DNA of 36,321 nt. It comes from a virus. Numbering within the stretch: position 1 is the stretch's first letter; each line of letters starts with the position of its first letter. Made by a program: the position numbers and the translations under genes. The stretch covers positions 1 to 36,321 of the IMG/VR virus record IMGVR_UViG_3300036761_002156, one strand, 5' to 3'. The notes beneath the pieces are model-generated. The model had not been told where the DNA came from and made no database searches. It saw nothing but the letters and a program-made list of their open reading frames with translations. Positions 1 to 36,321 of this stretch are shown here, piece after piece.

Positions 1-36
1 GTCCCCCGTCCCCCTTCCCCTGTCCCCCGCTCCGAG
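1..36. repeat. Spacer repeat, family C (C-rich GTCCCCC runs)
   Basis: Repeated GTCCCCC-like words occupy the window edge before the first gene. The same family recurs at about 20290-20325 and inside the recombinase gene at about 25680-25715. Confidence 0.7.
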
Positions 37-71
37 CTTCACCTGCGGCGGCAGCAACCCGAGGCGTCAAG

Positions 72-359
72 ATGGTAGATTTCGTGCGACCGCTCTTTTC
101 CTTGGGCCAATGCGTGGCCACGCCCGGAGCCTTGGCGGCTTTGGAAGAGGCTGGCCAGACGCCGGCCGACTTTCTTGACCGGCATGTCCACGGCGACTGG
201 GGAACCATTCATCCCGGCGACAAAGGCGCGAATGAACAGGCACTTCAGGACGGCGATCGCATTTTTAGCGTGTACACCACGTCCAAAGGAGTCAAACTGT
301 GGGTGATTACCGAGGCCGACCGTGCCTCGACGTGCATCTTGCTCCCTGACGAATACTGA
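72..359 (+). CDS. Small conserved phage/plasmid-type protein
   Basis: This 95-residue protein has the pattern LGQCVATPGALAALEEAG, then DFLDRHVHGDWG, then WVITEADRASTCILLPDEY near the end. That pattern is shared by a small family often labelled plasmid-related or (mis)named type I restriction subunit M. No catalytic motif is visible and its function is unknown. The start is the first ATG; upstream GAGG is only a weak ribosome-binding site. A good intrinsic terminator follows at 400-419, so it looks like a single-gene unit or the end of an upstream operon, separate from the head genes. Family recognition is from memory and fairly secure; the role is not. Confidence 0.8.
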   Translation: MVDFVRPLFSLGQCVATPGALAALEEAGQTPADFLDRHVHGDWGTIHPGDKGANEQALQDGDRIFSVYTTSKGVKLWVITEADRASTCILLPDEY

Positions 360-399
360 GCTACAATTGCGTAATCCCCGCTCAGAAGGTGTGCAACTT

Positions 400-419
400 A
401 AAGACGGCTCCCGTCTTTT
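400..419 (+). terminator. Intrinsic terminator after the first gene
   Basis: AAAGACGG and CCGTCTTT form a perfect 8-bp stem with a 3-nt loop, followed by T. It lies 41 bp after the stop at 359. The A-rich/T-rich ends make it potentially bidirectional. Confidence 0.65.
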
Positions 420-446
420 CGTCGCTAATCTCCGACAATCCCGCGC

Positions 447-482
447 ATTCCCAACCCGCCGATCGGCGGGGCGCGCGGAATG
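447..482. repeat. Stem-loop with perfect 16-bp palindrome
   Basis: The palindrome CCCGCCGATCGGCGGG (455-470) lies inside the outer pair CATTCC (447-452)/GGAATG (477-482). It sits in the 268-bp gene-free stretch 360-627. The role is unknown; it may be an operator or extra terminator structure without a T-run. Confidence 0.5.
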
Positions 483-561
483 TGGCTATTAGTGTACCCT
501 AGTCCAGCCTCCGCCCCAGCCGCGCGCCCGGGCCGTGCTAACTTTCGCTGTTAGCCATATC

Positions 562-618
562 TGGCCCCTGGCCCCTGGCCTCCGGCCCCCAATCTCTGGC
601 CCCTGACCCCTCTTCCCC
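562..618. repeat. Spacer repeat, family D (GGCCCCTG units)
   Basis: Tandem GGCCCCTG-like units precede the gpW-like gene. The same family recurs at about 33690-33722. The rest of 360-561 holds the terminator and palindrome listed separately and no gene that I can support. Confidence 0.6.
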
Positions 619-627
619 GGCCCCGCT

Positions 628-828
628 ATGAGCGACGCCCTGGACGACGCCATCGAAACGGCCGCCACCGAGGGCGTCTCCCGGGTCACCCTCGACGGAA
701 CCACCGTCGAGAGCTTCCCGCTGCGCGACCAGATCGCCGCGGCCGAGCACCTGGCGGCCCGCGTGGCCGCTGGCAAGAACCATTTGGGACTGACCTTTCG
801 GCGCCTCGAACCGGGAGGCTGCGGCTGA
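628..828 (+). CDS. gpW-like head-tail joining protein (putative)
   Basis: A 66-residue protein sits immediately upstream of the portal gene and its TGA overlaps the portal ATG (TGATG at 826-830), so the two are translationally coupled. It has helix - short beta (VSRVTLDGTTVESFPL) - helix (RDQIAAAEHLAARVAAG), the layout of lambda gpW (68 residues), which also precedes the lambda portal gene B. No strong ribosome-binding site is visible. The assignment rests on size, position and secondary-structure pattern rather than clear identity; other small pre-portal proteins are possible. Confidence 0.5.
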   Translation: MSDALDDAIETAATEGVSRVTLDGTTVESFPLRDQIAAAEHLAARVAAGKNHLGLTFRRLEPGGCG

Positions 829-2342
829 TGGGCCTGCTCACCTGGATCCGCAACGCGATAGGCCCACGCCGCAGCAGACGGCCCCCGGTCGAGGCGCCGC
901 TTTTTGCCCGGCCCGTGCGCGGCCGGTATGACGCCGCCGGCAACGGGCTGGAGACGAAGAACGTCTGGACCAACGCCGTCGATGCGCTCGACGCCGACGC
1001 CGCCCACTCGCTGGGCGTCAGAAAGCGGCTCCGCGAGCGGAGCAGGGAAGAGCAGGCCAATAACGGCTACGCCGATGGAATCCTCGGGACCAACGCCAAC
1101 TACGTCATCGGCCTCGGACCCAAGCTGCGCATGGAGACGGGCAGCCCCGGCTTCAACACCCTGGTCGAATCCCGCTGGAATCAGTGGTGCACGGCCTCGG
1201 GATTGATGCGCAAGCTCCGCACGCTCCAGCGTGCTAAGGACGGCGACGGCGAGGGGTTCGGCGTTTGCAAGACGAACCCCATGCTCCGCAACCCGGTGCA
1301 GCTCGACGTGCAACTGGTCGAGTGCGACCAGGTCTCCACGCCGTTCTTGGCGTGGGGCGTGCCGGGCAAGATCGACGGGCTCACCTTCGACGAGTTCGGC
1401 AACGTCGTGGACTACGACGTGCTGCCGTACCATCCCGGCGGCCTCTGGTGGGCGCCGATCGTTGACCCGACGAAGTACCCGGCCGAATACGTGCTGCACC
1501 TGTTCGCGGGGAAACGGTCCGGACAGCACCGCGGCGTGCCGACCGCCAGCCCGACCCTCAATCTCTTCGCCACCGGCCGGCGCTATCGCGAGGCGGTGGT
1601 GGGAGCCGCCGAGACGGCGGCCGACTTTGCGGCCGTCGTGCAGATGGGCGCGCCCAGCGAAGGGCCCGACGAAGTGCGGCCCTACAGCAGCGTGCCCATC
1701 GAGAAGCGGATGCTTGTCGCAACTCCGGCCGGCTCGACGGGTATCACGCAGCTCCGGGCCGAGCAGCCCACCACGACCTACCCCGACTTTGTTGATACCC
1801 AGATCGCCGAGGAAGCCCGGCCGTTCCACATGCCGCGAAACATCGCCGCCTGCGACAGCAGCGGCTATTCATTCAGCGGCGGGCAGCTCGATCACCTCAC
1901 GTTTTTCGTGGCCGTGGACATCGAGCGGGCCGACTGCGAGGAGCTGGTCCTCAATAAGCTCTTCGCGCTGTGGTTCGCCGAGGCCGTTGACGTCTATGGC
2001 TGGAGCGTGCCGGCCGATGCGGCTCCTGCGCATAGTTGGCAATGGCCCGCCCGACCGCAGATCGACGTGGAGAAAACAGCCAATGCCCGCAAGGTCTCGC
2101 TGAGCTGCGGCGCTACCACTCTGTCCCGCATCTACGCCGAAGACGGCTTCGACTTCGAGGAAGAGCTGGTCGTGATGGCCCGCGACTTCGGCGTCCCCAC
2201 CGCCGAGATGCGCAAGGTCTTGATGGATGCCGTCTTCAATCGCCAGGGCGCAGCCGCCTCGCCGCCGCCCACCCGCACGCCGCCCGAGACGCCTTCGCCC
2301 GCCCGCATGAACGGCCGCGGACGCATGGCATTTAGGGCTTAG
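828..2342 (+). CDS. Phage portal protein, lambda family
   Basis: At 504 residues this is close to lambda gpB (533). Its N-terminal part carries the family pattern: an Arg-rich start, ENxW-like TKNVWTNAVDALDADAAH, then RKRLRERSREEQANNGYADGILGTNANYVIGLGPKL. The portal forms the dodecameric ring at one capsid vertex through which DNA is packaged and to which the tail attaches. The last 30 residues are Pro/Arg-rich and probably flexible. It overlaps the preceding small gene by one base. Downstream lies the spacer repeat and the protease/capsid fusion, the expected head order. The terminase that would normally precede it is outside the window. Confidence 0.9.
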   Translation: MGLLTWIRNAIGPRRSRRPPVEAPLFARPVRGRYDAAGNGLETKNVWTNAVDALDADAAHSLGVRKRLRERSREEQANNGYADGILGTNANYVIGLGPKLRMETGSPGFNTLVESRWNQWCTASGLMRKLRTLQRAKDGDGEGFGVCKTNPMLRNPVQLDVQLVECDQVSTPFLAWGVPGKIDGLTFDEFGNVVDYDVLPYHPGGLWWAPIVDPTKYPAEYVLHLFAGKRSGQHRGVPTASPTLNLFATGRRYREAVVGAAETAADFAAVVQMGAPSEGPDEVRPYSSVPIEKRMLVATPAGSTGITQLRAEQPTTTYPDFVDTQIAEEARPFHMPRNIAACDSSGYSFSGGQLDHLTFFVAVDIERADCEELVLNKLFALWFAEAVDVYGWSVPADAAPAHSWQWPARPQIDVEKTANARKVSLSCGATTLSRIYAEDGFDFEEELVVMARDFGVPTAEMRKVLMDAVFNRQGAAASPPPTRTPPETPSPARMNGRGRMAFRA

Positions 2343-2395
2343 AGCTTAGTCCTTAGTCCTTGGACATTGAACATTGAACCTTTAGCCTTCCGCCG
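2343..2395. repeat. Spacer repeat, family B (CTTAG / CCTTGGAC / TTGAAC units)
   Basis: Tandem GCTTAG, CCTTAGTCC and ACATTGAACATTGAAC units fill the whole portal-to-capsid junction. Confidence 0.75.
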
Positions 2396-4594
2396 ATGGC
2401 CTTGATTCATAACTCCGAGACCGCCCTCGAGCCCGACGTGGCCCGGGCCGCGCTCAGTCCGGCCGGCGCGATCCGCATCTACGGCGCCATGGTCCTTGAG
2501 GCCGCGGCCGCCGACAAGCAGGGTCCGCGGCGCTTCAGCGGCGTGCTGTACGCCGGCGGCCCGCTGCGGGTCCCCGGCTACCCGCTGCCGATCGTGCTGG
2601 ACCTGGCCGGACTGGAAGGCACGGACAAGCCGCGGCCGTTCTACCGGGAGCACGATGATTCCAAGATCGTCGGGCACCTCGACGCCTATCAGAACAACGG
2701 CCGGCAACTGGCGATTGAAGGCGCGCTCTCCCGCGTCGGCGCCGACGCCGTCGAAGTGGCGCAGATGTACGACGACGGTTTCCCGTGGCAGCAGTCCATT
2801 GAAGCCCTGCCCGAGGCCCGTTCAATCGTCAGCGTGCCGGCAGGCCAGAGTATCACGGTCAACGGCCGCACGCTCGCCGGCCCGCTGTTTGTGGCCCGTA
2901 GGGCCCGCCTGATCGGCGCCTCGGTCGTCTCCCGCGGGGCTGACGACAATTCCACGTTTGCAATCGCGGCCCATGCCGCGCCAGACAACCACGCGTTTTT
3001 CCTCCGAGAAGGTGCAACCATGCAGTTTGAAAAGTGGCTGGAGGCCATGGGCCTCGTCGTGAAGGACCTCACCGAGCAGCAGCAGAAGATGTTGACGGCC
3101 AAGTTCGACGCCGAACAGGCCGCCGTCGTGAAGGCCTCGGCCGATGCGACCGGCGCCAACGGCACGCCCGCGGCCGCGGCGATCGTCGCGGTCCCCGGCT
3201 TCGACGCGGACGAGATCCGCGCCGTGTATGCCGAGCACGAGGCGACGATCGAGGCGGCCTTCGCCGAGGCCGAGCCGAAGATCGAAACCCAAAAGCTGGC
3301 AGGCATTCGCGCCACGGGCGTGAAGGCGGCCACCGCCCTGCGCCGCCAGGCCCTCACCGAGAAGTGGGCGGCCCCGCGCCTGGAAGCGGCCCTCGTGAAG
3401 GCCGCCGCCGACGTGCGGGTCGAGCTGGTCCGCGCCGAGCGGCCTGTGGGCCCCGCAATCCACTCGAGCACCCGCGACATGAGCGCGCCCGTGATCGAGG
3501 CGGCCCTCTGCCGCACCGCCGGTTACGCCGGCCTCGAAAAGGCCTATCCGGCGCAGGTCCTGGAATCGGCCGAAAAACAGTTCCGCAACCTGGGCATCCA
3601 GGAGCTGGTTGTGCTGGCCGCCATGGCCAACGGGTATTGCGGCCGGCCGATCGTCCGCAGCGGCAACCTCCGCGAGATCCTGGAGTACGCCTTCCCGGTT
3701 CGCGGGGCGGCGAGCTTCTCGACCCTTTCGCTGCCGGGGTTGCTCGGCAATGTCGCCAACAAGTTCCTGCTCGAAGGGTTCCAGAACGTCGAGCAGAGCT
3801 GGCGGGAGATCAGCAACGTCCGCAGCGTGCCGGATTTCAAGCAGATGACCGCGTATCGCCTGCTCGACGACATGGCGTACGAGCAACTCTCGCCGGCCGG
3901 CGAGATCCGCCACGGCAAGACGGCCGAAGAGTCGTACACGAACCAGGCGAAGACGTACGCGAAAATGTACGTCATCAGCCGCGAGAACATCATCAACGAC
4001 GACACCGGGGCGTTCGATACGATGCGTCAGCGGATCGGGCGGGGCGCCGGGATCAAGCTGAACCGGATCTTCTGGACCAGCTTCCTGGACAACGCGAGCT
4101 TCTTCAGCGCGGCCCGCGGCAATCTCATCACCACGGTCCTGGGCCTCGCCGGCCTGGCCGCCGCGGTGCTCGCCCTGGACAACCAGACGGACGGCGAGGG
4201 CAACCCCATCGAGAGCATGGGCAGCATCCTGCTGGTGCCGCCGGCGCTGCACCCCACGGCGCAGTCGCTCTACGTCTCGACCGAGGTCCGCGACACCTCG
4301 GCCAGCACGAAGATCCCGACCGCCAACATCTACCGGGACACCTACCGGCCGGTCAAGTCGAAGTACATCACCACGAGCTACGGCGGCGCTGCCACCCAGT
4401 GGTTCCTGATCGCCGATCCGACCGGCGGCATGGGCGTGATGGAGGTCGCGTTCCTCGACGGCCAGCAATCGCCGACCGTCGAGAGCGCCGAGTGCGACTT
4501 CGATACGCTCGGGATCCAGCTCCGCGGCTACCACGACTTCGGCGTCGCGAAGAAAGAGTTCCGCGCCGGCGTGAAGAGCACCGGAGCCGGTTAG
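2396..4594 (+). CDS. Prohead protease / scaffold / major capsid fusion protein
   Basis: The 732-residue product combines three parts. Residues 1-200 resemble the HK97-type prohead protease fold, with a candidate catalytic His in REHDD (H86) and Ser in WQQSIEAL (S134). Residues 205-345 are Ala/Glu/Lys-rich and helical, like a scaffold (delta) domain. Residues 350-732 resemble HK97-fold capsid subunits of the Mu gpT-like class, with YAKMYVISRENIINDD, a conserved YRPV segment and a C-terminal LRGYHDFGV. Protease/capsid fusions of this type are a recognised family. An internal ATG at 3020 (residue 209) has AAGGTG 6 bp upstream and could give a protease-less scaffold-capsid product of 524 residues. 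Flanked on both sides by family B spacers. Confidence 0.88.
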   Translation: MALIHNSETALEPDVARAALSPAGAIRIYGAMVLEAAAADKQGPRRFSGVLYAGGPLRVPGYPLPIVLDLAGLEGTDKPRPFYREHDDSKIVGHLDAYQNNGRQLAIEGALSRVGADAVEVAQMYDDGFPWQQSIEALPEARSIVSVPAGQSITVNGRTLAGPLFVARRARLIGASVVSRGADDNSTFAIAAHAAPDNHAFFLREGATMQFEKWLEAMGLVVKDLTEQQQKMLTAKFDAEQAAVVKASADATGANGTPAAAAIVAVPGFDADEIRAVYAEHEATIEAAFAEAEPKIETQKLAGIRATGVKAATALRRQALTEKWAAPRLEAALVKAAADVRVELVRAERPVGPAIHSSTRDMSAPVIEAALCRTAGYAGLEKAYPAQVLESAEKQFRNLGIQELVVLAAMANGYCGRPIVRSGNLREILEYAFPVRGAASFSTLSLPGLLGNVANKFLLEGFQNVEQSWREISNVRSVPDFKQMTAYRLLDDMAYEQLSPAGEIRHGKTAEESYTNQAKTYAKMYVISRENIINDDTGAFDTMRQRIGRGAGIKLNRIFWTSFLDNASFFSAARGNLITTVLGLAGLAAAVLALDNQTDGEGNPIESMGSILLVPPALHPTAQSLYVSTEVRDTSASTKIPTANIYRDTYRPVKSKYITTSYGGAATQWFLIADPTGGMGVMEVAFLDGQQSPTVESAECDFDTLGIQLRGYHDFGVAKKEFRAGVKSTGAG

Positions 4595-4661
4595 TCCTTA
4601 GATCTTGGGTCTTAGACCTTGGACCTTGGACCTTGAACCTTGAACCTTCACCTTTGAACTA
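4595..4661. repeat. Spacer repeat, family B
   Basis: CTTAGACC, CCTTGGACC and CCTTGAACC units fill the junction up to the ATG region of the next gene. AGGGACG before ATG 4673 is the likely ribosome-binding site. Confidence 0.75.
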
Positions 4662-4672
4662 GGGACGAAACA

Positions 4673-6001
4673 ATGAGTCAAACGCAACAGCAAGTCCGCG
4701 TCGTCGCGGACGGCAAAAAGGTGGACTACACGCCCACCTCCAACACGTACGGCGGCGACGTGATCGTGCTCGGCACGATCCCGATAGTCTGCCCGCAGGA
4801 CATCGCGGCCAACTGCCAGGGTGCCCTCGATCCGGACAGCATCGTCGAGGCCCCCAAGGACACCAGCGTGTTCGCGGCCGGCGATGCGGTGTACTGGAAC
4901 ACGACGGCCAACCCGGAGGACGGCAACAATGCCGGCAACGGCGCGGCCACCAACTCGGCCAGCGGCAACTATCTCTGGGGCCTCGCCCTGGCGAATGCCG
5001 CCGCCAACGCGGCCACCGTGACGCTGAAACAGACGGCGGCCCGGCGCACCAACACGATCGCCAACAGCGTCGGCGCCGACGACATCACGGGCACCGACTC
5101 TGCGCTGGGCATTTCCGGCAAGGCCGGCACGACCACCGGCGGGACGGTGGTCATCGCCGGCGGCACGGGCGCCGCGGCCAACGCGGGCGGACTGGTGAGC
5201 TTGACCGGCGGGGCCGGCAACACGACCGGCGACGGCGCGACGGCCAGCGTAGTCGGCGGGGCCTCGGGCGCCGGCGCGACCGGCAACGGCGGCGCGGTAA
5301 TCATCACCGGCGGGGCGTCAGGCGCCACCACCGGCTACGGGGCCGCCGTGACGATCGCCGGAGGTCTCGGCAAGAATACCGGCGTCGGCGGCGCGGTCTC
5401 CTTGACCGGCGGCCAGGGCGGCGAAGGCGCGACCGGCAACGGCGGCGCGGCCAGCCTCACCGGCGGAGCGGCCAACGCCACCGCCGGCAACGGCGGAGCA
5501 GCGACCATCACGGGCGGGGCCGGAACCACCACGGGTACCGGCGGGGCCGTGACGATCCTTTCGGGCGCGGGCAACGCCAGCAGCGGCGTGGCCGGGGCCG
5601 TGATCCTCGACAGCTCCGGTACCGGCGCCACCAAGGGCACGGTCACCATCGCGACCAACGCGGCCTCGCTCACCCTGGGCAAGTCGCCGCGCATCCCCGC
5701 GGCCATCACCGCCGCGAACGGGGGCAACGTGGCCACGGCCGGCGTACTGGCCGAGGGCTTCAACCTCATCACCACGGCCGACAACGCCAAGGGCGTGATC
5801 CTCCCGTCGTGCGTCAACGGTGCCCGCGTGATCGTGGTCAACCGCAGCACCACCAAGACCCTGATCGTCTATCCGCCCAGCGGCAAGCAAATCAACGGCC
5901 TGGGTGCCGACAACACCCTCGCCATGGCCGTCAACTCGGCCTGCGAGTTCTGGTCGGAAGGCGCGAACGCCTGGTACACCGTCCCGCAGGTGCCCAGCTA
6001 A
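4673..6001 (+). CDS. Capsid decoration-like protein with Gly-rich tandem repeat domain
   Basis: The 442-residue product has three parts. Residues 1-125 (TYGGDVIVLGTIPIV, AAGDAVYWNTTA, NYLWGLALANAAANAATVTLK) match the DUF2190-type capsid cement pattern. Residues about 155-335 are roughly ten imperfect units of 16-18 residues with consensus GGAVxLTGGxGxxTGxG, rich in Gly, Ala, Thr and Asn. Residues about 350-442 are a small beta domain (GARVIVVNRSTTKTLIVYPP, ACEFWSEGANAWY) of a kind seen in phage surface proteins. The repeats suggest a beta-solenoid or polyglycine-type stalk on the capsid surface. It lies directly after the capsid gene, as cement proteins usually do. The decoration role is inferred. 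Confidence 0.75.
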   Translation: MSQTQQQVRVVADGKKVDYTPTSNTYGGDVIVLGTIPIVCPQDIAANCQGALDPDSIVEAPKDTSVFAAGDAVYWNTTANPEDGNNAGNGAATNSASGNYLWGLALANAAANAATVTLKQTAARRTNTIANSVGADDITGTDSALGISGKAGTTTGGTVVIAGGTGAAANAGGLVSLTGGAGNTTGDGATASVVGGASGAGATGNGGAVIITGGASGATTGYGAAVTIAGGLGKNTGVGGAVSLTGGQGGEGATGNGGAASLTGGAANATAGNGGAATITGGAGTTTGTGGAVTILSGAGNASSGVAGAVILDSSGTGATKGTVTIATNAASLTLGKSPRIPAAITAANGGNVATAGVLAEGFNLITTADNAKGVILPSCVNGARVIVVNRSTTKTLIVYPPSGKQINGLGADNTLAMAVNSACEFWSEGANAWYTVPQVPS

Positions 6002-6108
6002 GAGCGAGTGGCCAGTGGTCAGTGGGCAGTGGTCAGCTCCAAAACTGACAACTGACCACTGGCAACTGACCACTATCCACTGACCACTGACCACTACCCA
6101 CCGTAGCG
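6002..6108. repeat. Spacer repeat, family A (GTGGTCAGT / ACTGACCACT units, inverted arms)
   Basis: AGTGGTCAGT-type words run rightward at about 6008-6037 and are followed by their complement ACTGACCACT at about 6042-6100, so the spacer can fold on itself. Confidence 0.8.
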
Positions 6109-6173
6109 GCTGCCGATGGGCCGCGGCCGCCTGCAAGCCGCGGCCTGTCGGCCTTTTGCAGGAGCCTTTCTAC

Positions 6174-7835
6174 ATGGCAGACCAAAAGCAGTACCGGATC
6201 TACCTGGCCGTCCCCGGCAACAAGATCTGCTGGGGCACGGTCACCGGTATCATCAACTCGACCGCCCGCCACATCGTGCACCCGTTCAACGGCGGGATGA
6301 ATTTCAACGGCGCCGAGGACTTTTCGATCCTCTGGACCGACGCCATCAATATGTTCGAGCGCGGCGAGATCGACTTGTTCGCCATGCTCCACGGCGACCT
6401 CACGCCGGACCCGACCCAGCGGCCGCTCGACATCCTCGTCGAAGAAATGGAGGCCCACGGCGCCGACCTGGTCTCGACGGTCAGCGCCATCAAGGATCAC
6501 CGCGGGGTCAGCTCCACGGGCATCGCGGACCTCGACGACCCGTGGCGTCCGTTCCGCCGCTACACGATCCGCGAGGTGCTGGAAAAGCTCCCGCCCACCT
6601 TCGACGCCGCGGCGCTCGGATATCCCGACCGCCCGTTGCTGCACAATACGGGCCTATGGATCTGCGACCTCAGGAAGCCGGTTTTCCGCGCCGCCAATGC
6701 CGCCGGCGAGCTGGACCTCACCTTCCAGTTTCCGACCCGCAGCATTCGCGGGCCGGACGGCCGCTGGATGCACCAGCGGGAATCGGAGGATTGGTACTTT
6801 TCCCGCGAGTTGTGGCTGCGTGGCGTGCGCAATACCTGGGCCACCAGCCGCGTCCGCCTCACCCACCACGGCCGGCTGGACTACGTGAACTTCAAGCCGT
6901 GGGGCGCCTATCTCGACGGCGACGAAGACACGGCCGACAAGTGGCGGGCCGATCGCGACGCCCGGCCGCTGAGCCTGGTGCAGATGCTGGAGTTCGAGCT
7001 GGGCACCCGCTGCAACCTGGGCTCGATGCACGCCGCCTGTCCCAACGCCGACCCGGCGCGGTTCGCCGATCTCGATACCTCGCGGGACCTTGACGACGAC
7101 ACGATCGTCGAGGCGGCCGTGACCGCCTACCGCGATCTCGGTTTTTGCGGCCTGGTCGGTTGGATCTACTACAACGAGCCGCTGCTGGAGATGGAGCGGA
7201 TGTTCGGCCTGATGGCCCGCATCAAAGCGGGCGCGCCGGCCGCCCGTTTCATCCTCTGGACCAACGGCACGCTCGTGCCGACCGACTGCACCCGCTTCGC
7301 CCAGTTCGAGCAGATCATGGTGAGCCGCTACAACGAGCTGAGCCAGCGCGGCGTCGATCGCCTGGTGGCCGCCGGACTGAAGCCGCGGGTGATCGAGAAG
7401 CCGCAGCTCGACGACCGCCTCTTCGAGCATGTTCCGGCCGACACTTCGGCGCCGTGTCTCCGCCCGTTTGTCGAGCTGGTCGTCGACGCCTGCGGCAACA
7501 CGCACCTTTGCTGTTACGACTGGCGGGGCAGGGCCACGTGGGGCAACCTCATGCGAGACGGCATCGTCGATTTGGCCCGCCGCTGGCGCGAGACCCTGCC
7601 GGCGATCGCCGGCCCGCAAATGACCGCCTGCGCGCCCAAAACCTGCCAAGAGTGCGGCCACCGCTGGAGCCAGTATCAGCAGCACGACGCGGCGATCGTC
7701 GCCCGGGCCCGGGCCGCCCGCGAAAAGTGGTCAGTGGTCAGTGGTCAGTGCTCAGACCGCACGGCACTCGGCGCGGGTCTCCCGACCCCGCCGGCATCAA
7801 ACACTACTAACTGCCCACTGCCCACTGACCACTGA
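6174..7835 (+). CDS. Glycosyltransferase-like / radical SAM-SPASM fusion protein
   Basis: The start could be the ATG at 6156 (559 residues) or the ATG at 6174 used here (MADQKQYRIYL, 553 residues); residue numbers below count from 6174 as 1. Residues 1-245 look like a GT-A nucleotide-sugar transferase: a beta-strand start RIYLAVPGN, an acidic metal-site candidate LHGDLTPD (D75, D79), EDWYFSR (E205, D206) and THHG (H231, H232). Residues 265-500 resemble radical SAM/SPASM: LEFELGTRCNLG (C280, C289) but without the canonical CX3CX2C triplet, then a SPASM-like set C428, C440, C446, C447, C486, C491, C494 with CCYDWRG and WGNL. The last 35 residues are encoded by family A spacer repeat (WSVVSGQ, PLPTDH). 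It sits between the Gly/Thr-rich capsid protein and head-tail genes. Modification of a virion protein is an inference. Confidence 0.7.
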   Translation: MADQKQYRIYLAVPGNKICWGTVTGIINSTARHIVHPFNGGMNFNGAEDFSILWTDAINMFERGEIDLFAMLHGDLTPDPTQRPLDILVEEMEAHGADLVSTVSAIKDHRGVSSTGIADLDDPWRPFRRYTIREVLEKLPPTFDAAALGYPDRPLLHNTGLWICDLRKPVFRAANAAGELDLTFQFPTRSIRGPDGRWMHQRESEDWYFSRELWLRGVRNTWATSRVRLTHHGRLDYVNFKPWGAYLDGDEDTADKWRADRDARPLSLVQMLEFELGTRCNLGSMHAACPNADPARFADLDTSRDLDDDTIVEAAVTAYRDLGFCGLVGWIYYNEPLLEMERMFGLMARIKAGAPAARFILWTNGTLVPTDCTRFAQFEQIMVSRYNELSQRGVDRLVAAGLKPRVIEKPQLDDRLFEHVPADTSAPCLRPFVELVVDACGNTHLCCYDWRGRATWGNLMRDGIVDLARRWRETLPAIAGPQMTACAPKTCQECGHRWSQYQQHDAAIVARARAAREKWSVVSGQCSDRTALGAGLPTPPASNTTNCPLPTDH

Positions 7836-7843
7836 CCACTATT
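7727..7843. repeat. Family A spacer running into the 3' end of the preceding gene
   Basis: GTGGTCAGTGGTCAGTG at 7729-7750 lies inside the coding frame and the complementary ACTGACCACTGACCACT lies at about 7816-7842. The stop codon of the fusion gene is within the repeat. Confidence 0.75.
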
Positions 7844-8209
7844 ATGACCACTCTCCTCCAACGCGGACTGACGAAGCTTGCCCGCGCCGTGCCCCAGGCG
7901 GCCGGGCGCGCGGCGACGCTCTCGCGCCGCGGGGTGACGTGCTCGCTTAGTGTGGTGCTGACCTCGCCGGGCGGCGGCGTGCTCAACGAGTCGGGCGTGC
8001 TCTTAACCTGGGAGGGCGTGGACGTGCTCTGCGCAGCGGCCGACTACGCACCGGGCGGAACCGTCTCGGAGCCGGCCGCCGGCGATCGCCTCAGCGTCGG
8101 CACCAGCGTTTACGAGGTCGTGCAGCCCAGCATGGGGCAACAGTGCTTTTCCTACCGGGATCCGCCGGACAACACAATGCTGAGGGTCCACGCGAAGCGC
8201 GTAGCATAG
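7844..8209 (+). CDS. Head-completion / head-tail joining-like protein (putative)
   Basis: A 121-residue basic-then-beta-rich protein. It starts MTTLLQRGLTKLARAV and continues with beta-type segments (LLTWEGVDVLCAAADY, PAAGDRLSVGTSVYEVVQ). This size and pattern (short N-terminal helix, small beta barrel) together with its position after the capsid genes suggest a stopper or joining protein in the lambda gpFII style, but I cannot show homology. The ATG directly abuts the family A spacer, and no Shine-Dalgarno sequence is visible. Followed by another family A spacer. Confidence 0.5.
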   Translation: MTTLLQRGLTKLARAVPQAAGRAATLSRRGVTCSLSVVLTSPGGGVLNESGVLLTWEGVDVLCAAADYAPGGTVSEPAAGDRLSVGTSVYEVVQPSMGQQCFSYRDPPDNTMLRVHAKRVA

Positions 8210-8283
8210 TTGTCAGTTATCAGTGAACTGACGACTGACCACTGACAACTGAAAACTGACCACTGACAACTGAGAACTGAAAA
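8210..8283. repeat. Spacer repeat, family A
   Basis: GTTGTCAGTTATCAGTGAACTGACGACTGACCACTGACAACTG-type units (inverted halves) fill the junction. Confidence 0.75.
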
Positions 8284-8284
8284 A

Positions 8285-8440
8285 ATGGCAAACCTTTCCC
8301 AATGGATCGAGGCCCGCGACACCTTGGATGTACGGGTACGGGCCGTCGAGACGCGGTTTGCCTGGCTGATCGGCTACATGATGGGTTCGGGACTGGTCGG
8401 CGGTGCGGCGGGTGCGATCATTTCCAAATTGATGGGTTGA
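8285..8440 (+). CDS. Small membrane protein, 51 residues
   Basis: Translation begins MANLSQWIEARDTLDVRVRA and ends with a hydrophobic Gly/Ala segment (FAWLIGYMMGSGLVGG and following, residues 25-48) that could cross the membrane once. An amphipathic N-terminal helix precedes it. Small one-pass proteins of this type in phages are sometimes holins or tail/head accessory proteins; nothing here decides which. It starts right after a family A spacer and opens the cassette 8285-10402, whose genes have no spacer repeats between them. Confidence 0.5.
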   Translation: MANLSQWIEARDTLDVRVRAVETRFAWLIGYMMGSGLVGGAAGAIISKLMG

Positions 8441-8473
8441 GACAGGGGGCGGCGGGAGCCGCGTGAGACACAA

Positions 8474-8791
8474 GTGTCTGCGATCACCGACACGAGAATC
8501 ATTTCCGACGTGATGTTTGACCGCCTCAAAACTGCGGGGTGGCCCGGCACGACGGCTAAGCCGACGTTTACCGACATCCACACGGATGTGATTCAGAGGT
8601 TCAGGCAAAAACCCTACTATTGGTACGATCCGAAACGCAGACTGTGGAGCGTGTGTACCGACGTTAGGTTGTTGCAACAGCAGATAGATGCCTGCCTTGC
8701 TGATTCCAACGCAGGCGACGGCTACGCTTGGTACGAATCGCCGCAAGAGGCGGCGGCCGGCTGCTGGTTGGCGGAGAAGGTCAGAAAATAA
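8474..8791 (+). CDS. Hypothetical protein, GTG start
   Basis: A 105-residue protein starting with GTG (MSAITDTRIISDVMF). It is rich in Trp/Tyr in the middle (QKPYYWYDPKRRLWSVC) and ends AEKVRK. I do not recognise a family. The stop TAA is immediately followed by the ATG of the next gene, so both are likely co-transcribed. Third-codon-position GC is visibly lower than in the head and tail genes around it, as in the rest of this cassette. Confidence 0.55.
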   Translation: MSAITDTRIISDVMFDRLKTAGWPGTTAKPTFTDIHTDVIQRFRQKPYYWYDPKRRLWSVCTDVRLLQQQIDACLADSNAGDGYAWYESPQEAAAGCWLAEKVRK

Positions 8792-9814
8792 ATGGCTGAT
8801 GCAGTTGTTGATTTTGCTCACGTCTATCCAGGCGTCACGCTGGCATTCACCGTGTCGGCCGAAGTCGGCGATGTGGTGATCGTCATGCCGGTGTCCGGTA
8901 GTGGCGGCAATGCGACCGCCAGCGATGACAAGGGGAACGTCTATAACCATCGGTGGTATCAAGCCGGGATCATTACTACCAGAGTGGAGTGCCTGACTGC
9001 GTTGGTTCAGAATCCTGGCATTCTGACCATTACAGTCAGCAACAAGAATGACATGGGCTTTGCGGCCTGGCTCGTGCGCGGACCGACAAGTCATGTTCCC
9101 CACGCGATAGGTGGAGCTTATGGAGGTGGAAATCCTCTCACTGCGTCACTGACGACTACGGTCACGTGCTCGCTTTTTATCGCGTACGGGAACGAGACTC
9201 GGGATGGCTGGACCTCATTCACCGAAGGCGCAGCCATCACTCCCTACGGGAACCACGACACGGGGCACATCGACGCCAACGGATACATACTGAATCTTCC
9301 TCCAGGCAATTACAATCCGGGGGCAAATGTCACCGATCCGTACGGAGAAAATGTGATCGTGGCGCTGTTTCTGCCGGCTAGTAGTGGCGCGGGCACGAAT
9401 TACGAACAGACGATCACCGATAGTGAGGGTTTGACTGACTCCACAACACGGATTGCGGAATACGCCAGATCGCTCGCTGATAGCGAGAGTGTCACCGATT
9501 CACTCTCCCGCGTTGCCGCCTACCTGCGAGACCTCGCCGATAACGAGGGAGTTACGGATGCGGCCACGCGAACGATGGATTTCATCCGCTCGCTCGCGGA
9601 GGCTGAGGGGCTGGCGGATGGCACGACGCGAATCGTGGACTTCATCCGCGACGTAACCGATGCCGAGGGCCTGAGTGATAACCTGCTGCGGGCCGCCACC
9701 ATTCTCCGCGAGATTGTTGATTCTGTCGGCATGACCGACGACGTGACCAAAAACCTGTTTGTGACAAGTTTCCTCGCCGCGTGGCTCGCCATGCAGCGGC
9801 GCAGACGACAGTGA
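8792..9814 (+). CDS. Structural-type protein with six 22-residue repeats
   Basis: The 340-residue product has a beta-rich N-terminal domain (residues 1-205, e.g. VTLAFTVSAEVGDVVIVMPV, GILTITVSN). From about residue 206 it has six tandem 22-residue units with consensus D(S/A)EGLTDxxTRIxxFxRxLA, and it ends in a short hydrophobic segment followed by RRRRQ. The repeats read as helix-forming blocks with an acidic SEGLTD turn; similar TDSLSR-type repeats occur in phage and surface proteins. The start is the first ATG after the preceding TAA with no gap. Function is unknown; a virion fibre or surface protein is a reasonable guess from context. Confidence 0.65.
   Translation: MADAVVDFAHVYPGVTLAFTVSAEVGDVVIVMPVSGSGGNATASDDKGNVYNHRWYQAGIITTRVECLTALVQNPGILTITVSNKNDMGFAAWLVRGPTSHVPHAIGGAYGGGNPLTASLTTTVTCSLFIAYGNETRDGWTSFTEGAAITPYGNHDTGHIDANGYILNLPPGNYNPGANVTDPYGENVIVALFLPASSGAGTNYEQTITDSEGLTDSTTRIAEYARSLADSESVTDSLSRVAAYLRDLADNEGVTDAATRTMDFIRSLAEAEGLADGTTRIVDFIRDVTDAEGLSDNLLRAATILREIVDSVGMTDDVTKNLFVTSFLAAWLAMQRRRRQ
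9405..9775 (+). repeat. Six tandem 66-bp coding repeats
   Basis: The DNA encoding the 22-residue units above repeats with a 66-bp period. The units are divergent at the DNA level but conserved at SEG-TD and the aromatic/Arg positions. Confidence 0.65.
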
Positions 9815-9826
9815 AGGACCAAACCG

Positions 9827-10402
9827 ATGCAAGACGAAAACATCCGCGGCATTTTTCGCAACCTCCTTGCCCGCTTACTTCCGGCCGGTCAGGTACGCGA
9901 CCGCATGGGCATTCGCGGTTCTGTGCTGATCGAGTTGTTCGGGTCGGACGGCAAACTCAAGTATCGCGGCGAGACGAACAACATCGTCACAGACAAGGGC
10001 GATGCTCTGTTTTCCGGGCTCGCCTATACAGCCGCCCCGACGTTCAACATGAAACTCGGCACGGCGGCTACTGGCGTCAGCAAGACCTATACGGACGCAG
10101 GAGCTTACGTCGCCTCCGGCCACGGCTCATCAGATTATGTCACGGGCTCACAGTTGGGTATGGACTCAACCTATCCCAAAGTGGGTGCATCCGCGAACAT
10201 TGTGCAGTTTAAGCGGACGTGGGCTGCCGGAGTGGCAACAGCGACGCTCAATCGCGTGGCCTTGGTGGATTCGACAGAGGGCACCGACCCGACAAGTGGT
10301 GCGCTCACTTACGCCATCGCGCTGTTGCCGGACAAGCCGGTGGTGAAAGGCGCAGGCGATACATTGGCCGTGACTTGGACGATCACCTTTACCGGGACAT
10401 AA
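9827..10402 (+). CDS. Phage structural protein (putative tail/fibre type)
   Basis: A 191-residue protein. An N-terminal basic helix (IRGIFRNLLARLLPAGQVRDR) precedes a beta domain with GSVLIELFGSDGKLKYRGETNNIVTDKGDALF. The G-K-x-x-R-x-E-T-x-N-N-I-V-T-D-x-G pattern is common in small phage structural proteins (roughly a conserved edge strand before N(I/L)VTxxG). The rest is Ser/Thr/Ala-rich beta sequence ending ALLPDKPVVKGAGDTLAVTWTITFTG. AAGGACC lies 8 bp before the ATG. It follows the repeat protein directly and precedes the large structural protein by 4 bp. Confidence 0.6.
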   Translation: MQDENIRGIFRNLLARLLPAGQVRDRMGIRGSVLIELFGSDGKLKYRGETNNIVTDKGDALFSGLAYTAAPTFNMKLGTAATGVSKTYTDAGAYVASGHGSSDYVTGSQLGMDSTYPKVGASANIVQFKRTWAAGVATATLNRVALVDSTEGTDPTSGALTYAIALLPDKPVVKGAGDTLAVTWTITFTGT

Positions 10403-10406
10403 TCCG

Positions 10407-12149
10407 ATGGGCCAAGACCTCAAAGCCGGACTCGCGGGACAGAGCGTGCCGTTTGCCGCGTGGACTACGGCCACGGGTGTAGCGGTCACGATCACCGCGG
10501 ACACACCAGGGCTTTCGCTCTGGTATCAGCGCGGAGTAAATGGCGCGGTCGTGCCCATTACGCCGATCGATTTGGACGCCATGACTGACGTGTGGGCAGC
10601 CGGCGGAATCATCGTGAAGCAGGCCGGCGGACAGGAGCATCGCCTGGACCTGCCCGACGTAGCGTGCGCGGTGGGAGCCAACCAGGTTTCATGGGGCGGC
10701 TCGGCCACGGGTATTACGATTGATGGCGGCATAGCAAACTTGATCGGGCAGCCGAACACGGCCGCCTACGCTGAACTATTGCCCTACGGACTGTTGAAGA
10801 TCGTCGGGCCCGCGTGGGCCGCCCTTTTCAGGCGTATTGCCGACTACGAAGATGCCCCGGCCTGGCAGGGCTCCTATCAGTCGTGGACGGTCTATCTCAC
10901 GTGGGACGGCACCGACACTTGGCAGATCGGCACGACCCTGGGCGGGGCCGAGACGGGCTATACGCGGTCCGATCCGTCGCCCATTGGCGACTGGGAGGCT
11001 GCGGCCGAGACGATCGCCGCGCCAGCCAGCGGCCTGGCAACCGAAAGCGGCACTGCTGGCTCATTCCAGCCAAATGACACGGGGCATGGCTATATCTACG
11101 CGTATAAAGACACAGTCAACGGCCGGGTCTACTCCGCCGCGCTCGACATCTCTATCGGCCCGGTAACCGGAAACAGTCCGGTGATTATCCTTTCGTGGGA
11201 TGCCGTCGCCGGCGCGGACCGCTACGTCGTCAACGCGGTGTGTGCCGCGAGAAGTCTCGATTATTGGTGGGACGCGGTCTCTGGTTTGACGCAGGTTGTG
11301 CAGGGTCTTGAGCGCACCAACGACGCGGCCACGGACACGCCCACCTCGCCGTGGACGCCGCCCGCTGCCATCTGTGCTGCCCGCCGGCTGTCAGCCGACA
11401 CAGAGAGCATCAAGGGCATCGACGCCGACATAGCGATCGCTACTGACGCGCTGGCCGTCCTGGTGGCCAATAACCTTGACCATCTCTGCAAGACGCCCAC
11501 GGCCGGCGCCGACATGACCCTAGAAGTTGTCGACGGCACCGTCCTTTCGCGGGCCCTGGCCGGCGGCGACACGTCCACCTTCGCGCCGGCGACGCATTCG
11601 CAGAAGCAAATCGCCGCCGACGCGGCAGATGCCGCCGATGACGCCTACGACGCCCGAGCTGCCTCCGAGGCCGTCGAGACGCTGGCGGAGGAGGGCGGCG
11701 ACGGCGACTTGGCGGCGATGGCCGTTCTACTGGCGGCCATCAAGGCCAAGACCGACACGGTGACCGGCGGCCAGGTGACCATTGCCTCGCCCGTCTCCCG
11801 CGCAGGCACCAAGCTGGAACTCTGGCAGGGCGACACCTACACCGTCGAACGGGGCCAGCCCATCGACTTCGACGATCCGGGCGACTGGCCCGGCGACATC
11901 GACGAGGCCACGCTCACCCTGACCGTCTACCGCACCAGCGACGAGGTCGACGAGCTGACCGTCGAGGGCGAGGTGGTGCCCGCCGGCGGCGGAGAGCCGC
12001 AAAAGGCCCGCTTCGAGCCGGTCCGCAGCGACACCGCCGCACTCAGCCGCGGCGTGCTCTCCCACGGCTTCAAGGCGGTGGCCACTTGGGGAACCGAGCC
12101 GGACGTCGACCAACGCACGCTGGTGTACGGCGACTGCGACGTGCTTTGA
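10407..12149 (+). CDS. Large virion structural protein with fibronectin-like segment
   Basis: 580 residues. The N-terminal 90 residues (VAVTITADTPGLSLWYQRG, GGIIVKQAGGQEHRLDLPD) resemble the small beta domain found at the start of receptor-binding or baseplate proteins. Around residues 215-285 a segment with NGRVYSAALDISIGPV and ILSWDAVAGADRYVV looks like a fibronectin type III-type fold. Residues 330-440 are helical and Ala/Asp-rich (coiled-coil-like, ADAADAADDAYDARAASEAV). The C-terminal part is a beta domain with WQGDTYTVERGQPIDFDDP. Probably a tail fibre, tip or baseplate subunit; the exact role cannot be read from sequence. It is followed by a family E/A spacer. Confidence 0.6.
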   Translation: MGQDLKAGLAGQSVPFAAWTTATGVAVTITADTPGLSLWYQRGVNGAVVPITPIDLDAMTDVWAAGGIIVKQAGGQEHRLDLPDVACAVGANQVSWGGSATGITIDGGIANLIGQPNTAAYAELLPYGLLKIVGPAWAALFRRIADYEDAPAWQGSYQSWTVYLTWDGTDTWQIGTTLGGAETGYTRSDPSPIGDWEAAAETIAAPASGLATESGTAGSFQPNDTGHGYIYAYKDTVNGRVYSAALDISIGPVTGNSPVIILSWDAVAGADRYVVNAVCAARSLDYWWDAVSGLTQVVQGLERTNDAATDTPTSPWTPPAAICAARRLSADTESIKGIDADIAIATDALAVLVANNLDHLCKTPTAGADMTLEVVDGTVLSRALAGGDTSTFAPATHSQKQIAADAADAADDAYDARAASEAVETLAEEGGDGDLAAMAVLLAAIKAKTDTVTGGQVTIASPVSRAGTKLELWQGDTYTVERGQPIDFDDPGDWPGDIDEATLTLTVYRTSDEVDELTVEGEVVPAGGGEPQKARFEPVRSDTAALSRGVLSHGFKAVATWGTEPDVDQRTLVYGDCDVL

Positions 12150-12225
12150 ATCAAGGATGAATGATGAATGATGAATGATGAATGAAAACAACTGACCACT
12201 ATCCACTGACCACTGACCACTGCTA
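12150..12225. repeat. Spacer repeats, families E (GATGAATGATGAAT) and A
   Basis: ATGATGAATGATGAATG units run at about 12157-12184, then ACTGACCACT units run up to ATG 12226. Confidence 0.75.
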
Positions 12226-12675
12226 ATGTCCAGCAACCTTACCACTCTTGTAACCGCGATCGTTACGGACCTGGCCGCCCAGACCTTCGACACGCCCGCG
12301 ATCCCGCGGGCCGCGCTCGCGCCGATCCTGACCATCATGGACATCGAGCTGCACGTGCTGGTTTTGCAGCGAAGCGACAGCCTCGAACGGATCGGCGCGG
12401 GCGCTGATCCGGCCGTGCAGACGGACTACGAGGTGCACGTGGTGGTGCAGCGGAAGTTCGGGGAAGGGGAGGACATCGAGCACGAGGGCCTCGCCCTGGT
12501 GGAGTTGTGCGCGGCGATCGCCCTGCGCCTGCTCTCGACGCCGATGGACCTGGGCGGCTACAACGCGTGGTGCACCGGCGCCAGCCGCGAGGAGGTCCTG
12601 TCGCTGGCCGACCTGCTCGTCGAGCGGGAGTTTTTCGCGGTGATTACCACCAGGTGGATCACTGCAACCTGCTAA
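12226..12675 (+). CDS. Tail terminator / minor tail protein-like
   Basis: The 149-residue product begins with a helix (NLTTLVTAIVTDLAAQTF), continues with a strand-rich middle carrying ELHVLVLQRSDS and YEVHVVVQRKF, and has LVERE-type C-terminal strands (REFFAVITTRWI). This alpha/beta layout and size fit the tail terminator family (lambda gpU, HK97 gp10-neighbour), which caps the tail tube. It lies just before the HK97 gp10-like gene, the usual pairing in either order. Assignment is by size, context and pattern. Confidence 0.6.
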   Translation: MSSNLTTLVTAIVTDLAAQTFDTPAIPRAALAPILTIMDIELHVLVLQRSDSLERIGAGADPAVQTDYEVHVVVQRKFGEGEDIEHEGLALVELCAAIALRLLSTPMDLGGYNAWCTGASREEVLSLADLLVEREFFAVITTRWITATC

Positions 12676-12734
12676 GACCTAAGACCTAAGACCTAAGTTC
12701 TTAGACCTTAGAGCTTAGAGCTTGGATGTGAGGC
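12676..12734. repeat. Spacer repeat, family B
   Basis: Repeated AGACCTA and GAGCTTAGAGCTT units fill the junction. Confidence 0.75.
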
Positions 12735-13349
12735 ATGGCGGATAAACTGCAAATCATAATCACCGGGGCGGATCGCATGATCCGCACGCTCGAAGGCCTG
12801 CCGGCTGCCGTCGAGCGGCGCGTGCTGCGCAACGCGCTCCGCGCCGCCGCCAGGCCGATGCGCGAGGCGGCCAAAGGCACCGCCCCGAAGATGAGCGGAC
12901 TTCTGGGCGCGTCGATCGGCCTGGGCCCGGTCCACTGGTACGCCAGCTCGGGCACGATGTACGTGGCCGTCGGCGCGCGATCGGGCTTTGCGAGACAGGT
13001 GGGCGAAGTTTCCCGCAAACGGGCCTTCGGCGTGCGGACCTCGCGTATGGAAATCCTGGGCAAGGGCGGGAAAAGCTCGGGAATGGTGCTCTCCAGCCGC
13101 AAGCAGAACCCGCGCAAATATGCCCACCTGGCGGAGCGCGGCCGCAAGGGCGTGGAAGCCAAGAGCGGCAAGGCCCTCTACCTCTATCAGTACGGAGCCT
13201 TCCTGCGCCGCGTGGGCCCGGCTGCCGGCACGCACTTCATGGCCAAGGCCTTCGCCGCCACCCAGGGCGCGATGCGGCAGATCCTCGAAACGCAGATCCT
13301 CAGCGGCGTGGAGCGCGAGGCCAACTCGCTGAGCGGAAGTAGTGCTTAG
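12735..13349 (+). CDS. HK97 gp10-like tail-completion protein
   Basis: 204 residues. The N-terminus carries the family layout: ITGADRMIRTLEGLPAAVERRVLRNALRAAARPMREAAKGTAPKMSG, i.e. a helix followed by TAP...SG(L/A)L. Next are a beta part (MYVAVGARSGFARQ) and a C-terminal segment with HFMAKAFAATQ, matching the (P/F)xxxAxxxx ending of gp10-like proteins. HK97 gp10-like proteins act at the neck/tail completion stage. The middle carries an insert (residues about 90-150, KSSGMVLSSRKQNPRKYAHLAERG) in which KYAHLAERG is also a family signature. Good confidence in family membership. Confidence 0.78.
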   Translation: MADKLQIIITGADRMIRTLEGLPAAVERRVLRNALRAAARPMREAAKGTAPKMSGLLGASIGLGPVHWYASSGTMYVAVGARSGFARQVGEVSRKRAFGVRTSRMEILGKGGKSSGMVLSSRKQNPRKYAHLAERGRKGVEAKSGKALYLYQYGAFLRRVGPAAGTHFMAKAFAATQGAMRQILETQILSGVEREANSLSGSSA

Positions 13350-13418
13350 AGCTTAGGTCTTAGACCTTGGACCGACAACTGAAAACTGACCACTGACCAC
13401 TGCCCACTGACCACTCCC
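13350..13418. repeat. Spacer repeats, families B and A adjoining
   Basis: GCTTAGGTCTTAGACCTTGG runs directly into ACTGAAAACTGACCACTG units; here two families abut in one junction. Confidence 0.75.
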
Positions 13419-13781
13419 ATGTCCGACCCCATCTTCGACAAGAGCAACGCCACCTGGACGCCCGCCGCCGGCAACGCGGCCGCCATCGCGCCCTTGACCA
13501 ACTTTTCCTACGATGACAACCCGCCCGAAGTGGACAGCAGCGGCGCGGGCGACACCGAGGGCACGCACGAAGCGGGCCGCAGCGACGAGAGCGCCCAGGT
13601 CGACGGCCTCGGCAGCCCGAGCGCCATCATCATCGCCGGCGGCAAGGGGGCCTTGCACGTGAACCTGGGCGGCACAAACGAAAACCTCGCCGTCTGCGTC
13701 GTCACAGAGGTTACCTGCGAGGGGCGGATCGACGACAACATCAAGAGCACCTTCAAGGTGGTCCCCGCGATCGCGGACTGA
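13419..13781 (+). CDS. Hypothetical tail-region protein
   Basis: 120 residues with no recognised domain. It is acidic, with motifs TNFSYDDNPPEVDSSGAGDTEGTHEAGRSDES in the first half (given only for description) and beta strands near the end (ALHVNLGGTNENLAVCVVTEVTC). Small tail-tube-type proteins in this position often have such Ser/Asp-rich segments. It is bounded by spacers on both sides. It could be a tail tube or a minor tail protein; the evidence is positional only. Confidence 0.55.
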   Translation: MSDPIFDKSNATWTPAAGNAAAIAPLTNFSYDDNPPEVDSSGAGDTEGTHEAGRSDESAQVDGLGSPSAIIIAGGKGALHVNLGGTNENLAVCVVTEVTCEGRIDDNIKSTFKVVPAIAD

Positions 13782-13789
13782 CACCCAAT

Positions 13790-13858
13790 TCGGAATGCGG
13801 AGTGCTGAATGATGAATTCAGCACTCAGCATCCAGCATTCATCATTGAGACTCCTCCC
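13790..13858. repeat. Spacer repeat, family F (GCTGAATGATGAATTCAGCACTCAGCATCC, imperfect palindrome)
   Basis: TGCTGAATGATGAATTCAGCA (13804-13824) is largely self-complementary and is followed by CAGCATTCATCATT. The unit is seen once in this window. A frame open through it could extend the next gene, but that extension is just repeat sequence. Confidence 0.6.
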
Positions 13859-14227
13859 ATGCCTGCAACCGTAACAGTAGCCTTCAACGACACCACGGTC
13901 ACCTTCGGCCAGGGTAACGCCTTCGCCGGCTGCAAGATCGTCAGCGTCAAAGTGACGAAGACCTGGCCCACGGCGGATGTCGGCGGCAATGCTGACACGA
14001 CCAAGTACAGCGGGGCCGGCGTCCCGCGACTCACCACCGAGGTTGAGATCGTCGGCACCGCGGCGATCGCCAAGGGAGCGGCCGGCGCACTGGCTGTCGG
14101 CTGGGCTGACGGCGGCGACTTCGGCAGCATGACGCACGCCATCCGCACGAAGCGCGGCCGCGGCGGCGGACTGGGCGGCGCGACCACCACCCGTTACACG
14201 TTCCGGCCCGCGCACGTGCACGCGTAG
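13859..14227 (+). CDS. Hypothetical tail-region protein (beta/Gly-rich)
   Basis: 122 residues from ATG 13859 (MPATVTVAFNDTTVTFG). I prefer this start to an upstream ATG at 13802 because the upstream codons lie wholly in the family F spacer; TCCTCCC near the ATG gives no useful Shine-Dalgarno either way. The protein has alternating hydrophobic strands (CKIVSVKVTKTW, TTEVEIVGTAAIA) and a Gly/Arg-rich tail (TKRGRGGGLGG). Probably another small tail protein paired with the previous gene; unknown family. Confidence 0.55.
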   Translation: MPATVTVAFNDTTVTFGQGNAFAGCKIVSVKVTKTWPTADVGGNADTTKYSGAGVPRLTTEVEIVGTAAIAKGAAGALAVGWADGGDFGSMTHAIRTKRGRGGGLGGATTTRYTFRPAHVHA

Positions 14228-14228
14228 G

Positions 14229-14340
14229 AAGAGTGGTCAGTGGTCAGTGGTCAGTGGTCAGTTTCGACCTCTCACTAACCACTATCCACTGACCACTATC
14301 CACTGACCACTATCCACTGACCACTGACCACTATTTATTG
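14229..14340. repeat. Spacer repeat, family A (long, inverted halves)
   Basis: GTGGTCAGTGGTCAGTGG at 14233-14260 is followed by about 60 bp of ACTATCCACTGACCACT units. The two halves are complementary. Confidence 0.8.
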
Positions 14341-14342
14341 CC

Positions 14343-14714
14343 ATGCATCCCCTCACGAAAGACGGTTTCACCGCCCGCGCCTCGGCCATGCCCGTGCTGC
14401 CGGTCGAAGTGCCGGAGATCTCCGGCCTGGTCCACGTCCGCACGTTGTTCGCGGCGGAGCGGGTTACCAAGATCGACGAGCTGCGCAAGCTGCCCGACGA
14501 GAAGTTCGCCGAGCAGTTCGCCGCCCTGGTGCTCTGCGACCCGGATGGCACGCGGTGGTACGAAGACGACCAGCTCGATGGTCTGGCCGGCGCCAATCCG
14601 GTGATCCTGGAGAGGGTCGTGTACGCAGGGCAGAGGCACAATCGCCTCACGAAGGCGGACCTGGAGGAGCTGGCAAAGCTTTTCGAGGCCGCCCGGACCT
14701 GTGCCTCCACTTGA
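14343..14714 (+). CDS. Tail assembly chaperone, upstream product (gpG-like)
   Basis: The 123-residue product (MHPLTKDGFTARASAMPVLP) contains VTKIDELRKLP and EQFAALVLCDPDGTRWYEDD, and its end LTKADLEELAKLFEAA leads into an overlapping frame carrying a second conserved domain. This is the layout of lambda-type G/G-T tail chaperones, which bind the tape measure during tail assembly and are made by a programmed -1 frameshift. It lies upstream of the tape measure gene as expected. The upstream product alone ends at the TGA at 14712-14714. Confidence 0.7.
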   Translation: MHPLTKDGFTARASAMPVLPVEVPEISGLVHVRTLFAAERVTKIDELRKLPDEKFAEQFAALVLCDPDGTRWYEDDQLDGLAGANPVILERVVYAGQRHNRLTKADLEELAKLFEAARTCAST

Positions 14715-15016
14715 GGCTGGCCCGGGCCACCGGTTTCAACTCGCGGCGATCCTTTTACGAGGGACAGAACCTGCCTCTGACGGCCACGGAGCTGGCGGAG
14801 TGGGAAGTTGATTATGGCATCGAGCCCTGGGGAGAGCGGCGCGGCGACTTGCAGGCGGGCATCGTGGCCGCGGCCCTGCTGCCGGGCAGCACGCCCGAGG
14901 ACCACGTGCTGCGGTTCGTGCCGGCTGAGCAACACAAAAACGAGCGGCTGGAGCGGGCGCAGGAGGCGCTGAAATTGGCGGGTTCGCGCTGGGGGAGGCA
15001 GAAGCGGAAAGGATGA
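14711..15016 (+). CDS. Tail assembly chaperone, downstream (T-like) domain reached by -1 frameshift
   Basis: The frame is -1 to the upstream chaperone and is open from upstream of 14555 to 15016. Its conserved part starts at LRLARATGFNSRRS and includes LTATELAEWEVDYGIEPWGERR, the T-domain pattern. Two routes of expression are possible: a -1 slip at GGCAAAG (14672-14678; codons GCA AAG, where AAG to AAA re-pairs well) or near CTTTTC (14679-14684), or re-initiation at TTG 14711, which overlaps the upstream TGA and has no clear ribosome-binding site. The fused frame would span 14343-15016. Frameshifting is the known mechanism for this family; the site here is inferred. Confidence 0.65.
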   Translation: MRLARATGFNSRRSFYEGQNLPLTATELAEWEVDYGIEPWGERRGDLQAGIVAAALLPGSTPEDHVLRFVPAEQHKNERLERAQEALKLAGSRWGRQKRKG

Positions 15017-15075
15017 AGGATGAAGGATGAAGGATGAAAACACTGACCACTGACCACTGACCACTGACCACTCCT
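15013..15075. repeat. Spacer repeats, families E (GGATGAAGGATGA) and A
   Basis: Three GATGAAG units then ACTGACCACTG units fill the junction, overlapping the stop codon of the preceding frame. Confidence 0.75.
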
Positions 15076-15564
15076 ATGGCCATTACCGCCTACTACGACC
15101 TGAAGCTCACCGTGCAAGAGGCACTGACGATCGTCGACGCCTCGGGCGACGACGCGAAGATCACGCACAACCTCTTCAACGCCAGCGGCTTCTTGGACGC
15201 CGACACCACGCCGCCGGCCACGAAGGCCACGTCGTTCGAGCTGACGCTGACCAGCGGCGCGGCCACCATCGACCTGACCGCGCTGCCCAGCGTGTACAAC
15301 GCGACGGTGGATGGCACGGGCCTGCGGGTGCAGCTCGTGAAGCTCAAGGCGCCGGCCACAAATGGCAACGCGGTAACGATCGTGCCGGGCGCCAGCAACG
15401 GCTACAACCTCTTCGGCGCGACCTCGAAGATTACCTTGCAGCCCGGGGAGCAAGTGGAGTTCCTGGGCATCGATCTTCAGCCGGAGATCGGCAACTCCGC
15501 CAAGACGATCGACATCAGCGGTACCGGCAGTCAAAAGCTCGACGTGCAGCTCGTGATGGGATGA
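15076..15564 (+). CDS. Phage structural beta-protein (tail region)
   Basis: 162 residues from ATG 15076 (MAITAYYDLKLTVQEALT). It is strand-rich with ATSFELTLTSGAATIDLTALPSVYN, then LRVQLVKLKAPATNGNAVTIVPGASNGYNLFG, and LQPGEQVEFLGID. This combination - an N-terminal small helix/strand, a T-x-x-IDLT strand, a GN-x-VTIVPGASNGY segment - occurs in small phage virion proteins. Possibly a tail or head surface protein; here between chaperone and tape measure genes. The fold is believable, the exact role unknown. Confidence 0.6.
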   Translation: MAITAYYDLKLTVQEALTIVDASGDDAKITHNLFNASGFLDADTTPPATKATSFELTLTSGAATIDLTALPSVYNATVDGTGLRVQLVKLKAPATNGNAVTIVPGASNGYNLFGATSKITLQPGEQVEFLGIDLQPEIGNSAKTIDISGTGSQKLDVQLVMG

Positions 15565-15674
15565 CAGACAGAGTGGTCAGTGGTCAGTGGTCAGTTTCGA
15601 CCTCTCACTGACCACTATCCACTGACCACTATCCACTGACCACTGACCACTACCCACTGACCACTATTCCCTCC
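15565..15674. repeat. Spacer repeat, family A (long, inverted halves)
   Basis: GTGGTCAGTGGTCAGT followed by TCTCACTGACCACTATCCACTG-type units. It is nearly the same composite unit as at 14229-14340, including a shared GTTTCGACCTCTCACT core. Confidence 0.8.
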
Positions 15675-15675
15675 C

Positions 15676-16944
15676 ATGCCCGGCTCGGTTGGAAAACTGA
15701 AAGCGGATCTCATTGCCAACACGGGGCAATTCCGCACCGAAATGCGCGACGCGGGAAAGGACGTCAAGCAGTTCGGCAGCGAATTCGCCAACGTGGGCAA
15801 AAACCTTGTCAGCGGACTGCCTGGCGGCGGACTCCTGGCGGGTCTCTTCAGCGGCCCGGGCGCGTTGGCAACTGCCGGCGCGGCAACCATGGTCAGCATG
15901 ATCGCCCTTGCGAAGTCATCTCTGGGGGAAGTTCGGAATATGCAAAAGGACGCCAAGCGGATGGGCGTGACCACCGGCGGGCTGGACATCATGCAGTTGG
16001 CGGCCAAGAAGTCAAACACCGACATGGGGTCCGTTGAAAGCGCCTTATTCCGTCTCCGCAAATCGCTCTACGATCTCAGTAGACCGGAAGACCTGGGGAA
16101 GGTCGAAGGCAAAACCGCTGGCGCAAAAAATGCCTTTCGCGAGCTGGGAATCACCGCGCGGCAATTGAAGGATATGACGCTCGACGAGACCTTTTTCAAG
16201 ATCGCCGATGCCATCGAAAAGATTCCTTCCGCCGCAGGCCGGGCAAATATCGAAATGGCGATTTTCGGCAAGGGGGGCGCAGCGATCGATGCGATGCTGA
16301 GGCAGATTGCCAAACGCAGGGAAATGACGGGGGCGAAACCTTACTCGCCAGAGGCGCGATTTGGATTGGGCGCGGCAGCCGAAGAAGGTCAAACAATTCG
16401 GGGCATATTGGGCCGCAGAATCAAGGAATGGTTCGGGAGTGCAATCGCGGACGTGCAGAGACTTGCGTTGGGCGACTACGAGTTCAAAAAACGCATGTCA
16501 ATAGCTCAGGCGGAGGAAAGACGCGGAGCAAAGGCGCTAAGCGACGCCGATGAAAAGCAGGCCCGCATGGATGCGTTGACGGAGCGGGCCGAGGGAATGC
16601 GGGAAAAGTTGCTCTCCCCGGGTGAGCAGCTCCGCAAGCAAATGGATTTCATCCGGGAGGCGCAAACCAAGAAAGCGTTTACCGCCACTGAGGCGGGGCG
16701 CGCGGCATCCCTGGCCGTGGAAGACTACCGCAAGGCCGTGGGCGTGACTGCGATGGCTCCCATCGCGGAGGAGGGAAGCCAGGCCGCTTACTCCGCGTGG
16801 GCGGAGGCAGTGGGGCCGAAGTCCACTGCCGCCGACATCTTCGACCAGCTCAAACTGCACTCGACCTACTGGGTGCAGTTGCTGGCAGCCATGCAAGGCC
16901 AGGCCGGTTTTCAGAAGCGTCCCCTAGCGCAGAGTCCCAACTGA
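15676..16944 (+). CDS. Tape measure-like tail protein (short)
   Basis: 422 residues. The N-terminus VGKLKADLIANTGQFRTEMRDAGKDVKQFGSEFANVGK followed by a Gly-rich hydrophobic stretch (GLPGGGLLAGLFSGPGALATAGAATM, residues 45-75) is typical of tape measure protein beginnings. Most of the rest is helical and charged (EKQARMDALTERAEGMREKL). Tape measures set tail length at about 1.5 Angstrom per residue, so 422 residues would give a tail of only about 60 nm, short for a siphovirus (this conversion is general knowledge). The next gene overlaps its stop by one base. Confidence 0.65.
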   Translation: MPGSVGKLKADLIANTGQFRTEMRDAGKDVKQFGSEFANVGKNLVSGLPGGGLLAGLFSGPGALATAGAATMVSMIALAKSSLGEVRNMQKDAKRMGVTTGGLDIMQLAAKKSNTDMGSVESALFRLRKSLYDLSRPEDLGKVEGKTAGAKNAFRELGITARQLKDMTLDETFFKIADAIEKIPSAAGRANIEMAIFGKGGAAIDAMLRQIAKRREMTGAKPYSPEARFGLGAAAEEGQTIRGILGRRIKEWFGSAIADVQRLALGDYEFKKRMSIAQAEERRGAKALSDADEKQARMDALTERAEGMREKLLSPGEQLRKQMDFIREAQTKKAFTATEAGRAASLAVEDYRKAVGVTAMAPIAEEGSQAAYSAWAEAVGPKSTAADIFDQLKLHSTYWVQLLAAMQGQAGFQKRPLAQSPN

Positions 16945-17837
16945 TGGCGAGCGATCTTGTCACACGGCCGGCCGGTTACTCCGCGGTGCTCGACGCGCGC
17001 GGCGACGATCGCTACACACACCGCGTCTGCGTGCGCCAGGCCGACGGCGCCACCATTCTCACGCAGATTGCCAACTCCGGCATCACCATGCCGATGGAGA
17101 AGGTCGCGGCGCTTTCCAACCCCAACTACAACATTTATTGCGCTACGGTTGACGCGGAATGGACCGAGGATCCGACGACGATCTACCTGGTCGGCCAGTA
17201 CCAGCGGGATCCGTGCGAGCTGGACATCCAGGGCGTGATGCACACCAGCCATGTTCGGGAAGCCGTGTGGAAGGACAGCGTCACCGGCTACCGGATCTGC
17301 AATACGGCCGGCGACCTCTTCCGCAACGCGCTGGAGAGGAACCGGGCCTACGGCCGGCTGGAGCTGACGAAGTGCTTTCCGACGTTTGACCTGTCGTGGG
17401 CGCTCTTCTGCCAGTGCGATCACGTGAACAGCCAGGAGGTAAAAAAGGCGCTCAGGATCAACGGCGTCAAGAACGTCGCGCTGGATGCGCCGGCGAAGAG
17501 CCTGTACCTGGCCGACATTCGCGGCGTGTGGAACGCCTCGCCGCGGCCCCACGTGCAAGTAACCTATTCCTTCGAGTTCGCACTGCACGACGGCTCGACC
17601 CACTTCGGCCACCAGCGCCGCCCGGCCGACATGGGCGGCCGCTACAAGGATTCCGCCGGCAAGTTCCACGCGGCGACGGAGTGCGCGGACGGCACGACCC
17701 TCGGCGGCCTGTGCTTCCTGAACGGCACGAACGGGCAGCTATTGGGCGGCGGGCTGACGGACGGCCCGGCCTTCCTCACGTTCAACGTCTGCGATGAATT
17801 CGACTTCAACCTCTTGAACATCTTCGCAGCCAAATGA
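16944..17837 (+). CDS. Tail-tip/baseplate-position protein, unknown
   Basis: 297 residues from ATG 16944, which overlaps the tape measure TGA (TGATGG). I chose this start because of the overlap and because upstream codons duplicate tape measure sequence. The protein has beta-type start VTRPAGYSAVLDARGDDRYTHRVCVRQADG and a middle rich in aromatic residues; it includes several Cys (e.g. ALFCQCDHV) and a Gly-rich end. No known domain is recognised. It opens a four-gene run with 1-4 bp overlaps, a likely operon for distal tail parts, lying where tail-tip proteins follow the tape measure. Confidence 0.6.
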   Translation: MASDLVTRPAGYSAVLDARGDDRYTHRVCVRQADGATILTQIANSGITMPMEKVAALSNPNYNIYCATVDAEWTEDPTTIYLVGQYQRDPCELDIQGVMHTSHVREAVWKDSVTGYRICNTAGDLFRNALERNRAYGRLELTKCFPTFDLSWALFCQCDHVNSQEVKKALRINGVKNVALDAPAKSLYLADIRGVWNASPRPHVQVTYSFEFALHDGSTHFGHQRRPADMGGRYKDSAGKFHAATECADGTTLGGLCFLNGTNGQLLGGGLTDGPAFLTFNVCDEFDFNLLNIFAAK

Positions 17838-18565
17838 GCAGCGGATACGGCGGACTGACCGATCGTTTCGCCGGTGACCTGGCCCGCACGCTGCGCGACG
17901 TGCGCCGCGTCAGTCCCGAGGCCTTCGCGCCCAACGACTGCATCCCGACCATTCCGGACAGCCCGCCGCTGCCGCGCCCGGCGCGCTGGTTTGAATTGCA
18001 GGAGGACTTGCTCCTGCTCTCCTTCGCGGACGCCTACCTGCTCGTGTGGGATGGGTCCGCGAACAGCGGCGACGGAGCCTACACCCCGGACGATTCCGAG
18101 ACCTTCAGGGTTTTCGACAGCACGGGACAAGTCTCGGCGCCTGCGGGCACCTGGGTCAAATGTCAGCCGCTCAACTCGAACAACGGCATCGTGTGGGAAC
18201 CCGTCTTCCTGCCGCCGCTGAAGTATCGTGGCGCGCTGGCAGGCCAGTTGAACTCCGGGAGTTCCGCCACCATGACGATCGCCGGCGGCACAATCACTGT
18301 TTACGACGATCTCCTGGCGGCCGGCGATCACATCGACACGGGCAAAAAGATTCACGCCGACTGGTTCCCGCGGGATGGCAAGTTCTACGTGACCGCCTCG
18401 GAAGGAACGATCGCGACGCCAGTCGAAGTCAGCGTGTTGACCGGCGTGCTGGTCAACGAGACAGCCGGGGAGTTGCAGCAGGTCACACGCACGATTCGCG
18501 TGGCCGGCGCGGAGGACGAAGACGAGGCGAGCAAAGTCTACGACGTGACCACCTGCCCGGCATAG
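17834..18565 (+). CDS. Tail-region hypothetical protein
   Basis: 243 residues from ATG 17834, overlapping the previous stop by 4 bp (ATGA). N-terminal half: GGLTDRFAGDLARTLRDVRRVSPEAFAPNDCIPTIPDSPPLP then ARWFELQEDLLLLSFADAYL. The second half is beta-rich (AGTWVKCQPLNSNNGIVWEP, ITVYDDLLAAGDHIDTGKKI, VLTGVLVNETAGELQQVTRTIRV). I do not recognise a family. Position and translational coupling suggest a minor tail or tip protein acting with its neighbours. Confidence 0.6.
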   Translation: MSSGYGGLTDRFAGDLARTLRDVRRVSPEAFAPNDCIPTIPDSPPLPRPARWFELQEDLLLLSFADAYLLVWDGSANSGDGAYTPDDSETFRVFDSTGQVSAPAGTWVKCQPLNSNNGIVWEPVFLPPLKYRGALAGQLNSGSSATMTIAGGTITVYDDLLAAGDHIDTGKKIHADWFPRDGKFYVTASEGTIATPVEVSVLTGVLVNETAGELQQVTRTIRVAGAEDEDEASKVYDVTTCPA

Positions 18566-18567
18566 TG

Positions 18568-19044
18568 ATGAGCGCGCTGCAGATCTATAACGGCGGTTTG
18601 TTGCGGGTGGAGAGCAAACTGGCGATCGACCCGGCCTGCTGCTGCGGCTGTATGTGGTGTCTGGGTAGTCAATCGGCCGCCCAGTTCCTCGTGAAGATAC
18701 GCCTTGTGGCCGATGCCGGCTACTGCGTGAATTGCGATTGGTTCAACGATGATTTCATCCTGGAACGGGTGAGCAGTTGCCTCTGGCGGTACGATAGCGA
18801 GTTGGCCTGCTACGACGATCCCTATATTCCCATGCCGGTGACCATCACCTTGGAGGTGGACCCGGATAAACAGATCACGGTGTATGTCGTTTGGCTCGCT
18901 GCCGTGGACATGCGCTTCCGCAAGGACTACACGCCGGACAAGCCGCCCTGCGCCAGTTTGAACAACGAGGCGCTCCCGTTGATCTCGCACAGCACCAACA
19001 TTTGCGATTTCGACGCGGCCACGTGCGAGGTGACCGCACTGTGA
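18568..19044 (+). CDS. Cys-rich hypothetical protein of the tail operon
   Basis: 158 residues from ATG 18568, two bases after the previous TAG; GTG at 18566 is another option. It has a Cys cluster PACCCGCMWCLG near residue 22-33, further pairs (YCVNCDW, SSCLW), and a beta-type end (VTITLEVDPDKQITVYVVW). The clustered Cys could bind Zn or Fe-S or form disulphides; nothing more can be said. It overlaps the next gene by 4 bp (GTGA). Confidence 0.55.
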   Translation: MSALQIYNGGLLRVESKLAIDPACCCGCMWCLGSQSAAQFLVKIRLVADAGYCVNCDWFNDDFILERVSSCLWRYDSELACYDDPYIPMPVTITLEVDPDKQITVYVVWLAAVDMRFRKDYTPDKPPCASLNNEALPLISHSTNICDFDAATCEVTAL

Positions 19045-19394
19045 CCGACTGCCTCTTCATCCTGGAGCATAAGAGCGACCTGTGGGAGTGCTCCCTCTGC
19101 CACTGGCGGTGCCCAGTTCCGATGGACAAACCGCCGCGGCGGAACTGCCTTGTCAGCCCCACAGCCGTTCGCTACGGGCATCGTCTGCTGCGCCTGTACC
19201 TGCTCTCCCGTTACCGCGCCAGCCAGGCGACGCGGCCGCTGCCCGCGGCCCGGGCTTTCTACCGCCGCTGCCTGGCGTGCGATCGACTGGTGGGCGAGAA
19301 CTGCCGGGACTGCGGCTGCTCCCGCCGCGGCGACGACCCGCTGCACGTCCGTTTGGCGGACGCCGCCGGTGCCTGCCCACGGGGGAAGTGGTGA
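19041..19394 (+). CDS. Zinc-ribbon-type hypothetical protein, GTG start
   Basis: 117 residues from GTG 19041, which overlaps the previous TGA. I chose it because a longer reading would overlap the previous gene by more than 150 bp. The N-terminus has ECSLCHWRCPVP; the C-terminus has CLACDRLVGENCRDCGCSRRGDDPLHVRLADAAGACPRGKW in two ribbon-like Cys pairs plus the CP-x-GKW ending (described in parts). This ending, a C-x2-C...C-x2-CGC...CP-x-G-x-W block, recurs in small phage tail-operon proteins. Likely metal-binding; last gene of the tail run. Confidence 0.6.
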   Translation: MTDCLFILEHKSDLWECSLCHWRCPVPMDKPPRRNCLVSPTAVRYGHRLLRLYLLSRYRASQATRPLPAARAFYRRCLACDRLVGENCRDCGCSRRGDDPLHVRLADAAGACPRGKW

Positions 19395-19401
19395 ACGGTA
19401 C

Positions 19402-19472
19402 ACCACGGAGCCACGGAGAGTACGGAGTCAAAAAAGTGATTGTCTCCTCCGTGTTCTCCGTGTCTCCGTGGT
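19402..19472. repeat. Inverted repeat, family G (copy 1; CCACGGAG units)
   Basis: The left arm ACCACGGAGCCACGGAGAG (19402-19420) and the right arm ending TCTCCGTGTCTCCGTGGT form a long hairpin with a loop including AGTCAAAAAAGTGATTG. Copies lie at 21596, 22812 and 24744. The hairpin lies between converging genes, so it may also act in termination. Confidence 0.75.
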
Positions 19473-19485
19473 TTTCAGAGACTTC

Positions 19486-19602
19486 TCAGTCGATCGCGCC
19501 GACGCAGCGGAGGAACAGGAAGAGCGCGGCGATGCCGGCCAGGGCCAGCACGTCCCGCCAATCCAGCGGCCGCTCTTGACCCTGCGTAGCGACTGCTCCC
19601 AA
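19486..19602 (-). CDS. Small membrane protein, 38 residues, TTG start
   Basis: On the minus strand a frame overlaps the end of the upstream minus-strand gene (TTG at 19602, just after its TGA). It reads MGAVATQGQERPLDWRDVLA followed by the hydrophobic LALAGIAALFLFLRCVGAID, a clean one-pass membrane segment. No strong Shine-Dalgarno sequence is seen, so translational coupling would be needed. Together with the neighbouring gene it could be an envelope/lysis pair (holin- or spanin-like size), but that is speculation. Confidence 0.4.
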   Translation of the reverse strand: MGAVATQGQERPLDWRDVLALAGIAALFLFLRCVGAID

Positions 19603-19603
19603 T

Positions 19604-20095
19604 TCAAGGGCCAGACTTCGCCTTCCCCGGACGCTCGACTTGTTCTCTTAGATTCCTGGCGATGTCGCGCAACTGTTCGGCCTCTCGCGGACCAAGCGAG
19701 TCCCTCCCGTCGCGGATCTCGGCCAGAAGATTTACGAATTGCCGATATTCGGGCGCGGATTTCTTGCCCAGCAGCTTGAGGCAATACAGATCGTCCAATG
19801 CTTGCGCGACGCGCGGGCCGGTCCGGCACGTGGCGGCCTCCTCGCAGCGCTCCGCGATTTCCAAATAACGGCGCCGCTCCGCTGCGTCTGCCGATGCCGT
19901 CTCCGCGCTCCCGACCGGCTCCGTCTTTGCCGCGGCCGGCTGGCTGATCCCGGCCTCGTTTTTATCTGCCGCGGCTCGTTCTATGCGGCGCGCCACGATG
20001 ACAAGCACGGCAATACTTGCCACCGCGGCAACAACGACGACTGAGACGTGGCAGCCAACTCGACGAAACCACGACGTGATTAGCGCGCGGTACAT
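19604..20095 (-). CDS. Membrane-anchored hypothetical protein
   Basis: 163 residues. A basic N-terminus (MYRALITSWFRRVG) is followed by a membrane segment CHVSVVVVAAVASIAVLVIV (residues 15-34), then an Ala/Glu-rich linker and a helical C-terminal part (ALDDLYCLKLLGKKSAPEY, AEQLRDIARNLREQVERP). AAGGGGG 5 bp before the ATG is a strong ribosome-binding site. N-in membrane anchor with a charged helical exterior resembles i-spanin layout, but the family is not recognised. It is transcribed opposite to the tail operon; the converging ends are separated by the family G hairpin. Confidence 0.65.
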   Translation of the reverse strand: MYRALITSWFRRVGCHVSVVVVAAVASIAVLVIVARRIERAAADKNEAGISQPAAAKTEPVGSAETASADAAERRRYLEIAERCEEAATCRTGPRVAQALDDLYCLKLLGKKSAPEYRQFVNLLAEIRDGRDSLGPREAEQLRDIARNLREQVERPGKAKSGP

Positions 20096-20239
20096 CGGGA
20101 ACCCCCTTTTTCTCGGGCCGGGCCTGGCGCCGACGGCGAAAGGGGGCTACGCCGCTCGGCGCCGGGTCCGCACGGCCGGCCGGAGGCCTCCAGCCGGCCA
20201 CCCGAACGCCAGCCAGTCTCCTGCGCCGGCAAGGCCGTG

Positions 20240-20330
20240 TCAAGGAAGTGGTCAGTGGTCAGTGGATAGTGGACCACCGTACACATTTTTGCCGTCCCCC
20301 GTCCGCCTTCCCCCGTCCCCCGTCTTATTG
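20240..20330. repeat. Spacer repeats, families A and C
   Basis: GTGGTCAGTGGTCAGTGG at 20249-20266 followed by GTCCCCCGTC-type units at about 20293-20325. They lie in the 399-bp divergent gap 20096-20494, which otherwise holds the promoter and dyad listed next. Confidence 0.7.
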
Positions 20331-20388
20331 AGATTCATTCTCAGTCCCAAAGCCTTACCAATCGCAGACTTAGGGACACCGATATTCC

Positions 20389-20416
20389 TTGACTCTATAT
20401 TCCGAATCACTATAAT
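20389..20416 (+). promoter_or_regulatory. Sigma70-type promoter
   Basis: -35 TTGACT (20389-20394), 16-bp spacer, -10 TATAAT (20411-20416), a near-consensus match in an otherwise GC-rich region. It points at the gene starting 20495 and would start transcription near 20423, at the edge of the dyad. Confidence 0.75.
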
Positions 20417-20422
20417 GATGGT

Positions 20423-20445
20423 AGATCAAGCGAGCGACTTGATCT
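20423..20445. promoter_or_regulatory. Dyad at the transcription start (operator or 5' hairpin)
   Basis: AGATCAAG (20423-20430) and CTTGATCT (20438-20445) are perfect 8-bp inverted arms separated by 7 bp, directly downstream of the -10 box. The XRE-type protein at 21381 is a possible binder (inference). Confidence 0.6.
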
Positions 20446-20494
20446 GGCCGGCGGGCCGAAACGCAGCGCGGGTTGACCCCCGCAGGAGGAGAAA

Positions 20495-21001
20495 ATGGAA
20501 ACGCTGCAACCTACTTCGCAGGCTGAGTATGCTGCCCAGGGCAAGAGCAACAACTACGTTGCTGCACAGGCAGCAGGCCGCCTCACGGCTGGCCAGGCGG
20601 CAAAGGTGCTCACGAGACGCCTCGCGCGGAAAATCTTGGCGAAGGAAATCGAGTCGCTGGCCAGCGAGTTTCACCACGCTGGGCGATTCGGCGGCAACCA
20701 GGCCAAGCGAATCTTCTTTTTCACGCCCGAACAAGTCGCGCGAATCACGCTGGCCGACATCGAGCGTGCGGCCGCGCCTGTGTGGGGCTGGGTGCTCGGC
20801 TTCCGCGCCGACTACAGCGGCCGGTATGGCAAGAAGCGGTTCGTGCCGATCGTTGCGGAGAGCGGCCTGATCTCTGCCGACCGAGCCCATCGGCTGGAAG
20901 AGAAGTTCCACCCACTCAACGAGTCCGAGGCCGAGGAAGCGAAGGCCGCGATCGGCAAAGTCCTGCCGGCCTACAGCAACGATTGGAGGGAGGCCCGATG
21001 A
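20495..21001 (+). CDS. Hypothetical protein under the strong promoter
   Basis: 168 residues from ATG 20495 with AGGAGGAG 5 bp upstream, the best ribosome-binding site in the area. The N-terminus is Gln/Ala-rich, then a basic helical segment (AAKVLTRRLARKILAKEIESLASEF) and a middle motif RIFFFTPEQVARITLADIERAAAPVWGWVLGFRADYSG (in parts). The C-terminus is helical and acidic. No family recognised. It overlaps the next gene by 4 bp (ATGA), so the two form an operon that ends at the terminator 21300-21362. Strong expression signals suggest an early or lysogeny-expressed gene. Confidence 0.65.
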   Translation: METLQPTSQAEYAAQGKSNNYVAAQAAGRLTAGQAAKVLTRRLARKILAKEIESLASEFHHAGRFGGNQAKRIFFFTPEQVARITLADIERAAAPVWGWVLGFRADYSGRYGKKRFVPIVAESGLISADRAHRLEEKFHPLNESEAEEAKAAIGKVLPAYSNDWREAR

Positions 21002-21288
21002 CTCTCGGCCTAGACCATGTATTGCCGCGCTGGCTGATCGACGACACGGCAGACATAAGCAATGCGCGCGTGTTCGCGGTCCACACCCAAGAGCCGCGCC
21101 TGATTGGCGAACTGTTGCCGGAGGATGAAGGCGGCCTTGACGCAATTCAATTGAGCGGTTTGCCATACGGAGAAATTTTGACCAGGATCGTCTGGTTTGA
21201 TGATCCGGTATTTGAGGCAGATGACCTTTGCCGTTCGCTGGCAGAGGCGATCGAACGCCATGCGGCGGTGCGCGATTGGGTGCGATAA
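20998..21288 (+). CDS. Hypothetical acidic protein
   Basis: 96 residues from ATG 20998, overlapping the previous stop by 4 bp; the coding frame extends further upstream but that part would overlap the previous gene. Sequence MTLGLDHVLPRWLIDDTADI, later PRLIGELLPEDEGGLDAIQL and a C-terminal helix LCRSLAEAIERHAAVRDWV. No family recognised. Followed directly by an intrinsic terminator. Confidence 0.6.
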   Translation: MTLGLDHVLPRWLIDDTADISNARVFAVHTQEPRLIGELLPEDEGGLDAIQLSGLPYGEILTRIVWFDDPVFEADDLCRSLAEAIERHAAVRDWVR

Positions 21289-21299
21289 GTGCGACTCCT

Positions 21300-21362
21300 C
21301 GCCCGCGCGGCGGCCGGCCAGTCACCGGCCAGCGGATACACTGCCGCGCGGGCGGCTTTTTT
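21300..21362 (+). terminator. Strong intrinsic terminator
   Basis: CGCCCGCGCGGC (21300-21311) pairs perfectly with GCCGCGCGGGCG (21343-21354), with a second small stem inside (CGGCCGG region), followed by GC and six T. It ends the operon starting at 20495 and separates it from the XRE gene. Confidence 0.85.
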
Positions 21363-21380
21363 GAGCTTCAGGAGCAATCT

Positions 21381-21590
21381 ATGCAGATCGGCCAGCGAAT
21401 CCGCGCGACCCGTCTCAAGCGAGGCCTCACCCAGCAACAGGCGGCCGCTGCCGCCAAGATACGCCAGGGCGACTGGTCGAAGTTAGAAGGGCAGGCCGGC
21501 CGGCGCGTGGGCGTCGAAAAACTCGCCCGCGTGGCCGCCGCCCTCGGCGTGACCCTCGACTATCTCGTCGGCCCGGCCCCTCGCCGCTGA
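21381..21590 (+). CDS. XRE-family helix-turn-helix regulator
   Basis: 69 residues from ATG 21381, with AGGAG 6 bp before it. The whole protein is one HTH_3-type DNA-binding domain: MQIGQRIRATRLKRGLTQQQ, the turn around AAAAKIRQGDWSKLEGQ (recognition helix), and VEKLARVAAALGVTLDYLVG, the standard Cro/C1-type ending. It has no extra C-terminal domain, so it is a Cro-like or controller-type repressor. It starts after the terminator and may use its own promoter in the terminator-to-ATG interval, or read-through. Candidate targets are the dyads at 20423 and 25174 (inference). Confidence 0.88.
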   Translation: MQIGQRIRATRLKRGLTQQQAAAAAKIRQGDWSKLEGQAGRRVGVEKLARVAAALGVTLDYLVGPAPRR

Positions 21591-21595
21591 GTCAC

Positions 21596-21668
21596 ACCAC
21601 GGAGGCACGGAGAGCACGGAGCAGAGGTTCTGGATTGGCCTCTCCGTGGCCTCCGTGTCTCCGTGGTT
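21596..21668. repeat. Inverted repeat, family G (copy 2)
   Basis: CACCACGGAGGCACGGAGAG and CTCTCCGTGGCCTCCGTGTC...CCGTGG form the arms. The remaining gap 21669-21809 before the tRNA-like element holds no supported gene. Confidence 0.75.
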
Positions 21669-21809
21669 TCTTCTCTTGCCCGCCCATTTGCCAGAGCGTT
21701 GCGCCTGACGCCTTCCGGCGAGTGGCTGCTCTGGGTCGTGCCGGCGATCGGCGGCCGCTGGCGGCCCTCTGGTGCTCTCTAACGGCCACTCCCGCCGCGA
21801 ATCCGGCCG

Positions 21810-21867
21810 ACGGTCTAGAAGACTGTCGATCCGGTGGTTGCGGGTTCGATTCCCGTCGCCCTCGCTA
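21810..21867 (+). tRNA. tRNA-like 3' fragment (possible attachment-site remnant)
   Basis: ACGGT-CTAGAAG-ACTGT (21810-21826) forms an anticodon-type stem-loop with T33 and apparent anticodon AGA. A 13-nt variable region follows, then a T arm GCGGG-TTCGATT-CCCGT (21840-21856) and an acceptor-like tail CGCCCTCG-CTA. The matching 5' acceptor strand GAGGGCG and a proper D arm are not found upstream, so this is not a complete tRNA gene. Integrating phages often duplicate tRNA 3' ends at attachment sites, but the recombinase is about 3.8 kb away. Confidence 0.35.
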
Positions 21868-21919
21868 TTTGACCGATCTTACCCAGTTTGACGTTACGAA
21901 AACGGAAGGGCAGGGTACT

Positions 21920-22150
21920 ATGCCAGAAACCGGCAGCGAAAGACCGACCATCGTCGAGCGTTATTTGGCGAAGATCGAAAAAGACTCGGAAGTCTTTGAC
22001 CGGCGTCTGCGCACGGAAGACCCCGCGGCTACCAGCATATGGGTCGCCTCGCAATTCGCGGCGGACCTGACCCAGGCCCTGGATCGTTTGACGGCGGCCG
22101 TCGAGTCGCTTAAGGCGTCCCCGCCGTTTGCAGCGCCGGCCCGAGAATGA
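21920..22150 (+). CDS. Small helical hypothetical protein
   Basis: 76 residues from ATG 21920, with GGAAGGG upstream. Sequence starts MPETGSERPTIVERYLAKIE and consists mainly of helix (SQFAADLTQALDRLTAAVESL), suggesting a small coiled-coil protein. I chose this start because upstream codons run through the tRNA-like element. Its 3' end overlaps the convergent minus-strand gene by 41 bp. Confidence 0.55.
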   Translation: MPETGSERPTIVERYLAKIEKDSEVFDRRLRTEDPAATSIWVASQFAADLTQALDRLTAAVESLKASPPFAAPARE

Positions 22151-22622
22151 CGAGATCCGGTTCAGGATCCAACAGGTGATACACCCAACGGCAGCCGCCG
22201 GAGTCATGGATCAGGACCGGGCCGCCAAGAAAGTGCGCAGTAAGCCGCAACAATGGAGCGTTGCCCGTGACTTCCACGACCGCATTGAAACCGTCCGGGA
22301 ACGGCAGGGTAGAACCGGGCAACCGAACCTTCGCGAGGTACAGGCCCGGCGCGATCGTGGAGAGTTTCGCGCACGTACACCCAAGGGGCGCTTTTGCCGT
22401 GTCGGTCGTGTCGACGCCGGCCGGGGGCCAGAATTGCTGCGGCATAACCAGCAAGGTTTTTTCCAACCACTCCAATCGAGCCCGAATCTTCTCCAGCGAG
22501 GAATCGAGTGCCGGCGTGACGCGGCCAATCGTTTCCTCCACCTCATCTGCGAGGGCCACGAGCAAAAAGTGCGCGGCGGAACACCTGGCCAGGGCACGCT
22601 CGTAAAGGGAAAGATGGTGCAT
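22110..22622 (-). CDS. Hypothetical protein, minus strand
   Basis: 170 residues with GGAGG 5 bp before the ATG, an excellent ribosome-binding site. N-terminal helical half (SAAHFLLVALADEVEETIGRV, SLEKIRARLEWLEKTLLVMP) leads to a beta-rich second half with LGCTCAKLSTIAPGLYLAKVRL, FNAVVEVTGNAPLLRLTAHF and GGPVLIHDSGGCRWVYHLL. No family recognised. It is the only gene on this strand between 20.1 and 33.6 kb, pointing away from the CsrA-like gene, with a structured divergent gap between them. Confidence 0.6.
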   Translation of the reverse strand: MHHLSLYERALARCSAAHFLLVALADEVEETIGRVTPALDSSLEKIRARLEWLEKTLLVMPQQFWPPAGVDTTDTAKAPLGCTCAKLSTIAPGLYLAKVRLPGSTLPFPDGFNAVVEVTGNAPLLRLTAHFLGGPVLIHDSGGCRWVYHLLDPEPDLVILGPALQTAGTP

Positions 22623-22631
22623 GTATACCTC

Positions 22632-22672
22632 CGTTCACTGACCACTGAGAACTGCCAACTGACCACTATACC
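22632..22672. repeat. Spacer repeat, family A
   Basis: ACTGACCACTGAGAACTGCCAACTGACCACT units upstream of the minus-strand gene. Confidence 0.7.
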
Positions 22673-22682
22673 AGCGTAAAGC

Positions 22683-22796
22683 GAAACCCGCGAGATCAGG
22701 CCGGCGGCGACGACGGCCAACTCTTACGCAGGGGCCATCCGCGGCAACGCGACTCACGCCCTTGGGCAAGTTTTTGTTACAGGTCTCGCGGGTTTC
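22683..22796. repeat. 13-bp inverted repeat enclosing 88 bp
   Basis: GAAACCCGCGAGA (22683-22695) and TCTCGCGGGTTTC (22784-22796) are exact complements; the right arm is followed by TTTTTCTT, so for plus-strand transcripts it could act as a terminator. The enclosed DNA has no supported gene. Confidence 0.6.
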
Positions 22797-22811
22797 TTTT
22801 TCTTGGCCTCG

Positions 22812-22887
22812 ACACCACGGAGGCACGGAGGCCACGGAGAACGACCGCTACCTTTTCTCTCGGCATTCTCCGTGCCTCCGTGGTGTC
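22812..22887. repeat. Inverted repeat, family G (copy 3)
   Basis: ACACCACGGAGGCACGGAGG and CTCCGTGCCTCCGTGGTGT arms around a 40-nt loop. Confidence 0.75.
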
Positions 22888-22923
22888 TTTCTTCGGCCTG
22901 AAAAAATTCCGCGCGCAAGATGC

Positions 22924-22953
22924 TTGACAGCCTGCCGGCCTTTCTGCTATGGT
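22924..22953 (+). promoter_or_regulatory. Sigma70-type promoter for the leader/CsrA-like unit
   Basis: -35 TTGACA (22924-22929), 18-bp spacer, -10 TATGGT (22948-22953). Consensus -35 in a GC-rich region, with the transcript starting close to the CTGTAACAAAAACTT copy and the structured region below. Confidence 0.65.
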
Positions 22954-22959
22954 TGGGGC

Positions 22960-23215
22960 TGTAACAAAAACTTTGATGAAGCTTCGGGGCCAAACGGCCA
23001 TCTCTCCAGGTCGCAACCTGGTTCAGACCGCCGGGACTGGCGCGAGCGAAGCGCGAACCAGCCCGAGGTTTCCGAAGCACCTTCAAAGCGGCGAGCACTG
23101 AACCGGTTTTGCAAGGGCCTCCCACTGGCGCGAAACCCAGTGGTAGGCTGCGCGCTCAGCCGGCCGCGGGGCAACCGCGTGACACTTGCCCCGCGTGCCG
23201 GCGGCGCGACAGAAA
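22960..23215 (+). ncRNA. Highly structured RNA leader upstream of the CsrA-like gene
   Basis: About 255 nt between promoter and gene can fold as follows. CTTTGA (22971-22976) pairs with TCAAAG, and GCTTCGG (22981-22987) with CCGAAGC, closing a multi-branch domain that contains GGCC-AAAC-GGCC, CCAGGT-CGCA-ACCTGG and CTGG...GCGC/GCGC...CCAG hairpins. Then CCACTGG/CCAGTGG extended by GCCT/AGGC. Finally a 16-bp stem: GCCGGC+CGCGGGGCAA (23159-23174) with TTGCCCCGCG+T+GCCGGC (23186-23202). I do not recognise it as RNase P, tmRNA, SRP or 6S RNA. It could be a cis regulator (CsrA autoregulation) or an independent ncRNA. Confidence 0.55.
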
Positions 23216-23227
23216 CGGAGGTCTCTC

Positions 23228-23443
23228 ATGTTCGGACTCACGTTGAGTCGCCGCCCCGGGGAGCAGATCGTCTGCATGCTGCCCGACGGCGAGGAAATCG
23301 TGATCACCTGCGGCAAGATCCGCCGCGATCAAGTGCGCCTGATGGTCTTGGCGCCGCAATCCGTGGCCATCGTCCGCGCGGAGCTGCTGGCGGGAGACAG
23401 AGTTGTCAGTGGTCAGTTGTCAGTCGTCGGTTCTGAAAACTGA
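23228..23443 (+). CDS. csrA: CsrA-like RNA-binding regulator with repeat-derived tail
   Basis: 71 residues from ATG 23228, with GGAGG 5 bp upstream; an upstream start at 23186 would run through the leader structure. MFGLTLSRRPGEQIVCMLPD aligns with CsrA MLVLTRKVGE, followed by EEIVITCGKIRRDQVRLMVLAP and SVAIVRAELL, matching the family's VxV...APxxVxVHRxE with the RNA-contact Arg kept (His replaced by Val). CsrA dimers bind GGA motifs in mRNAs. The last 15 or so residues (GDRVVSGQLSVVG and on) are encoded by family A spacer repeat. A phage copy could act on host or phage mRNAs. Confidence 0.8.
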   Translation: MFGLTLSRRPGEQIVCMLPDGEEIVITCGKIRRDQVRLMVLAPQSVAIVRAELLAGDRVVSGQLSVVGSEN

Positions 23444-23450
23444 AAACTTC
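23401..23450. repeat. Family A spacer overlapping the CsrA-like 3' end
   Basis: GTTGTCAGTGGTCAGTTGTCAG is in the coding frame; the complementary ACTGAAAACT lies after the stop. Confidence 0.7.
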
Positions 23451-23452
23451 CC

Positions 23453-24013
23453 ATGAAAGCAATCACCATCTGCCAACCCTGGGCCTGGGCGATCGTCGCC
23501 GGAATCAAGGCGGTCGAAAACCGCACCTGGTCGACGCCGCACCGGGGAACGCTCCTGATTCACGCAGGCCGCTCGAAAGAATGGCTGGCCGCCGGAATCC
23601 GCGACATCCAACGTGCTGGCCTCGACGTGCCCGACGACCTGGTTTTCGGCGCCTTGCTCGGGTCGGTCCGCCTGGTCGATTGCCGGCCCATCCGCCAGTT
23701 GCCCTCGCAATACGTGGACCTCTTTGCCGAGGGGCCGATCTGCTGGGTAGTGGATCGGCCGCGGCTGCTGCTGGAGCCGATCGGTATGGCCGGCAAGCCG
23801 GGCCTGTTCGACGTGCCCGAGCGGGTACTGCGCACCGCGCTCTGGGAGCCGCAGTGCCGCGTCTGCGGCTGCACACAGGACCACGCCTGCCGCCCTTTTC
23901 ATCCTTCAGCCCGCGAAGGCTTCTCCGCGCCGTGCTACTGGGTCGAGGCGGACTTGTGCTCCGTCTGTGCGGAGACGGTTCAAGGTCCAAGGTTCAAGAT
24001 TCACTGCCACTGA
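23453..24013 (+). CDS. ASCH-domain protein with C-terminal zinc-ribbon
   Basis: 186 residues. MKAITICQPWAWAIVAGIKAVENRTW is the standard ASCH start (I-x-QPWA...G-K-x-(V/I)E-x-R-x-W), followed by RGTLLIHAGRS and ALLGSVRLVDC. ASCH domains are RNA/nucleotide-binding folds related to PUA. Residues 135-170 add CRVCGCTQDHAC...CYWVEADLCSVC, a phage-associated Cys ribbon seen alone or fused to such proteins. The end (VQGPRFKIHCH) is spacer-derived (family B, then A). It lies next to the CsrA-like gene, so both may act on RNA. Confidence 0.82.
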   Translation: MKAITICQPWAWAIVAGIKAVENRTWSTPHRGTLLIHAGRSKEWLAAGIRDIQRAGLDVPDDLVFGALLGSVRLVDCRPIRQLPSQYVDLFAEGPICWVVDRPRLLLEPIGMAGKPGLFDVPERVLRTALWEPQCRVCGCTQDHACRPFHPSAREGFSAPCYWVEADLCSVCAETVQGPRFKIHCH

Positions 24014-24028
24014 CCACTGACCACTGCC
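23977..24028. repeat. Spacer repeats, families B and A
   Basis: GGTTCAAGGTCCAAGGTTCAAG runs inside the 3' end of the previous gene, then CACTGACCACTGACCACTG leads up to ATG 24030. Confidence 0.7.
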
Positions 24029-24029
24029 C

Positions 24030-24260
24030 ATGACCCGCCCCATCGACAACTCCGACACGTGCAACGCCGTGGCCGGCCACCTGCTACAGGTGATGCGCGC
24101 GGTGCACGTGGCGCAGGCCGGGCTGGTGCAGGGCAGCGAGCGGACCGTCCTGGATGCCTTACAGCAGGCGGGCGCGTGGGTCCGGCAGGCGCGGCGCCTG
24201 CTCGGGGATCGGGACCTGGAACGCGTCCACGTGCGATCCACGGGGGAGGAAGATAATTGA
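24030..24260 (+). CDS. Small helical hypothetical protein
   Basis: 76 residues: MTRPIDNSDTCNAVAGHLLQ then helices (MRAVHVAQAGLVQGSERTVL, LQQAGAWVRQARRLLGDRDL). No family recognised. It is bracketed by spacers on both sides, and no Shine-Dalgarno sequence separates it from the repeat. Believable as a gene because of the even codon usage and consistent helical pattern. Confidence 0.5.
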   Translation: MTRPIDNSDTCNAVAGHLLQVMRAVHVAQAGLVQGSERTVLDALQQAGAWVRQARRLLGDRDLERVHVRSTGEEDN

Positions 24261-24261
24261 A

Positions 24262-24383
24262 AAATGCAAATTGCAAACTGCAAACTGCAAATTGGCCACG
24301 CCGCGAAATGGCTGGCTGACCACTGAAAACTGACCACTGAAAACTGACCACTGACCACTGAAAACTGACCACTGACAACTTCC
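24262..24383. repeat. Spacer repeats, families H (GCAAACTGCAAACT) and A
   Basis: TGCAAATTGCAAACTGCAAA units at 24264-24293 and then five ACTGA-type units before ATG 24385. Family H is seen only here. Confidence 0.7.
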
Positions 24384-24384
24384 C

Positions 24385-24732
24385 ATGGGAACGCCGAAAA
24401 TCTTCCGCATGGTGCGCTGGGTCGTGCAGCTCTGCGTGGACATTTTCCGCCGCCGGGCCCGCCGAGAGCGACTGCGGCGGAGGTGGATCAGGGAGATCAC
24501 GCGGCGATTGGGGCCGGCGCCGGCGCGGGATTGGCCGCTGATCGGGGCGGCCGCCACCGCGGCGGCCTCGGGCAGCGTTCCCCTGGGGGCCTTCGAGCAG
24601 ATTCTCCGCGACGTCGAGACGCTCCGCCGCGAGGGATTCGTCGCCTGGCCGCGCGACAGTTACTTTTTCGGCTGCGCTGTTGCCGACCTGTGCGTCCGCA
24701 GCGGCGTGCCTTGGAAGGAGACGGCACGGTGA
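24385..24732 (+). CDS. Basic hypothetical protein
   Basis: 115 residues. The first half is extremely Arg-rich (FRRRARRERLRRRWIREITRR, residues 21-41) after a hydrophobic helix (MVRWVVQLCVDI), which could be a membrane-associated or nucleic-acid-binding segment. The second half (GAFEQILRDVETLRREGFVA, YFFGCAVADLCVRSGVPW) looks like a small helical domain. No family recognised. Followed by family G copy 4. Confidence 0.5.
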   Translation: MGTPKIFRMVRWVVQLCVDIFRRRARRERLRRRWIREITRRLGPAPARDWPLIGAAATAAASGSVPLGAFEQILRDVETLRREGFVAWPRDSYFFGCAVADLCVRSGVPWKETAR

Positions 24733-24743
24733 GCACTCGGAAA

Positions 24744-24819
24744 GACACCACGGAGGCACGGAGGGTACGGAGTCAAAAAAGTGATTGTCTCCTCCGTGCC
24801 CTCCGTGTCTCCGTGGTTT
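24744..24819. repeat. Inverted repeat, family G (copy 4)
   Basis: Nearly identical to copy 1 including the loop AGTCAAAAAAGTGATTG. It lies at the start of a 496-bp gene-free gap (24733-25228), which also holds a triple CTTGCCCGCCGT repeat (about 24820-24850), family E and B spacers, and two structured elements. Confidence 0.8.
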
Positions 24820-24945
24820 GCCCGCCGTCTTGCCCGCCGTCTTGCCCGCCGCCAAGACGCCGCGGGCGGTGGCGAGGTCCCTCTCGCCCGCCGCCCCCGA
24901 CCTGCCCGGGCCATGAATCAGTGTACAGTGGTCGGTGGGAAATGG

Positions 24946-24978
24946 AAAGGATGAAGGATGAAGGATGAAGGATGAATC
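24946..24978. repeat. Spacer repeat, family E
   Basis: Four GGATGAA units. Confidence 0.7.
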
Positions 24979-24997
24979 CGAGCAAGAAAATGTCCTA

Positions 24998-25086
24998 CGA
25001 ACAGCGAAGAGGCGCCATACTCCCGCCGGCCGGGTTTTGATGCCTCTTCCCGGCGCCGGGCCAGTATGGTGCCTCTTCACTGTTCG
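24998..25086 (+). promoter_or_regulatory. Long inverted repeat with alternative pairings
   Basis: CGAACAGCGAAGAGGCGCCA (24998 on) and the right arm ending at 25086 match 22 of 24 positions as inverted arms. GAAGAGGC (25006-25013) can pair either with GCCTCTTC at 25042-25049 or at 25071-25078, and CCCGGCGCCGGG (25050-25061) is a perfect palindrome inside. A 22-codon frame (MNPSKKMSYEQRRGAILPPA and on) from about 24975 ends within the element. This looks like an attenuator or switch, or a small mobile element. Confidence 0.45.
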
Positions 25087-25089
25087 GGG

Positions 25090-25165
25090 AGGGCTTAGAC
25101 CTTGGACCTTAGAACTTGGAATCCGGCGACCGTGAGCCAAGCTCTAAGCCCTAAGCTCTAAGGTC
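25090..25165. repeat. Spacer repeat, family B
   Basis: GCTTAGACCTTGGACCTTAGAACTTGG and AAGCTCTAAGCCCTAAGCTC-type units, in both orientations. Confidence 0.7.
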
Positions 25166-25173
25166 TGCTGCCG

Positions 25174-25198
25174 ACTACAGGACTACATATCCTGTAGT
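25174..25198. promoter_or_regulatory. Operator-like dyad ACTACAGGA-N7-TCCTGTAGT
   Basis: Perfect 9-bp arms (25174-25182 and 25190-25198), extended in RNA by GCCG/TGGC pairing. It lies 30 bp before the ATG of the next gene, a typical repressor-site or 5' hairpin position. Confidence 0.6.
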
Positions 25199-25228
25199 TG
25201 GCGGCCGGCAAACAGGAGGATGGGAAAG

Positions 25229-25498
25229 ATGGGTAACGCGACGGCGGAAGACGGAATGGCGACGGGGGAGGTGAGCGAGGCCGTGGCCGTGGCCACGTTC
25301 TGGGAGCTGGTCGCGCTGGCCTGCGAGCTGCTGCACGAAGAGTCGCGCAGGTACCTGGAGCGGGCGGCGCTCGGCAACCGGGCCGGCCGCTGGACCAGGG
25401 CGGAGGACAACAAGTCCCAGGCCGCCCGGCTGCGGGCCACCGCGATCGCACTGGAAGGAATCTCGCGCAAGGTCGCCGAGCCGGACGCCGTCGCGTAG
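25229..25498 (+). CDS. Helical hypothetical protein behind the dyad
   Basis: 89 residues from ATG 25229. An ATG at 25220 is in frame but sits directly on the AGGAGG (25214-25219), so 25229 with 9-bp spacing is the better start. It reads MGNATAEDGMATGEVSEAVA, then a helical body (ATFWELVALACELLHEESRR, SQAARLRATAIALEGISRKV). No family recognised. The strong Shine-Dalgarno and the dyad suggest a regulated, efficiently translated small protein. Confidence 0.6.
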   Translation: MGNATAEDGMATGEVSEAVAVATFWELVALACELLHEESRRYLERAALGNRAGRWTRAEDNKSQAARLRATAIALEGISRKVAEPDAVA

Positions 25499-25530
25499 GG
25501 AAGGATGAAGGCTGAAGGATGAAGGATGAA
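25499..25530. repeat. Spacer repeat, family E
   Basis: GGATGAAGGCTGAAGGATGA units. Confidence 0.7.
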
Positions 25531-25643
25531 AAGGGTACGGTTGATTAGACGCATGTTCTCGCGCCGGCCTCCGGCACGGACGAGCTACATCACCGAGCGG
25601 CAGTCGGCCGGGTCGGTGCGATCATGGTTGGGAGGATCGTCCC

Positions 25644-26846
25644 ATGTTTCGCCGTCCCGATTCGGAGTCCGATTCGTCCGTCCCCCGTCCCCCGTCCCCC
25701 GTCCCCCTTCCGCCCGAAACGCCGCTCAGCGAAGCGGTGGGCCGCTATCTCATCTTGCGCGAGCAGGATGGGCTGCGGCTGGGCACGCTGGAAATCCACC
25801 GCCAGGTGGGCTGGTCGCTCTTCGAGTTCCTCAAGGCCGATCCGGCAATCGGCGAATTGGCCAACGGCTGCCAATCCCCAATCCCCAATCCCCAATCCCC
25901 TGCGCCGAACGGCGACCTGGCCGGGCGCTGGCTGGCCTGGCTGCGCGCCACGCCGTGGGGTCGTCGACGTCGCGGGGCCTATCCGCGGCACTTCACCGCC
26001 GGCAGCGTGTCGGCCTTTCTGGCGTGGCCGCCGGCACGCTTTTCGTCGGGCAAGCTGCGCACGGAGCAGACCATTGGGAGGCTCTGGCGACACGGCCGGC
26101 CGCTGCTGGAGTGGCTCGGTCTGCCGGTGTACCTATCGAAGAAAAAGGCGGATCCCGGCCGGCGGCCGAGTTTGCGTCTGCCGCCGCCCTGGGTGCCGAC
26201 GAAAGGGTCGATCGGCGAGCGCTGGCAGGCGATATGGACAAGCGAACAGTGCCCGGCCAGCCGCGGCGATCGCCGTCGCGTGCTGCTGGTCCAGGGCCTG
26301 GTGCTCGGCACCGGAATGCGCCTGGAAGAGGCCCTGGTAGCCCAGCGCGACGCGCTGGAAGGGCACTGGCTCTTGATCCGGGACAGCAAAACGCACCAGC
26401 CGCGGATCATCTATGTGAACGCGCAGTGCCTGGGCATTGTCGAGGCGCTGCGCCCGGACGGCCAGACGGTGATGCCGTGGGCGGCCGATCGCTGGCAGCG
26501 CATCAGCGGCTGGCCATATACGAAGGGCCGCTGGCACTGCCTGGTGCGACAGTGCGGCTTGCTGGGCAAGACGCATCAGCAGCTCCGCCAGCGCATGACG
26601 ACCTGGCTGCGCGCCGCGGCGATCCGGCACGGCGTGGATCCGGCCGTCGAGTCGGCGCAGCTCGGGCACGGCAGCGGCGTGGTGCTGGAGCACTACCTCG
26701 ACTGTCTGCGGCCGCTGGCACGGCTGCTGGAGAGATTCCGACTGCCGGCGGTCGACGGGTTTGTCTGGCCGCCACCGATCGCCGCCAGGCGGGCATTGCC
26801 GGCCAGGCTGTACGAAGAGTTCCGCCGCATCATAGGCGGGGCGTGA
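25644..26846 (+). CDS. Tyrosine recombinase (integrase), divergent
   Basis: 400 residues from ATG 25644, with GGGAGGA upstream. The C-terminal catalytic domain shows LGTGMRLEEAL (R226, E229), SKTHQPRIIYV (K249), THQQLRQRMTTWL (H311, R315), QLGHGSG (H342) and EHYL (Y351), the R-K-H-R-H-Y set of the family. The third motif is unusual: the His is four residues before the Arg instead of the usual three, so an alignment puts Gln at the canonical site. The N-terminal half has a core-binding-like domain interrupted at residues 76-89 by repeat-encoded QSPIPNPQSP, and residues 13-24 come from a family C repeat. It should catalyse integration/excision at att sites. Confidence 0.85.
   Translation: MFRRPDSESDSSVPRPPSPVPLPPETPLSEAVGRYLILREQDGLRLGTLEIHRQVGWSLFEFLKADPAIGELANGCQSPIPNPQSPAPNGDLAGRWLAWLRATPWGRRRRGAYPRHFTAGSVSAFLAWPPARFSSGKLRTEQTIGRLWRHGRPLLEWLGLPVYLSKKKADPGRRPSLRLPPPWVPTKGSIGERWQAIWTSEQCPASRGDRRRVLLVQGLVLGTGMRLEEALVAQRDALEGHWLLIRDSKTHQPRIIYVNAQCLGIVEALRPDGQTVMPWAADRWQRISGWPYTKGRWHCLVRQCGLLGKTHQQLRQRMTTWLRAAAIRHGVDPAVESAQLGHGSGVVLEHYLDCLRPLARLLERFRLPAVDGFVWPPPIAARRALPARLYEEFRRIIGGA
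25680..25715 (+). repeat. Family C repeat inside the recombinase gene
   Basis: Four GTCCCCC units encode SSVPRPPSPVPLPP in frame. Confidence 0.75.
25870..25905 (+). repeat. Family I repeat (CAATCCC units) inside the recombinase gene
   Basis: CAATCCCCAATCCCCAATCC units encode the QSPIPNPQSP insert, in frame, between two helices of the N-terminal domain. Confidence 0.75.
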
Positions 26847-26848
26847 GA

Positions 26849-26926
26849 GGACATCAGTGGTCAGTGGTCAGTGGTCGGTTATCGGTTCTGAAAACTGACA
26901 ACCGAAAACTAAGAACTACCACGAGG
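26849..26926. repeat. Spacer repeat, family A
   Basis: CAGTGGTCAGTGGTCAGTGG and then ACTGACAACCGAAAACTAAG units follow the recombinase. They open the 461-bp gap 26847-27307, which also holds the palindrome and the duplicated segment below but no supported gene. Confidence 0.7.
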
Positions 26927-27004
26927 AAACCACCGGCCGCCAACACGCTCGCGGCGCAGAGGCGCGGGCGTGTGCGGCCGGATCACGGAAGGCTGCTCTT
27001 AGGT

Positions 27005-27036
27005 CGCCGGCCGGCGCATGGCCGCGCCGGCCGGCG
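27005..27036. repeat. Perfect 13-bp inverted repeat (CGCCGGCCGGCGC)
   Basis: CGCCGGCCGGCGC (27005-27017) and GCGCCGGCCGGCG (27024-27036) with a 6-nt loop; a very stable hairpin, with no T-run after it. Possibly a terminator-like or recombination structure downstream of the recombinase. Confidence 0.5.
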
Positions 27037-27077
27037 GCTATTTGTAGGCGGTTGCTGGAAGTTGCGAGATCCGTCCC

Positions 27078-27124
27078 GGGTGTGCCCCATTTGGGATCAA
27101 AGTCGCGATACCGCTCGTGACGCA
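27078..27124 (+). repeat. 47-bp direct repeat, copy 1 (intergenic)
   Basis: It begins GGGTGTGCCCCATTTGGGAT and matches 27705-27751 at 42 of 47 positions; all five differences are C/T transitions. Confidence 0.75.
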
Positions 27125-27307
27125 CCCCGCCTGGCCGCGGGCTTCTGCCCCGCGCCGGCCGCCGCCCCGTGGCGTTTCGAGATCGCCAAACACAGGACCG
27201 GCGCGAGCGGGTGTAGTCCTGTGACGTTCGCGCAAAGCCAGTTCGCGATTAAATCAACGCCACGCGGTGGCGGCCGGCGGCTGCATAGTACATGAAGGGA
27301 TTTCGCA

Positions 27308-28669
27308 ATGTCGCGACGGAAGCGAAAGCGTTACAGTCCTCGCCCGCCCCGGAAACCAACGCCTGACGAGCGAGCACAAGGAGAGCCGCTGGTCGGGATC
27401 GCCGTGGGGACCCGGGCGGAAAGGATGGGCCTCGTAAGGTCCTTGGCCCGCCGGCTGCAAGTGTCGGAGAGCCACGCCCGGGTGCTGTGCTGGTTCGTGC
27501 AAGAGGGTGCGGACGAGCGGCCGGTCTATTCACAGGCCAAGAGGATCGGGCAATGGCTCGGGCTCGATCGGCGGACCGTGCAGCGCGCCATCGCACAGTG
27601 GCAACAGTTGGGGGTAATCGTCCTGCACAAACGCAGGGCGCAAAGTGGTAGCTGGCTGCCGTCGCAGGTGGAGTTGGTCTGGGATGCCGTCCTTGGCCAG
27701 CTCGGGGTGTGCCCCACTCGGGATCAAAGCCGCGATACTGCTCGCGACGCATCCTCACCGCCTGCGGATCAAGTGTCGCGAGGGGGCCGAGCCGTGGACC
27801 TCGGCCCCCTCGCTACGGCGCCGCGTGGTCCGGATACTGCCTCCGGTGCGGGTTCCACACCGCAGAGTACTGCCTCGCCACGGCGCACGGCCAACCATTC
27901 TATGGCGGCGCTCGATTCCCCCTCACCCACTTCCGGGTGCCCTAGTGGCAAATTGCCGCTACCTCGCGGCAAATTGCCGCTACCTAGCGGCAAAGCCGAT
28001 TTGCCACTAGGCCCTACCGGATTGGGGGTGTCTCCTGATGAGGATGCTGCGGCCCGCGGTCCGCCCGCCGAGGCGCTCGCGCGGGCGCGGAATTTGTTTC
28101 TTGTTCTTCCATTAGAACAAGAAAGTAAATTCCAAGAAACAACATCTACATCAGTTGAACGAATGTGTTCTGCTATTCCGGTAGAATTCGCGTGCGTGCG
28201 CGCGTTGGCGGCGGAGGCGGGCCGGCTGATCTGGCCCACCGGACTTTTCGACACGGCGGAAGGGCGGAGGGCCCAGGCCACGCTCTACGCGGCCGCCCTG
28301 CTGGCGCTGGAGGTCTTTTCCCCCGAGTGGCTGTTGGGCGCCGCGGAGATCACGGCGGCCAAACTGCGATCGAGGGAGCCGGCACACCAGCCGGCCTCCT
28401 ACCTGTTCGGCGTTTTGAGAATCCGCTCCGCCAAGTTCGGCGTGCCGCCGGATGCCCTGTCGGAGCTGATGGGCATCGCCGACCTGGCCGTGCGACGCCA
28501 CTTGCCGCCGCTGCAGGATCCGCCGCACGCGCGCCGGGAAGAGCCCGCGGAGACCGAGCCGCCGTGCACGCCAGCCAAGGCGGCGGAGATAACCGAGAAG
28601 GCCGCGGCGGCGGGCGACAAGTTTGCCGCCGACTACCTGCGGTACCGACAACGAACACGACCGCGCTGA
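27308..28669 (+). CDS. Replication initiator-like winged-helix protein with internal origin candidate
   Basis: 453 residues from ATG 27308, with GAAGGGA 8 bp upstream. Residues 45-105 form a winged-helix DNA-binding domain (SQAKRIGQWLGLDRRTVQRAIAQWQQLGVI), like helix-turn-helix initiators or repressors of phages and plasmids. Residues 130-265 are a low-complexity linker that contains a copy of the 47-bp repeat and the iterons. Residues 280-453 are helical with WLLGAAEITAAKLRS and KFAADYLRYRQRTRPR. Lambda gpO-type initiators also bind iterons lying inside their own gene between DNA-binding and C-terminal parts. Function as initiator is an inference from this layout. Confidence 0.65.
   Translation: MSRRKRKRYSPRPPRKPTPDERAQGEPLVGIAVGTRAERMGLVRSLARRLQVSESHARVLCWFVQEGADERPVYSQAKRIGQWLGLDRRTVQRAIAQWQQLGVIVLHKRRAQSGSWLPSQVELVWDAVLGQLGVCPTRDQSRDTARDASSPPADQVSRGGRAVDLGPLATAPRGPDTASGAGSTPQSTASPRRTANHSMAALDSPSPTSGCPSGKLPLPRGKLPLPSGKADLPLGPTGLGVSPDEDAAARGPPAEALARARNLFLVLPLEQESKFQETTSTSVERMCSAIPVEFACVRALAAEAGRLIWPTGLFDTAEGRRAQATLYAAALLALEVFSPEWLLGAAEITAAKLRSREPAHQPASYLFGVLRIRSAKFGVPPDALSELMGIADLAVRRHLPPLQDPPHARREEPAETEPPCTPAKAAEITEKAAAAGDKFAADYLRYRQRTRPR
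27705..27751 (+). repeat. 47-bp direct repeat, copy 2 (inside the initiator-like gene)
   Basis: It begins GGGTGTGCCCCACTCGGGAT and encodes GVCPTRDQSRDTARDA in the linker. See 27078-27124 for copy 1. Confidence 0.75.
27943..28013. repeat. Iterons: GGCAAATTGCC-centred units with 21-bp period (origin candidate)
   Basis: Units TAGTGGCAAATTGCCGC, CGCGGCAAATTGCCGC and TAGCGGCAAA begin their GGCAA cores at 27947, 27968 and 27989, exactly 21 bp apart (two helical turns). A reverse copy, TTTGCCACTAGG (28000-28011), mirrors the first unit. They encode seven-residue repeats (SGKLPLP). Confidence 0.75.
28089..28133. repeat. AT-rich palindrome downstream of the iterons (possible unwinding element)
   Basis: GGAATTTGTTTCTTGTTCT (28089-28107) and AGAACAAGAAAGTAAATTCC (28114-28133) are near-perfect inverted arms. 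The DNA from about 28090 to 28190 is markedly AT-rich within a very GC-rich gene. Confidence 0.7.
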
Positions 28670-28754
28670 AAACACCCGTGAAGTCCGGGACGCCGTTTGA
28701 CGTGGAGGGCACCCCGGGCAGGCGCAAGGCTCGTAGCGGCGCGCCTGAAGCGGC

Positions 28755-28802
28755 GGGCGGTCCGCCGACCGACGCGAGACTGGCCGGCGGCCGCCCATTT
28801 TT
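28755..28802 (+). terminator. Intrinsic terminator after the initiator-like gene
   Basis: GGGCGG (28755-28760) pairs with CCGCCC (28791-28796) and CCGCCG with CGGCGG inside; the stem is followed by ATTTTT. Confidence 0.65.
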
Positions 28803-28810
28803 CCGCGGAG

Positions 28811-28841
28811 AGCTTAGAGCTTAGAACTTGGAGCTTAGATT
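28811..28841. repeat. Spacer repeat, family B, cut by the IS insertion
   Basis: AGCTTAGAGCTTAGAACTTGG then GAGCTTAGATT. The final TTAGATT (28835-28841) is the left copy of the target duplication of the IS1595-type element. Confidence 0.75.
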
Positions 28842-28864
28842 GGGGCATGGAGGAGTGAACAGTC

Positions 28865-29215
28865 ATGCTTGCACCAGAAGCTATCGCCACCATCGAAAAG
28901 GGGATCGAGCAGCCTTGGAACGCGACGGAGGCAGAGCATCGTCGCTGGATTCGCTGGTTGCTTGAAGAGCGTCGAATGCAGGGCGCGGTACTGAACAACA
29001 TGATGGACAACCTGCTTCGGGAGCACGATATTACTACCACTCTCGGACGCGCCCTGAGCAAGGTTTTGGCGTGGATGACCAATGTAAATACCGCAGAACC
29101 TCGGGAAATCGCCGCCGTCGTTATTGAGGCCCTCAAGGCCGCTGGGCATGATGCCAAAACCCTTGATGCCGCAGCCGTTGCTATGCTTGCAGGCGCGGCA
29201 CACATCGGAGAATGA
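28865..29215 (+). CDS. IS passenger gene, hypothetical
   Basis: 116 residues from ATG 28865, with GGAGGAG 9 bp upstream. Almost entirely helical (IEKGIEQPWNATEAEHRRWI, AVLNNMMDNLLREHDITTTL, REIAAVVIEALKAAGHDAKT). No family recognised. It lies inside the element limits, 3 bp before the transposase start, so it is probably co-expressed with it. Confidence 0.6.
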   Translation: MLAPEAIATIEKGIEQPWNATEAEHRRWIRWLLEERRMQGAVLNNMMDNLLREHDITTTLGRALSKVLAWMTNVNTAEPREIAAVVIEALKAAGHDAKTLDAAAVAMLAGAAHIGE

Positions 29216-29218
29216 GCC

Positions 29219-30175
29219 ATGAACCCCGAAACCCTGCTTGCCGCCGTCCGATACTTCGCTGACCTGGAAATCTGCGATCGCTATATGCGGTCGATCAAGT
29301 GGCCTGACGGCAAGGTGGTCTGCCCGCACTGTGGAAGCGATAGGGTTGCCGACCGGCCGGGCCGGCACAAGTTGCGGTGCAAAGACTGTCGGAAAGACTT
29401 CAGCTACAAGGTCGGCACCATCTTTGAGGATTCGCCCCTCGGACTGGATAAGTGGTTTGTCGCCGTCTGGGTTATCGCCAACTGCCGGAACGGGATCAGC
29501 AGCCATGAAGTAGGCCGGGCGTTGGGCGTCACTCAGAAAACGGCGTGGTTCATGCTCCATCGAATCCGGCTGGCGATGGAGTGCAAATCGTTCGACAAGT
29601 TTGACGGGCCGGCTGAGGCCGACACGTCCTACATCGGCGGCCTGGCTGAGAACATGCATGCCAAGCGGCGGGAGAAGGTAATCAAGGGCCGTGGGGCAGT
29701 CGGCAAGACGGCCGTGCATGGCGTTGTACAGCGAAGCATAGGCGATGATCCTAGCCAAGTCCGGGCAAGCGTCATCGGGTCCGAAACCGCTCAGAGCCTC
29801 TTGCGTGAGGTTCGGGCGGCCGTTGCTCCCGGCGGGCAAGTCTACACCGATTCGGCCCATGCGTATGGCGACTTGTGTCTTACGCACTTTCACGACACTG
29901 TGAACCATGACGAGTGCTACGTTGACGGGGAGGCCCATACCAACACGGCCGAAAACTTTTGGTCGCTTTTGAAGCGGGCACTGAAGGGGACGTACATTCA
30001 CGTCGATCCGTTCCACCTTTTCCGCTACGTCGAGGAACAGGCGTTTCGGTTCAATAACCGCCTCAAGTCGGACTTCGAGCGGTTTCATCAGGCATTGCGT
30101 CAGGTGGTGGGCAAGCGGTTGACCTACCGCCAGCTTGCCGCAATTGGGGACACTGGCTTTATGGGGATCGAATAG
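29219..30175 (+). CDS. IS1595-family transposase
   Basis: 318 residues. An N-terminal zinc ribbon (C35-x2-C38, C54-x2-C57: VVCPHCGSDRV, LRCKDCRKDFS) is followed by GTIFEDSPLGLDKWFVAVW, the conserved family linker. The catalytic region has AEADTSYIGG (D135), VYTDSAHAYGDL (D211) and the third acidic/Asn position in NTAENFWSLLKR (E245/N246), then KGTYIHVDPFHLFRYVEEQAFRFNNR, which is the family's C-terminal signature. All expected motifs are intact, so the element may still be active. Confidence 0.93.
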   Translation: MNPETLLAAVRYFADLEICDRYMRSIKWPDGKVVCPHCGSDRVADRPGRHKLRCKDCRKDFSYKVGTIFEDSPLGLDKWFVAVWVIANCRNGISSHEVGRALGVTQKTAWFMLHRIRLAMECKSFDKFDGPAEADTSYIGGLAENMHAKRREKVIKGRGAVGKTAVHGVVQRSIGDDPSQVRASVIGSETAQSLLREVRAAVAPGGQVYTDSAHAYGDLCLTHFHDTVNHDECYVDGEAHTNTAENFWSLLKRALKGTYIHVDPFHLFRYVEEQAFRFNNRLKSDFERFHQALRQVVGKRLTYRQLAAIGDTGFMGIE

Positions 30176-30367
30176 ATGGATACTGAATATCACATTCTTT
30201 GTCGGGGTCCGAGCGAAAAGCGGGGCATGTTGCTGGCGGCTCAGAAGTACAGAACAAGGCTTCGTGTCCGTGCGTGCCGATACACGAATGAAGCCGCCAA
30301 ACGTCAGTTGAACCGCCTTCGTGCAGACTACCCCGGTTTTCTGTTTAAGCTGGTCAAGGCACAGTAG
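30176..30367 (+). CDS. IS passenger gene, small basic protein
   Basis: 63 residues starting immediately after the transposase stop (MDTEYHILCRGPSEKRGMLL). Its RLRVRACRYTNEAAKRQLNRLRADYPGFLFKLV part is basic and helical. Unknown family. Probably translated by coupling with the transposase. Confidence 0.5.
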   Translation: MDTEYHILCRGPSEKRGMLLAAQKYRTRLRVRACRYTNEAAKRQLNRLRADYPGFLFKLVKAQ

Positions 30368-30376
30368 GGGGCGACA

Positions 30377-30688
30377 ATGGCAGGAAATTATGACTCCCAG
30401 CGGCAACGGGCGCGCTGGCGTGAAATCATTTACGATCTTCCCCTTGACGAGGTAATGCCCGCTGTTTGTCGGGAGCGGGGCTTGAACGGGGAGCGATGCG
30501 AACACGGTGTTGTGTTGGGTGATTGGTGCGAAGACTGCAACAAGGCATACAAGGAGGCTCGCCATGAAGCCGAATACGAAGAAACCCAAGGGGTTCAAGG
30601 CGTTCGACGCCTTGGCCCGGAAGCTGGTCCAAGTCCCGAAAAAGGAAGTGGAGCGCCGCGAGAAGCGGAGGAAGAAACGCGGGAGTAA
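30377..30688 (+). CDS. IS passenger gene with CxxC-type motif (3' half uncertain)
   Basis: The first about 65 residues are gene-like (RARWREIIYDLPLDEVMPAV, CEHGVVLGDWCEDCNKAYKEA with a C/C-x2-C cluster). From 30564 on, a second gene in another frame overlaps it and has the better evidence, so the last 40 residues here may be real overlap or the true gene may be shorter. GGGGGCG lies before the ATG. Confidence 0.45.
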   Translation: MAGNYDSQRQRARWREIIYDLPLDEVMPAVCRERGLNGERCEHGVVLGDWCEDCNKAYKEARHEAEYEETQGVQGVRRLGPEAGPSPEKGSGAPREAEEETRE

Positions 30689-30692
30689 GTGA
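30564..30692 (+). CDS. Small conserved basic protein (42 residues)
   Basis: Starts at ATG 30564 with AAGGAGG 6 bp upstream, a strong signal inside the preceding frame. MKPNTKKPKGFKAFDALARKLVQVPKKEVERREKR is described in parts: the pattern F-x-x-F-x-x-L-x-x-K-L-(V/L)-x-VPK-x-E(V/I)-x-x-R-E recurs in small bacterial proteins located beside phage or IS genes. Function unknown. Confidence 0.6.
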   Translation: MKPNTKKPKGFKAFDALARKLVQVPKKEVERREKRRKKRGSK

Positions 30693-30768
30693 AAAATTGG
30701 ACGCATCGGTCAACCCGTTCGGATTTCTGCCCTATGGGGCTTCAAGTAAGTCAATGCCCTTAGATTCA

Positions 30769-32454
30769 ATGGCGACAGCTACCAGGCAGCGAAAGAGGCG
30801 GCCGCGCGACGGCACGACAAAGGGACGCTTCGACATCCCGATCGGCCTGCGCGGAGCGGCGGGCGAGCGGAACAACATCGTCATCGACCTGCACCGCGAG
30901 GGCGAATTCTGGTACCGCGGCTACTCCGCGAGCGGCAAAGACTTCTCTTTCGCCGTGAAGGCGGGCCCCGCTCTGCGATTTGCCAGCCGCGAGACCGCGA
31001 TCGGCGCGGCCTGCGCCAGCATCTTGGCCGGCCTGCTGCGGGCCATGGAGTCGGCGTCCACCACGGAGCAGTCGCGGGATATGATCCGCCAGGTCGCGAT
31101 TGACGTGCGCAAGTTCCGCCAGAAACACGAGAAGGGCTCGACGCCGGCCCGCCTGGTCGGCGAGCTTTCCGGCGCGCTGGCAAACGCCAACCGCAAGACG
31201 CCGGATACGGCGGAGCCAAAGGTCCAAGGTCCAAGGTCCAAGGTCCAACCGCCGCCGAAGTCGGCGCGGACCAACGAGCACGGCGTGGTGATCAGTCCCA
31301 AAACGATTCGCGTGAGCCTGCCAAAATCGTACAAGGCCAAGGCCAGCGTCGAAGTCGCATACCTGGTAGGGCCCGGCAAGCCGGGATGGCGGGCGGAGTT
31401 TGACACCCAGTGTCGGGTCGGCTCGATGTGCCATTCGCTGTCGCCGATAAGAGGCAGCAGCACGCCCCATGCAACTGAACAGGCTGCCGTCTCCGATGGC
31501 TTGGAGCGGCTCGCGCAGTTTTGGGACGCTCACGGCGATCGGCATGGCGCCAATGCCGACCGGAAGCGGTCCACGGCGATCGCCCGCGAGGTGCGGATCT
31601 TCCGCATCGACTGGCTCATGCGCCATAAGGTGGCCTCGCCGGGATCGGCGATAGCCGCGGCCGCGGAAGGGTCAAGGTCCAAGGTCCGCGGCATTGCCGT
31701 GCAACAACAGCCGCTGCCCGGCGAGGATGGTCCCCTCTGCGTCGGCGATCGCAAGCGCCTGGCGCTGCTGGAAAAGATCATCGACGATCGCAAGGAGGCG
31801 TTTCGCGAGCTGGGGGAGGCCCTAGCCGAGATCCGCGACAGGCGATTCTACCGAGAAACGCACGAAACGTTCGAGGCCTACTGCCGCGAGCGATTCGGAT
31901 TCGGAAAGGCAGAAGCCTACGACAAGATCAAGGCGGCCGGCGTGGCGAAGTCCGTGCTCCCCGTGGTGACCAGGCTGAAGCTGCCGGCGCCCATCGAAGA
32001 TCACCTCAAGGCGCTGGCGCCCGTCGCGGAGGAGGCTGACCGCAGGGCCATTTATGAGGCGGCCGCCAAGCGGGCGAAGAAAGAAGGCGTGCCCATCACC
32101 GGCAGGCTGCTGCGCGAAGAGCGGCGCACCTACGAGACAGCGCCGGAGGACCTGGAACGCGGCAAGTTCGCGCGCGGGCCCAAGAAGGCCCCGACACTGC
32201 CCACTGACCACTCCCCACTGCCCACTGCCGCCGGGGGTCCGCTGGTCACATTGCCGGCACCTCCGCGCGGACTTGCCGACGCCGCGGCACTGGCCTGGAC
32301 TGACGGCGTCGCCAACCTGACGGCCTTGGCGCGGACGCTGGCGTGGGAATACTCCGCGGATGGCCGCGCGGTGGCCACGCTCTTGATTTGCCTGGCTTTC
32401 GAGGTCGCCCCGGCCGCGGCACACGCAGAGGTAACTCGGAGGTCGAAGGCGTGA
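30769..32454 (+). CDS. ParB/DUF3102-like DNA-binding protein with in-frame spacer repeats
   Basis: 561 residues from ATG 30769. The codons upstream of 30769 belong to the IS, and the target duplication ends 3 bp before this ATG, so the insertion removed the original upstream region. N-terminal part: RFDIPIGLRGAAGERNNIVIDLHREGEFWYRGYS, a beta-type domain. The C-terminal half: RLALLEKIIDDRKEAFRELGEALAEIRDRRFYRETHETFEAYCRERFGFGKAEAYDKI, a DNA-binding helical domain common in phage and plasmid proteins (described in parts). Repeat-encoded segments lie at KVQGPRSKVQPPPK (31216-31250), GSRSKVRG (about 31669) and LPTDHSPLPTAAG (about 32198). Likely acts in DNA binding or partition. Confidence 0.62.
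   Translation: MATATRQRKRRPRDGTTKGRFDIPIGLRGAAGERNNIVIDLHREGEFWYRGYSASGKDFSFAVKAGPALRFASRETAIGAACASILAGLLRAMESASTTEQSRDMIRQVAIDVRKFRQKHEKGSTPARLVGELSGALANANRKTPDTAEPKVQGPRSKVQPPPKSARTNEHGVVISPKTIRVSLPKSYKAKASVEVAYLVGPGKPGWRAEFDTQCRVGSMCHSLSPIRGSSTPHATEQAAVSDGLERLAQFWDAHGDRHGANADRKRSTAIAREVRIFRIDWLMRHKVASPGSAIAAAAEGSRSKVRGIAVQQQPLPGEDGPLCVGDRKRLALLEKIIDDRKEAFRELGEALAEIRDRRFYRETHETFEAYCRERFGFGKAEAYDKIKAAGVAKSVLPVVTRLKLPAPIEDHLKALAPVAEEADRRAIYEAAAKRAKKEGVPITGRLLREERRTYETAPEDLERGKFARGPKKAPTLPTDHSPLPTAAGGPLVTLPAPPRGLADAAALAWTDGVANLTALARTLAWEYSADGRAVATLLICLAFEVAPAAAHAEVTRRSKA
31214..31246 (+). repeat. Family B repeat inside the coding sequence
   Basis: AAGGTCCAAGGTCCAAGGTCC in frame, encoding the KVQGPRSKVQ stretch between two domains. 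Confidence 0.8.
32196..32231 (+). repeat. Family A repeat inside the coding sequence
   Basis: ACTGCCCACTGACCACTCCC and following units in frame, encoding LPTDHSPLPT. Confidence 0.8.
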
Positions 32455-32639
32455 AGGTTCAACCTCCAAGACGAATGCGGGACTGGCTTGGCGCTCAGGT
32501 CGAGTTGCTGCGGGACATCGCCGCTCCCGGAGGTATCGGCCGCGGCGGCGAGGGCGCCCGGGTCATTCCGACGGCGCCGTCCAGGGCGGCGGATTCGGGC
32601 CGAGGACTTTCTCGAACAGTGGAAGGTGATCGTACCTGA
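32451..32639 (+). CDS. Short overlapping frame before the methyltransferase (possibly frameshifted gene)
   Basis: GTG 32451 overlaps the preceding TGA. The first half reads MRDWLGAQVELLRDIAAPGG, like a family of small phage proteins that begin KFLGxxVxLLR; the continuation expected for that family (RRIRAEDFLEQW) is found in the +1 frame, which runs on into the methyltransferase. Either the short frame is a 62-residue product or a frameshift breaks or joins two genes here. Confidence 0.35.
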   Translation: MKVQPPRRMRDWLGAQVELLRDIAAPGGIGRGGEGARVIPTAPSRAADSGRGLSRTVEGDRT

Positions 32640-32649
32640 AGGGACATCC

Positions 32650-33519
32650 GTGACCACGCAGCGGCGAGGCCGGCGGTATGTGACAGCCCGGGCGGTCACG
32701 CGAACCGTGACCGTGCCGGCGGCGCTGGTACTCTCGCTTTTTCCCGGCGTGGATCTCCTGGGGCGCGCCTTCGGGCAGGCGGGTTTTTGCGTCGTGACGG
32801 GCCCCGAGCTGTTGTTCGGCTCGCGGGTGGAAGATTTCCGAGGTTTGGCCGGCCGCTTCGACGGCATCATCGCCGGCCCGCCCTGCCAGGACTTTTCCTC
32901 GGCCCGCCGCAACGAGCCCACCGGGGACGGCGTGCGCTTGCTGCGGGAGTTCTTGCGCGTCGTCGCCGAATGTCGCCCCACCTGGTGGCTGGCGGAGAAC
33001 GTCCCCGCGGTTCCAGATTTGCGACTCGACGGCTACCAAGTGCAGAGATTCGACCTTTGGGACGTGGAATGCGGCGGCATCCAGGCACGCTGCCGGCACA
33101 TCCAGTTTGGACACCGGAGCGGCTGGATTCTCCGGCCCAAGCGGCGCCAGCTCAGTCACACCGGAATGGTCCGTTTCGCCGTGACCGGGCGATCGGCGAT
33201 CTTGGCCTCGCAATACGGCGAGCGATCGTTCCGGGAACACTGCCGCCGCCAGGGGTTAGAGGGCTCCTTCCGCGCGCCGGGACTGCGGCCGCGGCCCCTT
33301 TGGTGGGCGATCGGCAACGGCGTCCCGATGACGATGGGACGCACCCTCGCGGAGGCAGTTCTGAGTGCCGGGCCGCGCGACCCCGCGCGTGATTGTCTCT
33401 GCGGTTGTGGCCGCAGCATTTCAGGCCGACGAATCAACGCGAGGCACGCAACGCCGGCATGTCGCAAACGGATGGAGCGGCTGCGCCGGGGAGCCCGCTA
33501 CGTGGTCACCTATCCGTGA
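32650..33519 (+). CDS. Cytosine-5 DNA methyltransferase (phage type)
   Basis: 289 residues from GTG 32650, with GAAGGGA 5 bp upstream; the frame is open further upstream to 32488, so the true N-terminus is uncertain. Motif I is LFPGVDLLGRAFGQAGF, motif IV GPPCQDFSSAR with the catalytic Cys (C79), motif VI AENVPA; the end has PLWWAIGNGVPMTMG like motif X. It is smaller than typical restriction-associated enzymes and has a short target-recognition region (residues 130-240). A C-terminal Cys block (CLCGCGRS...C) follows. No restriction enzyme is nearby, so it is probably an orphan protecting or marking phage DNA. Confidence 0.82.
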   Translation: MTTQRRGRRYVTARAVTRTVTVPAALVLSLFPGVDLLGRAFGQAGFCVVTGPELLFGSRVEDFRGLAGRFDGIIAGPPCQDFSSARRNEPTGDGVRLLREFLRVVAECRPTWWLAENVPAVPDLRLDGYQVQRFDLWDVECGGIQARCRHIQFGHRSGWILRPKRRQLSHTGMVRFAVTGRSAILASQYGERSFREHCRRQGLEGSFRAPGLRPRPLWWAIGNGVPMTMGRTLAEAVLSAGPRDPARDCLCGCGRSISGRRINARHATPACRKRMERLRRGARYVVTYP

Positions 33520-33662
33520 CCGGTCCTGTCACGCTTGGCGTGACTCTGCCAGACGGGGTCACAGCGCCCATGGCGCCATAGCTCACGCACGGAGTCACCG
33601 TTGGCACGACCTTCCGGCGGGCCGCGGCCGTGTCACGGAAGCGTGACCGCACGTGGAGTCAC
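33505..33662. repeat. Array of nine GTCAC/GTGAC words
   Basis: Positions 33505, 33516, 33528, 33540, 33558, 33594, 33632, 33643, 33658. The first four are spaced 11, 12 and 12 bp, about one helical turn. More copies lie at the 5' end of the methyltransferase gene (32650, 32680, 32695, 32707, 32794) and at 33155 and 33181. Confidence 0.8.
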
Positions 33663-33880
33663 GAACGATGGGGGCCTCTGTCGCGAGCCCTGGCCCCCGG
33701 CCCCTGATCTCCGGCCCCTGGTTCCTCTCGCCTGGCCGATCGCCGCCTGCGCCTCCGCGGATCGGCGTAGGCCCTGGACCTTGGACGTTGAACCTTCGGC
33801 CTTCTGCGGCGCGGCCGCTGCACCCAGATGCCGGCCCCGATCAGGGCCACGGTGAGCAGGAGCAGTCCGATGCCAAACAT
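33659..33880 (-). CDS. Small membrane protein, minus strand (repeat-derived tail)
   Basis: 73 residues. Only MFGIGLLLLTVALIGAGIWV (residues 1-20) looks gene-like, a clear membrane segment followed by basic residues. Everything after residue about 25 is encoded by family B and D repeats in antisense (KVQRPRSR, GPGARARDRG). There is no strong ribosome-binding site. It may be a real short protein whose end has grown into the repeats. Confidence 0.4.
   Translation of the reverse strand: MFGIGLLLLTVALIGAGIWVQRPRRRRPKVQRPRSRAYADPRRRRRRSARREEPGAGDQGPGARARDRGPHRS
33686..33802. repeat. Spacer repeats, families D and B
   Basis: GGCCCCCGGCCCCTGATCTC-type units at 33690-33722 and CCTGGACCTTGGACGTTGAAC at about 33772-33794. 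Confidence 0.65.
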
Positions 33881-33903
33881 GCCGTGATGCTACCTGAGTT
33901 TTT

Positions 33904-33927
33904 GGAAAACCCCATCGGGGTTTTTGC
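33904..33927. terminator. Bidirectional intrinsic terminator, copy 1
   Basis: AAAACCCC-ATC-GGGGTTTT (33906-33924) with T-runs on both strands. Confidence 0.75.
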
Positions 33928-33969
33928 GCAGAACAGGTTGCGCCGCGGCCCCGATGCTGCCTGAGTTTT

Positions 33970-33994
33970 CAGAAAACCCCATCGGGGTTTTCTG
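33970..33994. terminator. Bidirectional intrinsic terminator, copy 2
   Basis: CAGAAAACCCC-ATC-GGGGTTTTCTG is a perfect inverted repeat. Both copies are preceded by GATGCTRCCTGAGTTTT, so the whole unit is a tandem duplication. It lies just after the stop of the minus-strand gene ending at 34005. Confidence 0.78.
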
Positions 33995-34004
33995 ACCGAT
34001 CGCC

Positions 34005-34787
34005 TTACGCCGCAACCGCTTGCGGCACAGTTTGCGCGACCTGAATTCGCTCGTCGCAGGCGGTCCGCAGCTCTTCGAGCTGCTCGCGGCTGAGGCCGCC
34101 CAGGCTGCGCAGGATCCGCGGCAGGCTGCTCTTCTTGCGGCGGGCCTTCGGCTTGCGCGGCGGCCGAATCTCGCGCACCGCCTGGTGCACCGCCGCGGCC
34201 GAAAGCCGCTCGGGCTGGATGCGCTGCCAAAGGGCGATCGTGGCGTCGCGGTAACTGGTGCGGAGCGACCATTGGCCGTACTTATCGCGCCGGACAAGCG
34301 GCAGCAAGGCACGCAGCGTGGTGACCTGCACCTGCTCGGCTTCGGTCGGCCCCAACAGGCGGGCGACGTGGTAAATGCCGACGAACCGATTGACCCGCAC
34401 GGCCTCGCCGGCCAGCCCGTCAGCGGCCAGGGCGTCGTGGATGGCCTTTACCGCGCACGCGCGATCGGGTTGCACGCGCTCGGTCAACTGGCGGCGGATC
34501 CAGCGGTCAGCCAGGTCGCCCAGTTGAATCGCCGCGTGGGCGGCCTTGCGGTCGGCCGAGCGCCATTCGGCGACCAGCGCGTCGAGGGTGAGCGTCTTGG
34601 GTTGCAATCTTTCCACAGGCGGCCTGATTCCCGCGCCCAGCAGTAAAGCTGCCGGGTCGGCCGCGGGCACCGCCGCGGCCGACCCGTCGTACATCCGGGA
34701 AGGAGTCTGCTCTACGCCCGGCGTGGGCGATTTCTGCGCGGTGTGAATCAGCGGAGATTGGCGGCGAAGACCGAAGAAGCCTGCCAT
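34005..34787 (-). CDS. Conserved hypothetical protein, minus strand (DNA-binding-like)
   Basis: 260 residues from the ATG at 34787 (MAGFFGLRRQSPLIHTAQKS), with AAGGGA 7 bp upstream; longer frames upstream run through a hairpin and lack a better site. Mainly helical: LDALVAEWRSADRKAAHAAI, DRWIRRQLTERVQPDRACAV, then a basic stretch PPRKPKARRKKSSLPRILRS and a C-terminal coil LSREQLEELRTACDERIQVA. The middle segment with VGIYHVARLLGPTEAEQVQV and WSLRTSYRDATIALWQRI resembles, in style, the helical DNA-binding part of the protein at 30769, but I cannot align them. It ends at the twin terminators. Possibly a partition or regulatory protein. Confidence 0.6.
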   Translation of the reverse strand: MAGFFGLRRQSPLIHTAQKSPTPGVEQTPSRMYDGSAAAVPAADPAALLLGAGIRPPVERLQPKTLTLDALVAEWRSADRKAAHAAIQLGDLADRWIRRQLTERVQPDRACAVKAIHDALAADGLAGEAVRVNRFVGIYHVARLLGPTEAEQVQVTTLRALLPLVRRDKYGQWSLRTSYRDATIALWQRIQPERLSAAAVHQAVREIRPPRKPKARRKKSSLPRILRSLGGLSREQLEELRTACDERIQVAQTVPQAVAA

Positions 34788-35297
34788 AGGTGATCCCTTT
34801 CGGGGCGATTTCGCAGGGTAAAGATGAGGCGCGTGCCGGCCGGGAGGCCCACGGCACGCGCCCGAGTGGAGTACCTCCCACGGGAGTTCGCATCGGCCCG
34901 CGCTCTGCGCCGACCGCACCATTTGCAGCGGGCCGGCCAGCGGATTTTTTCCTTCCCTGTCGCGCGGATTCGTTGCACCGCCTGGAACTGTGAGCTAGAG
35001 TTTCGCGCCTACGAAAGCCTTCCCGTCTACGGCGAGTATGGGCGAATCCGCCCGCGCCGGCAAATCCGTGAAACACGTCATTGACCTCCAAAGCCTACTA
35101 ATTAGACCTCCTCTCCGGCCGGATTGCGTGCCGGCGCGGGCTCGCGCGAGACAGCCCGCGCGGCACGCAGTCTCGAACCAAAGCGCGGCACCGGCACAGC
35201 CTCAGCGTAGATAACGGCGCGCCCGAATAAGCGGCGGCCGCGCGACGGCGGCGGGTGCTCGCGCCGAACCACCCTCCAAAAGCGAGGATCAATCGAG
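34788..35297. other. 510-bp gene-free gap with two strong hairpins
   Basis: GGCGCGTGCCG (34828-34838) and CGGCACGCGCC (34852-34862) form a perfect 11-bp stem in the 5' leader of the minus-strand gene. TGCGTGCCGGCGCGGGCT (35125-35142) and AGCCCGCGCGGCACGCA (35153-35169) form a 17-bp stem with one bulged base. No gene, promoter consensus or spacer repeat is supported here. It may hold divergent promoters, an ncRNA or a cis-acting site. Confidence 0.5.
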
Positions 35298-35489
35298 ATG
35301 TCCGCGACAGAGATATTGGCGGCCAAACTGGCCCAAGTGCAGGATCGCATCAACTCCCTGTACCGCACCAAGGACTCCATTGTCCGCGAGCTGGTCAAAG
35401 CCGCCCGCGCGCAAGCGGCGGATCACGAACAAGTGATCGACGCCGTGTTTGCCATGCCCCCGCAGGGGCGGCACTTCGACGGGGCCTGA
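35298..35489 (+). CDS. Small coiled-coil hypothetical protein
   Basis: 63 residues from ATG 35298 (MSATEILAAKLAQVQDRINS), GAGGATC upstream. Heptad-like helix LAAKLAQVQDRINSLYRTKDSIVRELVKAARAQ followed by FAMPPQGRHFDGA. No family recognised. Followed by a family B spacer that leads to the next gene's ATG. Confidence 0.55.
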   Translation: MSATEILAAKLAQVQDRINSLYRTKDSIVRELVKAARAQAADHEQVIDAVFAMPPQGRHFDGA

Positions 35490-35534
35490 ACCTGTCGGGC
35501 CTTGAACCTTGGACCTTGGACCTTGGACCTTTGC
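35488..35534. repeat. Spacer repeat, family B
   Basis: CCTTGAACCTTGGACCTTGG units directly before the SNase-like gene. Confidence 0.75.
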
Positions 35535-35535
35535 G

Positions 35536-36066
35536 ATGTCGGCCTTGATCGGAAAAGCGGGGCTGTACCTGGGGCTGGTGGCGGTCTGCCTGATCGCCCT
35601 GGCGGTGGTCGCGCGGAACTGGTCGTGTCGCAAGCATCCCGATCCGTTGCCCATTCGGCACGGGCCCTACCAGGTGAAGGCCGTCATCAGCGGCGCGTTG
35701 ATCCGCGTCGGCGCGGGCGTGCGCGACCACAAGGACCGCGACGTCCTCTTAACGGGCATCGCCGCGCCGGCGATCGGCGAGCCGCTGGCCGAAGAGAGCC
35801 GGGCCAACCTGGAGCAGCAGGCCGGCGATCAGATCTGGGTGGAACGTGAAGGGGCGGTCATCAAGTCCCATCGGATCGAGGGCGTGATCTACGGCGAATC
35901 GGGTGAACACCTCCAGATCGCCCAGCTCCGCGAGGGTCTGGCCCGCACTACGCCGGCGGGCGACACGATCAAGGCCTACCGCAACGCCCAGGCAGAGGCC
36001 AAAAAGGGCCACCGAGGTATCTGGGCCGCCGCGGCCGAGGACGGAGTTCTAAACTCTAAGCCCTGA
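35536..36066 (+). CDS. Membrane-anchored staphylococcal nuclease-like (SNase) protein
   Basis: 176 residues from ATG 35536; an in-frame upstream ATG at 35509 lies in the family B spacer and would add only repeat-encoded MDLGPWTFA. Residues 7-27 (KAGLYLGLVAVCLIALAVVA) form a signal anchor. The rest follows the SNase/thermonuclease fold: GALIRVGAGVRDHKDRDVLLTGIAAPAIGE, then AEESRANLEQQAGDQIWVEREGA, GVIYGESGEHLQIAQLREGLA and RNAQAEAKKGHRGIWAA. The catalytic Arg/Glu/Arg positions of active SNases are not clearly kept (the first is in LLTGIAAP), so activity is doubtful. Overlaps the next gene by 1 bp. Confidence 0.65.
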   Translation: MSALIGKAGLYLGLVAVCLIALAVVARNWSCRKHPDPLPIRHGPYQVKAVISGALIRVGAGVRDHKDRDVLLTGIAAPAIGEPLAEESRANLEQQAGDQIWVEREGAVIKSHRIEGVIYGESGEHLQIAQLREGLARTTPAGDTIKAYRNAQAEAKKGHRGIWAAAAEDGVLNSKP

Positions 36067-36248
36067 TGAGCAGAGAAGGCGACGCACTGATGCAGTTTCA
36101 ACGGCAGCACCGGGCGAAGCGCAGGCCGAAGTCCCTCCCGTTCATGCCGCCGCTGTTCAATCCGTTCAGCGCCGAAGCGCTGAAGATACTTGGGCGCCGC
36201 CACGTGCCAAAACCCTCAGACAGCACCGATTTCAAAACTGACGACTGA
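36066..36248 (+). CDS. Small basic hypothetical protein
   Basis: 60 residues, ATG overlapping the previous stop (TGATGAG). Basic N-terminus (MSREGDALMQFQRQHRAKRR) and a FNPFSAEALKILGRRHV segment. The last ten residues are spacer-derived. Unknown family. Confidence 0.5.
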   Translation: MSREGDALMQFQRQHRAKRRPKSLPFMPPLFNPFSAEALKILGRRHVPKPSDSTDFKTDD

Positions 36249-36270
36249 CGACTGAAAACTGAGAACCACC
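36232..36270. repeat. Spacer repeat, family A
   Basis: ACTGACGACTGACGACTGAA units after the basic protein, running up to the next ATG. Confidence 0.7.
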
Positions 36271-36271
36271 C

Positions 36272-36321
36272 ATGATCCGCACATTCTACCTTTCGCTTCT
36301 CGCCGCAACTCTCTTCGCCGG
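36272..36321 (+). CDS. Partial gene, probable secreted protein
   Basis: The frame MIRTFYLSLLAATLFA runs off the window end. It has a typical signal-peptide start (basic residue, then hydrophobic run). Nothing else can be said. Confidence 0.55.
   Translation, partial: MIRTFYLSLLAATLFA

Follow-up and report, generated by a model that had tools for sequence, protein, structure and literature searches.

The window analyzed here is the whole of a virus record of 36,321 bases, in which a plus-strand gene at positions 6174–7835 encodes a protein of 553 amino acids. The reading frame is open throughout and begins with an ATG at position 6174, closely preceded by an AGGAG. All the peptide motifs named in the original prediction (RIYLAVPGN, LHGDLTPD, EDWYFSR, THHG and GTRCNLG) were found in this frame. 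The gene and its surroundings comprise the following features.

828–2342, plus strand: portal protein (Pfam Phage_portal_2, 5e-38)
2396–4594, plus strand: protease/major capsid protein (Phage_capsid_4, 7e-39; phrog_4523)
4673–6001, plus strand: cement (DUF2190-like) protein with Gly/Thr-rich repeats (Phage_cement_2, 2e-11)
6174–6959, plus strand: N-terminal GT-A glycosyltransferase half, residues 1–262 (HxD D75, SEDW 204–207; AlphaFold2 and Foldseek)
6960–7682, plus strand: C-terminal BtrN-like radical-SAM/Twitch half, residues about 263–503 (phmmer, profile, Foldseek)
7011–7040, plus strand: candidate cluster motif C280-X5-H286-X2-C289 (33/33 relatives found by a motif-blind search, 34/34 aligned domains)
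7167–7181, plus strand: YYNEP (E335), counterpart of the SAM-binding GGEP motif (33/33; FYGEP of BtrN aligned with YYNEP)
7416–7418, plus strand: R415, counterpart of BtrN Arg152 (33/33; profile alignment)
7455–7457, plus strand: C428, predicted auxiliary-cluster ligand 1, BtrN C169 (33/33; profile alignment)
7509–7514, plus strand: C446-C447, predicted auxiliary-cluster ligand 2, with C446 on BtrN C187 (33/33 each)
7644–7655, plus strand: C491 and C494, predicted auxiliary-cluster ligands 3 and 4 (30/30 and 28/29)
7727–7835, plus strand: C-terminal tail from an intergenic TGGTCAG heptamer-repeat element, outside the enzyme domain (relatives stop before the tail)
7844–8209, plus strand: head-tail joining protein (Phage_H_T_join_3, 2e-11)
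6008–6101, 7727–7839, 12197–12220, 13384–13414, 14233–14331, 15041–15071, 15573–15664, 20248–20271, 24321–24379 and others: TGGTCAG repeats

A DNA methyltransferase-like gene (phrog_116, 1e-14) lies elsewhere in the window, at positions 32488–33519.

An AlphaFold2 model of the fusion protein, computed with alignment A4 (37 rows, mean column identity 27%), had a mean pLDDT of 91.1 and a pTM of 0.73; AlphaFold places no metals, and none is present in the model. When the model was compared with the PDB using Foldseek, the N-terminal half matched A197 of the virus STIV best (5e-7) and also the collagen galactosyltransferase COLGALT1 (1.7e-6), which indicates a GT-A fold. The HxD (D75) and SEDW motifs of this half were identical in all 11 aligned homologs, and a full DxD was absent. 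The best match of the C-terminal half was BtrN (3.7e-10), together with MoaA, anSME and viperin-like structures, and this half contains the partial TIM-barrel fold of the radical SAM superfamily. BtrN was also matched by the single fusion-protein sequence in a phmmer search of solved structures (E = 2e-5), and was the sole match, end to end, of the A2 family profile among PDB sequences (E = 1.1e-15). The only relevant Pfam match of the fusion protein was SPASM below the cut-off, a domain that scored above the cut-off in relatives; PHROGs, NCBIfam and Pfam Radical_SAM gave no call on this protein. Two family members were weakly and partially similar to PHROG 1802 (E of about 0.002–0.007), and no full-length match to the fusion was obvious among the BFVD matches listed. 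Profile, AlphaFold2 and Foldseek matches thus bear out the predicted joining of a GT-A half to a radical-SAM-type half, each half having found the expected fold. Because BtrN was matched in three ways (2e-5, 1e-15 and 3.7e-10), the GT-A fold was matched at 5e-7, and the same fusion is found in seven other phages, the fusion is not attributable to chance.

These seven phages, the first found being L001 in IMG/VR, carry the fusion at 58–64% identity to that of the window. The gene order portal–capsid–cement–fusion is the same in 8/8, so that the gene does belong to a head operon, and the fusion directly follows the cement gene in all of them. A head-tail joining gene was recognized directly downstream in six of the eight; it was not found in L036, and the L001 contig ends inside the radical-SAM half. 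In 80 related phages found via the capsid protein, the usual order was portal–capsid–cement–head-tail joining, without the fusion; the fusion is therefore an insertion at the junction of the cement and head-tail joining genes in one sublineage. On the tree, the window-type fusion arose once, and its position in the head operon accordingly represents one event inherited by eight phages. In another contig (L086:4538–5161), an N-terminal-type glycosyltransferase domain directly follows a cement gene without repeats, and the contig stops before a possible radical-SAM half. Several other family members adjoin terminase, portal or capsid genes.

The motif that defines radical SAM enzymes, CX3CX2C, is absent from the fusion protein. 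The original prediction had recognized this and had listed C280 and C289 as the remaining residues of the stretch; it overlooked H286, with which they form the triad C-X5-H-X2-C. We computed the conservation of this triad without reference to the triad itself. A DNA pattern scan of IMG/VR with LGxxCNLxxxHxxCP had given 12 matches, all true relatives (L001 was among them, as was a pair of near-duplicates), and because this pattern includes the histidine, it was excluded as conservation evidence. IMG/VR was instead rescanned with two patterns from the domain alignment A2, [GA][WF][HI]YYNE and [VTH]H[LPI]CCxDW, neither of which contains any part of the cluster motif. The rescan yielded 33 loci, including a few near-duplicates, and C-X5-H-X2-C or C-X5-H-X3-C was present in every one. 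In alignment A4, C280, H286 and C289 were invariant, and the counts listed above for the glutamate of the GGEP type (E335), R415 and the five cysteines come from the same alignment. Degeneration of the standard motif is ruled out by this invariance, and the joint conservation of the SAM-binding glutamate, the counterpart of BtrN Arg152 and four auxiliary-cluster cysteines makes decay of the domain unlikely.

Seven SPASM-like cysteines had been predicted. Two of these, C440 and C486, proved not to be conserved, leaving C428, C446, C447, C491 and C494. With five conserved cysteines only, a two-cluster SPASM domain (seven cysteines, CX9-15GX4C..CX2CX5CX3C..C) is ruled out. The four cysteines at BtrN positions that mark the auxiliary cluster of a Twitch domain (C428, C446, C491 and C494) are kept, and to judge from the sequence, the C-terminal half is a one-cluster Twitch domain rather than a seven-cysteine SPASM domain. 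An iron-sulfur cluster probably resides at C280, H286 and C289, and it is fairly likely that this predicted cluster cleaves SAM. Because CX3CX2C was tested for and is absent, we do not class the protein as a plain radical SAM member, although it appears BtrN-like in its workings.

We examined the distribution of the family beyond these phages. A tblastn search of the INPHARED phages found no relative, and neither the fusion nor a stand-alone domain or stand-alone glycosyltransferase had a homolog there. Among plasmids, the sole match was a canonical BtrN-type gene of Sodalis located in a 2-deoxy-scyllo-inosose cluster. Pattern scanning of genome contigs gave mostly chance matches, with true relatives only in a Pirellulales MAG (Planctomycetota; L020) and an Anaerotruncus genome (a firmicute; L027). 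Profile searches of the respective phyla found a strong member in 1 of 343 and 1 of 348 genomes, these two being the loci that had led to the choice of the phyla, and the next-best matches were far weaker (1e-19 and 1e-13, against 1e-79 or better). The Anaerotruncus member (L027:5822–7630) is a His-type radical-SAM domain fused to a GT2 domain on the chromosome, with no obvious prophage; its neighbors resemble seryl-tRNA synthetase and Na/Pi transporter genes, a housekeeping context. The nearest cellular relatives carried the canonical CX3CX2C in 24 of 25 cases, the other lacking a scorable motif. In the maximum-likelihood tree, a branch supported at 100/100 separated all sequences with C-X5-H-X2/3-C from the others, and when only the part following the motif was kept, support for the His clade was 100/99. 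The His clade, as far as these sequences indicate, is monophyletic and mostly viral.

The TGGTCAG element forms part of the gene itself, as residues of about 521–553 are derived from a copy running into its 3΄ end. Such repeats lie between many genes of the window phage, often in head-to-head clusters. Near matches to a 17-mer of the repeats numbered 57 in the window compared with 0 in shuffled sequences. Of 199 genomes from the phylum to which the L020 genome belongs, 4 contain a 24-base run, one of them at 44 places, and none of 101 genomes from the other phylum does, a distribution hinting at a planctomycete host for the window phage.

The radical-SAM-like domain is repeatedly coupled to glycosyltransferases. 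A glycosyltransferase, fused or neighboring, was present in 32 of 33 viral family loci, the exception (L059) being a 4-kb fragment, whereas the same queries gave 1 of 80 loci in capsid-related control phages; the queries were partly drawn from family loci, which inflates this contrast, and the Pfam identifications are independent of it. At least three fused architectures are distributed over the tree: the window type, with the glycosyltransferase at the N-terminus; a permuted type (L051), in which the same domains occur in opposite order, located elsewhere on the tree than the eight-phage fusion; and a type with a different, C-terminal glycosyltransferase (L038, L039, L040, L042, L047 and L050), for which Pfam Glyco_transf_7C scored above the cut-off in L047 and L050. 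The two window-type domains are also encoded by separate genes within the same phage (L044/L046, L053 and L055/L056), and stand-alone radical-SAM domains lie beside GT2, GT92, GT17, GT25, GT4 or GT7C-like genes, and in L052 beside an RmlD-like gene. The model of L038 was of lower confidence than that of the fusion (pLDDT 75); its Foldseek matches were BtrN (1.9e-8), chondroitin synthase, beta4-GalNAc/Gal-transferases and the Twitch radical-SAM dehydrogenase SpeY (PDB 7WZV). SpeY is a canonical enzyme that acts as dehydrogenase of an aminoglycoside-type substrate; it is not fused, and its match was much weaker than that of BtrN. A GT fold and a glycan role are, on this evidence, very likely. 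The original prediction had proposed virion glycosylation or peptide modification. The repeated glycosyltransferase pairing supports the glycan part, and virion modification is plausible. Of sugar chemistry and peptide modification, the former is the more likely, given that BtrN is the closest relative and that glycosyltransferases serve as partners.

Genes of the canonical Radical_SAM/SPASM type were observed near some His-type members (L047:7003–8001, L060:6731–7498, L040:3855–4820, L053:2944–3996 and, on the minus strand, L041:6383–7435), and such a gene is perhaps a partner of the His-type protein. The phage radical SAM domain proteins PHROG 1802 and 21308 match the separate radical-SAM-like neighbor gene in L041 better.

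BtrN (2-deoxy-scyllo-inosamine dehydrogenase, PDB 4M7T) belongs to the Twitch enzymes; its auxiliary cluster is ligated entirely by cysteines, and it carries out a two-electron oxidation of a cyclitol (PMC6231123, PMC9012708). The phage domain aligns with BtrN over its whole length and shares the four auxiliary cysteines, the GxEP-like glutamate, Arg152 and a TNG motif. However, the two are only about 20% identical; BtrN has no glycosyltransferase and a canonical C16-X3-C20-X2-C23 in place of C-X5-H-X2-C, and W362 of the phage protein stands at the position of BtrN Tyr90. The three ligand positions are spaced in the phage motif as in HcgA/HmdB (PMC10100467), which belong to another enzyme group with another function and in which all three ligands are cysteines. 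HcgA with its CX5CX2C binds a [4Fe-4S] cluster and yields 5΄-deoxyadenosine (PMC10100467), so that this spacing is known to support a cluster with three cysteines, which lends support to the proposed C/H/C cluster. One radical-SAM protein has an auxiliary cluster with a histidine ligand (PMC9433317). For the other half, A197 of STIV (PDB 2C0N) is likewise viral and GT-A, and has been proposed to glycosylate the STIV capsid (PMC4187194). In contrast to the phage protein, A197 is a single-domain protein of an archaeal virus, and no sequence-level match between it and the phage glycosyltransferase half was found.

We consider it somewhat more probable than otherwise that the protein is a two-domain glycan-modifying enzyme, combining GT-A sugar transfer with BtrN-like radical editing on a virion protein. 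The GT-A half would transfer a sugar to, or extend a glycan on, a co-produced virion protein, most likely one at the capsid surface. The Twitch half would hold a SAM-binding iron-sulfur cluster by Cys280, His286 and Cys289 and an auxiliary cluster by four cysteines, and it may oxidize a carbon of the sugar installed by the glycosyltransferase, or edit it by hydrogen abstraction, as BtrN does on a sugar-alcohol. This reading is favored by the BtrN match, the invariance of C/H/C, the glycosyltransferase coupling, the position after the cement gene and the fold of A197; the substrate, cluster and chemistry are those that these similarities suggest, and the virion is on balance the expected target.

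The adjoining Gly/Thr/Ser-rich cement protein had been proposed as the link to the virion. Its repeats are Gly/Ala/Thr-rich, of the TGGAGxxxGDGG type, and their number ranges from none in L032 to most in the window. That the fusion specifically glycosylates these repeats would agree with its direct adjacency to the cement gene in 8/8 phages and with a threonine content of 9–15% in the C-terminal region of these cement proteins, but L032 has the fusion and a cement protein without repeats, whereas in L074 the repeats are present and nothing in the 55-kb record matches the fusion. Since repeats and enzyme each occur without the other, the proposed link is not supported, the repeats as sole substrate are ruled out, and a repeat-specific activity is improbable. 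A true glycosyltransferase and radical-SAM glycan editor might instead act on a host surface glycan (in superinfection exclusion or receptor masking), another phage product or modified DNA. Such roles are known or proposed for phage glycosyltransferases (PMC10202952), members lie beside many different head genes, and the Anaerotruncus member is chromosomal and outside an obvious phage module. Nonetheless, viral members often occur in head and packaging modules (terminase, portal, capsid), and the GT half folds like a proposed capsid glycosyltransferase; we therefore regard a non-virion target as the less likely case, though one to be taken seriously.

Alternatively, SAM cleavage may have been lost, and the C-terminal half may bind the glycosyltransferase acceptor by means of its fold and auxiliary cluster, perhaps with zinc or a structural metal seated at C/H/C. 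CX3CX2C is indeed lost, pseudo-SAM/SPASM families such as TIGR04347 already exist in NCBIfam, and canonical-type radical-SAM/SPASM genes adjoin L040, L047, L053 and L060, so that in those phages the His-type protein might be a partner without catalytic activity. However, the canonical gene is absent from most loci checked, and the invariance of both cysteines, the histidine, the SAM-site glutamate and the Arg152 counterpart would be unexpected if SAM chemistry had been lost; such a pseudoenzyme thus seems rather unlikely. The loss of the standard motif and the repeat element at the 3΄ end might also suggest a chance or decayed gene, a functionless remnant, but this is refuted by the open frame, the conservation over 8 fusions and more than 30 domains, and the invariant metal-type residues.

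An enzyme that builds and oxidizes a sugar on a virion or surface glycan thus remains the most likely reading. What is new here, as read from the sequences, is a viral lineage of radical-SAM-like proteins that is coupled to glycosyltransferases and in which a Cys2His motif never varies. In the open-access literature, which gives weak evidence of absence, we found no description of a radical SAM protein with CX5HX2C or of a phage fusion of a glycosyltransferase with radical SAM. Tentatively, this may be a mostly viral radical-SAM lineage in which a SAM-cleaving cluster held by two cysteines and one histidine, coupled to glycosyltransferases, generates radical-edited sugars on phage particles. 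We know of no earlier radical-SAM lineage with a histidine ligand on the SAM-cleaving cluster, and if C-X5-H-X2-C holds such a cluster, this lineage would be the first. The family would then have been missed by searches keyed to CX3CX2C, and its coupling to glycosyltransferases would open phage-encoded radical sugar editing, a new chemistry for virion or surface glycans, to direct test.
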